From contig JAUXIO010000004.1 in NCBI GenBank assembly GCA_030620975.1, positions 1 through 43,924 of the forward strand: a DNA stretch of 43,924 nt. The letters are read 5' to 3'. A program made the translations under genes and the position numbers. Numbering within the stretch: the stretch's first letter is position 1; every line of letters starts with the position of its first letter. Below, in pieces: positions 1-43,924 of this stretch. The DNA is from Dehalococcoidia bacterium. Lineage in GTDB: Bacteria; Chloroflexota; Dehalococcoidia; GIF9; JAUXIO01. The notes below the pieces were generated by a model, which saw nothing but the letters and a program-made list of their open reading frames with translations, had not been told where the DNA came from and did not search any database.

Positions 1-2
1 GG

Positions 3-47
3 GTGGGGATGCCAGATAAGTTTGTTGGTGATGCTCACCCTTTTTAG
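3..47 (+). CDS. C-terminal tail of an upstream gene (partial, unidentified)
   Basis: The third frame is open from the window edge to a TAG at 45-47 and ends in VGMPDKFVGDAHPF. It stops about 30 bases before the biotin carrier start. Only 14 residues are visible, so the product cannot be named. Another frame is also open here (to 46-48), so even the reading frame is a guess. Confidence 0.3.
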   Translation: MGMPDKFVGDAHPF

Positions 48-79
48 TAATCAAGTCGAGATTAAGGAGGTATCATTAA

Positions 80-301
80 ATGGCAGAAGAGATTATCGTG
101 GCTCCAATACCAGGTAAAATTGTACGTATAAATGTCAGCGAGGGGAACACCGTTGAAGAGGGTGATGAGGTCTGCGTTTTGGAGTCCATGAAAATGGAGA
201 ATCCCATAATCTCTCCGGTGACGGGGAAGGTTAAAGAAGTGAAAATTACGGCGGATCAGTTTGTAGAGGGTGGTAGCCCCATGGTTGTTATTGAGTCTTA
301 G
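80..301 (+). CDS. Stand-alone biotinyl/lipoyl-attachment carrier protein
   Basis: This 73-residue protein is a single biotinyl domain. The biotinylation motif ESMKMEN lies near residues 35-41, and the lysine between the two methionines is the expected attachment site. There is no carboxylase or transferase domain, so it must act in trans as the mobile carboxyl carrier of an acyl-CoA carboxylase, oxaloacetate/methylmalonyl-CoA decarboxylase or pyruvate carboxylase-like complex. The partner subunits are not in the window and may lie just upstream. A strong ribosome binding site, AAGGAGGT, precedes the ATG by about 8 bases. The next gene, radA, is unrelated in function. The motif makes the domain call secure; the specific enzyme complex is unknown. 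Confidence 0.88.
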   Translation: MAEEIIVAPIPGKIVRINVSEGNTVEEGDEVCVLESMKMENPIISPVTGKVKEVKITADQFVEGGSPMVVIES

Positions 302-334
302 ATTGGGGTCATATTAGTTTTTTAATTTGGCAGT

Positions 335-1714
335 TTGAGTAAGCCTAAGCATAGAATCATTTTTATTTGTCAGGAGTGTGGCAAGGAAAGCCCTAAATGG
401 TTGGGGCGCTGCCCCAGTTGTCAGGCGTGGAATAGTTTTGTAGAGACGCCAATTGGCCTTCCCGGCGCTTCGGCTGAGTGGCGAAATTTAACGGAAAGCG
501 CTCCTCAAGAACTTTCTCAGGTAGAGTTGCAAGCAAGTCCCCGCCTTAAGCTTTATTTTAGCGAGCTGAACCGGGTCCTGGGCGGGGGTTTGGTACCAGG
601 TTCACTAGTGCTTGTTAGCGGTGAACCTGGTATTGGTAAATCAACATTACTGCTTCAGGTTGCGGCAACGGCCCCCGAGAGTGAGAGAGCAGTTATCTAT
701 GTTTCCGGGGAGGAGTCCGTTTATCAGGTCAAGCTCAGGTCGGAGCGATTGGGGCTGAAAAGAGAGAAGCTTTACCTTCTTTCGGAGACCAATCTAGAGA
801 TTGTCTTAGAGCAGCTGGAAAAGTTGTCACCGAGCATGGTGATTGTTGATTCCATTCAAGCTGTCTGTGTTGAAGGTACAGCTGGCATATCGGGCAGCAT
901 TACTCAAATACGTGAGTCCACTTTAAGGCTTATGAATTGGGCGAAGCGAACCGGCGTGCCAGTGCTTATTACCGGGCACGTCACCAAGGAGGGAGCGATT
1001 GCTGGGCCCAAAGCACTGGAACACATCGTTGACGTAGTTTTATATTTTGAGGGTGAGCCTTTTAGTAATTATCGGGTGTTACGGAGTGTGAAGAACCGTT
1101 TTGGTTCAACCAGCGAGATAGCTGTGTTTGAGATGGGCGATGGCGGCTTGGCAGAGGTGGAAAATCCATCCCGAGCTTTTTTGTCTCAGCGGAGTGATGT
1201 GGCTGTTGGCTCAGTGGTCGTGCCTACTCTTGGGGGTAGCCGCCCCCTGCTGGTGGAGATTCAGGCCTTGACTACGCTAACCAGCTTTACTTCTCCCAGG
1301 CGCGTTGCTAATGGGGTTGATTTTGGTCGGTTGCTTTTAATCATTGCCGTGCTTTCTAAACGTAGCAGAATAAACCTTTCTAACCAGGATATTGTGGTTA
1401 ATGTTACCGGTGGCTTGAAGGTTGATGAGCCAGCGGCTGATTTGGGAATTGCCCTGGCTATCGCCTCAAGTTTTCGGGATATTGGTGTAGTTCCAGAACT
1501 TGTAGCGCTGGGAGAGGTGGGGTTAAGTGGCGAACTTAGGCCGGTGCCACAGCTGGAGCGGCGCATTGCTGAAGCTGTCAGGTTGGGTTTTAAGCGCTGT
1601 CTCGTCCCGGCCATATCTGCTAAGTCTCTCGTTGGGTCGATAGATGTCCAGCTTATTGAAGTGAATACTGTTGCCGAAGCCTTGCGCTTGGGGCTTGTCA
1701 AGGGGGTGGGGTGA
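335..1714 (+). CDS. radA: DNA repair protein RadA
   Basis: RadA (Sms) is a RecA-like, DnaB-type ATPase that drives branch migration during recombinational repair in the cytoplasm. The 459-residue protein has the full family architecture. An N-terminal zinc finger uses Cys12, Cys15, Cys26 and Cys29. The Walker A loop GEPGIGKST spans residues 96-104. The RadA signature KNRFG is at residues 253-257, and a Lon-protease-like C-terminal domain follows. Length is normal for the family. The TTG start at 335 lacks a good Shine-Dalgarno sequence but places the zinc finger correctly. The stop overlaps the GTG of ispD (GTGA), so the two are probably translationally coupled. Confidence 0.95.
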   Translation: MSKPKHRIIFICQECGKESPKWLGRCPSCQAWNSFVETPIGLPGASAEWRNLTESAPQELSQVELQASPRLKLYFSELNRVLGGGLVPGSLVLVSGEPGIGKSTLLLQVAATAPESERAVIYVSGEESVYQVKLRSERLGLKREKLYLLSETNLEIVLEQLEKLSPSMVIVDSIQAVCVEGTAGISGSITQIRESTLRLMNWAKRTGVPVLITGHVTKEGAIAGPKALEHIVDVVLYFEGEPFSNYRVLRSVKNRFGSTSEIAVFEMGDGGLAEVENPSRAFLSQRSDVAVGSVVVPTLGGSRPLLVEIQALTTLTSFTSPRRVANGVDFGRLLLIIAVLSKRSRINLSNQDIVVNVTGGLKVDEPAADLGIALAIASSFRDIGVVPELVALGEVGLSGELRPVPQLERRIAEAVRLGFKRCLVPAISAKSLVGSIDVQLIEVNTVAEALRLGLVKGVG

Positions 1715-2445
1715 TTAAGGCTTCTAAAGTTGGGGCTATCATAGTTGCTGCAGGTAGAAGCGAGCGAATAGGTGGAGCAGATAAGCTATTTCTACCTCTG
1801 GGTGGCAAGCCGCTGCTGGCTTGGTCAGTTGATATCTGTGGGGAGTGCAATTTAATTCATCAGATAGTTGTTGTATTGAGTGAAGGGAACTTGCAGTTGG
1901 GGCAGAAGCTGGTGAAAGAAAGAAGTTGGTCTAAAGCGGTTGTGGTGTGTCTCGGTGGTAAGCGACGGCAGGATTCGGTGAGGCAGGGATTAAATAAATT
2001 GAAGGGATGCGATTGGGTGATGATTCATGATGGAGATCGCCCCTTTCTAACCTCAGATTTGATTCAAAGGGGATTGAAGGCGGTTGTGGAAGCTGGAGCC
2101 ACTGCAGCAGCAGTTCCAGTAAAGGAAACTATCAAGCTCAGCGGTGAACATATGTTGGTTGAGGAGACATTGCCACGCTCCCGGTTATGGGTGGTGCAGA
2201 CTCCTCAGATATTTCGCTTTGATATAATAGTTAAAGCCTACCAGCAAGTAGATGAGGAAGTTACCGATGATGCCAGTTTGGTAGAGAAGTTGGGCTATAA
2301 AGTTAAGCTCTATGCTGGCGGCTATGACAATGTAAAGGTGACCACTCCAGAAGATCTGGCATTAGCCAAGATTATAGCAAAGGATAGGGGGAAGGATGCG
2401 TGTTGGAATCGGCTACGATGTTCACCCACTGATTTTAGGGCGTAA
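1711..2445 (+). CDS. ispD: 2-C-methyl-D-erythritol 4-phosphate cytidylyltransferase
   Basis: IspD transfers CMP from CTP to methylerythritol phosphate in the non-mevalonate isoprenoid pathway. The N-terminal nucleotide-binding loop AAGRSERIGGADK, the later TDDASLVE motif and the C-terminal VKVTTPEDL segment are all present. One motif departs from the family: the usual HDGARP or HDAARP reads HDGDRP at residues 106-111, with Asp109 in place of Ala. The GTG start overlaps the radA stop. The 3' end overlaps ispF by 50 bases in another frame, and IspD and IspF catalyse neighbouring steps of the pathway. Length (244 residues) is a little above the usual 225-235 because the reading frame runs on through the ispF start. 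Confidence 0.93.
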   Translation: MIKASKVGAIIVAAGRSERIGGADKLFLPLGGKPLLAWSVDICGECNLIHQIVVVLSEGNLQLGQKLVKERSWSKAVVVCLGGKRRQDSVRQGLNKLKGCDWVMIHDGDRPFLTSDLIQRGLKAVVEAGATAAAVPVKETIKLSGEHMLVEETLPRSRLWVVQTPQIFRFDIIVKAYQQVDEEVTDDASLVEKLGYKVKLYAGGYDNVKVTTPEDLALAKIIAKDRGKDACWNRLRCSPTDFRA

Positions 2446-2869
2446 GTTGATGTTGGGGGGAGTAGAAATACCCTCTGATAAAGGCCTGTCTGGATATAGT
2501 GATGCCGATGTTCTAGCTCATGCCATAATTGATGCTCTGCTTGGCGCTGCTGGTCTTGGTGATATTGGCAGTCAATTTCCAGCGGCAGATCCCAAGTATA
2601 AGGATATTTCTAGCCTTATTTTGATGGGTAAAACTAAGAAATTGGTTGAGGCACAGGGCTTCAAAACTGTGAATATTGATGCTACTATTATTGCTCAGCG
2701 TCCTAAGCTCTCGCCATTTATTGGAAAAATGCGCTATCAAATTAGTCAAGCTTTAGGCGTTGAGGTGACGCAAGTTGCAGTTAAAGCTACTAGTGGTGAA
2801 GGTTTGGGTTTTATAGGCAGGGAAGAGGGAGTGTGTGCTCAGGCGGTTGCCTTGATAGATACGATTTGA
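2396..2869 (+). CDS. ispF: 2-C-methyl-D-erythritol 2,4-cyclodiphosphate synthase
   Basis: IspF cyclises the CDP-methylerythritol phosphate product of the MEP pathway with loss of CMP; the active enzyme is a zinc-dependent trimer. The 157-residue protein shows the metal-binding GYDVH near the N terminus, the SDADVLAHAIIDALLGAAGLGDIG signature region around residues 35-60, and the C-terminal KATSGEGLGFIGREEG motif. Length is typical. The ATG at 2396 lies inside the end of ispD, giving a 50-base out-of-frame overlap. This suggests coupled translation of the two isoprenoid enzymes. Confidence 0.95.
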   Translation: MRVGIGYDVHPLILGRKLMLGGVEIPSDKGLSGYSDADVLAHAIIDALLGAAGLGDIGSQFPAADPKYKDISSLILMGKTKKLVEAQGFKTVNIDATIIAQRPKLSPFIGKMRYQISQALGVEVTQVAVKATSGEGLGFIGREEGVCAQAVALIDTI

Positions 2870-2890
2870 TAAGTTCGTAGGGAGAAATTT

Positions 2891-3592
2891 GTGAGGCTTA
2901 TTAAGAGTATTAAAAGGGATATTCAGGCGGTTTTTGAGCATGATCCGGCGGTGAGGAATGTCTGGGAGATTATTCTTGCTTATCCTGGTTTTCATGCTCG
3001 TCAGTTTCATCGCATCGCTCACACTTTGTGGAATTGGCATATCCCGGTATTGCCTCGGTTGCTTTCGCATCTCAATCGATTTCTTACCGGGATTGAGATT
3101 CACCCCGGGGCTAAGATTGGTGAGGGATTTTTTATTGACCATGGCATGGCAGTGGTTATTGGTGAGACCACGGAGATTGGGAATAATGTTGTTCTCTACC
3201 AGGGGGTGACTTTGGGCGGCACCAGCCTACGGCGGGAAAAGCGCCATCCCACTTTAGGTAATAATGTAGTTGTTGGTGCTGGCGCACGACTTATTGGAGC
3301 CATTACTATTGGGGATAATGTCAAAATCGGGACTGGCTCCGTAGTTATCAAGTCGGTACCGCACAACGCCACTGTAATTGGGGTACCAGGGCGAGTAGTT
3401 GAGGTTCGTGATCCAGATATGGATACTGTGGAGAAGTTGCCTGACCCCGTTGGTGAGAAACTTCAGAATTTGGAAAAGAGGGTAGCGGAGCTGGAAGAAC
3501 GCTTGGCAAGTTTGGGTGTTGGCCAAAGTGTTGAGAAGTTTAAAGCAGCCGTTGACCCTTCATCTTCAGAGGAAACAGGTGAAGGTACTTAA
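2891..3592 (+). CDS. cysE: Serine O-acetyltransferase
   Basis: CysE acetylates L-serine with acetyl-CoA to give O-acetylserine, the first step of cysteine synthesis. The 233-residue protein has a short helical N-terminal domain and then a left-handed beta-helix built of hexapeptide repeats (about residues 70-170). It carries the catalytic-region motifs [20 protein letters not shown] and GGTSL. A C-terminal extension of about 45 residues is heptad-like and probably coiled coil, longer than in minimal bacterial CysE. The start is GTG after AGGGAGAAATTT. The 3' end overlaps the likely cysS start by 14 bases, pairing cysteine synthesis with cysteine charging. Confidence 0.92.
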
Positions 3593-4943
3593 TACTCTGT
3601 CTGGGAAGAAGGAAGAGTTTTCTCCCCAGGGTGAAATAGTAACAATGTATGTTTGTGGGGTTACTACTTATGATGCTTGTCATATTGGCCACGCTATGAG
3701 CTACATTATATTTGATGTGGTCAGGCGTTATCTGGAATTTAGGGGCTATAAAGTAAAACATGTGCAGAATTTTACAGACATTGACGACAAGATTATAAAT
3801 CGTGCTCAGCAGTTGGGAATATCGCCATTAGAGCTATCTAACGAGTATATTTCCCAATATTTTGTTGATATGGATGCTCTAAATATAAAGCGAGCTCATA
3901 TCTATCCGAAGGCGACCGAGGAGATATCTAGAATTATTGAGATTATACGGGGCTTGGTTAACAAAGGTTATGCCTACGAATCTGATGGTAGCGTTTATTT
4001 TAGAGTAAGAAACTTTCCCGATTATGGTAAACTCAGCCGCCAAAATTTGAAGGAGATGATATCTGGGGGGAACATTGAAGAAGGCAAAAAGGAGTACCCG
4101 TTGGATTTTGCCTTGTGGAAAGCGGCGAAGCCCAGTGAGCTTTCGTGGCCCAGTCCCTGGGGGGAGGGCAGACCAGGCTGGCATATAGAATGTAGTGCTA
4201 TGGTATTGGAATACCTTGGGGAGACCATTGATATTCATGGTGGCGGATATGATCTTGTTTTCCCTCATCACGAGAACGAGATAGCACAAGCTGAAAGCTT
4301 TACTGGAGTTGTGCCTTTTGCTAAGTATTGGCTGCACAATGGATTGGTACAGGTTGGGGAAAGTAAGATGAGCAAGTCTTTGGGCAATCTGATAACCATT
4401 AAGGAAGTGCTGCAGCTCTTTAGCCCGGATGCCATCCGCCTTTTTGTACTCAATTCACATTATCGCAGTTCACTGACTTATAGCAAGGAAGCTTTGGAAG
4501 CTGCTGGGAGGGGTGTGGAGAGGTTGAGTCAAGCAGTTAGGAGCATGGCAGAGAGGTGCGAAGGAGCGAGCGTGCTTGAGGTCGAGCCTTTCAGGCGGAG
4601 ATTCATTGAGGCGATGGATAACGATTTTAATACCGCCCAAGCAATGGCAGTGCTTTTTGAGTTGGTGAGGGAGATTAATCGCTGTCAGGGAGCGGGTGTT
4701 GATGTAGCGGAAGCTAGGCACAGTTTAGCGGAGTTAGCTGGTGTCTTGGGTTTCACTTTGCAACAAAAGGTGAAGTTGCCCGCTGGCTTTGAGCCTTTCG
4801 TTGAGCTTCTCATATCAGTTCGGGATGAGTTGCGGCGAGCTAATGAGTGGCAGCTTGCTGATAAGATACGCAGTGGCCTGGCCGAGCAGGGAATAGAACT
4901 TGAAGATACGCCCAAAGGTACGGCGTGGAAAAGCAAGAGGTAA
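3579..4943 (+). CDS. cysS: Cysteinyl-tRNA synthetase
   Basis: CysRS is a class I synthetase that charges tRNA-Cys. The protein has [17 protein letters not shown] near the N terminus (zinc-ligand Cys and the HIGH motif), then [19 protein letters not shown] with further zinc ligands, and the KMSKSLGN catalytic loop, followed by the helical anticodon-binding domain. I place the start at the GTG at 3579, which has AGAGGA about 6 bases upstream and gives a family-like N terminus ([13 protein letters not shown]) and 454 residues. The frame stays open back to a TTG at 3516, but that extension does not look like CysRS. It overlaps cysE by 14 bases. A tRNA-Cys gene lies at 18419-18491. Confidence 0.94.
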
Positions 4944-4954
4944 TCGGTTACCTC
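4937..4954 (+). terminator. Short hairpin over the cysS stop codon
   Basis: GAGGTAA and TTACCTC form a perfect 7-bp stem with a 4-base loop that includes the cysS stop codon. The downstream sequence is T-rich but has no clean T run directly after the stem. It could be a weak terminator or an mRNA 3'-end stabiliser before the independently promoted DUF5320 cluster. Confidence 0.35.
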
Positions 4955-5082
4955 ATCTAATTTAAGCTCAAGCTCTTAGATTTAATTTTCCTCAGGTAGT
5001 TTTTCAATTTTTCGTTCTCATTTTCGCCATCTTACTTTGTTGGTAATTTCACTGAAAATTAGCGTTATAGAATGGCGGGGAC

Positions 5083-5111
5083 TTGACAGATGGTTGAGCA
5101 TTCTTTAAAAT
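5083..5111 (+). promoter_or_regulatory. Sigma-70-type promoter for the DUF5320/NifX cluster
   Basis: TTGACA (5083-5088), a 17-base spacer and TAAAAT (5106-5111) form a near-consensus housekeeping promoter. It lies about 60 bases upstream of the first DUF5320 gene, so this cluster is probably transcribed separately from cysS. Confidence 0.75.
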
Positions 5112-5169
5112 GATTATGGACATATGTCAATAATTCCGTTGAAATCACTGTAGGAAGGAGGTGAATAGG

Positions 5170-5436
5170 ATGCCATTAGGAGATAGAACTGGACCTATGG
5201 GGATGGGACCGATGACGGGGAGAGCGGCTGGTTATTGTGCCGGTTTTGGCATGTCAGGCTTTGCTAATCCCGTACCTGGACGCTTTGGTGGGTCATATGG
5301 ATATCCTTATGCTGGTGGGTATGGAGCTGGTATGCCTTATATGGGCTATGGCTACCCCTATGCTGGCTGGGGACGCGGCTGGGGACGTGGTTGGGGACGT
5401 GGACGTGGTTGGGGACGTGGACGTGGCTGGTGGTAA
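5170..5436 (+). CDS. DUF5320-type Gly/Tyr/Trp/Arg-rich small protein
   Basis: This small protein (88 residues from the ATG at 5170) starts with MPLGDRTGPMGMGPMTGRAAGYCAG, the usual opening of DUF5320-type proteins (MPxGDxTGPxGxGPxTGRxxGYCAG). The centre is rich in Gly, Tyr and Pro. The last 25 or so residues are a Trp-Gly-Arg repeat ending in Trp-Trp. The GTG at 5161 is part of the Shine-Dalgarno AAGGAGGTG, so the ATG 9 bases later is the better start. Function is unknown; in my knowledge of the family such genes often sit beside NifX-like and Mrp/NBP35 genes, as here. One Cys (in GYCAG) is a possible metal ligand. There is no signal peptide or membrane segment. Confidence 0.82.
   Translation: MPLGDRTGPMGMGPMTGRAAGYCAGFGMSGFANPVPGRFGGSYGYPYAGGYGAGMPYMGYGYPYAGWGRGWGRGWGRGRGWGRGRGWW
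5365..5433 (+). repeat. In-gene tandem repeat encoding Trp-Gly-Arg-Gly units
   Basis: Degenerate repeats of GGNTGGGGACG and GGACGT run to the end of the first DUF5320 gene and encode alternating WGRG and RGRG units. Such repeats can change copy number by slippage, so the C-terminal length may vary between strains. Confidence 0.7.
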
Positions 5437-5473
5437 AATTATAGATTAAATATTGTGAGGGAGGTGAAGAGGC

Positions 5474-5677
5474 ATGCCGTTTGGAATGGGACCAGCAGGC
5501 TGGGCTTATGGTTATCCTTATCCTTATGCTGGGGGGTCGCCTTATTATGGCGGTTATGGATGGCCTTGGGCGCCTCTTTCTAAGGAGCAGGAGATAGCAA
5601 TGCTTGAAGACCAAGCTCGGGCTTTGGAACATGAGTTAGAAGGTATTAGGGAAAGGCTGGAGGAGCTTAAGAAATAG
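5474..5677 (+). CDS. Second DUF5320-type small protein with C-terminal coiled coil
   Basis: This 67-residue protein has a Gly/Tyr/Pro-rich N-terminal half (MPFGMGPAGWAYGYPYPYAG) followed by a charged helix from about residue 36 to the end (EQEIAMLEDQARALEHELEG and onward), a likely coiled coil. It lacks the Trp-Gly-Arg tail of the gene before it but shares its Tyr/Gly composition. A similar leucine-spaced helix ends the NifX-like protein encoded next, hinting that the two could pair. The Shine-Dalgarno GGGAGGTG lies just upstream of the ATG. It follows the first DUF5320 gene by 37 bases, so it is probably co-transcribed. Biochemical role unknown. Confidence 0.78.
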   Translation: MPFGMGPAGWAYGYPYPYAGGSPYYGGYGWPWAPLSKEQEIAMLEDQARALEHELEGIRERLEELKK

Positions 5678-5740
5678 AAGACCTGAGAGCGCAATGTAAT
5701 TGGCTAATGCCGTTTGTTTCCCAGATAACTTTAAACGAGG

Positions 5741-5769
5741 GTGACAATTAGATAGCTAGGTGCTAGAAT
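5741..5769 (+). promoter_or_regulatory. Promoter upstream of the NifX-like gene
   Basis: GTGACA (5741-5746), a 17-base spacer and TAGAAT (5764-5769) resemble a sigma-70 promoter with one mismatch per box. It lies in the 168-base gap before the NifX-like gene, so that gene may have its own start besides read-through from 5083. Confidence 0.5.
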
Positions 5770-5845
5770 AAGGGAACTGGAGACAGGGTAGCAGGCTCAG
5801 GAATCTAGTTTAATTATTTGTCATTAGGAGAAAGGTAGGGCAGCT

Positions 5846-6370
5846 ATGAAGATTGCGATATCGGCGACGGCGCCTAGCTTGAATGCCGATGTAGACCCTC
5901 GTTTTGGGCGCTGTCAGTATTTCGTTATTGTTGACCCAGCAACTATGGAGTTTGAGGCTTTAGAAAATCCCAATGTATCTGGTTTAAGCGGTGTTGGTAT
6001 TTCTACTGCTCAGATGATTGCCAGTAAGGGAGTGAGCGTTGTACTTACTGGTAATTGTGGGCCCAAGGCGTATCAGACCCTTTCAGCAGTTGGCATTCAA
6101 GTTATTAGCGGAGTTGTGGGTAAAGTGCGGGATGCCACTGAGAGTTATAAAGCGGGACAGCTTGGAGCGACCCCTCAACCTACTGTGGATGCCCATTTTG
6201 GTATGGGTATGGGTAGAGGAGTTGGTACGATGTCTGGGGTGGGGCCAGCTTCTCAATCGGCAAGCTCAGAGCACGAAGTAGAAGTGCTTAAAGCTCAGAG
6301 TCAGATGCTATTGCAGCAGTTGAGGCAAGTCCAGCGGCGAATAGAAGAATTAGAGAAAAAGAAGTCCTAA
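5846..6370 (+). CDS. NifX/NifB-C-type dinitrogenase cofactor family protein
   Basis: Residues 1 to about 115 match the dinitrogenase iron-molybdenum cofactor biosynthesis fold (NifX/NafY/NifB C-terminal type, also seen in the orange protein Orp). Visible marks are MKIAISATAPSLNADVDPRF at the start, CQYFVIVD, the GVGISTAQMIASKGVSVVLTGNCGPKA core and a final VGKVRDATESYKAG. Members bind or carry metal-sulfur clusters. No nitrogenase genes are visible, so nitrogen fixation should not be assumed. A glycine/methionine-rich linker with GMGMGRGVG joins the fold to a C-terminal helix of about 30 residues (EVEVLKAQSQMLLQQLRQVQ and onward) resembling the helix of the DUF5320 protein upstream. Shine-Dalgarno: AGGAGAAAGG. 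Confidence 0.85.
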   Translation: MKIAISATAPSLNADVDPRFGRCQYFVIVDPATMEFEALENPNVSGLSGVGISTAQMIASKGVSVVLTGNCGPKAYQTLSAVGIQVISGVVGKVRDATESYKAGQLGATPQPTVDAHFGMGMGRGVGTMSGVGPASQSASSEHEVEVLKAQSQMLLQQLRQVQRRIEELEKKKS

Positions 6371-6410
6371 TAGACAACACTAGACAAGCTAGTAATTCTA
6401 GTAAACAACT

Positions 6411-6419
6411 TGCTATAGT
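6411..6419 (+). promoter_or_regulatory. Possible extended -10 promoter upstream of mrp
   Basis: TGCTATAGT fits an extended -10 element (TGnTATAaT) without a good -35 box. It lies about 180 bases before mrp in the 227-base gap. The leader would include the inverted repeat at 6473-6524. Weak evidence. Confidence 0.3.
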
Positions 6420-6472
6420 ATTGGCTAATATAAAGTGATATTTATTGCTCGTGGCAAAGGTGGTAGGAGAAG

Positions 6473-6524
6473 TTATTAACATCTTTGCCTTTCTTTTTGC
6501 CTTGGGCTTGATAGATGTTAATAA
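6473..6524 (+). repeat. 12-bp perfect inverted repeat in the mrp leader
   Basis: TTATTAACATCT (6473-6484) and AGATGTTAATAA (6513-6524) are exact reverse complements separated by 28 bases. Allowing one mismatch, the arms extend to 15 bp. No T run follows, so this looks more like paired operator half-sites or a leader RNA stem than a terminator. Confidence 0.6.
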
Positions 6525-6597
6525 GTTAACATTGCTCTGCTCAGAGGATAGATTACGGTTAGCTTCTTGACGTGCTATTTTTTTAAGGAGATGTTGT

Positions 6598-7599
6598 ATG
6601 TTAACTGAGATACAGGTTAGGGAAAACCTGAAGCAAGTGCTTGTTCCCGGCGTGTTGCGTAGCTTGATACAACTTAATCTCGTTCGCAGCATAGATATTG
6701 CTGATGACAAATTGGAAATCGCATTGGCTTCAGCAGCTTTGAATAGCAGTGCTCAAGTTTGGCTTAAGGATAAGGTGTTAGAGGTTGCACATGGGCTTCC
6801 CGGGGTGCGTGAGGCCAAGGTTGAGTTTACTGAAACGAAGCCTAAGGAGGTTAACCGAATCGGGCATGTGGTGGCGGTTATGAGTGGTAAAGGCGGAGTG
6901 GGTAAGTCTTTAGTGGCCAGCCTGATGGCTGTTGCCATGGCTAGAGAAGGTAAAGACGTTGGTGTCCTTGATGCCGATATCACCGGTCCCAGCATTCCCA
7001 AGATGTTCGGTATAAGCAGTCATCCCGGCGGCAGTGAGAATGGGCTTTTACCCGTGCTATCAAAGGCGGGAATTGAAATTATGTCTATTAATCTTCTGCT
7101 ACCCCAGGAGGACGATGCTGTCATTTGGCGAGGACCTCTTATTGGTAAGGCGATAACCCAGTTCTGGGAGGAGGTGCTTTGGGGTAAGCTTGATTACCTT
7201 ATTGTGGATTTACCGCCGGGTACTGCTGATGCCCCGCTGACGGTGATGCAATCTTTACCATTAGCGGGAGTAGTTATTGTATTTACCCCTCAGGCCCTTA
7301 CTGCAATGGTGGTAAAGAAAGCGGTGAAAATGGCGCAAACCATGAAAACGCCTATTTTGGGCGTAGTGGAAAATATGAGTTATTTACTTCTGCCAGATAC
7401 AGGGAAGAAATTAGAGCTTTTTGGTGAAAGTAAGGGGGAAGAGATGGCAAAAGCGGCTGCAGCACCCTTTTTGGGTTCCTTTCCCATTGACCCTGAGCTG
7501 GCTAATTTGTGTGACCGGGGAGAGATTGAGCGCTATAACTCAGATGCTTTTAGCGCTTTTGCTAGAGCTCTTGCTGAGACAATGGCTGCTCTTGATTAA
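6598..7599 (+). CDS. mrp: Mrp/NBP35-family P-loop ATPase with N-terminal DUF59
   Basis: Mrp/ApbC proteins are cytoplasmic MinD-like ATPases that carry [4Fe-4S] clusters to target apoproteins. Residues 1 to about 78 form a MIP18/DUF59-type domain. The deviant Walker A motif GKGGVGKS is at residues 97-104 with the signature Lys98. DADITGPSIPKMFG and the switch DLPPGTADAPLTVMQ follow. The segment that normally reads VENMSYxxCPHCG is VENMSYLLLPDTG (about 256-269), so both cysteines that bridge the cluster at the dimer interface are missing. The ATPase core is intact. It may act as a regulatory or partner ATPase rather than a cluster scaffold. Start ATG follows AAGGAG. It sits beside NifX-like and DUF5320 genes. 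Confidence 0.88.
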   Translation: MLTEIQVRENLKQVLVPGVLRSLIQLNLVRSIDIADDKLEIALASAALNSSAQVWLKDKVLEVAHGLPGVREAKVEFTETKPKEVNRIGHVVAVMSGKGGVGKSLVASLMAVAMAREGKDVGVLDADITGPSIPKMFGISSHPGGSENGLLPVLSKAGIEIMSINLLLPQEDDAVIWRGPLIGKAITQFWEEVLWGKLDYLIVDLPPGTADAPLTVMQSLPLAGVVIVFTPQALTAMVVKKAVKMAQTMKTPILGVVENMSYLLLPDTGKKLELFGESKGEEMAKAAAAPFLGSFPIDPELANLCDRGEIERYNSDAFSAFARALAETMAALD

Positions 7600-7708
7600 C
7601 GGCTTATATTAACAAATCTGCATAAATAGTAGACTCTATGCTTAAGGCGGAAATTGCCCAACTTAATCTAATAGATATTACTAGAAATCTACATAAGGAG
7701 GGGGGAAA

Positions 7709-8197
7709 TTGATATTAGATTACACCAGATGCAAGCATGCCAGTATAGCTGAATTGGAGGAGAATTCTTTGTTAGTGCGGGTTGCTGTGGAGGATACCTT
7801 TTACGCTGCTGAAGTGGAGATGGTGGTGGGGCTTCCCGCTTTGGAGGTTACTTCCATTAAGGGAAAGGTAAAGAGAGCATTTAGTGATAAATGCCAGCAG
7901 GCTGTTCCCTTATTGAATGAGGTGGTGGGTATGCGAGTGGGTTCTGGCATCATTAAGGCAGTTAATGATTTAGTCGGTGGCCCAAGTGGTTGCCCAAGAT
8001 TGGCGGATTTGATTCTTGAGGGATTCAACGATGTTATCTTGCGATATACCATGCCGCCATTGAGAGAAATTGTTCCTCTGGCTGGGCAGGCACAACTGGA
8101 AGCCTATCAAGTGTACCTCAGAAAAAGTCCAAGGCTTGTGGGTAGTTGTATTGCTTTTGCTGAGGGGAGCCCATATAGGGAAGGACTGGAAGTATGA
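7709..8197 (+). CDS. DUF2889 family protein (first of a tandem pair)
   Basis: The 162-residue protein resembles DUF2889. It has an N-terminal strand-rich part with YTRCKHASIAE and LLVRVAVED, a middle EVTSIKGKVKRAFSDKCQQA segment, and a GPSGCPRLADLILE motif where family members usually have a GC-H/P-L-x-x-L-L-E pattern. Function is unknown. The TTG start is supported by AAGGAGGGGGG a few bases upstream. The stop overlaps the ATG of the next gene (ATGA), and that gene encodes a second DUF2889 protein, so both are made together and may form a heteromer. It begins about 110 bases after mrp. Confidence 0.72.
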   Translation: MILDYTRCKHASIAELEENSLLVRVAVEDTFYAAEVEMVVGLPALEVTSIKGKVKRAFSDKCQQAVPLLNEVVGMRVGSGIIKAVNDLVGGPSGCPRLADLILEGFNDVILRYTMPPLREIVPLAGQAQLEAYQVYLRKSPRLVGSCIAFAEGSPYREGLEV

Positions 8198-8673
8198 GTA
8201 CTGAGGAGGTTACGCATATGCTATCATTCACTCGAACTAAAGTTATCGGCGTTGAGAGTCCCAAGGAAAACATTTTGCTTGCTCACGGCGTGTTAGATGA
8301 TAACATTTATGCTATGGAACTTGATGTTGAAGTGAAGCTTCCTGATTTTGAGATCACTGGCATTCAAGGTAGGATGAAGAGAACTACTACTGCGGAATGT
8401 TGGAAGGCTGTTCCCAAGTTGGGAAATGCTATTAGTTTGCGTATTGGTGAAGAGCGTTTCATTAGTAAGATAAACAGGGGTGTGGGGAAACAAGGATGTA
8501 GCCATTTTGCCAACTTGCTGTTGGAGTGCTGCGATGCAATTAGGCAGCAAGCAATTTATGGTGGGTGGCGGAAACTTAAGGAGAAGGATGCTTCTTTAAG
8601 CAAAGAGAGCTTTTTGAAAGAGCAGCTCAAGAAGATTCCAGACTTGAAAGATAGCTGCCTTCTCTACTCTTGA
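8194..8673 (+). CDS. DUF2889 family protein (second of a tandem pair)
   Basis: This 159-residue protein is a divergent paralogue of the preceding one. The shared pattern includes SFTRTKVIGVE, an ITGIQGRMKRTTTAECWKAV segment aligned with the SIKGKVKRAFSDKCQQAV of its neighbour, and QGCSHFANLLLECCDA matching the family's conserved GC-x-L-LLE stretch. It has a more charged C terminus. The ATG at 8194 overlaps the upstream stop by four bases. Role unknown. A conserved cysteine and histidine in the GCSH motif are possible catalytic or metal residues, but this is inference. Confidence 0.72.
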   Translation: MSTEEVTHMLSFTRTKVIGVESPKENILLAHGVLDDNIYAMELDVEVKLPDFEITGIQGRMKRTTTAECWKAVPKLGNAISLRIGEERFISKINRGVGKQGCSHFANLLLECCDAIRQQAIYGGWRKLKEKDASLSKESFLKEQLKKIPDLKDSCLLYS

Positions 8674-8696
8674 TGCTTTGGTGGGAAGGAGGTAAA

Positions 8697-9335
8697 TTGA
8701 TTATTGATTTACATGTTCATACAAAAGAACTTTCACCTGATGCTGACCGGGATGCAGAGGAGGCAATTCGGGAGGCAAAACAAAAGGGGTTAGATGGTAT
8801 CTGCTTCACGGACCACAACAGAGCCTGGAGCGTCGGGGACACTGAGAAATTAAGTAAGAAGTGGGACTTTGTGGTTATAGGTGGTATGGAGGTAGATACT
8901 GCTGAAGGGCATATGTTGGTGTTCGGGCTTCATGAAGATATTAAGAAAACTATGCATGTAAGTCAGCTCCGTCAGATGGTTGATAAAGTGGGTGGAGTAA
9001 TAATTTTTGCCCATCCATTTAAGAGTTTTCTTATGTTTGGTATGTCAGATATAAGTTTAGATGTGGAACAAGCATCGGCGAGGCCAGCTTTGCAGGTGGT
9101 GGATGCACTTGAAGCGTTTAGCGGGAGAGCGGGTGAGAGTGAAAATAGACTTGCTCAGGATGTGGCCAAGAAGTTGGGTATGAAGGGGACTGGTGGGAGC
9201 GATGGGCATAGACCAGGGGAGATAGGCCGTTGTGTGACAATTTTTGAGAATGATATCAAGAATGAGGCTGAGCTTATAGCTGAGTTGAAAGCGGGCAGGT
9301 TCAGAGCTGATTACTTTGTGGGCGGGAGGAAGTGA
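8697..9335 (+). CDS. PHP-domain metal-dependent phosphoesterase
   Basis: This 212-residue PHP protein begins LIIDLHVHTKELSPDAD, giving the HxH metal motif. GICFTDHN, GGMEVDTAEGHML, FAHPF and the late GGSDGHRPGEIG supply the remaining metal ligands of a trinuclear phosphoesterase site. The substrate is unknown; related stand-alone PHP proteins act on nucleotides or small phosphates. I prefer the TTG at 8697, which follows AAGGAGGT and yields a family-like N terminus. The frame is also open from a TTG at 8670. The stop overlaps the GTG of coaE by four bases. Confidence 0.85.
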   Translation: MIIDLHVHTKELSPDADRDAEEAIREAKQKGLDGICFTDHNRAWSVGDTEKLSKKWDFVVIGGMEVDTAEGHMLVFGLHEDIKKTMHVSQLRQMVDKVGGVIIFAHPFKSFLMFGMSDISLDVEQASARPALQVVDALEAFSGRAGESENRLAQDVAKKLGMKGTGGSDGHRPGEIGRCVTIFENDIKNEAELIAELKAGRFRADYFVGGRK

Positions 9336-9952
9336 CGCCTGTTGTTGGGCTCACTGGCGGCATTGCATCGGGCAAAAGCACAGTGGTTAATTTTTTTAAG
9401 GAGCTTGGCGCTTATGTGATTGACTGGGATGTGCTGGCACGGGAGGTCGTTCGTCCTCACCTAAGAGCTTGGAGAGAGATCGTTGAGTATTTTAGCAAGG
9501 AAGTATTAAATGAGGACTTGAGCATTAATCGTGCTAGATTAGCCAAAATGGTTTTTGGGGATAGGGAGAAATTGGATAAACTGAATGAAATGACGCATCC
9601 CAGAATAATTGAAGAAGATGCCAGGATGGCGGAAGAGATTAGGAGAGCCGACCCCAGTGCTTTAATTATTAAAGATGTTCCGTTACTGGTTGAGATTGGA
9701 TTTCACAAGCGTGTTGATAAGGTAGTTGTCGTTTATGCCAGCGAAGAGAATCGGTTGAGAAGGTTGGAGGAAAAGGGCTTTAGCAGGGAGGATGCCTTAA
9801 GCAGAATCAGAGCACAGTTGCCTCTCAGTGAGAAGATCAAGTTTGCCGATTTTGTCATTTATAATGATGGCTTGTTTAAAGAGACCAAGAAGCAGGTAGA
9901 AAAAGTATATAACCTGCTTATGAAAGGAGATAATTATGCCGGAAAAGGCTGA
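9332..9952 (+). CDS. coaE: Dephospho-CoA kinase
   Basis: CoaE phosphorylates the ribose 3'-OH of dephospho-CoA, the last step of coenzyme A synthesis. The P-loop GLTGGIASGKST is at the N terminus, followed by GAYVIDWDVLAREVV (the usual DAD acid motif is DWD here) and HPRIIEE. LIIKDVPLLVEIG corresponds to the conserved DVPLLFE, and EENRLRRLEEKGFS lies in the lid region. At 206 residues it is the normal length. GTG start overlapping the PHP stop; its own end overlaps the DUF169 gene by 17 bases. Confidence 0.94.
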   Translation: MTPVVGLTGGIASGKSTVVNFFKELGAYVIDWDVLAREVVRPHLRAWREIVEYFSKEVLNEDLSINRARLAKMVFGDREKLDKLNEMTHPRIIEEDARMAEEIRRADPSALIIKDVPLLVEIGFHKRVDKVVVVYASEENRLRRLEEKGFSREDALSRIRAQLPLSEKIKFADFVIYNDGLFKETKKQVEKVYNLLMKGDNYAGKG

Positions 9953-10766
9953 ATGGGAAGAGTTGGTCAGGCATTTGGAAGCGCTTCTTCGATTGAAGAC
10001 GTTCCCCGTAGCCCTGAAGCTTTTGGAAGATGAGAAGGAGTTGGCGGAATATAAGTGGGCACGACGTCCGAATACGAAGTTGACTCTGTGCCAGATGATA
10101 AACATCGTCCGCACCTTCGACTGGACAGTGGGTGCGATTGCAGAAGATTTTGCTTATCCCCTCTGTGCCGCTGTAATAGGTCTGGTTGAGTTGCCTGAGG
10201 ATGTTAAGGATGGAACTTTTAGGAATCTGGTATGGTGTAAGACCAAAGAAGAGGGCAAGAAGTGCGAAGATTCCACTCCGAGAATTCCTGTGGGTAAATA
10301 CAAGGCTGTGGTTCTGGCACCTCTGGTTTATATTTCTTATGAGCCAGATATGGTATTAATCTATGGCAATCCAGCTCAGATGATCTTGATTATAAATGCC
10401 CTCCAGTTTGAGGATTATGAGAGATTTCAGTTTTTCTGCGTTGGTGAAGGCTCGTGTGTAGATGCCATTGCTCAATGCTATTTTTCGAAGAAGCCTTCGC
10501 TTACTATTCCTTGCTATGGGGAAAGAAGGTATGGGCATGCTCAAGATGATGAGCTGGTTATGGCACTGCCTCCTCAAATGTTAGAGAAGGTGGAGAGGAA
10601 TCTTCAGGAACTCTACAAGAGGGGTGTTTGTTATCCCATTTCTCCTTATGGTGCTCAGGTTAATGCGCTGGACGGGATGCCTCCTGGTTATCATAGTTTA
10701 GCCAAGGGTGAAAAGATTGAGGGGCTGGGAGTGCCACTTAGGAAGGTTACTCGCTGGCAGAAGTAA
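9936..10766 (+). CDS. DUF169 family protein
   Basis: This 276-residue protein fits DUF169. It starts with a helix and LRLKTFPVALKLLEDEKEL, followed by LTLCQMINIVRTFDWTVGAIAEDFAYPLCAAVIGL, GKYKAVVLAPL and YGNPAQMILIINAL. Several cysteines (Cys in LCQM, PLCAA, GSCVDAI, IPCYGER) recur and could bind metal, but no function is established. The late GERRYGHAQDDELVMALP is typical of the family. ATG with AAAGGAG upstream; it overlaps the end of coaE by 17 bases. Confidence 0.78.
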   Translation: MPEKAEWEELVRHLEALLRLKTFPVALKLLEDEKELAEYKWARRPNTKLTLCQMINIVRTFDWTVGAIAEDFAYPLCAAVIGLVELPEDVKDGTFRNLVWCKTKEEGKKCEDSTPRIPVGKYKAVVLAPLVYISYEPDMVLIYGNPAQMILIINALQFEDYERFQFFCVGEGSCVDAIAQCYFSKKPSLTIPCYGERRYGHAQDDELVMALPPQMLEKVERNLQELYKRGVCYPISPYGAQVNALDGMPPGYHSLAKGEKIEGLGVPLRKVTRWQK

Positions 10767-10793
10767 AATTAAATTTAGTTGTAAGGGCTAGAC

Positions 10794-11561
10794 TTGAGTT
10801 CCATTATTTATGGTCCCGTGCCCTCATGGCGGCTGGGAAAATCGCTGGGAGTTGACCTTTTAGCTACCAGGGATAAGGTTTGCTCCTTTGATTGTGTCTA
10901 TTGCCAGCTGGGAAGGACAAGTCACTTCTTAGTAGAGCGAAGAAGCTTTGTAACGATTGCTCAGCTTGCTCGGGAGCTCGCGACTGTTAGAGATGTGGTG
11001 GCTGATTATGTTACCTTCTCTGGAATGGGTGAGCCAACTTTGGCTAGCAATTTGGGCCAGGCTATTGTGCTAGCGAAATCTGTTCTTTCGCTGCCTGTAG
11101 CTGTTCTAACTAATTCTTCACTTATGCTCAGAGAAGATGTGCGGGATGACCTTGCCGAGGCAGATGTGGTGGTGGCCAAAGTGGATGCTCCGAATGAGGA
11201 GCTATTCCATCAAATTAACAGACCTGCAGTAAGTTACTCCCTTGATGAGGTACTCTCCTCTATTAAGCTTTTCAGGGAAAAATTCAAAGGCAGGCTAGCT
11301 CTCCAGATGATGTTCATTGAGGCAAATAAGAATTATGCCAGAGAATTGGCAAAAATTGCTGAGGAGCTTTTACCTGATGAGGTGCATATTGACACGCCAC
11401 TGCGCCCTTGTGCTCTCAAGCCACTAACTCCGGAAGAAATTGCTGGTATACGGGATGGGTTTGTTGGCATTAAAGGGGTAGTGACGGTTTACGAGGCCTC
11501 GAGGCCTGAAGTTATACCTTTGAATTTGGAGGAGACACTGCGGCGGAGGCGAAAACTCTAG
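10794..11561 (+). CDS. Radical SAM protein, COG0731-like
   Basis: The protein opens with IYGPVPSWRLGKSLGVDLL and carries the radical SAM cluster motif CSFDCVYC (Cys30, Cys34, Cys37), followed by FSGMGEPTLA, the SAM-binding GGE-like stretch. The barrel continues with VAVLTNSSLM and VVVAKVDAPN. It is a short, 255-residue enzyme of the Fe-S oxidoreductase group related to TYW1, but it lacks a flavodoxin domain, so wybutosine synthesis is not implied. The TTG start follows AAGGGC weakly. It is the last + strand gene before a convergent block. Substrate unknown. Confidence 0.82.
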   Translation: MSSIIYGPVPSWRLGKSLGVDLLATRDKVCSFDCVYCQLGRTSHFLVERRSFVTIAQLARELATVRDVVADYVTFSGMGEPTLASNLGQAIVLAKSVLSLPVAVLTNSSLMLREDVRDDLAEADVVVAKVDAPNEELFHQINRPAVSYSLDEVLSSIKLFREKFKGRLALQMMFIEANKNYARELAKIAEELLPDEVHIDTPLRPCALKPLTPEEIAGIRDGFVGIKGVVTVYEASRPEVIPLNLEETLRRRRKL

Positions 11562-11602
11562 AAAAAGCTACTGATTTCATCAAAAATAGCGTGAGTTTAC
11601 TC

Positions 11603-12436
11603 TTAGACCTCTATTTGATTTCCAGCGTTGTTGAAGAAGAAGCTGTCGCCGAATTCTTGGGCCAATATAGCCGAGGCTGGTAAGCCGGTACAGTGGGATA
11701 CTCCTAGCCTTTGGATGTTAAACCCCCTCAATTCTCCAATAGTCAAGTATATTCGTTCCTCAGCAGCGTAAATGAGATGCATACCACCGATAATCATGTG
11801 GATAGTTTCCACTCCGGTTAATTTTTGGGCGTGGTGCAGGGTGTTGATTGTGCCGCGATGAGCACAGCCTAGAATAACTACCAAACCCTTTTCGGTCTTG
11901 ATGATGATTGCCTGGTCATCCCAAAGTGGGTCGGGCAGAAATTTTTCTCCCTCCTTGACCTGAAGATTAGGCTCAATCTTTTCATATTCAGTGTACATGG
12001 GGATTTCGCCAGTTGTAACGATGTTATCGCTGAGCCATACGGGCTCTTTAGTTAAGTTGAAGGATGCTCCTAAGCCCTCCAGTGCCTCGCGAGCGAAAGG
12101 GATTCCAAGATATCTATCTTTTCCACTAGAGCTTCGTATGTATTTGTTCGCCCATACATCAGGATGGGCGATTATTTCAATTTGCTTATTTATTCTGTTT
12201 AACATCTTGTATAAACCGCCGGTGTGGTCGCGATGCCCGTGGCTGAGTACAATTCTATCAAGTTGGGTTAAATCTACTCTTAGAAGGTCAGCATTATGAA
12301 TTGCCGACATATTCAATCCGGTATCGAATAGTATTTTATGGCCATCCATCTCTATCAAAATACTTAATCCCCACTCGGCTAATGCATCTATTCTGCCTGC
12401 AGTATTCTCGCTCAGTGTAGTAATCCGAAGGCTCAT
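11603..12436 (-). CDS. MBL-fold hydrolase (COG1237-like)
   Basis: This is a metallo-beta-lactamase-fold protein of 277 residues. The metal motif HGHRDHTGG (His66, His68, Asp70, His71) is complete. WGLSILIEMDGHKILFDTG precedes it, and the later LGCAHRGTINTLHH and GMHL give the remaining ligands. The family is related to the archaeal enzyme annotated as a dihydropterin-ribofuranosylaminobenzene phosphate synthase, but that name should not be carried over without proof. A strong ribosome site, AAGGAGGAG, precedes the ATG. It lies downstream of the 4-hydroxybutyryl-CoA dehydratase-like gene with a gap of about 60 bases. Confidence 0.85.
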   Translation of the reverse strand: MSLRITTLSENTAGRIDALAEWGLSILIEMDGHKILFDTGLNMSAIHNADLLRVDLTQLDRIVLSHGHRDHTGGLYKMLNRINKQIEIIAHPDVWANKYIRSSSGKDRYLGIPFAREALEGLGASFNLTKEPVWLSDNIVTTGEIPMYTEYEKIEPNLQVKEGEKFLPDPLWDDQAIIIKTEKGLVVILGCAHRGTINTLHHAQKLTGVETIHMIIGGMHLIYAAEERIYLTIGELRGFNIQRLGVSHCTGLPASAILAQEFGDSFFFNNAGNQIEV

Positions 12437-12495
12437 TTCTCCTCCTTGACAAGTAGTATGTTCTCTAAGATTCTATTATAACTGCCGGTAGTTCC

Positions 12496-13941
12496 TCAAT
12501 CTTTAATGCCGGCTAAATCTTTAGCTAGCCTTTTCTTTTCTTCAAAGTCGGTAATTCGGTAGAGCGTTATCATTTGTGCCTGTGTTGAGCCCGAGCCATG
12601 CCAGGTAGATGCTCCGTGTAATCCAGCCACCCAGTGTTGCAGGAACTTGGCTATGCGCAGTCTCTTTTCAGCTGAAGATGCCGCCTTCAAGTACTTTTTG
12701 GCGTATTGTTTTATTTCAGGGTTTTCTAGTTCTCTTTCGTGGGGCATGGTAGCTACCAGTCCGCCGACAATATCTGCAGCTAAAGCCATTACTTGCCAGA
12801 AGCCAGTGGAAACATTTAACTTGGCGGCATTGCTGTAGGCATCGTCGGGAAGCCAAATGCCGGAGCCCTGAGGTTCCTCTCTGCCTTTAAAGGCTGCGGC
12901 AAGGCTGCAAGCGCTGACAGTTTCTCTAATATTAACCATGCTCGTTATCTTATCCATAACATGAGGCATTTTGCTGATCCCGGCGTACTCAGCAGTGAGT
13001 GCGGTAGCTCCGATAATCAAATCGATAAAACCCACTTTACAGGCGCCGCCGCAATTCATCCGATGCATTTTGGCAAATCGAGCAATCAGCTGCTGAGTAT
13101 ATTCTATTTCTCCACAGAGGAACACTCTTTCCCAAGGGACGAAAACATTATCGAAGATTATGAGGCAGGTCTCGCGCTGACCATATATTGGATTGCCCAG
13201 ATAACTCAGGTCATCTGTATTTTCTCTTTCTGCAGTGTAGGGGTTATATTGGCAAATGTAGCTCATTCCCGGTGAGCCAGTGGGTATGGCAAAAGCTATG
13301 GCATAGTCTTCTTCTCCCTTGTGGCAGGCAAGCCCAGTTAAGACCATTGTTTCATCAGCGGCATAGGCACCGCTTTGATGTTGCTTTGCTCCTCTAACTA
13401 CAATCCCATCGGATTTTCTATCGACGATGTGAACATACATGTCTGGGTCCTGCTCTGAAGGCCTTTTACTCCTGTCGCCTTTAGTGTCGGTGGTTGCGCC
13501 GCTGAGGACTAAATCATTTTTTTGAAGGAACTCTAGGTAGGTCATGAGCCTTTGGTAATATTCCGTTTTCTTTTTCTTATCCACCTCCCAGGCGATGCTT
13601 GCCATTGCGCTGAGCATATCGCAGCCGGGGCATCTATAGTTGCAAGTGCCAAGCTTTTGAGCAGTGAGTAATGCCATTCCAGCGCGCTTATCTAAGTCGT
13701 CAATACACTGATGAATATGTAAATTCCTATTTATTATGTCTTCGGAGAGGTGGGATTTGGCAGTCATCACATCTTGGTACTCTGGCCGCTGAGCTAGTTC
13801 GTAGACTTGGACATTGGCCTCTATTACTGACCTGGTAGTGGGATTCTCCATTAGGCTATTTACTCTATTACCTCCCAGATAAACCTTTGGTTTTCTCTTT
13901 AGTACACGTTGGCGATATTCTTCGCCTGTTTTAATAGCCAT
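12496..13941 (-). CDS. 4-hydroxybutyryl-CoA dehydratase / 4-hydroxyphenylacetate 3-hydroxylase family protein
   Basis: The 481-residue protein has the acyl-CoA dehydrogenase-like fold of the HpaB/AbfD family. Of the two main possibilities, the flavin plus [4Fe-4S] dehydratase AbfD seems closer. A CxxxC pair (Cys100, Cys104) stands where AbfD has cluster ligands Cys99 and Cys103. A segment HRMNCGGACKVG with His293 and Cys301 resembles the His292/Cys299 region, though with one extra residue. AbfD dehydrates 4-hydroxybutyryl-CoA to crotonyl-CoA by a radical route in strict anaerobes. The substrate of this enzyme is not proven and the protein could be a divergent paralogue. GGGAGA precedes the ATG. 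Confidence 0.82.
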   Translation of the reverse strand: MAIKTGEEYRQRVLKRKPKVYLGGNRVNSLMENPTTRSVIEANVQVYELAQRPEYQDVMTAKSHLSEDIINRNLHIHQCIDDLDKRAGMALLTAQKLGTCNYRCPGCDMLSAMASIAWEVDKKKKTEYYQRLMTYLEFLQKNDLVLSGATTDTKGDRSKRPSEQDPDMYVHIVDRKSDGIVVRGAKQHQSGAYAADETMVLTGLACHKGEEDYAIAFAIPTGSPGMSYICQYNPYTAERENTDDLSYLGNPIYGQRETCLIIFDNVFVPWERVFLCGEIEYTQQLIARFAKMHRMNCGGACKVGFIDLIIGATALTAEYAGISKMPHVMDKITSMVNIRETVSACSLAAAFKGREEPQGSGIWLPDDAYSNAAKLNVSTGFWQVMALAADIVGGLVATMPHERELENPEIKQYAKKYLKAASSAEKRLRIAKFLQHWVAGLHGASTWHGSGSTQAQMITLYRITDFEEKKRLAKDLAGIKD

Positions 13942-13972
13942 TTCAGTCTCCCATTACCAAATTTTTAGCTTG

Positions 13973-14788
13973 CTAGGTTATACTAAGTAACCTCTTTGGA
14001 TTTTCGGTAACTATTTTGTTTAGGCTCTCTTCTTTTAGAGGCAGCTGTTTTAACTCAGATAGAACCCTTTTTCGTGGTAACAGTGGCCAGTCGCTGCCTA
14101 GGAGTGCTTTCCCTGAGAGCACGCTATTCATGCGATTCACTACCATCTCGGGGATGTACTTTGGTGCCCAGCCGGCAATATTAAAGTAAACGTTTTCATT
14201 TCTTTGGACGATTGCCATGGCTTCAGCAAACCAGGGGAAGCCAAAGTGAGCCAAAATTATCTTTAGCTTGGGGAAGTCCACAGCAACATCGTCGAAGAAT
14301 ATGGGCTGGCCATATTTTATCCTGGTTCCGCTGTGGAATTGGGTTCCACTGTGAAATAGCACCGGAATTCCCAACTCTTGCGCTTTCTCGTATAGGGGGT
14401 ATATCGATTCATCGTTGGGATAAAGTTCTATCAGATGAGGGATAATTTTTAAGCCTCTAAGCCCCAGATCATTGACGGCGTGGTCCAGCTCATCCAGAGC
14501 TAGTACGCCTTTGTGGGGGTCAACGCTGGCAAAGCCTATTAACCTGTCTGGGTATCTCTTTATAGCTTCAGCTACTTCTTCATTAGAAACCTTATAGTGG
14601 GAGATAGTTTCAGCGTCAATAGCTACAACTACAGATTTGTCAACGCCAGCGGCATCCATATCAGCAATGTTAGCCTCGACCGTGCCCACTAGGCCTCGAC
14701 CTCCAAAGGTTTGCTGGTGGCCTGTTTGCCATTCTGGTCTTCCTCCCACTCCGGGTATGCCTAGTTGAGCGTGTGTATCAATTATCAT
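13973..14788 (-). CDS. Amidohydrolase_2 family protein with degenerate HxH motif
   Basis: This TIM-barrel metal hydrolase (271 residues) is of the amidohydrolase_2 type, as in decarboxylases acting on aromatic acids. Later ligands are visible: LFHSGT, ILAHFGFPW and LLGSDWPLLP. The N-terminal motif, normally DxHxH, reads DTHAQL, so the second histidine is Gln8. This may change metal number or mean lost activity. It is a paralogue of the protein at 23094-23936, with nearly identical YPDRLIGF and GSDxPLL blocks, which keeps HxH. ATG with GAGGAGGT just upstream. It lies between the SAM hydrolase and the 4-hydroxybutyryl-CoA dehydratase-like gene on the same strand. Confidence 0.85.
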   Translation of the reverse strand: MIIDTHAQLGIPGVGGRPEWQTGHQQTFGGRGLVGTVEANIADMDAAGVDKSVVVAIDAETISHYKVSNEEVAEAIKRYPDRLIGFASVDPHKGVLALDELDHAVNDLGLRGLKIIPHLIELYPNDESIYPLYEKAQELGIPVLFHSGTQFHSGTRIKYGQPIFFDDVAVDFPKLKIILAHFGFPWFAEAMAIVQRNENVYFNIAGWAPKYIPEMVVNRMNSVLSGKALLGSDWPLLPRKRVLSELKQLPLKEESLNKIVTENPKRLLSIT

Positions 14789-14800
14789 AACTTTACCTCC

Positions 14801-15625
14801 TCACTTATATTTAATTTTCACTTCGTCGCCTACGGCGGCATTTAAAAAGGTGCAAGCATTGCCATCTTTCAGGGATATCTCCAGATGGCCACTGCTGCCA
14901 ATGATAGCCATTAGTCCTTTCCCCTGAGCATAGAAGTGGCTCAAGTTGGGAATGGACTGAGCTCCTATATTAAAGGTAATTTCTTTCTCAGGCAAATTAG
15001 CGCCTTTAACATTGGTAATTAAATTACCAAAGTGGTCAATGTGAATGATTTGACCAATTAGGTTACCTTGAGCATCAAAATGTGGCTGCGGTATGGGAAA
15101 AATATTGAGGGAAGTAATTTTGCTTCCAAACTCGTTGATTGGTGTATCTAGAGAAAGGTGGGCGGCAACTGGAGCCAAAATATCCCGTCCATGGAAAGTA
15201 GTGCTGACTGATTGTCGCCAAAAGCGGGGATTGGTGATAGCAATGGCTTCAATTTGCTTATCCAGCTTCCTCTGCTTGAGGTTTGGAGAGATTGGAGAAC
15301 TGGGTGGGCACAGGTCATTAATTATATAGCCAAGAACGCCATTGTCTGGAGCTAGAAAGAAGGCCAAGGGCGTTTTCAGGATAACTAGTTTACGCTCGCT
15401 GCCAACGCCGGGGTCGATAACAATCACGTGGATTGTTCCCTTGGGGAAGTGGGGGTAAGCGGTAGCAATGAGGAAAGCTCCCTCGGCAATATTGCCAAGC
15501 TTAATACAATGGCAGATATCAACGATATTAACTCTTGGGTTGATGCTAAGGATGACACCCTTTAAGCTAGCCACATAGATATTACTTGAACCAAAATCGG
15601 TAGTTAGAGTTATTATGGAAGGCAT
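14801..15625 (-). CDS. SAM hydrolase (DUF62, S-adenosylmethionine hydroxide adenosyltransferase)
   Basis: DUF62 enzymes cleave S-adenosylmethionine with water to adenosine and methionine; halogenases of the same fold are rarer. The 274-residue protein has TLTTDFGSSN at the N terminus, VIDPGVGSERK in the centre, the APDNG motif and FHGRDILAPVAAHL. The Asp-Arg-His set linked to hydroxide activation seems present (Asp and Arg in the DPGVGSER segment, His in FHGRD), which favours hydrolase over chlorinase or fluorinase. No strong Shine-Dalgarno sequence precedes the ATG. It follows secG by about 20 bases, so it is probably read from the gatB promoter. Confidence 0.88.
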   Translation of the reverse strand: MPSIITLTTDFGSSNIYVASLKGVILSINPRVNIVDICHCIKLGNIAEGAFLIATAYPHFPKGTIHVIVIDPGVGSERKLVILKTPLAFFLAPDNGVLGYIINDLCPPSSPISPNLKQRKLDKQIEAIAITNPRFWRQSVSTTFHGRDILAPVAAHLSLDTPINEFGSKITSLNIFPIPQPHFDAQGNLIGQIIHIDHFGNLITNVKGANLPEKEITFNIGAQSIPNLSHFYAQGKGLMAIIGSSGHLEISLKDGNACTFLNAAVGDEVKIKYK

Positions 15626-15645
15626 ATTTAACTTTCGATTTATTG

Positions 15646-15867
15646 CTAGGTCGAGAGCCTAACGGTCCATATGGCAAAAATGATAAACAGAACAGCCAGA
15701 ATTATAGTTAGCCGCAGAAGAGTTCTTTCTATGCCTCGCCGGGTGCGGTAAACAGTATCTGGTTGCCCGAATATACCGCCCAATCCTCCACCACGCACTT
15801 GAAGCAGAACGGTTGCAATTAGAGCTATGGCCACTATTATCTGGGCAATGGTAAGGTAAGTAGACAT
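15646..15867 (-). CDS. secG: Protein translocase subunit SecG
   Basis: SecG is the small accessory subunit of the SecYEG protein-conducting channel in the cytoplasmic membrane. The 73-residue protein has two membrane spans, IAQIIVAIALIATVLLQV near the N terminus and LTIILAVLFIIFAIWTV at the C terminus. They are joined by the family's glycine-rich loop GGGLGGIFG. I start at the ATG at 15867 (GGAG nine bases upstream) rather than the open TTG at 15882. This start lies one base after the gatB stop, so translation is likely coupled to gatB. Confidence 0.92.
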   Translation of the reverse strand: MSTYLTIAQIIVAIALIATVLLQVRGGGLGGIFGQPDTVYRTRRGIERTLLRLTIILAVLFIIFAIWTVRLST

Positions 15868-15868
15868 T

Positions 15869-17341
15869 TTATTTGACTCCAAACTTTTCCATAAGAATTT
15901 TATTTACCAGTGAAGGATTGGCACGTCCTCTGGTCGCTTTCATTACTTGTCCCACTAAGAATTTCAAGGCTTGTTGCTTACCAGCTTTGAGGTCTGACAC
16001 TGCTTGAGTGTTGGTAGTTATTACTTGCTCTACTATTTCCATTATCTCTGTGGCATTACTAATCTGGGTAAGTCCCTTTTCGCTAATGATTTCACCGGGT
16101 TGCTTCCCGGTGTGAAACATCTCTTCAAATGTTGCCTTAGCCGCTGGACCGCTGAGGTTACCATGGTCTATTAAGTTTAGCAAATCCATCAGGCGCCGGG
16201 GGCTAATTCTGGTATCGCTAATTTGAGAGTTAGTGGCATTAAGTAGTCGGCCAAATTCTCCAAGGAGCCAATTACTTACTGTTTTGGTCTTTCGCTTAAA
16301 TTGGGAGTTATCGGTTGAACTTATTAATTTAATACAGTCTTCATAGTAGTCAGCTAGCGCTTTAGAATTGGTGAGAAGATTAGCATCGTAGATGGGCAAT
16401 CCATATTGGGACATAAAACGGTCATGCCTGGCTTCGGGTAGCTCGGGCAACCTTGCCCTTATTTCCTCTACCCAGCTGCGGTCAAGAATCAGAGGTGGCA
16501 AATCGGGTTCGGGAAAATAACGATAATCATTGGCATATTCTTTGCTCCTTTGAGTCACAGTTATTTCCCTTTCTTCTATCCATCCCCTGGTTTCTTGGAC
16601 CAGCCTGCCACCTTCTTCTAATACCTTTCTCTGGCGCTTAGCCTCGTAGTCCAAAGCCTGATAGACACCCTTAAAGCTATTCATATTCTTGACTTCGACT
16701 TTGGGTAGATAATCTTTACTATCCGATGGGCGAAGGCTGATATTGGCATCGCATCTGAAGCTGCCCTCTTCCATATTGCCGGTTGATACGCCGAGGTACT
16801 GAAGCAGATTACGTAGTTTTATCAGGTACTGGCGGGCCTCTTCTGGGGAGCTGAGTTCAGGCTCGCTGACGATCTCAAGCAAGGGAACTCCAGCTCGGTT
16901 AACGTCTACTAGACTATAACTTTCCCCAGATGGTGGAGCGCGGTGGACTAATTTAGCTACATCTTCTTCGAGGTGAACTCGGATAAGTCCAATCCTCTTC
17001 TTGGTGCCATTGGTATCAATGGTCACCCAACCATTTAGGCCGATGGGGGCATCATATTGAGAGATTTGGTAGCCTTTCATTAAGTCGGGATATGGGTAAT
17101 TCTTACGGTCGAATTTAGTGTATTCCGGGATGGTGCAATTTAGAGCCAAAGCGGTCATTGTGGTATACTTAATTGCCCTTTTATTGATGGTTGGCAGGAC
17201 GCCGGGCATGCCCAGGCAGATGGGGCAGACATGGGTATTGGGTGGAGCATTGGCGTAATCAGTGCTGCAGGAGCAAAACATCTTGGTTTTGGTCAGGAGT
17301 TGAGCGTGAACTTCTAGGCCAATGACAATTTGGTAATCCAT
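15869..17341 (-). CDS. gatB: Aspartyl/glutamyl-tRNA(Asn/Gln) amidotransferase subunit B
   Basis: GatB is the kinase and tRNA-binding subunit of the GatCAB complex, which converts Glu-tRNA(Gln) or Asp-tRNA(Asn) to the amide form. The protein starts MDYQIVIGLEVHAQLLTKTK. It shows FCSCSTDY and HVCPICLGMPG (zinc cysteines), KFDRKNYPYPDLMKGYQISQ, LEEDVAKL and the C-terminal YqeY-like tail that grips tRNA. I use the ATG at 17341, giving 490 residues; the TTG at 17380 adds 13 residues that are not family-like. gatA and gatC are not in the window. A promoter and a 26-bp palindrome overlap immediately upstream, so control may be unusual. Confidence 0.95.
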   Translation of the reverse strand: MDYQIVIGLEVHAQLLTKTKMFCSCSTDYANAPPNTHVCPICLGMPGVLPTINKRAIKYTTMTALALNCTIPEYTKFDRKNYPYPDLMKGYQISQYDAPIGLNGWVTIDTNGTKKRIGLIRVHLEEDVAKLVHRAPPSGESYSLVDVNRAGVPLLEIVSEPELSSPEEARQYLIKLRNLLQYLGVSTGNMEEGSFRCDANISLRPSDSKDYLPKVEVKNMNSFKGVYQALDYEAKRQRKVLEEGGRLVQETRGWIEEREITVTQRSKEYANDYRYFPEPDLPPLILDRSWVEEIRARLPELPEARHDRFMSQYGLPIYDANLLTNSKALADYYEDCIKLISSTDNSQFKRKTKTVSNWLLGEFGRLLNATNSQISDTRISPRRLMDLLNLIDHGNLSGPAAKATFEEMFHTGKQPGEIISEKGLTQISNATEIMEIVEQVITTNTQAVSDLKAGKQQALKFLVGQVMKATRGRANPSLVNKILMEKFGVK

Positions 17342-17349
17342 GAACCCAT

Positions 17350-17375
17350 CCAGTATAGCAATATTGTTATACTGG
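17350..17375. promoter_or_regulatory. 26-bp near-perfect palindrome in the gatB promoter
   Basis: CCAGTATAGCAAT is followed directly by ATTGTTATACTGG, which is its reverse complement except for one base per half. The palindrome spans the spacer and both boxes of the predicted gatB promoter. This is the layout of a repressor or MerR-like activator operator. No adjacent regulator gene is visible. Confidence 0.65.
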
Positions 17376-17380
17376 GGCAA
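17352..17380 (-). promoter_or_regulatory. Predicted gatB promoter, nearly leaderless
   Basis: On the minus strand TTGCCC, a 17-base spacer and TATACT precede the gatB ATG. Only 10 bases separate the -10 box from the ATG, so a start about 7 bases downstream would leave a leader of 3-4 bases. Confidence 0.5.
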
Positions 17381-17382
17381 GT

Positions 17383-17411
17383 TTGACAGGGATTTAGAGC
17401 CCCTGTAAAAT
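17383..17411 (+). promoter_or_regulatory. Strong promoter of the tRNA cluster
   Basis: TTGACA (17383-17388), a 17-base spacer and TAAAAT (17406-17411) end 10 bases before the tRNA-Ala gene. The boxes match those at 5083 exactly. It is back to back with the gatB promoter. Confidence 0.8.
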
Positions 17412-17421
17412 TAGCTCTATC

Positions 17422-17497
17422 GGGGATATAGCTCAATAGGGAGAGCGCTGCGTTCGCATCGCAGAGGTCGGGGGTTCGAATCCCCCTATCTCCACCA
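17422..17497 (+). tRNA. tRNA-Ala (anticodon CGC)
   Basis: The cloverleaf folds with acceptor GGGGATA/TATCTCC (one G-U pair), D stem GCTC/GAGC, anticodon stem CTGCG/CGCAG with loop TTCGCAT, and T stem GGGGG/CCCCC. The anticodon CGC reads GCG. CCA is encoded at 17495-17497. First gene after the promoter at 17383. Confidence 0.93.
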
Positions 17498-17516
17498 AGA
17501 GGAAGGATGATTAAAT

Positions 17517-17885
17517 ATGGCTAAAAAAGGTGCTGCTAAGAGCGTAGCTAAAAAGCTTGTTGACTCAGAGATTCCCGAGATTCGGAACATCATCAGTGAG
17601 TTAACTAAGTGTACCAAGCGATTGGAGGAGCGCAGCCGTAAACTTCAGAGCTATGTTGGTGAGATTGAGGATTTGACCGGCGGCGAAGTTGAGACCTCTC
17701 CCGAAGTTCCTCTAAGTGAGCGTCTCAAATTGTTGGAACAGAGTCTAACTGAATTGGACAAAAGGGCAGAAAGACCGAGTCCGAGGCCAGAGTTTAAAGA
17801 AGAAATCAGAGAAGTGCCACGGCCACGAGGAGGGGCACGAGTCTACACTACGCCAGAGGGATTTGTAGTTAGGCGACTGCGCTAA
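17517..17885 (+). CDS. Hypothetical coiled-coil protein between tRNA genes
   Basis: I do not recognise this 122-residue protein. The N terminus is lysine- and alanine-rich (MAKKGAAKSVAKKL). Two leucine-spaced helices follow (about residues 20-55 and 66-85), likely coiled coil. The C-terminal third is rich in Pro, Arg and Glu and ends in VYTTPEGFVVRRLR. No signal or membrane segment is present. The ATG follows GAGGAAGGATGA, a convincing ribosome site, and the gene fits exactly between tRNA-Ala and tRNA-Arg, so it should share the tRNA promoter. The basic ends could bind nucleic acid, but this is conjecture. Confidence 0.72.
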   Translation: MAKKGAAKSVAKKLVDSEIPEIRNIISELTKCTKRLEERSRKLQSYVGEIEDLTGGEVETSPEVPLSERLKLLEQSLTELDKRAERPSPRPEFKEEIREVPRPRGGARVYTTPEGFVVRRLR

Positions 17886-17896
17886 TTTAGCTTTGA

Positions 17897-17969
17897 GCCC
17901 CTGTAGCTCAGAGGATAGAGCAGCGGTTTCCTAAACCGCGTGTCGGGCGTTCGAGTCGCCCCAGGGGTA
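17897..17969 (+). tRNA. tRNA-Arg (anticodon CCT)
   Basis: Acceptor GCCCCTG/CAGGGGT, D stem GCTC/GAGC, anticodon stem GCGGT/ACCGC with loop TTCCTAA, and T stem GGGCG/CGCCC all form. The anticodon CCT reads AGG. No CCA is encoded after discriminator A17969. Confidence 0.93.
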
Positions 17970-17991
17970 CTTGAGGCAGAGAAAGTATTGT

Positions 17992-18068
17992 AGGAGTGTA
18001 GCTCAGTTTGGGAGAGCAGCGGACCCCAAGACCGCAGGTCGGGGGTTCGAATCCTCCCCCTTCTGCCA
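17992..18068 (+). tRNA. tRNA-Trp-like gene (anticodon CCA) with cytosine at position 33
   Basis: The standard layout fits: acceptor AGGAGTG/CCCTTCT, D stem GCTC/GAGC, anticodon stem GCGGA/ACCGC, variable AGGTC, T stem GGGGG/CCTCC, discriminator G and encoded CCA. The A1-U72 pair with G73 is typical of tRNA-Trp, and the anticodon in register is CCA. Three features are abnormal: position 33 is C instead of the near-universal U, 31-39 is an A-A mismatch, and 6-67 is a T-C mismatch. It may be a diverged or inactive copy, or an unusual functional one. Confidence 0.72.
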
Positions 18069-18069
18069 C

Positions 18070-18156
18070 GCCGAGGTGGTGGAATAGGTAGACACGCCAT
18101 CTTGAGGGGGTGGTGGGCGTAAGCCCGTAGGAGTTCAAGTCTCCTCCTCGGCACCA
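18070..18156 (+). tRNA. tRNA-Leu (anticodon GAG)
   Basis: Acceptor GCCGAGG/CCTCGGC is fully paired. Anticodon stem CCATC/GGTGG holds loop TTGAGGG, giving GAG (reads CTC/CTT). A long variable arm (TGGGCGTAAGCCCGT) marks class II. T stem AGGAG/CTCCT. CCA is encoded at 18154-18156. It starts one base after the CCA of the Trp-like gene. Confidence 0.92.
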
Positions 18157-18200
18157 GAAGTGTAGATAAGGAGATATGGATAAAGAGATATAGGTAGAGA

Positions 18201-18326
18201 ATGAAGCTTTATAAGCTATCTTACTTGGGTTGCTCGGGCCTTCAGGGATTTGTGGATGTCAGGTTAAGTTTGCTTTCTCTTTTTGCCGTGTTTGGCCTCT
18301 TTGGTTTGCTTAAGCCGAAGGAGTGA
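18201..18326 (+). CDS. Possible small membrane protein (41 residues)
   Basis: An ATG at 18201 opens a 41-residue frame that starts MKLYKLSYLGCSGLQGF and has a hydrophobic stretch, LLSLFAVFGLFGLL, before KPKE and the stop. The repeated LG/FG pattern recalls small Gly/Phe-rich membrane proteins seen in Gram-positive-type bacteria. The upstream AGGTAGAG is only a fair ribosome site. It fills most of the 184-base gap between tRNA-Leu(GAG) and tRNA-Gly and would share their transcript. Chance cannot be excluded at this length. Confidence 0.42.
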   Translation: MKLYKLSYLGCSGLQGFVDVRLSLLSLFAVFGLFGLLKPKE

Positions 18327-18340
18327 AATTTAGTGTGCGG

Positions 18341-18415
18341 GCGGAAGTAGTTCAGCGGTAGAACGCCTCCTTGCCAAGGAGGAGGTCGCGAGTTCGAATC
18401 TCGTCTTCCGCTCCA
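18341..18415 (+). tRNA. tRNA-Gly (anticodon GCC)
   Basis: Acceptor GCGGAAG/CTTCCGC, anticodon stem CCTCC/GGAGG with loop TTGCCAA, and T stem GCGAG/CTCGT (one wobble) fold well. The anticodon GCC reads GGC/GGT. Discriminator T is followed by encoded CCA (18413-18415). Confidence 0.94.
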
Positions 18416-18418
18416 TAT

Positions 18419-18491
18419 GGCGGCGTAGCCAAGTGGTTAAGGCGGGGGTCTGCAAAACCCCTATGCAGCGGTTCAAATCCGCTCGCCGCCT
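18419..18491 (+). tRNA. tRNA-Cys (anticodon GCA)
   Basis: Acceptor GGCGGCG/CGCCGCC is perfect, and the anticodon stem GGGGT/ACCCC holds loop CTGCAAA. Anticodon GCA. No CCA is encoded. It begins three bases after the tRNA-Gly CCA; its synthetase is cysS at 3579-4943. Confidence 0.93.
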
Positions 18492-18638
18492 CTCTCAAGC
18501 TTCTAGGTTATTCGGTGATGGATGTAAATTGCCCTAATTGTAACCAAATATTTGACTTAGGCTCTCTTATTTAAGCTGGACTACATTCGTAAAAAGGAGC
18601 CTTCGGTTTAAGGGGCAGAAGGATAGTTTGGCTTTCTC

Positions 18639-18722
18639 GCCGGGGTGGCGAAATTGGCAGACGCGACGGACTTAAAATCCGTTCCCCGCGAGGGGGTGTG
18701 GGTTCGAGTCCCGCCCCCGGCA
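18639..18722 (+). tRNA. tRNA-Leu (anticodon TAA)
   Basis: Acceptor GCCGGGG/CCCCGGC, anticodon stem ACGGA/TCCGT with loop CTTAAAA, a class II variable arm (TCCCCGCGAGGGGG region) and a paired T stem are present. Anticodon TAA reads TTA/TTG. No CCA is encoded. It is the last tRNA of the cluster and stands 147 bases after tRNA-Cys. Confidence 0.92.
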
Positions 18723-18878
18723 CATATGAAAGCCTCAGCGGGCGTTAGCGGAATTCCTTGATTTCAGAAAGCCTTGAGGTTTTATAGGTCACCACTGTGC
18801 TAGATCATACCTGAAGGGTATTTGGGTTGGGTCTCTATCTGAACAGGCCTTGGGAAGCAATCTGGCTCTACAGTATTC

Positions 18879-19262
18879 TCATTTGATGGAGACTGCAAAG
18901 ACCTTCTGGTCGGCGAAGTCTTGCTCCCACGACCTTTTGTATGTCAATGTTAGCTCGGTTTCCCCTTCTTTCAATCCCTTGAAGGTGAACCTGCGCTCCC
19001 CACTGACACCAACCATGCTAGGTGCAGCTTCACCGGGCTTAAATTCGCTTTGTACCAGCTTGAGAAAGCTTTCGTCAAAATCTGTCTCCCACGTGTAACC
19101 CGTTGTTGGATTAGACTCAAGGGCTATGATGAATTGTTCGCCGATGACTATTTCAATTCCTTGGCTGGGGTCGGCGTATTCCCTCGGTTGCCCAAATGTG
19201 CAGCCCGCGACTAAACCACCTAGCAACATTGATGCCATCAGCAAAGTTATCAGTCTATTCAT
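18879..19262 (-). CDS. Chagasin-type cysteine protease inhibitor lipoprotein
   Basis: This 127-residue protein begins with a signal peptide and lipobox (MLLGGLVAGC), so it should be anchored by a lipid-modified cysteine outside the cytoplasmic membrane. The mature part is an inhibitor I42 (chagasin) fold: SNPTTGYTW is the diagnostic loop that enters the protease active site, GERRFTFKGL and the late YKRSWE match the other two contact loops. Inhibitors of this class block papain-like proteases. The likely target is external or self-made; no such protease is in the window. GGGAGGT precedes the ATG and a promoter lies at 19290-19319. The gene is monocistronic. Confidence 0.88.
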   Translation of the reverse strand: MNRLITLLMASMLLGGLVAGCTFGQPREYADPSQGIEIVIGEQFIIALESNPTTGYTWETDFDESFLKLVQSEFKPGEAAPSMVGVSGERRFTFKGLKEGETELTLTYKRSWEQDFADQKVFAVSIK

Positions 19263-19289
19263 GCTACCTCCCTTTAAGTGCCTTCTGTG

Positions 19290-19319
19290 AGTTTATTGCT
19301 TAACCATACTGTCTGTCAA
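19290..19319 (-). promoter_or_regulatory. Promoter of the chagasin-type gene
   Basis: On the minus strand TTGACA, an 18-base spacer and TAAACT end about 28 bases before the ATG at 19262, leaving room for the GGGAGGT ribosome site. Confidence 0.6.
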
Positions 19320-19351
19320 AAGGCTTTATGTAGAGGGTAAGTAGATTACCT

Positions 19352-19561
19352 TTAATGCCTTAGAGGTTGACCCTTAGCATCCTTGCGATAGTCGCTGGCA
19401 ATGAGGATAAAATCGCTAATCCACCAGGCACCTAGGCCTCCACAGGTAAGGAGCTTGACAATTCCTGAGCGTGTCCTGCCAATATAAAAGCGGTCAACCC
19501 CCAGGAAACCAAGGAAGATAGATAGAAGAAAAGCTACTCGCCAGCTCTTTTGCTTGTGCAT
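19352..19561 (-). CDS. TM2-domain small membrane protein
   Basis: The 69-residue protein is a single TM2 domain: FLLSIFLGFLGVDRFYIGR forms the first membrane span and its DRFY turn, and GIVKLLTCGGLGAWWISDFIL is the second span. A short, charged C terminus follows (SDYRKDAKGQ). TM2 proteins are common in bacteria, with no settled function. AAGGAG precedes the ATG by about 8 bases. It lies between the chagasin-type gene and the CoA ligase on the same strand. Confidence 0.88.
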   Translation of the reverse strand: MHKQKSWRVAFLLSIFLGFLGVDRFYIGRTRSGIVKLLTCGGLGAWWISDFILIASDYRKDAKGQPLRH

Positions 19562-19623
19562 GGCTTGAACTCCTTGTTAAGTAGTTGTGTCATTGGAGTA
19601 ATAAAGTGGTCAAAGTCCTTTTG

Positions 19624-19670
19624 CCTAGGTTGCATTGACTTATCTGCATACTGAGTCAGTGCAACCTAGG
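19624..19670. repeat. 17-bp inverted repeat over the end of the CoA ligase gene
   Basis: CCTAGGTTGCATTGACT (19624-19640) and AGTCAGTGCAACCTAGG (19654-19670) pair along 17 bp with a single wobble and a 13-base loop. The right arm contains the stop codon of the gene at 19666-20958. No T run follows on either strand, so it is not a classical intrinsic terminator. Confidence 0.7.
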
Positions 19671-20958
19671 ACTTGGGATAGGTGGTAATTATCCGTTGGG
19701 CCTTGAAAAATGCGTGTTCTAGGCTACGTCCAGGTACTAATTCCACCTCGGTGGGTACGCCGAGTGCCTGTGTCAGTGCTTCTTCAACTTGTCCTTTCAT
19801 CCCTTTTAAGCTGGTAACTTCAGGAGCGTATTCAGCCTTCACTTTAAGTCTATCCTGCTCTCCAGGAGTATCCACAATGATTTGGTATTCCTCGCCCAGG
19901 CCCGGCGTAGTAAATATCACCTCCTCAACATCAATGGGGAAGATTCGCTTGCCTTTTACCAGGGCGCTTTGAGCTATTCTGCCCCTGACCCGTGCCATTT
20001 TGGGCAATGTGCGGCCACAGGGACAGGGCTCATAGGGAAGTATACTAGTTATATCACCAGCTCTCCATCTGATTAAGGGTAAAGCTTCTAGGGTAAGCGT
20101 GGTAACTACTAGTTCTCCTTCTTGCCCATCCTCCAAAACATCTCCAGTTTCCGGGTCGATGATTTCGAAGAGGACATGGTCGGCAAATATGTGATAACCG
20201 TTGTAGTACTCACACTCGTTGGCCTCAATGCCTCCAGTGTCACTGGCGCCATAGAAGCCGGGCAGGAAGGTGACACCATACCTAGCCTCTAGCCTTTTCT
20301 TATACGATTCTACCCAAGTCTCACTCCCCGGCCAGATTGCTCGAATCTTGGTCTGCTTGATGTCGATTCCCAACTCCCGGGCTCGATCAAGATAGCGCAG
20401 GGCAAAGCTAGGTACATCCACAATAATGGTAACACCAAGCAGCTGGGCAAGCCTTATCTGGTTATCCAGAAAGCCTCTACCAGCACAAAGGGTCAACCTC
20501 TGCACGCCGATAAGTTTATTGGCTGCTCCTGTACATTCATAATTAGTTCGCTCTTGAGCTATGTCCCCCGGCCTGAACCCGGCTGTCCAGCGTGCCCTTG
20601 CTTGTCTAGCAATGCAGTTATTCTCCCAATCTCTTTGGGTTCGCGGTAGAGGACTGGGGATGCCAGTGGTGCCACCACTAGAGCAAATTACTGGAATTTG
20701 AGAGATGGGTACCGTTAATCTATCTTGTAGCGGAGTAGCCCGGAATTCGGCATCTTCAAGCAGAGGCAGTTTTTTGATATCATCAAGCCTGTTTATGTCG
20801 GTTGGTTTTACCCCAGCGGTATCAAACCTTTGCCTATAAAGATTGCTCTTCTCATAGGCTCTGCTGACCACCTCTTGCAGCCGGCTCAACTGCAGTTTTC
20901 TTAAAGCGTCTGAAGACATTGTCTCTATTTCTGGGTCCCAGTACTTTTTCTGTATCAC
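19666..20958 (-). CDS. Phenylacetate-CoA ligase-like AMP-forming enzyme
   Basis: This 430-residue protein belongs to the PaaK-like branch of the adenylating superfamily, which couples a carboxylic acid to CoA through an acyl-AMP. SSGGTTGIPSPLPRT near residue 93 is the ATP-binding P-loop. FYGASDTGG is the core acid-recognition motif, and RWRAGDITSIL followed by CPCGRTLPK matches the family hinge. The substrate may be an aromatic or other organic acid, but it is not necessarily phenylacetate. GTG start with GGAGG upstream. A split transketolase precedes it on the same strand. Confidence 0.85.
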   Translation of the reverse strand: MIQKKYWDPEIETMSSDALRKLQLSRLQEVVSRAYEKSNLYRQRFDTAGVKPTDINRLDDIKKLPLLEDAEFRATPLQDRLTVPISQIPVICSSGGTTGIPSPLPRTQRDWENNCIARQARARWTAGFRPGDIAQERTNYECTGAANKLIGVQRLTLCAGRGFLDNQIRLAQLLGVTIIVDVPSFALRYLDRARELGIDIKQTKIRAIWPGSETWVESYKKRLEARYGVTFLPGFYGASDTGGIEANECEYYNGYHIFADHVLFEIIDPETGDVLEDGQEGELVVTTLTLEALPLIRWRAGDITSILPYEPCPCGRTLPKMARVRGRIAQSALVKGKRIFPIDVEEVIFTTPGLGEEYQIIVDTPGEQDRLKVKAEYAPEVTSLKGMKGQVEEALTQALGVPTEVELVPGRSLEHAFFKAQRIITTYPKS

Positions 20959-21050
20959 GTTGTTCCTCCAAAAGCTTTATCTTGACCTGGACGAGTTAAA
21001 GAACCTACCTTGAATGAGTTTTTCTATATCAACTGCAGATTGGGTTAAGA

Positions 21051-22079
21051 TCAATGTAAGCCAATGTCCTCTTCATCCTTTAACTCTCTAATATCAGCTA
21101 TTGCCTGTGATAATTTGCCGCTGGGCGGCATATGAAAAGTTTTTTTCTTTGAGCTAACCGCTCTTACTGCTGCTTCAATGTCTTTAGCCGTTAGTCCATA
21201 TCGCTGGAGCAATTCTTCAGCTTTGCCCGATTTGGCATAGGTATTTTTTAAGTTGACGAATGACATTGGCACCGGCTTCTCTCCAGCTACTACCTGGGCT
21301 ACTCGGCTACCCAAGCCGCCATGCGCTAGATGCTCTTCGGCGACAACGATGGCTCCCGTTTCCGAGGCGGCTTTTATAATAGCTTCTTCATCTAATGGCT
21401 TTAGGGTGGGCATATTTATTATGCAACAATCTATGCCTTCAGCTGCCAGGGCTTCAGCGGCTTCTAGCGCTTTGGCTACCATGATACCGATGGCGATGAT
21501 GGTAATATCTTTACCTTGTCTCATGGTTATTGCTTTACCCAGATTGAATTGATAGCTTTGGGAGTAAACAAGTGGGGTTTTGGGGCGACCGAGCCTGACA
21601 TAGATTGGTCCATGAGTAGCTGCTGCTGATTTTATTACTTCAGCGGTTTCTATGGCGTCGGCGGGAACGACAACGCTGAAGCCGGGAAGGGAACAAAAGA
21701 GCGCCAAATCCTCAATTGCTTGGTGAGAGAAACCGTCTTCACCAATGGTGATGCCGCCATGGGTAGCCACAACTTTGACATTTAGCTGTGGCTGAGAAAG
21801 GCACATCCTGAGTTGGTCGAAGCAGCGGCAGGAAGCAAAAATGGCAAAAGTGCTGGCAAAAACGGTCTTTCCTGAGGCAGCCAGCCCGGCAGCAATGCCA
21901 ATCATGTTTTGCTCTGCTAGGCCACACTGGAAAAAGCGGTCTGGGAATTCTTTGGCAAATAAGTTAGTCATGGTTGACCGCGATAGGTCGGCGTCAAGAA
22001 CAACTATATTTTGGTTTTCCCTGCCCAGTTCTACTAGGGTTTTTCCGTAAGTTTCTCTGCTGGATATTTCTATAGTCAT
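21051..22079 (-). CDS. Transketolase, C-terminal (pyrimidine-binding) subunit
   Basis: This 342-residue protein is the second half of a two-subunit transketolase. It begins with SRETYGKTLVELGREN and has the FFQCGLAEQNMIGIAAGLA stretch with the Glu that activates thiamine diphosphate, then THGGITIGEDGFSHQAIEDLAL and a transketolase C-terminal domain. Together with the neighbouring N-terminal subunit it should move two-carbon units in the non-oxidative pentose phosphate pathway. Its ATG follows the neighbour's stop by only two bases (TAAccATG), so translation is probably coupled. The last 40 or so residues extend beyond the core fold. Confidence 0.92.
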   Translation of the reverse strand: MTIEISSRETYGKTLVELGRENQNIVVLDADLSRSTMTNLFAKEFPDRFFQCGLAEQNMIGIAAGLAASGKTVFASTFAIFASCRCFDQLRMCLSQPQLNVKVVATHGGITIGEDGFSHQAIEDLALFCSLPGFSVVVPADAIETAEVIKSAAATHGPIYVRLGRPKTPLVYSQSYQFNLGKAITMRQGKDITIIAIGIMVAKALEAAEALAAEGIDCCIINMPTLKPLDEEAIIKAASETGAIVVAEEHLAHGGLGSRVAQVVAGEKPVPMSFVNLKNTYAKSGKAEELLQRYGLTAKDIEAAVRAVSSKKKTFHMPPSGKLSQAIADIRELKDEEDIGLH

Positions 22080-22081
22080 GG

Positions 22082-22978
22082 TTAACTTAATTCTCTGAGA
22101 GCTAACTCAGCTTGTTCTGGAGTCGGTGCTTTGCCATGGAAGTCTATATTGTTCTCCATGAAGCTAACTCCCTTGCCCTTAATAGTATGAGCGATGATAA
22201 CGCTGGGTTTCCCTTTTATTGTCTTGGCCTCTTCTAGGGCTTGCTGGATTTGGTTAATATTGTGCCCGTCTATCTCAATAACGTTCCAGTTGAAGGCGCG
22301 CCATTTTTCAGTTAGAGGTTCCAAGTTCATGATATCCTGAGTCCAACCATCAAGTTGTTGCTTGTTATGGTCAACGATAGCTACTAGGTTATCGACTTTG
22401 AAATGTGCTGCTGCCATAGCTGCCTCCCAGATTTGCCCTTCGTCGCACTCGCCATCGCCAAGAAGGACATATACCTGGTAATCTCTGGCATCCAGTCTGG
22501 CGGCTAGAGCAGTGCCAATGCCGAAAGACAATCCCTGCCCCAAGGCACCTGCTGACATTTCTACTCCGGGCGTGGTGGTTCTGTCGGTGTGCCCTTGAAG
22601 ACGACTATTTAACTTTCTTAAAGTAGTTAACTCTTCTACCGAAAAGTAGCCGCTTTCTGCCAGTGCCGCATAGAGGATGGGAGCAGCGTGCCCTTTGCTT
22701 AAAATAAATCGGTCGCGCTCTGGCCATTGAGGATTTTGGGGGTCATAGCGCATGACCTTGAAGTAGAGGACGGCAATGATATCAGCCGCTGATAGAGAGC
22801 CACCGGGGTGTCCGCTACCTGCTGTCGCTATCATAGTAATTACATGGCGACGCAGCTTCTTGGCCAACTCGGTTAGCTCTTTGGTGGATAGAGTAAATTT
22901 ATTCTTATTTAGTGGCAAAGTTGATGGAATGGGAGTTGAAGTGGTGTGGATATTTAAATTATTCTTTTCTCGCGTCAA
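22082..22978 (-). CDS. Transketolase, N-terminal (diphosphate-binding) subunit
   Basis: The protein binds the diphosphate of thiamine diphosphate through GDGECDEGQIWEAAMAAAH and VDHNKQQLDG. Other marks are TAGSGHPGGSLSAADI at the N terminus and SKGHAAPILYAAL. I start at the TTG at 22978 because AAAGGAG lies 5 bases upstream and the predicted promoter (-10 at 23001-23006) is just before it. The frame is open to 23101, but that stretch would precede the transcription start. This gives 298 residues, normal for the split form. It is divergently arranged with the amidohydrolase at 23094. Confidence 0.92.
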   Translation of the reverse strand: MTREKNNLNIHTTSTPIPSTLPLNKNKFTLSTKELTELAKKLRRHVITMIATAGSGHPGGSLSAADIIAVLYFKVMRYDPQNPQWPERDRFILSKGHAAPILYAALAESGYFSVEELTTLRKLNSRLQGHTDRTTTPGVEMSAGALGQGLSFGIGTALAARLDARDYQVYVLLGDGECDEGQIWEAAMAAAHFKVDNLVAIVDHNKQQLDGWTQDIMNLEPLTEKWRAFNWNVIEIDGHNINQIQQALEEAKTIKGKPSVIIAHTIKGKGVSFMENNIDFHGKAPTPEQAELALRELS

Positions 22979-23000
22979 GCTTGCTCCTTTTGCAATATGG

Positions 23001-23030
23001 ATTATAAGGCAGCTAGTTGGGTAATGTCTA
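23001..23030 (-). promoter_or_regulatory. Promoter of the split transketolase operon
   Basis: On the minus strand TAGACA (23030-23025), an 18-base spacer and a perfect TATAAT (23006-23001) lie upstream of AAAGGAG and the TTG start at 22978. This supports the shorter transketolase start. Confidence 0.65.
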
Positions 23031-23057
23031 TAGGATGGGTCTGCAGATTCTTCTTGG

Positions 23058-23086
23058 TTGAGGATGCTGAGTTCAGTCGGTATAAT
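23058..23086 (+). promoter_or_regulatory. Promoter of the amidohydrolase gene, leaderless
   Basis: TTGAGG (23058-23063), a 17-base spacer and a perfect TATAAT (23081-23086) end only 7 bases before the ATG at 23094. A start site at the usual distance would coincide with the ATG, giving an mRNA without a leader. No ribosome binding site is visible. Confidence 0.6.
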
Positions 23087-23093
23087 GTTTGGG

Positions 23094-23936
23094 ATGATCA
23101 TAGACTTTCATACTCATATTGCCCCTCCCTGGCTGAGAGATAAACGCGGTGAGTATATTGAGCGCGATTCCTGTTTCCACCTACTTTATTCTCAGCCCAA
23201 AGCCAAACTGGTAACTGCAGAGGAGCTCGTTGCCAGCATGGATGAGGCCGGTATTGATAAATCAGTTATTCTCAATTTGGGTTGGGTAGACCATCAATTA
23301 TGCGTTGAAACCAATGAATATATTCTGGAGTCTATTTCTCGCTATCCTGACAGACTTATTGGCTTTTGCAGTATCCAACCTAAGGCTGGTGAGGCAGCAG
23401 TTGTTGAACTGGAACGCTGCATTGCCAATGGCATCAGAGGCATTGGTGAAATGAGGTCGGATGTTCAAGGTTTTGATCTCGCTGACGCTGAGGTGATGAG
23501 GTCTATAGTTGAGGTAGCTGTGAAGCATAACTTAGTTTTTTTAACTCATGCTTCTGAGCCGGTGGGACATCAATATTCGGGTAAAGGAGATATTACTCCT
23601 CAAATTCTCTACCCCTTTATTGTGAATTTCCCCGATTTAAAGCTGGTTTGTGCTCATTGGGGTGGTGGCTTGCCTTTCTATGCGTTAATGCCTGAGGTAG
23701 CTGCAGCTTTAACTAACGTCTTTGTAGATACTGCGGCTACCCCTTTTCTTTACCGGCCTCAAATCTTTAAAGAGGTTGGTGACATTATTGGCGCTGACAA
23801 AATTCTTTTTGGTAGTGACTATCCTCTCCTCTCTCAGCGTCGAGTGGTTAATGAGATTAGCTCTGCTGTTCTTGATGAGGGTGATAAGGCTAAGATTCTT
23901 GGTGATAATGCCCGGAGGTTATTATCTCTTCCTTAA
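23094..23936 (+). CDS. Amidohydrolase_2 family metal-dependent hydrolase
   Basis: The 280-residue protein is an amidohydrolase_2 TIM barrel. It starts MIIDFHTHIAPPW with the intact HxH motif. FLTHASEPVG, LVCAHWGGG and LFGSDYPLL supply the remaining metal and catalytic residues. Family members include decarboxylases and hydrolases of aromatic or cyclic acids; the substrate is unknown. It resembles the protein at 13973-14788 in YPDRLIGF and the GSDxPLL-x-RRV segment. I use the ATG at 23094 because the promoter at 23058-23086 would start transcription there, although the frame is open from 23058. Its last 13 bases overlap the apparent start of thpR. Confidence 0.87.
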   Translation: MIIDFHTHIAPPWLRDKRGEYIERDSCFHLLYSQPKAKLVTAEELVASMDEAGIDKSVILNLGWVDHQLCVETNEYILESISRYPDRLIGFCSIQPKAGEAAVVELERCIANGIRGIGEMRSDVQGFDLADAEVMRSIVEVAVKHNLVFLTHASEPVGHQYSGKGDITPQILYPFIVNFPDLKLVCAHWGGGLPFYALMPEVAAALTNVFVDTAATPFLYRPQIFKEVGDIIGADKILFGSDYPLLSQRRVVNEISSAVLDEGDKAKILGDNARRLLSLP

Positions 23937-24520
23937 GTAATCAGCGATTACGCTGCTTTATTGCTATTGAGCTGCCCGAAGAGGCCAGAGCTGGGTTGGC
24001 ACAGCTTCGAAATAAACTGAAATCGGCCAATCATTCTTTTGTTAGGTGGGTAGCTCCACAGGGTATTCATCTCACCTTGAAATTCTTGGGTAGCATTTCT
24101 CGGGGCAAGGTGGATGAGGTAATAATGGCTATGGAGAGGGCTAGTCAGGGAATTTCTCCATTTCAGTTAGAGTTTAGCGATTTGGGAGTTTTTCCCGATG
24201 CCAAACGACCTCGCGTCCTTTGGATAGGCATTGGCGGCGAGGTAGAGAAGTTGGTTGTTCTTCAGCAGCGGCTTGAGGATGCTCTTACCCCGTTGGGTTT
24301 CGCTAGGGAATCGCGCCGGTTTGTTCCTCACTTAACTTTAGCCCGGCTTCGGGAAGGGATTTCATCACAAGAAAGGCGAAGCTTCGGTGAGTTAGTGATA
24401 GCTAGCAGCTTTGAGGTCAAATATGTGATTAATGCAGGAAGCATTAACCTTATGAGAAGCCAGCTCACGCCCACCGGTGCTATTTATAGTCGTTTGGCGG
24501 CAACCGGGCTGCAGGGCTAA
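23924..24520 (+). CDS. thpR: RNA 2',3'-cyclic phosphodiesterase (ThpR / 2'-5' RNA ligase family)
   Basis: ThpR belongs to the 2H phosphoesterases, which hydrolyse 2',3'-cyclic phosphate ends of RNA. Both HxTx motifs are present (GIHLTLKFLG and FVPHLTLARL). The conserved first strand RCFIAIELPEEARAG begins near 23951, yet no ATG, GTG or TTG occurs in frame between an upstream stop at 23906 and this strand. The first in-frame standard start, a TTG at 23996, would remove it. GGAGG at 23914-23918 lies 5 bases before an ATC at 23924, so a rare ATC (or ATT at 23921) start is my best estimate. Function call is firm, start is not. Confidence 0.82.
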   Translation: MSSLSNQRLRCFIAIELPEEARAGLAQLRNKLKSANHSFVRWVAPQGIHLTLKFLGSISRGKVDEVIMAMERASQGISPFQLEFSDLGVFPDAKRPRVLWIGIGGEVEKLVVLQQRLEDALTPLGFARESRRFVPHLTLARLREGISSQERRSFGELVIASSFEVKYVINAGSINLMRSQLTPTGAIYSRLAATGLQG

Positions 24521-24559
24521 CCACTGGCAATGGGGATTATGTTATTTCTGAGGGGGGAT

Positions 24560-24598
24560 AAGTATATCTTGTCATCGATCTGTAGTTGATATATACTT
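24560..24598. repeat. Inverted repeat flanking the zinc-ribbon gene promoter
   Basis: AAGTATAT (24560-24567) and ATATACTT (24591-24598) are exact reverse complements 23 bases apart. They bracket the -35 box and cover the -10 box of the promoter at 24569-24597, an arrangement suited to a repressor. Confidence 0.45.
24569..24597 (+). promoter_or_regulatory. Promoter of the small zinc-ribbon gene
   Basis: TTGTCA (24569-24574), a 17-base spacer and TATACT (24592-24597) lie about 30 bases before the GTG at 24629 and its GGGAGGTGG ribosome site. Confidence 0.65.
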
Positions 24599-24628
24599 TA
24601 AGTAACTTTGGTTCGGGAGGTGGTAACT

Positions 24629-24844
24629 GTGGAAGGCTTCTGTTTCCCCAAATGTCAAAAGTGTAATGCTGGTGACTTGGTGCCATTGTCTGACTTTGGT
24701 AGTCAAGGATCAGCAGTTCACTATAAGGTTTGGGTATGTACCAATCCTGATTGTGGTTATAATATAAAAATTAGGAATGGTGATCTGTACATAAATGAGC
24801 CAATTATGAGTGGAGCAGTTCATACTGTGCGCTCACGCTCATAG
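24629..24844 (+). CDS. Small zinc-ribbon protein
   Basis: This 71-residue protein carries a CQKC pair near the N terminus and a CTNPDC pair in the middle, which together could bind one zinc ion as a ribbon. Strands such as YKVWVC and YNIKIRNGDLYIN surround the second pair. There is no membrane segment. I cannot assign a function; many such proteins bind RNA or protein partners. I prefer the GTG at 24629 because GGGAGGTGG ends about 6 bases upstream; the TTG at 24608 lies before the ribosome site. It is followed by comF after 21 bases. Confidence 0.75.
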   Translation: MEGFCFPKCQKCNAGDLVPLSDFGSQGSAVHYKVWVCTNPDCGYNIKIRNGDLYINEPIMSGAVHTVRSRS

Positions 24845-24865
24845 GCTACCATTAAATTTTTAATT

Positions 24866-25573
24866 GTGACTTTGTCCCAGCGCTTGAGTCGGTTCTCAGA
24901 AATAGTACTTGATTTTTTCTTTCCGCGTTACTGCGTTGGCTGTGGAAGTGTGGGCGATTTTTTCTGTGCTGAGTGTTTGAGGAAGTTGCCTCGGATTCAG
25001 TCATTTGTTTGTCCCAGGTGTGGTGAGCCGCAATCAAGTGGCATCTTATGTTCAAGTTGCTGGGGGCGACAAACTGAGATTGATGGCATCCGCTTTCCCT
25101 TTCGCTTTGATGGAATTGTGCGCCAGGCCATTCATGAATTAAAATACCGGAATGTGAAAGCTATTTGTCCTTCTCTGGCTCAGTTGCTAGCTGACTATCT
25201 TCAGCTAAACCCTTTACCCGCTGATATTCTAGTTTCGGTGCCGCTTCATCCTCGGAGATTGCGTGAGCGGGGTTATAACCAATCAAGCCTTTTGGCTCGA
25301 GAGCTGAGTAGGATTATCCATTTACCTGTTGATGATAACTCACTTATTCGCATTAAGGACGCGCCGCCTCAAGTGAGAACGGCAAGTGCTGAGGAGCGGC
25401 GACGCAATGTTGATGGTGCTTTCGTCTGCCGCGACCAGAAGTTAGAGGGGGAGTGCGTCTTACTCATTGATGATGTATGCACTTCAGGTGCTACACTCGA
25501 AGCTTGTGCTCATGCTGCTAAAGATGGGGGCGCTGTTTCAGTGTGGGGCTTGACGATAGCTAAAGAGATTTAA
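24866..25573 (+). CDS. comF: ComF family phosphoribosyltransferase-like protein
   Basis: ComF-family proteins, first tied to DNA uptake in competent bacteria, combine an N-terminal zinc region with a type I phosphoribosyltransferase fold. In this 235-residue protein CVGCG, CAEC, CPRCG and CSSC supply cysteines between about residues 24 and 70. The domain core has VSVPLHPRRLRERGYNQS, and the PRPP loop reads LLIDDVCTSGATLEAC. GTG start without an obvious Shine-Dalgarno sequence. Competence in this organism is not implied by this gene alone. It is closely followed by the hibernation factor gene, a pairing also seen in other bacteria. Confidence 0.9.
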   Translation: MTLSQRLSRFSEIVLDFFFPRYCVGCGSVGDFFCAECLRKLPRIQSFVCPRCGEPQSSGILCSSCWGRQTEIDGIRFPFRFDGIVRQAIHELKYRNVKAICPSLAQLLADYLQLNPLPADILVSVPLHPRRLRERGYNQSSLLARELSRIIHLPVDDNSLIRIKDAPPQVRTASAEERRRNVDGAFVCRDQKLEGECVLLIDDVCTSGATLEACAHAAKDGGAVSVWGLTIAKEI

Positions 25574-25590
25574 AAGTGGAGGAGTTAAAT

Positions 25591-26139
25591 ATGGAGCTAC
25601 AGATTATTGGTAAGAACTTGGAAGTTCCTGAGGCAGTTCAGCAATATATACAGAAGAAGATTGGTAAGTTAAGTCGATATTTATCTAATATTGCTGAATG
25701 TAAGGTGGAAATTTATCAGGAAAAGACGAAGTCTCCTCAACAGCGCTTCAGGGTTCAGGTTACCGTTAATAGTAAAGGCACTTTAATCAGAGGTGAAAAT
25801 AGAGGTGAGGATGTATATGTAGCTATTGATAGCGTAGCCGAAGTTCTAGCTCGTCAGATTGAGCGTTACAAAGGGAAACTTTATGATAAGGGCAGAGGCA
25901 TGTCTTTGGCTCGGCAGGAAATAGATAGTGATGAGCTGGTTTCCGAGGTGGTGCCCAAGAAGGTGGTGAAGGTTAAACGTTTTATGGTTAAGCCGATGTC
26001 TGTAGATGAGGCAGTAGAACAGATGGAACTCTTAGGGCATGATTTCTTTCTTTTTGTTGGCGCTGATAGCGGTGAGGTTAGTTTATTATATCGGCGCAGA
26101 GATGGTAACTATGGATTGATTGAGCCACAGCTAGCCTAG
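25591..26139 (+). CDS. hpf: Ribosome hibernation promoting factor, long form
   Basis: The 182-residue protein has an N-terminal S30AE/YfiA domain (MELQIIGKNLEVPEAVQQYI to about residue 100) that binds the 30S decoding centre. It also has a C-terminal domain (about 125-180; VKRFMVKPMSVDEAVEQMEL, FLFVGADSGEVSLLYRRRDGNYGLIEP) that dimerises to make 100S ribosomes. This two-domain long form is usual outside gamma-proteobacteria. I start at the ATG at 25591 because GGAGGAG lies 6 bases upstream. The frame also opens at a GTG at 25576, which is part of that site. Confidence 0.93.
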   Translation: MELQIIGKNLEVPEAVQQYIQKKIGKLSRYLSNIAECKVEIYQEKTKSPQQRFRVQVTVNSKGTLIRGENRGEDVYVAIDSVAEVLARQIERYKGKLYDKGRGMSLARQEIDSDELVSEVVPKKVVKVKRFMVKPMSVDEAVEQMELLGHDFFLFVGADSGEVSLLYRRRDGNYGLIEPQLA

Positions 26140-26150
26140 CTGATAAGTGC

Positions 26151-26717
26151 ATGTTCCCGATGAAATTGAATTATGTTGTTTTTGACACTTGCTTAGGGTG
26201 GATGGGGGTTTCAAGTTCGAGAATTGGGCTGGTGCAGGTTGTTTTACCTCAAGATTCAAGGGATAAAGTGATGCAGTTACTCGGAGTTAACCACATTAAG
26301 GGTAGACCTTTAAGCAATATTGTGGAAGGCCGTGAAGATAAACATTTAGATGATTTAGCCAGCAGGCTGAAGCGCTTCCTAGGCGGTGAGTTTGTAGGCC
26401 TTCTAGATAAGTTAGACTTAACTCAAGCTAGCTTTTTTCAGCGGTGGGTATGGGAAGCAGCTCGATCTATCGCCTATGGCAATACCAGAACTTATACTTG
26501 GATCGCCCGCAAGTTGGGTATGCCCAATGCGGCTAGGGCAGTGGGTCAGGCATTGGCAAGGAACCCTTTACCTATTATAATCCCCTGTCACCGGGTAGTT
26601 TGTAGCTCTGGAGCTTTAGGTGGATTTAGTGCTGGCATAGATTGGAAGAGACGTTTACTTGATATAGAAGCTTCAAGTTACGATAAGCTTACTTCAGCTC
26701 CTTTATTTGGAGGCTAG
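26151..26717 (+). CDS. ogt: Methylated-DNA--protein-cysteine S-methyltransferase
   Basis: This suicide repair protein moves an alkyl group from O6-alkylguanine to its own cysteine. The active-site PCHRV lies within NPLPIIIPCHRVVCSSG, and the recognition helix YGNTRTYTWIARKLGMPNAARAVGQAL precedes it. GGFSAGIDWKRRLLDIE closes the domain. The N-terminal 80 residues are a poorly conserved ferredoxin-like domain, as in Ogt. A second ATG nine bases in (26160) is an alternative start; neither has a strong ribosome site. The last 29 bases overlap the convergent dnaE gene. Confidence 0.9.
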   Translation: MFPMKLNYVVFDTCLGWMGVSSSRIGLVQVVLPQDSRDKVMQLLGVNHIKGRPLSNIVEGREDKHLDDLASRLKRFLGGEFVGLLDKLDLTQASFFQRWVWEAARSIAYGNTRTYTWIARKLGMPNAARAVGQALARNPLPIIIPCHRVVCSSGALGGFSAGIDWKRRLLDIEASSYDKLTSAPLFGG

Positions 26718-29700
26718 CTTCATCCAGTATGTGAGTTAGCTCTTGTATCAGCTCAGGGCAATAGTTTGTGGTCACATCGGGGAGTTCAAGATTAACTGTT
26801 TTATCTTTATTGATAATGTTTAGGTAGACCTTATTTTGCCCGGGATAGCGTCGAAGAATATCAATAGTTTGGTGAACACGTTCAATATCACTTTTTGCCT
26901 CGTCCGTTTCCTCAATATTGATTACTAAGCAGTGTTTAGGCTGCGCGTGGTTTCCTGCCTTATTTAATGTGGGCGATTCCTCATCTTGCTGACCATTGAT
27001 TTGGTATTGGCGTACTCGCTGACAGTTAAGCTGGACCCTTTCTTCACGTTGCCTCACCACTCCCTCGATTAAAAGGATCTTGCCTTCTTGCCATAGCTCC
27101 TTAGTATTGTCATAGACCTTGGGAAAGGCAGTAGCTTCAATGCTGCCATTGAGGTCTTCAAGAACTGCGGCGATGAAGGGGCGTTGATCTCGAGTATATA
27201 ATTGACGTACTGAGCTTACTATTCCCGCAGTTACTATTGTGTTACCCACCATGCTGGCATCGATTTCTCCGCATAATACAGTAGTTGCCGAAGCCAGTTT
27301 AGAAGCCACTGAGGCAAGGGGGTGCTCCGAAAAATAAACACCTAGTAGCTCTCTTTCCCAATTTAGCTTTTGTTCAGGAGATAAGTCAACGGTTTGCAAA
27401 CTCAGCTGGCTGAGTGGCAGAGGGGCGACCTGTCCCCATAAATCAAACATGCTAGTTTGCCCCGATTCTCTAAGCCGTCTCTCTCTTTGGGCCAAGGAAA
27501 TGATTTGGTCAAGGGCTTGAAGGAGTGCCCCGCGGTTAGCTAGGCAATCGAAGGCGCCCACTTTAATTAAGGTCTCCAAGGCTTTCTTATTAGTGCTGCG
27601 CAGGTCAGCACGGCGGCAGAAATCCTCGATGGATTTGAACTCCCCTCCCTGATTGCGAGCCCGTACAATGGGCTCAATGGCTGTTAATCCAATATTCTTG
27701 ATGGCAGTTAGCCCAAAGCGGATGGCTTGTCTGTCTTCCATTTTGTCAATGGTGAAGATTGCTTGGCTTTGATTGATATCGGGGGGTAATACTGCAATAT
27801 CTAAATGGTGACATTCATTGATTGCTGGACGAACTTTATCTGGCTGATCAATGTGGGTATTTAGTAAGGCAGTCATATATTCTATGGAGTAGTTTGCTTT
27901 AAGGTAAGCAGTTTCATAAGCGATGAGGGCGTAGCTCACGCTGTGGGCCTTGTTGAAGGCATAGCCAGCGAAGGGCTCGATCAAAGTGAAAACTTCGTCA
28001 GCTAGCTCCGGGGATATGCCTTTATTTTTTGCTCCGTTGATGAAGTTCTTTCGCTCTTGCTTCATTACTTTGGGAATCTTTTTCCCCATAGCCTTGCGGA
28101 AAATGTCAGCTTGTCCCAGGCTGTAGCCAGCCAGTGCCTGTACGATGAAAAGTACTTGCTCTTGGTATACGATAACACCATAGGTTTCCTCTAGGATTTC
28201 TTTCAGGGTGGGGTGAGGGTAGCGAATAGGCTCGAGCCCATGCTTAGCCCTTATGAAAGTTGGGATGTGCTCCATGGGCCCGGGGCGGTATAGAGCAACC
28301 ATGGCGGCAATATCATTGAATGTGCTGGGTTTGAGTTCTCTTATATGATGACGCATGCCGGCACCTTCTAGCTGGAAGACACCGCTGGTTTTACCCTCGG
28401 CGAGTAGCTCAAAGGTCTTGGCGTCATCAAGGGGAATACGCTGCAAATCGATGGAAATCTCCCGATTTTGTCTTATAAGCTCTGTGGCCTTGGATAGAAT
28501 AGCCAGGTTGGCTAATCCTAAGATATCTAATTTAAGCAGTCCTAGGCGGGCGATATTTTCCATGGGGAATTGAGTCATAACAGTAGCTTGGTCACCTTTG
28601 CCGGCGTATTGCAACGGTGTGTATTGTGTCAGCGGTTCTCGGGATATAACGATACCAGCAGCATGAGTGCTTGTATGACGGGCAATTCCCTCTACCTTCT
28701 TAGCTGATTCAATTAAATTACGTACCGTTTCGTCTTGGTAATAAATATCATAGAGCTCTTTATTCTCTTCCAGGGCTCTATTTAAAGTCATAGTTGGCAG
28801 TGGAGGAACTAATCGGGCTACCCTATCGACATCACCATAGGGTATACCTAGAGCCCTTCCCACGTCTCTTAAGGCAGCTCTGGCTCCCAGGGTACCGAAA
28901 GTAATGATTTGGGCAACGTGGTTAGCTCCATACTTTTGACTCACATAAGTAATTATTTCATCGCGGCGGTCATCTTGGAAATCAAGGTCAATGTCTGGTA
29001 GCTCATAGCGTTCCACGTTCAAGAAGCGCTCAAAGACCAGGTTATGCAGCAGTGGATCAATATTAGTAATGCCTAGGCAGTAAAGAACTAAGCTGGCGGC
29101 AGCACTTCCGCGAACTCCATAGAGGATATTCTGTCTTTTGGCAAATGAAACAATGTCCCAGACAACAAGGAAGTAGTCAGCAAGTTGCGTTTTTCTGATG
29201 ACTTCAAGTTCATAATTGAGCCGCTGTTCTATTTCTGGAGCTGGCTTTGCATAGCGTTGTTTTAGTCCTTGCCAGCAAAGTTCGCTTAAATAGCTGTCAG
29301 CCGTTCTATCCTTTGGTAGTTCTACCTGTGGCAGGTGAAGTTTGCTGAAATCTAGCTCCAGCTGGCACATGTCGGCGATGTAGCAGGTATTTTCTATGGC
29401 TTGAGGTAGATCGGCAAACAAGTTTATCATCTCCTCGGGGCTTTTAAGGTAGAAAAAATCACCAGCCATCTTTAGTCTTTTCTCATCGTAGATGGAGGTA
29501 TTAGTTTGTATACATAAGAGAAGTTCGTGACTGGAGGCATCTGCTTTATTGATATAATGCACATCGCTGGTGGCTACATATGGGATATCCAGCTTGGTGG
29601 ACAAAGTGAGAAGTTCTTGGTTAATTCGGTCAAGTTCGGGAATGGGGAGCCGCTGAATTTCCAGATAATAGTCGTTGAAGGTTTCCTTGTACCATAGAGC

Positions 29701-30171
29701 TGCTGCGGTGGCATCATCAAGTCGCCCCTGTAAAATAAGCTGGCCTAATTCTCCTTGGATGCAACCTGATAAAGCAATAAGGCCATCATGATATTGTGCC
29801 AGGAGCTCCTTGTCTACCCTTGGCTTATAATAAAAGCCTTCAAGATGAGCCTTGGTAACTAGCTGGATTAGGTTACGGTATCCCTGCTCATTTTTGGCAA
29901 GCAGGATGAGGTGGTAAGGGCTTTTGCGAGCAGGGCTTCGACTGTTACGGCTGATTTCAGCGACATAAATCTCACAGCCAATGATTGGCTTTATTCCTGC
30001 CTCTTTAGCTGCTACATAAAAGTTAATAACCCCATACATAGCTCCGTGATCAGTAATAGCAAGGTTATTCATGCCCAACTCTTTGGCTCTGGAAATGAGT
30101 TTGGGAATACGTGACATGCCGTCAAGCAAGCTATACTCGGTATGAACGTGAAGATGAGTGAATTTAGACAC
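26689..30171 (-). CDS. dnaE: DNA polymerase III alpha subunit
   Basis: DnaE is the replicative polymerase catalytic subunit. The 1160-residue protein starts with a PHP domain (FTHLHVHTEYSLLDG, with intact metal histidines). It continues into the C-family polymerase core with catalytic acids Asp393, Asp395 and Asp397 in PDIDLDFQDDRRDE and with VIVYQEQVLFIVQALAGYSLG. A helix-hairpin-helix region, an OB-fold (about 960-1050) and a tail follow. Length matches DnaE1-type polymerases. GTG start; upstream GGAAA is weak. An extended -10 promoter lies at 30211-30219. The 3' end overlaps the ogt gene by 29 bases on the opposite strand. Confidence 0.96.
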   Translation of the reverse strand: MSKFTHLHVHTEYSLLDGMSRIPKLISRAKELGMNNLAITDHGAMYGVINFYVAAKEAGIKPIIGCEIYVAEISRNSRSPARKSPYHLILLAKNEQGYRNLIQLVTKAHLEGFYYKPRVDKELLAQYHDGLIALSGCIQGELGQLILQGRLDDATAAALWYKETFNDYYLEIQRLPIPELDRINQELLTLSTKLDIPYVATSDVHYINKADASSHELLLCIQTNTSIYDEKRLKMAGDFFYLKSPEEMINLFADLPQAIENTCYIADMCQLELDFSKLHLPQVELPKDRTADSYLSELCWQGLKQRYAKPAPEIEQRLNYELEVIRKTQLADYFLVVWDIVSFAKRQNILYGVRGSAAASLVLYCLGITNIDPLLHNLVFERFLNVERYELPDIDLDFQDDRRDEIITYVSQKYGANHVAQIITFGTLGARAALRDVGRALGIPYGDVDRVARLVPPLPTMTLNRALEENKELYDIYYQDETVRNLIESAKKVEGIARHTSTHAAGIVISREPLTQYTPLQYAGKGDQATVMTQFPMENIARLGLLKLDILGLANLAILSKATELIRQNREISIDLQRIPLDDAKTFELLAEGKTSGVFQLEGAGMRHHIRELKPSTFNDIAAMVALYRPGPMEHIPTFIRAKHGLEPIRYPHPTLKEILEETYGVIVYQEQVLFIVQALAGYSLGQADIFRKAMGKKIPKVMKQERKNFINGAKNKGISPELADEVFTLIEPFAGYAFNKAHSVSYALIAYETAYLKANYSIEYMTALLNTHIDQPDKVRPAINECHHLDIAVLPPDINQSQAIFTIDKMEDRQAIRFGLTAIKNIGLTAIEPIVRARNQGGEFKSIEDFCRRADLRSTNKKALETLIKVGAFDCLANRGALLQALDQIISLAQRERRLRESGQTSMFDLWGQVAPLPLSQLSLQTVDLSPEQKLNWERELLGVYFSEHPLASVASKLASATTVLCGEIDASMVGNTIVTAGIVSSVRQLYTRDQRPFIAAVLEDLNGSIEATAFPKVYDNTKELWQEGKILLIEGVVRQREERVQLNCQRVRQYQINGQQDEESPTLNKAGNHAQPKHCLVINIEETDEAKSDIERVHQTIDILRRYPGQNKVYLNIINKDKTVNLELPDVTTNYCPELIQELTHILDEASLQIKELK

Positions 30172-30210
30172 TTTCCAAATTTTTGCGGCTTGTAAAGTAG
30201 ATTTAGTTTA

Positions 30211-30219
30211 ATTATAACA
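30211..30219 (-). promoter_or_regulatory. Extended -10 promoter of dnaE
   Basis: On the minus strand TGTTATAAT matches the extended -10 consensus TGnTATAAT, about 40 bases before the dnaE GTG. No convincing -35 box stands 16-18 bases upstream, as expected for extended -10 promoters. Confidence 0.5.
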
Positions 30220-30271
30220 CAGGCTTTGAATTAGCTGCTTTTGGATGTGAGGAAATCAGGAAATTTTTACC

Positions 30272-30301
30272 TTGACAGGCCGGGAGTCTGCTGGCTATTA
30301 T
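30272..30301 (+). promoter_or_regulatory. Promoter of the DUF1461 gene
   Basis: TTGACA (30272-30277), an 18-base spacer and TATTAT (30296-30301) lie about 25 bases before the TTG start at 30327. The gap is shared with the divergent dnaE promoter. Confidence 0.6.
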
Positions 30302-30326
30302 CGCTGTGACTTGATGAGGGTGTAAA

Positions 30327-31010
30327 TTGAAGATTATTGGGATGAGCGCTCGGTGGCTATTCGTAGTCTGCTTTTTGTTGCTACTTATTACCACTAATAT
30401 TCGCTGGGCAGCCCATGAGATTAAACTTTATGAACATGGCTTTAATAAGTATGGGGTGAGTGATGTGACTGGAATAGGTCAGGCTGAGTTGAAAACTGCG
30501 GCAACGAGACTAATTGACTATTTCAATTCCAAGGTGGAAACGCCTCAGATGAAAGTTATCAGAGATGGTAGTGAGTTTGATTTGTTTAATGAACGTGAGC
30601 TGGTTCATCTTGAAGATGTGAAAGCTTTAATCCAGCTTGATTATCGCGTTCAGATAGGCAGCCTCATTCTTGTTATCGTTTGCAGCTTGGTATTGCTATT
30701 TTGGCGCAAATATGGTTCGTGGCGAGCGTTGGCTAGTCAAATAGTCTGGGGAAGCATCATTAGCGCATTCCTGATACTTGCGTTGGCTCTTGGGGCGATT
30801 TTTGGCTTCGAGCGGCTGTTTCTTCAATTTCACCTCGTCAGTTTCCACAACTTATATTGGATACTTGATCCAAGCCAAGATTACTTGATTATGATGTTCC
30901 CTGGAGGGTTCTTTCAAGATGCCTCTTTATTTGTTTGCGGCGCAATAATAATAGAGGCGTTATTTCTTGGTGGCATTAGTTGGTGGGCTTTGAGAAGTAA
31001 GAGGGGTTAG
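30327..31010 (+). CDS. DUF1461 (TIGR01906-like) integral membrane protein
   Basis: This 227-residue protein has about four membrane spans: WLFVVCFLLLLITTNI near the N terminus, IGSLILVIVCSLVLLFW and IISAFLILALALGAIFGF in the middle, and LFVCGAIIIEALFLGGISWW at the end. An external loop of about 85 residues follows span one. The motifs LFNERELVHLEDVK and FHLVSFHNLYWILDPSQDYLIMMFP are typical of the DUF1461 family. Function unknown. TTG start preceded by GAGGGTG. The 3' end overlaps the convergent fmdB-like gene by 4 bases, and a terminator hairpin for this transcript probably lies at 31151-31173. Confidence 0.85.
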   Translation: MKIIGMSARWLFVVCFLLLLITTNIRWAAHEIKLYEHGFNKYGVSDVTGIGQAELKTAATRLIDYFNSKVETPQMKVIRDGSEFDLFNERELVHLEDVKALIQLDYRVQIGSLILVIVCSLVLLFWRKYGSWRALASQIVWGSIISAFLILALALGAIFGFERLFLQFHLVSFHNLYWILDPSQDYLIMMFPGGFFQDASLFVCGAIIIEALFLGGISWWALRSKRG

Positions 31011-31249
31011 CTTTTACTGCTACAGCTAGCGCAGCTAGTAGCTGCACAAGTAGCACAAGGACTTGAAGCAACGGCTGATGTTTCCAGCATTCCTTCAGAG
31101 TTCTTGGAAGAAAAAGCGAAAGCGGAGAAAATTCGCCTCACACTCTTTTTGCACCGTGGGCACGGTGCTTTTTCACCGGCTTCATCTAGAGGGCGTAATA
31201 ACTCAAATCTAGAGTTGCAATCAGGACAGAAATATTCGTAGATAGGCAT
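31007..31249 (-). CDS. FmdB-type zinc-ribbon regulatory protein
   Basis: The first half (80 residues in all) is the FmdB/CxxC zinc ribbon: MPIYEYFCPDCNSRFELL and a second CPRCKK pair near residue 33. The C-terminal tail is unusually cysteine-rich (SSPCATCAATSCASCSSKS), adding CxxC and CxxC units that could bind a second metal. FmdB family members are putative regulators near formamidase and other genes, but a general role is unproven. No strong ribosome site precedes the ATG. It lies after the YtcJ-type amidohydrolase on the same strand with a gap of 34 bases. Confidence 0.87.
   Translation of the reverse strand: MPIYEYFCPDCNSRFELLRPLDEAGEKAPCPRCKKSVRRIFSAFAFSSKNSEGMLETSAVASSPCATCAATSCASCSSKS
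31151..31173 (+). terminator. Intrinsic terminator-like hairpin embedded antisense in the fmdB-like gene
   Basis: GCACCGT, GGGC loop and ACGGTGC form a GC-rich 7-bp stem followed by TTTTT on the plus strand. It lies 140 bases beyond the DUF1461 stop and inside the opposite-strand fmdB-like gene, where the same bases encode the APCPRCKK motif. Confidence 0.55.
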
Positions 31250-31283
31250 TGCTTATTTATTTTAGTTTAAATTGCTCGGCATT

Positions 31284-32825
31284 TCAAATTTCCCAGACGA
31301 TGTTGCCATCAATGATGGTCATCACAACGCCAATGTTCTTTATTTCATCTGTTGGTATTTTGTGAAGTTCAGCATTTAGAGTAACCAAGTCAGCTAGTTT
31401 GCCTTTGCTAATCGTTCCCTTTATCTTTTCTTCTCGGCTGGCATAGGCAGCATTAATGGTGTACATGGCTAGCGCTTGGGGCAATGTGATTTTCTCTTCG
31501 GGCAAAATTACCTGTCCCGCGCTCGCTTTGCGGTTGATGGCAGCACAAATGCCCACTAATGGGCTATTGGGTACCACCGGTGAATCTGAGCTGCCAGCTA
31601 TAGTTAAACCCGCTTCTAAAAGAGACTTGAACCTGTAGAGCCACTGTAGCTGCTGGGGAGATATCTCAGCAAGGTAGCGCTCACCGCTATAGTATATGAA
31701 AGGGGGTTGGCTGACAATGACAACTCCAATTTTTTTCAGGTGCTCCAGCAGCTCTGGGGGGCAGATTGAGCAATGTTCTATGCGATGTCGCAGGTTGGGA
31801 CGGTGAGAATAAGAGCTGGCTTGCTCTAAGGCGCTGGCTGCCGCTTTTAGAGGTCTTTCTTCGATGGCATGCAGTGCCACTTGAAAACCAGCCCGATGTG
31901 CTTGAAGCACTTGCTGAGTGAGTTTATCTTCTGAGGGATAGATGTCACCTGTGGTCTCATCAACTATTATTTTCACTGAGCCCAAGCGTAAATGCTCATC
32001 TCTGCTACCGGAAACGAGTCCCCTATCCATAAAACTGCTAAGGGCAGTGGTGCTTATCATCATATAAACGCGACTCTTCAGTATACCGATATCTTGGAGG
32101 CGAAGGTAGCTTTGCCATTGGCTGAAGTCATTGCTGGCAGTGGCATCTTGAACTGAGGTGATGCCTTGAGAGAGATAAGTTTGGTTGGTAAATTTCATCC
32201 CCCTTTCCAATTCGTCAGCAGTTAAACGGGGTGTTGTCTGGTCAACCTGCCGGTTCATTTCAAAAAGTAGCCCGGTGGGCTCGCCACTTTGAAGGTCTCG
32301 GTCAATAATCCCGCCCGGTGGATCGGCCGTTTCCCTGCTAATGCCGACTAGTGACAGAGCAAGTGAATTAAGTACGCAGGCATGTCCACTGCGGTGGTTC
32401 AACTTGACTGGGTGGTTGGAAGTTGCCTCATCCAAATCCCAGCGGTTGGGATGGCGCTTTTCAGTGAGATAAAACTCGTTGTAGCCGGTAGCTTTTATCC
32501 ATTTGCCAGGCGGAGTTTTTTGAGCACGTTGATGTATAGCCACCTTTATGTCATTGATGCCGGTAACCTGAGCTGGGCTACAATCAACGCCGAGGAGGCT
32601 TGAAGCCAAGGCAAAAGGATGGCAATGGGCATCGTTAAAACCGGGGACTACCGTTTTGCCATGACAGTTGATGAGCTTGGTTTTGCTGCTGGTAAGAATC
32701 TCTGGCAAACTATGGTCGCCAACTTCCAGAATTCGGTTCTTCTTAATGGCGATGAGGTTAGCCTTGGGCTTTTTAGGGTCCAGAGTTATAGCATTGGCAT
32801 TATAAAGAATGAGGTCGGCTTTCAT
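31284..32825 (-). CDS. YtcJ-type amidohydrolase (amidohydrolase_3)
   Basis: The 513-residue protein is a long amidohydrolase of the YtcJ group (metal hydrolases with an amidohydrolase_3 domain). LILYNANAITLDPKKP starts the small beta-domain, GFNDAHCHPFAL is the HxH metal site, RHRIEHCSICPPE and IAGSSDSPVVPNSPL give further ligands, and ADLVTLNAEL with IIDGNIVW ends the beta-domain. The substrate is unknown; related proteins act on N-substituted formamides or cyclic amides. ATG start. The fmdB-like gene is directly downstream. nadE is divergently transcribed, 57 bases away. Confidence 0.87.
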   Translation of the reverse strand: MKADLILYNANAITLDPKKPKANLIAIKKNRILEVGDHSLPEILTSSKTKLINCHGKTVVPGFNDAHCHPFALASSLLGVDCSPAQVTGINDIKVAIHQRAQKTPPGKWIKATGYNEFYLTEKRHPNRWDLDEATSNHPVKLNHRSGHACVLNSLALSLVGISRETADPPGGIIDRDLQSGEPTGLLFEMNRQVDQTTPRLTADELERGMKFTNQTYLSQGITSVQDATASNDFSQWQSYLRLQDIGILKSRVYMMISTTALSSFMDRGLVSGSRDEHLRLGSVKIIVDETTGDIYPSEDKLTQQVLQAHRAGFQVALHAIEERPLKAAASALEQASSYSHRPNLRHRIEHCSICPPELLEHLKKIGVVIVSQPPFIYYSGERYLAEISPQQLQWLYRFKSLLEAGLTIAGSSDSPVVPNSPLVGICAAINRKASAGQVILPEEKITLPQALAMYTINAAYASREEKIKGTISKGKLADLVTLNAELHKIPTDEIKNIGVVMTIIDGNIVWEI

Positions 32826-32828
32826 GTT

Positions 32829-32857
32829 TTGACTACTTAAATTGGGTAAAGTATATT
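32829..32857 (+). promoter_or_regulatory. Promoter of nadE
   Basis: TTGACT (32829-32834), a 17-base spacer and TATATT (32852-32857) sit in the divergent gap and end about 25-38 bases before the candidate nadE starts. Confidence 0.68.
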
Positions 32858-32882
32858 ATATTGAGATTGGTGTCCTTCTACA

Positions 32883-33617
32883 ATGGAGAGGAAAATGCAG
32901 AGATTAATTGCCAGTTTAACTTCGTGGATTAAGGAGAAAGTGATTGCTGCAAATGGTAGGGGAGTGGTAGTTGGGATGAGTGGAGGAGTTGACTCATCGG
33001 CAGTGGCGGTGCTATGCCAGTTTGCCTTTCCTCATAGTACTTTGGGGGTGGTCATACCTTGTTATAGTAATAAGACCGATGAGATCCATGCTAAACTTGT
33101 TGCCGGTAAATTTGGTATAGTTACTAAAACCATTGTCCTTGATGAGGTACTCGATAGCCTGCTCGAAATATTACCTAAAGGTGACTTGGATATTGCCACC
33201 AAGAAGCTAGCCCAAGCTAACCTTAAGCCTAGACTAAGAATGGTTGTTCTTTATTATCTGGCCAATTGCCTTGGCTATTTGGTAGTGGGCGCAAGTAATA
33301 AGAGCGAATTATCTATCGGTTATTTCACTAAGCATGGTGATGGGGCTGCCGACCTTTTTCCCTTGGGAAATTTGTTCAAGACTCAAATATATGAGTTAGC
33401 CACCTATTTGGACATCCCTCGGGAAATTGTTAGTAAGCCACCTTCAGCGGGTTTGTGGGCTGGACAAACAGATGAGGTGGAATTGGGGTTAACCTATACT
33501 GAGCTTGACCAGTATTTGGCAACGGGCGAAGCTGGGAAAGAACTAAGGCAGAAGATTGATTCAATGATGAATGAGAATAGCCATAAGCGCTCTATTGGCG
33601 CCATCCCTGATTTTTAG
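32883..33617 (+). CDS. nadE: Ammonia-dependent NAD+ synthetase
   Basis: NadE amidates deamido-NAD+ in the last step of NAD synthesis. SGGVDSS (residues 33-39) is the ATP-pyrophosphatase P-loop. GASNKSELSIGYFTKHGDGAADLFPLGNLFKTQ is the classic NadE segment that binds the substrate and its metal, and PSAGLWAGQTDEVELGLTY follows. There is no N-terminal glutaminase domain, so ammonia should be the nitrogen donor. The 244 residues are slightly short but complete. The ATG at 32895 may be the true start, because GGAGAGG directly before it lies within the longer frame. A Sir2-type NAD consumer lies elsewhere in the window. Confidence 0.92.
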   Translation: MERKMQRLIASLTSWIKEKVIAANGRGVVVGMSGGVDSSAVAVLCQFAFPHSTLGVVIPCYSNKTDEIHAKLVAGKFGIVTKTIVLDEVLDSLLEILPKGDLDIATKKLAQANLKPRLRMVVLYYLANCLGYLVVGASNKSELSIGYFTKHGDGAADLFPLGNLFKTQIYELATYLDIPREIVSKPPSAGLWAGQTDEVELGLTYTELDQYLATGEAGKELRQKIDSMMNENSHKRSIGAIPDF

Positions 33618-33664
33618 CAGATAAATTCTTTAAAGCGCGGGGAATGCAGTGGACATCGACTGTA

Positions 33665-33693
33665 TTGAGTTAGGACAGTGCCTATGTTATGCT
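33665..33693 (+). promoter_or_regulatory. Possible recA promoter
   Basis: TTGAGT (33665-33670), a 17-base spacer and TATGCT (33688-33693) stand upstream of recA. If used, transcription starts near 33700, which would exclude the recA start codon at 33689. No clear LexA/SOS box is visible. Confidence 0.42.
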
Positions 33694-33730
33694 ACAGTTG
33701 GCATTGGAGGAGGTAAAGATAGCAGCACAG

Positions 33731-34756
33731 ATGGCTACGGAGAAAGAAAAGGCACTGCAGTTAGCCATTGACCACATTGAGAGGCGATTTGGCAAGGGTT
33801 CAGTTATGAGATTGGGCGAAGCCTCAGCTGTAATGGCTGTGGAAGCTATCCCCACAGGTTCGTTGGCCTTGGACTTAGCCTTGGGGATAGGTGGCATTCC
33901 TCGAGGCCGAGTTACAGAGATCTTTGGTTCTGAAGCTTCGGGGAAAACTACTCTCTCCCAGCATATAATTGCTGAAGCCCAAAAGAAGGGCATTGCTGCA
34001 TATGTGGATGTTGAACATGCGCTTGATCCGGTCTATGCGGCTAATTTAGGTATCAAAGTTGATGATTTGCTTATTTCCCAACCCGATACGGGCGAGCAAG
34101 CTTTGGAGATTACCGAAGCTCTGGTGAGGAGTGGCGCCGTTGATATAATAGTTATTGATAGTGTGGCGGCATTGGTGCCCAGGGCTGAGATCGAGGGGGA
34201 GATGGGCGATGTTCATGTTGGTTTGCAGGCACGATTAATGTCTCAAGCATTAAGGAAGTTGGTGGCGGCTATTGGTAGGTCGCATACTGCAGTGGTTTTT
34301 GTTAATCAGCTGCGGGAGAAGGTAGGTATTATTTTTGGTAGCCCTGAGGTGACGCCGGGGGGCAGAGCCTTAAAATTTTACAGTTCAGTGAGAATAGATT
34401 TAAGGCGTGGTGATCCCATCAAGCATGGCTCTGAGATAATAGGTACCCGAGTCAGGGCTAAGATAGTTAAGAATAAGGTTGCCGCACCGTTCCGCACTGC
34501 TGAATTTGACATAATGTTTAATAAAGGTATAAGTAGAGAGGGTGACTTGGTTGATTTGGGCACAGAGCTAGGTGTAATAAAAAAGATGGGTAATTTCTTT
34601 AGCTATGGCGAAATAAGGCTGGGGCAAGGCCGGGAAAATACTAAGAACTATTTAGTACAACATCCCGAATTAGCTTCGGAGATAGAGCACAAGATTAGAA
34701 CTTTAGTGTCTGCCTCAATGCCTCATGTTGCTGTTGACCATGAGAGTACTGAGTAG
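33731..34756 (+). CDS. recA: Recombinase RecA
   Basis: RecA forms filaments on single-stranded DNA, pairs homologous DNA and triggers SOS cleavage. [29 protein letters not shown] is a classical N terminus, followed by [13 protein letters not shown] (Walker A), [18 protein letters not shown], the [19 protein letters not shown] loop and [10 protein letters not shown] choose the ATG at 33731 (341 residues). The frame also opens at 33689, but that region would lie before the predicted transcription start. A GGAGGAGGT sits 17 bases upstream, farther than usual. recX follows after a palindrome. Confidence 0.95.
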
Positions 34757-34777
34757 GTAGCGACGCTTTATCTTGTT

Positions 34778-34807
34778 AGAGAAGGCTGGGAATTCCCAGC
34801 CTTCTCT
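34778..34807. terminator. 30-bp perfect palindrome between recA and recX
   Basis: The two arms AGAGAAGGCTGGG and CCCAGCCTTCTCT are exact reverse complements around AATT. The RNA would form a 13-bp stem with a 4-base loop. Only a short A/T stretch follows, so it may terminate only partly. It lies 22 bases after recA and 40 bases before recX, where E. coli has an attenuating hairpin. Confidence 0.7.
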
Positions 34808-34847
34808 ATTGTGCGATAATACGATAGTAAAGAAGTGCGGAGCATTG

Positions 34848-35489
34848 ATGAAGAAGGTCACTGACATTCGGCCGCAGAGGAGTGGGAGGCGAGTTAATAT
34901 TGTCGTCAATAGTACTTTTACTTTTACTTTGGATGCTGAACTTGTGACTAGAGTTGGCCTTCAGGTTGGTCAGGAGTTATCTTCAGATGAGGTTGGAGGG
35001 TTATTAAAGGCTGACTTTTTCCAAAGTTGCTTTGGTCTAGCTCTACATTACCTTAGCTATCGACCACGCAGTGAGGCTGAAGTGAGAAGGCGGCTACGCC
35101 GCAGTTTTGACAGCAATGTGGTGGAGGAGGTTATAGCTAATTTAAAGGAGCAGAAGCTGATTGATGATGTTGCTTTCGCTGAGTTTTGGAAAGATAACCG
35201 CGTATGCTTTAGCCCACGAAGTCGTCGATTAATAAGTTGTGAGTTAAAGAAAAAGGGCGTGGTTGATGAAATCATAGAGGAGGTGACTAGGGATCTGGAT
35301 GATGAGGCAAGTGCTTATGTTGCTGGAAGCAGAAAGGCCCGCCTTCTAGGTGGTTTGGACTATTCAAAATTTCGCCAGCGTTTGGTCAATTATCTTAAAT
35401 GGCGTGGCTTTAGCTACGAGATCATCAAACACATTATAGACCGTTTATGGCAAGAGCAAAGTAGCTGCCAACAATCCTGTTTAAGGTAG
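34848..35489 (+). CDS. recX: Regulatory protein RecX
   Basis: RecX binds and regulates RecA filaments. After about 60 N-terminal residues, this 213-residue protein shows the repeated three-helix units of the family: ALHYLSYRPRSEAEVRRRLRR, VIANLKEQKLIDDVAFAEFW, SRRLISCELKKKGVVDEII and a final RLVNYLKWRGFSYEIIKHII. I start at the ATG at 34848, with CGGAG close upstream; the open frame from 34773 runs through the palindrome and is not protein-like. Its place behind recA is the standard one. Confidence 0.92.
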   Translation: MKKVTDIRPQRSGRRVNIVVNSTFTFTLDAELVTRVGLQVGQELSSDEVGGLLKADFFQSCFGLALHYLSYRPRSEAEVRRRLRRSFDSNVVEEVIANLKEQKLIDDVAFAEFWKDNRVCFSPRSRRLISCELKKKGVVDEIIEEVTRDLDDEASAYVAGSRKARLLGGLDYSKFRQRLVNYLKWRGFSYEIIKHIIDRLWQEQSSCQQSCLR

Positions 35490-35496
35490 TATTTGA

Positions 35497-35525
35497 TTGA
35501 CACTGATGTCTTTGGGGACTAGTAT
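35497..35525 (+). promoter_or_regulatory. Promoter of the rny operon
   Basis: TTGACA (35497-35502), a 17-base spacer and TAGTAT (35520-35525) end about 50 bases before the rny ATG. Confidence 0.5.
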
Positions 35526-35577
35526 TGAGGGGTAATTTCTCTTATGTGTATGGTACTTAAGGAAGAGAGGAAATGAA

Positions 35578-37104
35578 ATGCCAACCATAGCGTATATTTT
35601 AATAGTATTAGCATTTCTTTTGGGCAGCGTTATAGCCTATTTTGCTCGACAACTGGTAGCTAATGAGCAACTTCGCGGTGCTCAAGTAGAGGCAAAGCGG
35701 TTAGCAAATGAGGCGGTGGCTAAATATAAAGAGCTAGTTGTTGAGGCTAAAGAGGAAGCTATAAAGATTAGATTGGCTGCCGAGGCAGAAGCTAGAGAGC
35801 GCCAACTCGAATCGCAGAAGCTCGAAAGGCGTGTTAATCAGAGGGAGGAAAATCTAGAGCGCAAGCTAGATACATTGGAACGACGTGAACGCAATTTGGC
35901 TGGTCGTGAGAGAGAAGTAGAAATGGCAAAAGCTGACCTTGTGGAGATAAGGAAGAAGCAGCTGCATCAGCTTGAGTTGATTTCCGGGATGTCCAGCGAG
36001 GAAGCGAAACAACTTTTGCTTCAGAGTGTTGAGAAGGAGATTCGAGAAGAGGCCTCACGGCGGGTTCGAGAGGAAGAAGCACGGATAAAAGAAGAGGTTA
36101 GTAGTAAGGCTCAACAAATCCTGTCTGTAGCTATTCAGCGCTGCGCCACTGATGTAGTGGCGCAGACTACGGTATCTGTTGTTCCATTGCCCAGTGATGA
36201 GATGAAAGGGCGGCTTATCGGGCGTGAGGGGCGTAACATCCGTGCATTAGAGCAGGCTACCGGCGTTGATCTTATCATCGATGATACTCCAGAGGTGGTT
36301 GTTATTTCTAGCTTTGACCCGATACGGCGTGAGGTAGCCCGGATTGCTTTAGACAAACTCATTCTTGATGGACGCATTCATCCGGCTCGGATTGAAGAGG
36401 TGGTGGAGGGGGCAAGAGGTGAAGTTGAAACTATTATTCACAATGAGGGAGAGCAAGCAGTTTATAAGGCTGGCGTGTCGGACTTACATCCTGAGTTGAT
36501 TAAGTTACTTGGTCGGCTTAAGTTTCGCACCAGTTATGGTCAGAATGTCCTAACTCACAGTCTTGAAGTTTCCTATTTGGCTGGCACGCTTGCGGGCGAG
36601 ATCGGAGCTAATATGGAGCTGGCTAAAAGGGCTGGCTTGCTCCATGATATCGGTAAGGCGGTTGATCATGAGGTAGAGGGGCCTCATGCTTTGGTAGGTG
36701 CTGACATAGTTAGACAGTGGGGAAAATCAGCAGAAGTAGCTCAAGCTATCGCTGAGCATCATGGTGAGGTATCTACAACCAGTGTCTTAGGCTTTATTGT
36801 TGCTACTGCCGATGCCATAAGTGGTTCAAGGCCGGGAGCTCGACGTGAGTCAGTAGAGCAGTATTTGAAGCGCATTGAGGCCCTTGAGGACGTGGCCAAT
36901 AGCTTTGCTGGAGTAGAGAAGGCTTTTGCCATCCAAGCTGGACGTGAAGTGCGCATTTTGGTTAAACCGGAAGAGATCGATGATCTGGGGGCAGCGAGGT
37001 TAGTTCGAGATATTGTGAAAAAGATAGAGGAGAGTTTAGAATATCCGGGTCAGATAAAGGTGACTGTAGTGCGGGAGACCAGAGCAGTGGATTATGCCAA
37101 GTGA
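35578..37104 (+). CDS. rny: Ribonuclease Y
   Basis: RNase Y is a membrane-bound endonuclease that begins mRNA decay in many bacteria lacking RNase E. This 508-residue protein has one N-terminal membrane span ([19 protein letters not shown]), a long charged coiled coil (about 30-190), a KH RNA-binding domain ([20 protein letters not shown]) and an HD domain ([14 protein letters not shown] and [12 protein letters not shown]). ATG after GAGAGGAAATGAA. The next gene, of the YmdB type, overlaps it by 11 bases, the same pairing as in Bacillus. The coding region holds a strong stem-loop at 36141-36165. Confidence 0.95.
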
Positions 37105-37891
37105 GGTCTTGCAAGAGAGACCTGTGCAGATACTAATGACAGGCGATATAGTGGGCAAGCCGGGTAGGGAGGCAGTAAAGCAACTTTTGCCGGACTTGCG
37201 CGCTAAATATGAATTAGATTTGGTAATAGCTAACGGAGAAAACATCGCCGGTGGTGTGGGATTAACTTTAGCTACGGCACAGGAGCTTTTCAGCTCCGGC
37301 GTAGATGTGCTAACTACGGGCAATCATGTTTGGGCACATAAAGAAATTATTCCTTACCTGGAGGGCAAACTTCCCATTCTCCGCCCATTAAACTTTTCTC
37401 CTCGTGCCCCGGGCCGTGGCTACTTGGTGAAGAATCAGGTGCTGGTGGTTAATCTCATTGGGCGTACCTTTATGGGTAATGCTGATTGTCCCTTTCGAGC
37501 TGTAGATTTTTTACTCGCTGAACTTGAGGATAAGCCTTCAGTCATTATTGTTGACTTTCACGCTGAAGCGACTTCGGAGAAGGTGGCTATGGGCAGGTAC
37601 TTAGATGGTCGAGTGAGTGCCGTGCTTGGCACGCATACTCATATTGGCACCATTGATAGTTGCCTATTGCCCAGGGATACGGCTTATGTTACTGATGTAG
37701 GTATGGTTGGTGCCAAAGACTCGGTTATCGGCGAAGACGTTGAGTCTATAATTCACAGCTTTCTTAGTAATATGCCCCATCGGATTTCGGTGGCTAAAGG
37801 GCAGGCTATTTTTAATGCGATGTTAGTTAGAGTAGATGAGATATCTGGAAAGGCATTGAATATCGACCGCATCCAGCGGGAAGTAGATTAG
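37094..37891 (+). CDS. ymdB: YmdB-type metallophosphoesterase
   Basis: YmdB-like enzymes (TIGR00282-type) are calcineurin-fold phosphodiesterases that in Bacillus cleave 2',3'-cAMP and affect biofilm formation. The 265-residue protein shows metal motifs [50 protein letters not shown] and [11 protein letters not shown] in order. Length is normal. The ATG overlaps the end of rny by 11 bases, so the two are probably translated together. In RNA turnover, RNase Y products and cyclic nucleotides could link the functions, but this is inference. Confidence 0.91.
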
Positions 37892-37895
37892 AGAT

Positions 37896-38735
37896 ATGAA
37901 AGCTGATCTACATATTCACACTACTGCATCCGATGGACGGCTTAGCCCCCTGGAAATTGTTCAATTGGCAGTGAGGCTTGAACTTGATGTCATTGCCATT
38001 ACAGATCATGATTCCATAGAGGGTATTGCGCCGGCTTTAGCTGCTGCCCCGTCCTCGCTTACAGTTATTCCCGGTGTTGAAATTAATACTGATGTTTCCC
38101 ATGGCGAAGTTCACATTTTAGGCTATTTCATTGATTACACTGCTCCCGAGTTATGTGCTACTTTAGAGAAAATGCGTAACTCTCGAAAAGAGCGAGCGCT
38201 GAAAATGATTGCCAAGCTCGAGAGCCTGGGTATGAGTATCGATTGGGAACACGTTTGGGAACTAGCCCAGGGCGGTTCTGTAGGGCGGCCGCATATAGCA
38301 CAGGCTTTATTGGACAAGGGTTATATTACCTCGATGAAAGAGGCCTTTGCTAAGTATATAGGTCATGGCGCTCCTGCTTATGTGGAGCGCGATAAAACGA
38401 CTCCTGTGGAAGCGGTAAGATTGATAGCGAGTGCTCATGGACTACCCGTTTTAGCTCATCCGGCGGACATCAACAACCTGGATGGGCTTATTGTGGAGCT
38501 TAAAGTAGCTGGGTTAGTGGGCATTGAGGTATACTATAATGGTTATAATTCAGGTATAATTGATGAGCTTTTAGCTGTTGCTAATGACTATAAACTTATT
38601 GTTACAGGCGGCAGTGATTTTCACGAGCTAGAGTGTAATTCGGAAACCGTGCTAGGAGGGGTAGATATATCAGCCGAGGCGGTGGAGAAGTTGTTTGCTT
38701 TAGCTGGAGAGAGTTTGGAGTTAATGAGCTCTTAG
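37896..38735 (+). CDS. PHP-domain phosphoesterase (YciV/RNase AM-like)
   Basis: This 279-residue PHP enzyme starts MKADLHIHTTASDGRLSPLEIV with HxH and a polar T-T-ASDG signature. AITDHDSIEGI, PGVEINTD, HILGYFID, GGSVGRPHIAQALLDKGY, LAHPADI and GGSDFHE complete the metal site. The inserted helical region at about residues 95-150 is typical of YciV-like proteins, which release nucleotides from 3',5'-bisphosphates or trim rRNA 5' ends. It follows ymdB by 4 bases, so an RNA-processing operon rny-ymdB-PHP is plausible. Confidence 0.9.
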   Translation: MKADLHIHTTASDGRLSPLEIVQLAVRLELDVIAITDHDSIEGIAPALAAAPSSLTVIPGVEINTDVSHGEVHILGYFIDYTAPELCATLEKMRNSRKERALKMIAKLESLGMSIDWEHVWELAQGGSVGRPHIAQALLDKGYITSMKEAFAKYIGHGAPAYVERDKTTPVEAVRLIASAHGLPVLAHPADINNLDGLIVELKVAGLVGIEVYYNGYNSGIIDELLAVANDYKLIVTGGSDFHELECNSETVLGGVDISAEAVEKLFALAGESLELMSS

Positions 38736-38800
38736 CGCTATAGTGCGAATATAAGAGAATAGATGAGCAGGGATTGAGAACGAAATAGGGAGGTAATGGT

Positions 38801-38884
38801 ATGGCTCCAGAGGTTATTGTGACGGCAATTGTTTGTGCGGGGTTTTTAGCTTTAGGCATAATTGCAATGATTAGGTTGTCCTGA
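38801..38884 (+). CDS. Tiny single-span membrane protein (27 residues)
   Basis: The ATG at 38801 opens a 27-codon frame encoding an acidic start (MAPEV), a hydrophobic span (IVTAIVCAGFLALGIIAMI) and an RLS end. A very good ribosome site, AGGGAGGT, lies 6-7 bases upstream, in a place where no other gene begins. No homologue is recalled. It stands after the rny operon and before a large hairpin (38960-39020). Either a real small membrane protein or a decoy; the ribosome site argues for the former. Confidence 0.55.
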   Translation: MAPEVIVTAIVCAGFLALGIIAMIRLS

Positions 38885-38959
38885 GTAATCGATCTAAAGG
38901 CGATTAGGCATTTATATTAGCTCTGGGCAATATCAGGTTAATTGGTGATAGTTTAGGAT

Positions 38960-39020
38960 AAAGAATAGCTAGAACTGATTTTACCGTTTTGCTTGGATAA
39001 ACCAGCTCTAGCTATTCTTT
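38960..39020. terminator. Large hairpin between convergent operons
   Basis: AAAGAATAGCTAGAACTG (38960-38977) and CAGCTCTAGCTATTCTTT (39003-39020) pair at 17 of 18 positions with a 25-base loop. A T/C-rich stretch ends the right arm on the plus strand. It lies between the plus-strand small ORF and the end of the minus-strand CoA-transferase genes, so a bidirectional terminator is likely. Confidence 0.6.
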
Positions 39021-39073
39021 CTCTGGTTTAGAGGATCTTTTAAGGAGGCACTATCTACTGCCTTCTATTTACT

Positions 39074-39745
39074 TTAGAGCTCTATCTCCTTTAGGTCTGG
39101 CGCTATTATGAGTTTGGGCCCAGTTACTGATTGGACATCCTCTGGAGTAAGCCCGGGATAGATTTCCTTTAAGACCATTCCTTGAGGTGTAATCTCAAAT
39201 ACACCCAGGTTAGTTACTACCATGTTTACCTTTCCCTTGGCAGTGGCAGGGTAGGAAAGTTCCTTAACTATCTTGGGCTGGCCATCTCTGGTGGTGTGCT
39301 CCATACAAATGACAAGCTTATTTGCCCCAGCGCAGAGGTCCATAGAGCCTCCTATATTTCCCACGTTTCCCAGACCTCTTGCCGGATTATTCCAGCCGGC
39401 GTAATCGCCCTTGTCATTAACCTGGAGAGCCCCCATAGAGATAACATCCATATAGCCGCTTCTAATCATGCCAAAGGACTCGACTATATCAAAATAGGCA
39501 GTTCCGGGAAGTCCCTCCACTGCCTGGCAGCTGGCATTTATGAGGTCCTGGTCTACATTATCTCCAAAAGCTAAAGGACCAGTTTTGGTCATCCCTATCT
39601 CCGACTGGAGTATTATATCCCTTCCCTCTATCCAGTTGCTGATTAGAGTTGGAATTCCTATTCCCAGGTTCACGTAGTCGCCGTCTTTTAACTCTTTACT
39701 TGCCCGCAGGGCAATCATCTCTCGAGGCAGTCCTTCAAATTTCAT
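39074..39745 (-). CDS. 3-oxoacid CoA-transferase-type subunit B
   Basis: This 223-residue protein is the beta subunit of a class I CoA-transferase. The Glu that forms the enzyme-thioester is Glu49 in LQSEIGM, where the common motif reads SENG. DYVNLGIGIPTL precedes it; the later GNVGNIGGSMDLCAGANK, with VVTNLGVFE, is standard. The acids exchanged cannot be told from sequence. The ATG follows AAGGAGGACAGAA. The alpha subunit ends 18 bases upstream. Family members include succinyl-CoA:3-oxoacid, acetate/butyrate and 3-oxoadipate transferases. Confidence 0.9.
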   Translation of the reverse strand: MKFEGLPREMIALRASKELKDGDYVNLGIGIPTLISNWIEGRDIILQSEIGMTKTGPLAFGDNVDQDLINASCQAVEGLPGTAYFDIVESFGMIRSGYMDVISMGALQVNDKGDYAGWNNPARGLGNVGNIGGSMDLCAGANKLVICMEHTTRDGQPKIVKELSYPATAKGKVNMVVTNLGVFEITPQGMVLKEIYPGLTPEDVQSVTGPKLIIAPDLKEIEL

Positions 39746-39763
39746 TTCTGTCCTCCTTAACCT

Positions 39764-40501
39764 TTAATCTATAGTTATGGCATATGTAACTCGCGGCACA
39801 ACAACCATTCGCTGAACGTATACTCCCGGGGTATGCACAAATTCGGGAACAATATCTCCCGGCTCCACCAGGTTCTCAACCTCGGCGATGGTTATTTTAG
39901 CCGCCGCAGCCATTACTGAATTGAAGTTTCTCGCCGTTCTTCTATATTGCAGATTGCCCTCTCTGTCTCCGGTGCCGGCATGGACGAAGGCGAAGTCTGG
40001 TTTCAGAGCAAGTTCCATTACGTATTCTTTGCCGTCAAATACCCTAGACTCTTTTTTAACCGGATTCTTGCTGTCTACGGTAGTCTCCTGCACTACCGAA
40101 CCTATGCCGGTGGGAGTGTAGACAGCGGCAATGCCCGCCGCAGCTGCCCTATATTTTTCTGCCAGAGTCCCCATGGGGTAAACTTCTAACTCTATTTCAC
40201 CGCTTCTAACTGCTTGCTCAAAGGGGTCTTGTGCTCCCTTGCTGGCTGAGCGATAGAGTGAGTAGGAGTCTATGACCTTTCTCATTACTTTATTTTTTAC
40301 AAGCAAATCTAGCAGCTCAGGGTCTCCTATTAAGGGACCACACCCACATGCCATTGTGATATCTTTGACACCCTTTGCCACCAAGGCCCTCAATAAAGTT
40401 CTGGGAACTCCAGCAACGAAAAACCCGGGTATAGCTATTGTAGCTCCGTCAGGTACATCGGCTACCGCCTCCTCGGCACTCTTCCAAACTTTGTCTATCA
40501 T
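39764..40501 (-). CDS. 3-oxoacid CoA-transferase-type subunit A
   Basis: Subunit A (245 residues) begins MIDKVWKSAEEAVADVPDGATIAIPGFFVAGVPRTLL, with the GFxxxGxP-type CoA-binding loop of class I transferases. GSVVQETTVDSKNPVKKESRVFDGKEYVMELAL and DFAFVHAGTGDREGNLQYRRTARNFN follow, the latter holding the usual D-x-x-GN segment. It forms the heteromer with the subunit B encoded next. AAGGAGGGTTTAT lies just upstream of the ATG. This pair starts or continues an acyl-CoA operon that includes the two crotonases and Sir2 upstream on the same strand. Confidence 0.9.
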   Translation of the reverse strand: MIDKVWKSAEEAVADVPDGATIAIPGFFVAGVPRTLLRALVAKGVKDITMACGCGPLIGDPELLDLLVKNKVMRKVIDSYSLYRSASKGAQDPFEQAVRSGEIELEVYPMGTLAEKYRAAAAGIAAVYTPTGIGSVVQETTVDSKNPVKKESRVFDGKEYVMELALKPDFAFVHAGTGDREGNLQYRRTARNFNSVMAAAAKITIAEVENLVEPGDIVPEFVHTPGVYVQRMVVVPRVTYAITID

Positions 40502-40548
40502 ATAAACCCTCCTTCCTTTTGACAGTCGCTAAAAAGACAGAATTTTAT

Positions 40549-41340
40549 TTATGTGGCCATCTTCAATTTGTCTCTCACCTTTTCCATAACCCTTCCCATT
40601 ACCTCGCCGGCTTTTTCTCTGATGAGTACTGTGGCCTGCTGGTCAAGCGGAGTGGAACTGAGATTAATGATAACTAATTTTGCCCCGGCTTCCTTAGCGT
40701 AAATAGGCATATAGGCAGCGGGATAAATAACGAGGGTAGAGCCTATAACGATGAAAAGGTCACAATTGCGGGCATGGTGAACAGCTTCTCTAAGTGTTTC
40801 TTGTGGCAATGCTTCGCCAAACAAGACTGCGTCTGGTTTCAGAATACCGTGGCAATCTGGGCAATTTGGAGCTTCCTCGCCTTGTTTTAACCTGTATAGT
40901 ATCTCTCCTACAGCAAATTGCCTGTGGCATTTCAAACATACTACACGCCTCATATTGCCGTGTAGTTCCAGTACTTTATTTCCAGAGTTGCCTGCTTTCT
41001 GATGTAGATTATCCACATTTTGGGTAATGACGCAGTCCAGCTTACCCAATTCCTCCAGCTCGGCGATAGCATAGTGGGCTGCGTTGGGCTCGGCTTCCTT
41101 TGTAAGGCCACCGCTGGTAAGCATTTGCCAGTGTTTCTTACGAGCTTCGGAATCACTAACGAACTTTTGGTAGGTGAATTCATCGGGATTACATTTACTC
41201 CAGATTCCCCCCGGGCTGCGGAAATCAGGTATTCCCGATTCTGTGCTTACTCCAGCGCCGGTGAAAACTACACTTCTTCTGGCTTCAATGATTAAGTCGG
41301 CAACTTTATTGGTAAGATAGGTTAATTCTTGAACTACCAC
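40549..41340 (-). CDS. NAD-dependent protein deacylase, Sir2 family
   Basis: Sirtuins remove acetyl or other acyl groups from lysines using NAD+. VVFTGAGVSTESGIPDFRSPGGIW forms the NAD pocket; TQNVDNLHQKAG and ELHGNMRRVVC contain the catalytic His. Four zinc cysteines are at CLKC and CPDC. VIGSTLVIYPAAYMPIYAKEAGAKLVIINLSSTPLD completes the Rossmann fold. Length (263) is usual for bacterial CobB-like proteins. GTG start 3 bases after the upstream crotonase stop. Lying between acyl-CoA enzymes, it may control them by deacylation, a known logic for CoA-handling enzymes. Confidence 0.92.
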   Translation of the reverse strand: MVVQELTYLTNKVADLIIEARRSVVFTGAGVSTESGIPDFRSPGGIWSKCNPDEFTYQKFVSDSEARKKHWQMLTSGGLTKEAEPNAAHYAIAELEELGKLDCVITQNVDNLHQKAGNSGNKVLELHGNMRRVVCLKCHRQFAVGEILYRLKQGEEAPNCPDCHGILKPDAVLFGEALPQETLREAVHHARNCDLFIVIGSTLVIYPAAYMPIYAKEAGAKLVIINLSSTPLDQQATVLIREKAGEVMGRVMEKVRDKLKMAT

Positions 41341-41343
41341 AGT

Positions 41344-42078
41344 TTACTCTGCATATCTAACTTTAAGAGCAAGGCTAGCTAATTTGCTTTCCAGCTCAAG
41401 CCCTTGCTCCAGAGTTAGATCAAGCCCATGAAGAATGGCAAACTTCGTGTATTTTACCACAGGCTGACTGCGTGAAGCAATCTTTCGAGCTATCTTTTCT
41501 GTGGCGGGAAAGAGTTGTTCGCGGGGGACTATTTGATTAACTAACCCCAAATGCAGAGCTTCCTGGGCGTTAAGTCTGGTGCCAGCTAGCAGCATTTCTA
41601 AAGTTTTAGCTCTACCTATAGTTCGCGGCAGCGTCTGAGTAGCTCCGGCGGCTGGTATGATACCCAGTCCCGTCTCAGGCAAGCCAAATTGAACATCTTC
41701 TGAAGCTATTCTGAGGTCACAACAAAGTGCTATCTCTATTCCGGAGCCTAAAACATAGCCGTGAAGGGCAGCTATTATGGGTTGAGGTAAACTGAGGAAG
41801 AGCCCCCAGACATCGCGTTCCCAGCGCGCCTGACGGGCAATCGTTGGCGAAGGCGCGGTAAGAAACTCGGTTAAATCGGCACCAGCACAGAAAGCCCTTT
41901 CGCCAGCACCGCGGAAAACAGCCACCTTGACTTCGCTATCGTCCTTTATAGCGCCCAGAATTTGGTAAAGTTCATCCCTCATCTTTAAATTATAAACATT
42001 TAAGGCTTGAGGCCGGTTAAGGGTAACATATCCGATGCCCTCTTTTTTTTCGTAGATAATTGTCTCAAAACCACTCAT
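41344..42078 (-). CDS. Enoyl-CoA hydratase/isomerase family protein (both catalytic Glu present)
   Basis: This crotonase-fold protein begins MSGFETIIYEKKEGIGYVTL and has the oxyanion-hole segment AFCAGADL. Glu115 in GSGIEIALCCDL and Glu135 in GLPETGLGIIPAAGATQ match the two catalytic glutamates of enoyl-CoA hydratase, so 3-hydroxyacyl-CoA dehydration or hydration is plausible. I use the ATG at 42078 (244 residues), with GAGG 9 bases upstream; the frame is open from a GTG at 42096. It is a paralogue of the protein encoded just upstream, and Sir2 follows after 3 bases. Confidence 0.9.
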   Translation of the reverse strand: MSGFETIIYEKKEGIGYVTLNRPQALNVYNLKMRDELYQILGAIKDDSEVKVAVFRGAGERAFCAGADLTEFLTAPSPTIARQARWERDVWGLFLSLPQPIIAALHGYVLGSGIEIALCCDLRIASEDVQFGLPETGLGIIPAAGATQTLPRTIGRAKTLEMLLAGTRLNAQEALHLGLVNQIVPREQLFPATEKIARKIASRSQPVVKYTKFAILHGLDLTLEQGLELESKLASLALKVRYAE

Positions 42079-42158
42079 GGGATATTGCCTCATCACTAAT
42101 AAATGCTTTGCTCACTAGCTAGTAATAGCGGGTTTATTGCTGTACTTGGTACTAAAAT

Positions 42159-42956
42159 TTATTTTCCTTCAAATTCTGGCGGTTTTTTCTCCAAGAATGC
42201 TCTGACGCCCGTTTCCCTATCCTCTGTAGTATGAATTAGGAAATAGAGATCTGCCTCTAGCCGCAATCCTTGTTCTAGGGTTAAATCCAAACCTTTGTTT
42301 ATTGCCTCCTTGGCGTATCTTAAAGCTATGGGGGCTTTCGTGGTTATCTTCTTTGCCCATTGGTCTACTTCGGAAGCTAATCTGCTCTGGGGAACTATCT
42401 TGCTCACCAGGCCAATTTGATAGGCCTCTTGGGCACTGATTAACTCGCCGCTTAGCAGCATTTCCAGGCTTTTAGCTTTGCCTATAAGGCGAGGCAAACG
42501 TTGCGTGGCACCATCTATGGGCATGAGGCCAAGAGCAATGGGGGGAAAACCGAAGTGAGCCACATCTGCTGTAATTCTAATATCGCAACTTAGAATCAAC
42601 TCTAATCCTTGCCCCAAAGCATCTCCATTTATGGCTGCTATCACCGGGCAGGTAAGTCTGGCAATGGCGCTGGCGACACCATATCTTGAAGGGACGCTTT
42701 CTATTTCAACTAGTATATTTCGTCCAGTATTCTTATCCCTTAGGTGCCGCTCCAATTCGTTTCCCAGACAAAAGGCCTTGTTCCCGGCACCGCTAAATAC
42801 AGCAGCGCGGATGTCTCCATCTTCATTTATCTCCTGGCAGACGTCTCTTAGTTCTTGGGCTAGTGATTCACTGATAATATTGCCGTCCTGGGGATGATTG
42901 AGGGTGACATAAGCTATAGATTCCTTGACCTGATAAGTGATGTTAAAATAGGGCAT
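42159..42956 (-). CDS. Crotonase-fold protein lacking one catalytic glutamate
   Basis: The 265-residue protein has the crotonase fold (YFNITYQVKESIAYVTLNHPQ at the N terminus). Glu119 in GQGLELILSCDI is kept, but the second catalytic position is Pro139 (HFGFPPIALGLMP), where hydratases have Glu. The oxyanion-hole motif AFCxGxxL is AFCLGNEL. Proteins with only one of the two glutamates are usually isomerases, hydrolases or decarboxylases, so this is probably not a hydratase. C-terminal RAFLEKKPPEFEGK is standard. No clear ribosome site precedes the ATG. It is the first gene of the acyl-CoA operon. Confidence 0.87.
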   Translation of the reverse strand: MPYFNITYQVKESIAYVTLNHPQDGNIISESLAQELRDVCQEINEDGDIRAAVFSGAGNKAFCLGNELERHLRDKNTGRNILVEIESVPSRYGVASAIARLTCPVIAAINGDALGQGLELILSCDIRITADVAHFGFPPIALGLMPIDGATQRLPRLIGKAKSLEMLLSGELISAQEAYQIGLVSKIVPQSRLASEVDQWAKKITTKAPIALRYAKEAINKGLDLTLEQGLRLEADLYFLIHTTEDRETGVRAFLEKKPPEFEGK

Positions 42957-43108
42957 GAAAGTTCCGTTTACTCATTTTAGTAAGTGGCATTAAACTTGCA
43001 TTCTATTTCAGCCTAGCGGTGATGTCAAGGCAGTAGATGAGAAGATTTTAGTGTTACCTGCTGCAGGAGTGGTTGACATAAAATACTAAGAGGAACTTAG
43101 GGGTTGTG

Positions 43109-43561
43109 ATGAAAATATTAATACAGCGGGTTGCCAAAGCTTCGTGCAGCGTAGGTGACAATGTGGTGGGAAGGATCGGCCGCGGGCTAGCAGTCTTTGT
43201 TGGTATCAGCAATGATGATTTGGAGTGGGATGCTAGCTACTTAGCTAATAAAACGGTTAATCTTCGCATTTTTTCTGATGAAGCTAGCAAGTTTAATCTT
43301 TCGGCACTGGAGATCAGCGGGGAGCTTTTGATAGTAAGCCAATTTACCCTCTTAGCTGATACCAGAAGGGGGCGAAGGCCCAGCTTCACCAATGCAGCAC
43401 CTGCAAATCAGGCTGAGACGCTGTTTAAATTCTTTGTTGACCAAGTTCGTTCCAGTGGACTTAAAGTGGAAACGGGGCGTTTTCAACAACATATGCTGGT
43501 GGAGATTTATAATGATGGACCAGTTACACTTTTGCTGGATAGCAAGGATAAGATTAAATAA
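43109..43561 (+). CDS. dtd: D-aminoacyl-tRNA deacylase
   Basis: DTD removes D-amino acids, and also glycine from tRNA-Ala, by hydrolysing mischarged aminoacyl-tRNA. The 150-residue protein starts MKILIQRVAKASCSVGDNVVG. SQFTLLADTRRGRRPSF holds the SQFTL motif. NDGPVTLLLDS near the end matches the NxGPVT cross-subunit motif. ATG at 43109 or the adjoining GTG at 43106 could serve as the start. A Fur-family gene follows in the same direction. Confidence 0.93.
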   Translation: MKILIQRVAKASCSVGDNVVGRIGRGLAVFVGISNDDLEWDASYLANKTVNLRIFSDEASKFNLSALEISGELLIVSQFTLLADTRRGRRPSFTNAAPANQAETLFKFFVDQVRSSGLKVETGRFQQHMLVEIYNDGPVTLLLDSKDKIK

Positions 43562-43580
43562 TAATTGCATTTACAAAGGC

Positions 43581-43609
43581 TTGCAATAAATTAAGCTTTG
43601 TGCTATAAG
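43581..43609 (+). promoter_or_regulatory. Promoter of the Fur-family gene, nearly leaderless
   Basis: TTGCAA (43581-43586), a 17-base spacer and TATAAG (43604-43609) end 10 bases before the ATG at 43620, as in the gatB case. No Shine-Dalgarno sequence is present. Confidence 0.55.
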
Positions 43610-43619
43610 ATTAGCTGAA

Positions 43620-43924
43620 ATGAGTTGCGATCAAGCTCTGCGAGAGCACGGATATAGATTAACTCCGCAGCGCATGTTAGTTGTCGAAGCCATCCACAGC
43701 AGTGACAAACATATTAGCGCTGAGGAAATCCATGAGCAGGTTCATGCTCGATTCCCTCACATCAACATATCTACCATCTACCGTACCTTAGAGTTACTGG
43801 ATGAGTTGGGGTTGGTAACCAAAACCGACCTTGGCGAGGGATATGTCCGCTATCATCCGGCGGAAAAGGGACATCACCACCATCTTGTTTGCCGAAAGTG
43901 CGGCAAGATAATTGATTTGGATGA
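43620..43924 (+). CDS. Fur-family metal-responsive regulator (3' end cut by the window)
   Basis: The first 101 residues are visible. The winged-helix domain spans about residues 1-80 (LREHGYRLTPQRMLVVEAIH, ISAEEIHEQV, INISTIYRTLELLDELGLV). The metal region begins with GHHHHLVCRKCGKIIDLD, giving the His-rich sensor and the first CxxC. Members sense iron, zinc or peroxide; the sensor cannot be typed here, and residues after the edge would decide. The ATG at 43620 gives a typical family start without a ribosome site. Confidence 0.9.
   Translation, partial: MSCDQALREHGYRLTPQRMLVVEAIHSSDKHISAEEIHEQVHARFPHINISTIYRTLELLDELGLVTKTDLGEGYVRYHPAEKGHHHHLVCRKCGKIIDLD

Follow-up and report, generated by a model that had tools for sequence, protein, structure and literature searches.

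The window analysed here is a stretch of 43,924 nucleotides from a Dehalococcoidia bacterium whose genome is available as a 71-contig draft of 1.02 Mb. It contains four clustered genes for two small proteins, a NifX-type protein and an Mrp-type P-loop ATPase (Table 1). The initial annotation, made from the sequence alone, had described this cluster as a candidate metal-handling system with a good promoter before its first gene, and Pfam profile searches confirmed the four gene assignments. The annotation had also seen no nitrogenase genes, in agreement with a profile search of the whole genome, where no nitrogenase component (PF00148) was found over the cut-off.

Table 1. Features of the four-gene cluster in the window (positions in the window, 5' to 3').
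Feature	Position	Strand	Remarks
Sigma-70-type promoter TTGACA-17-TAAAAT	5083..5111	+	11/12 consensus matches
Candidate DUF134 operator TTATGGACATATGTCAATAA	5114..5133	.	2 bp after -10, overlaps expected transcription start
DUF5320-N gene	5170..5436	+	88 aa, pI 10.3; PF17253 44.3 bits, profile 1-54
DUF5320-C gene	5474..5677	+	67 aa; PF17253 31.2 bits, profile 37-99
NifX/ORP-like gene	5846..6370	+	PF02579 85.3 bits; PF17253 28.8 bits in tail
Inverted repeat, 15 nt, 28-nt loop, between NifX and Mrp genes	6470..6527	.	
Mrp-type P-loop ATPase gene	6598..7599	+	PF10609 300 bits; N-terminal PF01883 27.8 bits

For the first gene, the most likely start codon is the ATG at 5170, which has a ribosome site (GGAGGTGA) and gives the N-terminus MPxGDxTGPxGxGPMTGRAAG found in relatives; on the same grounds a GTG at 5161 is disfavoured. 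The promoter scan as a whole yielded 6 sites compared with 6.0 in shuffled sequences, that is, no excess, and the promoter in Table 1 is credible because a conserved palindrome adjoins it. The Mrp gene follows the NifX gene at a distance of 228 bp and may have its own promoter. The inverted repeat between these two genes is present in a single copy in the genome.

The cluster is preceded by cysS and followed by two DUF2889 genes and by genes for a PHP protein, CoaE and DUF169. The DUF2889 genes (7709-8673) are tandem and overlapping and lie outside the conserved operon described below; they were rejected as a part of the system because none were found close to the relatives' operons. The PHP gene was likewise not found near the operon in the relatives' loci, while CoaE, CysS or DUF169 occur singly near some of these loci without a fixed position.

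The DUF5320 proteins and the NifX-like protein

The two small proteins had been annotated as a DUF5320 pair. Both exceed the Pfam cut-off for this family (PF17253, 27 bits), but they are not two equal proteins: one corresponds to the N-terminal half of the profile (DUF5320-N) and the other to the C-terminal half (DUF5320-C). DUF5320-N has a GTGP motif, one cysteine and a tail of Trp-Gly-Arg repeats, and no coil; its tail of 60 aa contains 22 Gly, 16 aromatic, 7 basic and 0 acidic residues (pI 10.4). DUF5320-C combines a Tyr/Gly/Pro stretch with a C-terminal coil that shows heptad enrichment (p about 0.001). The tail of the NifX-like protein is a third partial match to the profile, passing the cut-off narrowly (28.8 vs 27 bits).

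The NifX-like protein consists of a NifX/ORP-like domain (residues 1-112), a disordered linker (112-140) and a DUF5320-type helix (141-173), for which AlphaFold2 gives pLDDT values of about 97, 43 and 90, respectively. Both the profile score and the orange-protein (ORP) fold place the protein in PF02579 (Nitro_FeMo-Co). The nearest solved protein to its domain by sequence is D. gigas ORP, and the best Foldseek match is ORP 2wfb (TMt 0.91, rmsd 0.9). A protein qualifies as an ORP by binding a Mo-Cu sulfide cluster. Residues C23, C71 and H117 are kept in the NifX-like family, the conservation of C71 in our named set being due in part to the search pattern LTGNCGPN, and ORP has Ala and Val at the positions of C23 and C71. 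In the tree the domain groups with ORP (97/99), and MTH1175, which represents the IssA clade in this tree following its assignment in PMC5524996, falls outside the group. Elsewhere in the same genome, a NifX domain is joined to a permease-like membrane part with a weak match to ArsP_1 (L060:459-1256, G000:C26).

It had been proposed that DUF5320-C and the NifX-like protein pair through similar leucine-spaced helices at their ends. These helices proved to be one shared DUF5320 domain, a coil common to DUF5320-C, the full DUF5320 and the NifX tail. A profile made from NifX tails alone matched 227 of 8,650 ORFs, comprising 95 NifX fusions, 128 DUF5320 proteins, 2 further DUF5320-C, a ferredoxin (weakly) and the ORF L043:3992-4531, so that all but 2 matches are NifX fusions or DUF5320 proteins. 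The L043 ORF encodes a PF04060 Fe-S domain that shares with NifX the attached Met-Gly-Arg linker and DUF5320 coil. Coiled-coil helices generally look alike, which counts against an argument from a shared coil. Since the NifX tail is a DUF5320 coiled coil, the physical pairing of DUF5320 with NifX is nevertheless supported, and the shared helix would be the point of contact. It follows from the matches of the tail profile and the fold, linker and helix model of the NifX-like protein that the DUF5320 coil is a portable adaptor carried by metal-binding heads.

The tail of DUF5320-N invites comparison with the thioferrate storage protein IssA, whose tail of 70 aa contains 15 Gly, 14 aromatic and 7 cationic residues (pI 10.7; PMC5524996). 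It is possible that the NifX-like protein nucleates a thioferrate-like polymer for iron-sulfide storage, with DUF5320-N supplying an IssA-type tail in trans. The two tails are alike in make-up, and the NifX linkers of 67 homologues are Met/Gly-rich and almost free of acidic residues. We consider this scenario rather unlikely, given the place of the NifX domain beside ORP and apart from MTH1175; composition by itself is weak evidence, and the DUF134 protein discussed below has a similar tail. Members of IssA, which form thioferrate nanoparticles, carry a basic Gly/aromatic tail of their own and belong to the IssA clade; the NifX-like protein fits neither the tail nor the clade description. We take the likeness as a lead on function and not as a sign of membership.

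Operon organization in relatives and the candidate operator

A second locus of the same genome, on contig C21, encodes DUF134 (C21:19440-19913, 157 aa), a full DUF5320, an FmdB-type zinc ribbon, a Gly-rich zinc-ribbon protein and two MinD-ferredoxin ATPases, with an IscU-like protein and a ferredoxin further along. In order-level relatives there is a single operon, in the order DUF134, DUF5320-N, DUF5320-C or a full DUF5320, NifX with its coil, ribbons, two MinD-ferredoxins, a short NifX (112 aa), Mrp and IscU. Judged by this gene order, the presence of two loci in place of one indicates that the window cluster is a split-off half of a widely conserved anaerobe operon. The window and C21 loci could be nearer to each other than the draft suggests; yet each is continuous with unrelated genes.

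The initial annotation had suggested a check of the gene neighbourhood across Chloroflexota, and the result was favourable, with a neighbourhood conserved beyond chance: in 60 of 80 named loci, the end of a DUF5320 ORF lies within 300 bp upstream of NifX. Over these loci the counts are 74 for DUF5320, 68-71 for MinD-ferredoxins, 55 for Mrp and 48 for DUF134, and many of the contigs end early. The relatives are mostly Dehalococcoidia, and fewer are titled Aerophobetes, Aminicenantes, Ratteibacteria, Deltaproteobacteria, Armatimonadota, Planctomycetes, Caldisericota or Bathyarchaeota. The candidate metal-handling system thus corresponds to a metal or Fe-S handling operon conserved in relatives. 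The idea of a conserved system with paired proteins was supported, whereas the larger operon (DUF134, MinD-ferredoxins, zinc ribbons) and the candidate joint operator had been missed. One relative (G017) has, in addition to the main operon, a second operator followed by DUF134, a short NifX, Mrp and IscU (L216, G017:C8, 116-2614).

The palindrome was found in a repeat search, just past the window promoter. A search for TTATNRACATATGTYNATAA with up to 3 mismatches gave two matches in 1.02 Mb, one at the window palindrome and the other at C21:19968-19987, ahead of the genome's only DUF134 gene; the reversed pattern, used as a control, had 0 matches in the same 1.02 Mb. Among 55 distinct DUF134 upstream regions, the site is present at no more than 2 mismatches in 29 and at no more than 5 in 52, compared with a peak at 9 mismatches in random stretches of the same loci. 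It starts exactly 2 bp past the -10 of a TTGACA-N17-TANNNT promoter in 49 of 59 cases; for comparison, 0.18% of randomly chosen positions have a promoter at this spacing. The site occurs in 41 of 48 loci with DUF134 vs 2 of 32 without (Fisher p about 7e-13, an optimistic value as the loci are related). The two exceptions are L088, which has a cut-down DUF134, and L145, where the operator (7917-7936) lies ahead of a NifX gene and the DUF134 of the same genome (Kmv37) is found in L142. The Kmv37 arrangement is an independent parallel to the split seen in the window.

The palindrome is conserved, keeps a fixed spacing to the promoter and also precedes DUF134 itself, as would be expected of a DUF134 regulon. 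DUF134 genes throughout the group are preceded by the same promoter and palindrome, and both halves of the operon are therefore probably controlled by a DUF134 repressor acting at this candidate operator; a site over the transcription start would be the usual layout for a repressor. A search of the literature by title and abstract gave nothing useful on the palindrome with a repressor. Palindromes like TGAACATATGTTCA resemble the sites of ArsR/SmtB proteins, and this resemblance would allow another metal sensor, for example of that family, to bind the palindrome with DUF134 being merely a neighbour. This is very unlikely, as the presence of the site tracks the presence of DUF134 and the candidacy of ArsR/SmtB is weakened by the lack of any PF01022 protein over the cut-off in this genome.

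DUF134 combines a Cys ribbon with a basic Gly/Trp/Arg tail. In two loci (L229:1100-1858 and L230:1069-1806) DUF134 is instead fused to a NifX (Nitro_FeMo-Co) domain, with the palindrome ahead of each fusion gene. The fusions suggest that NifX is the sensor part; in view of them, or of the ribbon and tail, the signal for DUF134 may be a cluster held by NifX.

The Mrp ATPase and a possible role of the system

The Mrp protein has a deviant Walker A motif (GKGGVGKS, in agreement with GKGGhGK[ST]) and is the only strong Mrp match in its genome, one copy per genome being the rule. It has no CXXC, and alignments place MSYLLLPDTGKK at the corresponding position. CXXC is absent from Mrp in all 30 Mrp loci of the order that were read, window included, and a cysteine in the motif LCDxGxIE is found in 29 of the 30; the window Mrp has a single cysteine, Cys305, which lies in this motif. 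The operon Mrp proteins of Aerophobetes, Aminicenantes and Ratteibacteria are usually shorter and have CXXC. Across 51 Mrp proteins tallied, CXXC and the LCD cysteine are mutually exclusive.

In MrpORP the CXXC binds a bridging [4Fe-4S] cluster and is reported to be essential in vivo (PMC6345978). The initial annotation had applied to the window protein the notion that Mrp proteins move Fe-S clusters, which rests on CXXC; because this motif is missing here and in every relative of the order that was read, a role as Fe-S carrier cannot be assumed. Foldseek matches of the Mrp protein include 8zkc and 2ph1, and the list also includes the ATPase-type HypB, MinD and FleN, so docking or switch roles are possible. 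With CXXC missing, we regard a switch or partner-docking ATPase as more likely than a cluster-bridging carrier.

Alternatively, the system may be mainly a sensing module, in which the CXXC-less Mrp and NifX signal the state of the cluster or metal to DUF134 and the operon regulates other genes instead of building clusters. The loss of CXXC, the NifX domains fused to DUF134 and the regulator ATPase FleN among the PDB neighbours of Mrp would fit this reading, and there is a precedent in SalA of B. subtilis, an Mrp-type regulator without CXXC (searching the literature by title and abstract gave nothing useful on SalA with CXXC). We find this improbable: this genome has no operator site beyond those of the operon, the sites with at most 1 mismatch in relatives sit at DUF134 genes, and the MinD-ferredoxins, IscU and the Fe-S fusion indicate cluster chemistry.

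The explanation that we favour, and consider reasonably likely, is that the window holds half of a split ORP-type operon for the assembly or trafficking of metal-sulfur clusters, with DUF5320 scaffolds, a CXXC-less Mrp and shared control by DUF134. The NifX/ORP domain would hold a small metal-sulfide or heterometal cluster in a pocket with C23, C71 and H117. The DUF5320 proteins would act as low-complexity scaffolds, held together by the coil that the NifX tail has in common with DUF5320-C and the full DUF5320. DUF5320-N may contact the anionic cluster or assembly through its basic Gly/Trp/Tyr/Arg tail. Mrp and the two MinD-ferredoxin ATPases would provide ATP-driven loading or release, electron-linked in the case of the MinD pair, and the DUF134 repressor from C21 would bind the palindrome past each -10, keeping both halves co-controlled. 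The DUF134-NifX fusions in L229 and L230 and the coil on the PF04060 Fe-S domain in L043 support this proposal. A more speculative and less likely possibility is that DUF134 senses clusters or metals and, as a repressor with a defined operator, controls a cluster-assembly system in which DUF5320 proteins make up a modular scaffold, joined by coiled coils, for an anionic metal-sulfide species. This would amount to an IssA-like function divided among several proteins, and the CXXC-less Mrp would drive the system.

The new elements are the palindrome linking both halves, the CXXC-less Mrp and the IssA-like tail chemistry on a separate DUF5320-N. DUF5320 and DUF134 are uncharacterised families (the open literature searched mentions DUF5320 and UPF0251 in passing only), and the proposal gives them a concrete testable role. 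The fixed promoter-operator pair offers a short DNA probe for finding DUF134 and its signal, and a sole CXXC-less Mrp fixed across an order raises the question of how Mrp works without its cluster.

Comparison with known systems

The window system is closest to the orange-protein system of Desulfovibrio, where the ORP complex includes the MinD-ferredoxins Orp3 and Orp4, Orp8, and Orp9, which is MrpORP. The two have in common the NifX/ORP domain, Mrp and paired ferredoxin-bearing MinD-like ATPases (PMC6345978). They differ in that Mrp and NifX are separate genes here, DUF5320 and DUF134 are present, and Mrp has no CXXC. The MrpORP family (NF041136) is defined by a score over 450 with both domains in one protein, whereas the two separate proteins of the window score 321.1 and 30.3 bits. 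The orp operons depend on sigma-54, an activator and IHF (PMC3897727), in contrast to the sigma-70-type promoter with a palindrome found here.

The Mrp protein resembles the Mrp/Nbp35/ApbC carriers in its PF10609 P-loop domain, its deviant Walker A motif and an N-terminal PF01883 domain as in ApbC, and is unlike them in the lack of CXXC, its one cysteine being located elsewhere. With Pyrococcus IssA the system shares a NifX-family domain and the chemistry of a basic Gly/aromatic tail, although here the tail is on the separate DUF5320-N and the NifX domain is nearer to ORP in the tree. The ATPase-type HypB of Thermococcus, a fold match to the window Mrp, provides an example of an Mrp/MinD-like ATPase that takes part in nickel delivery.
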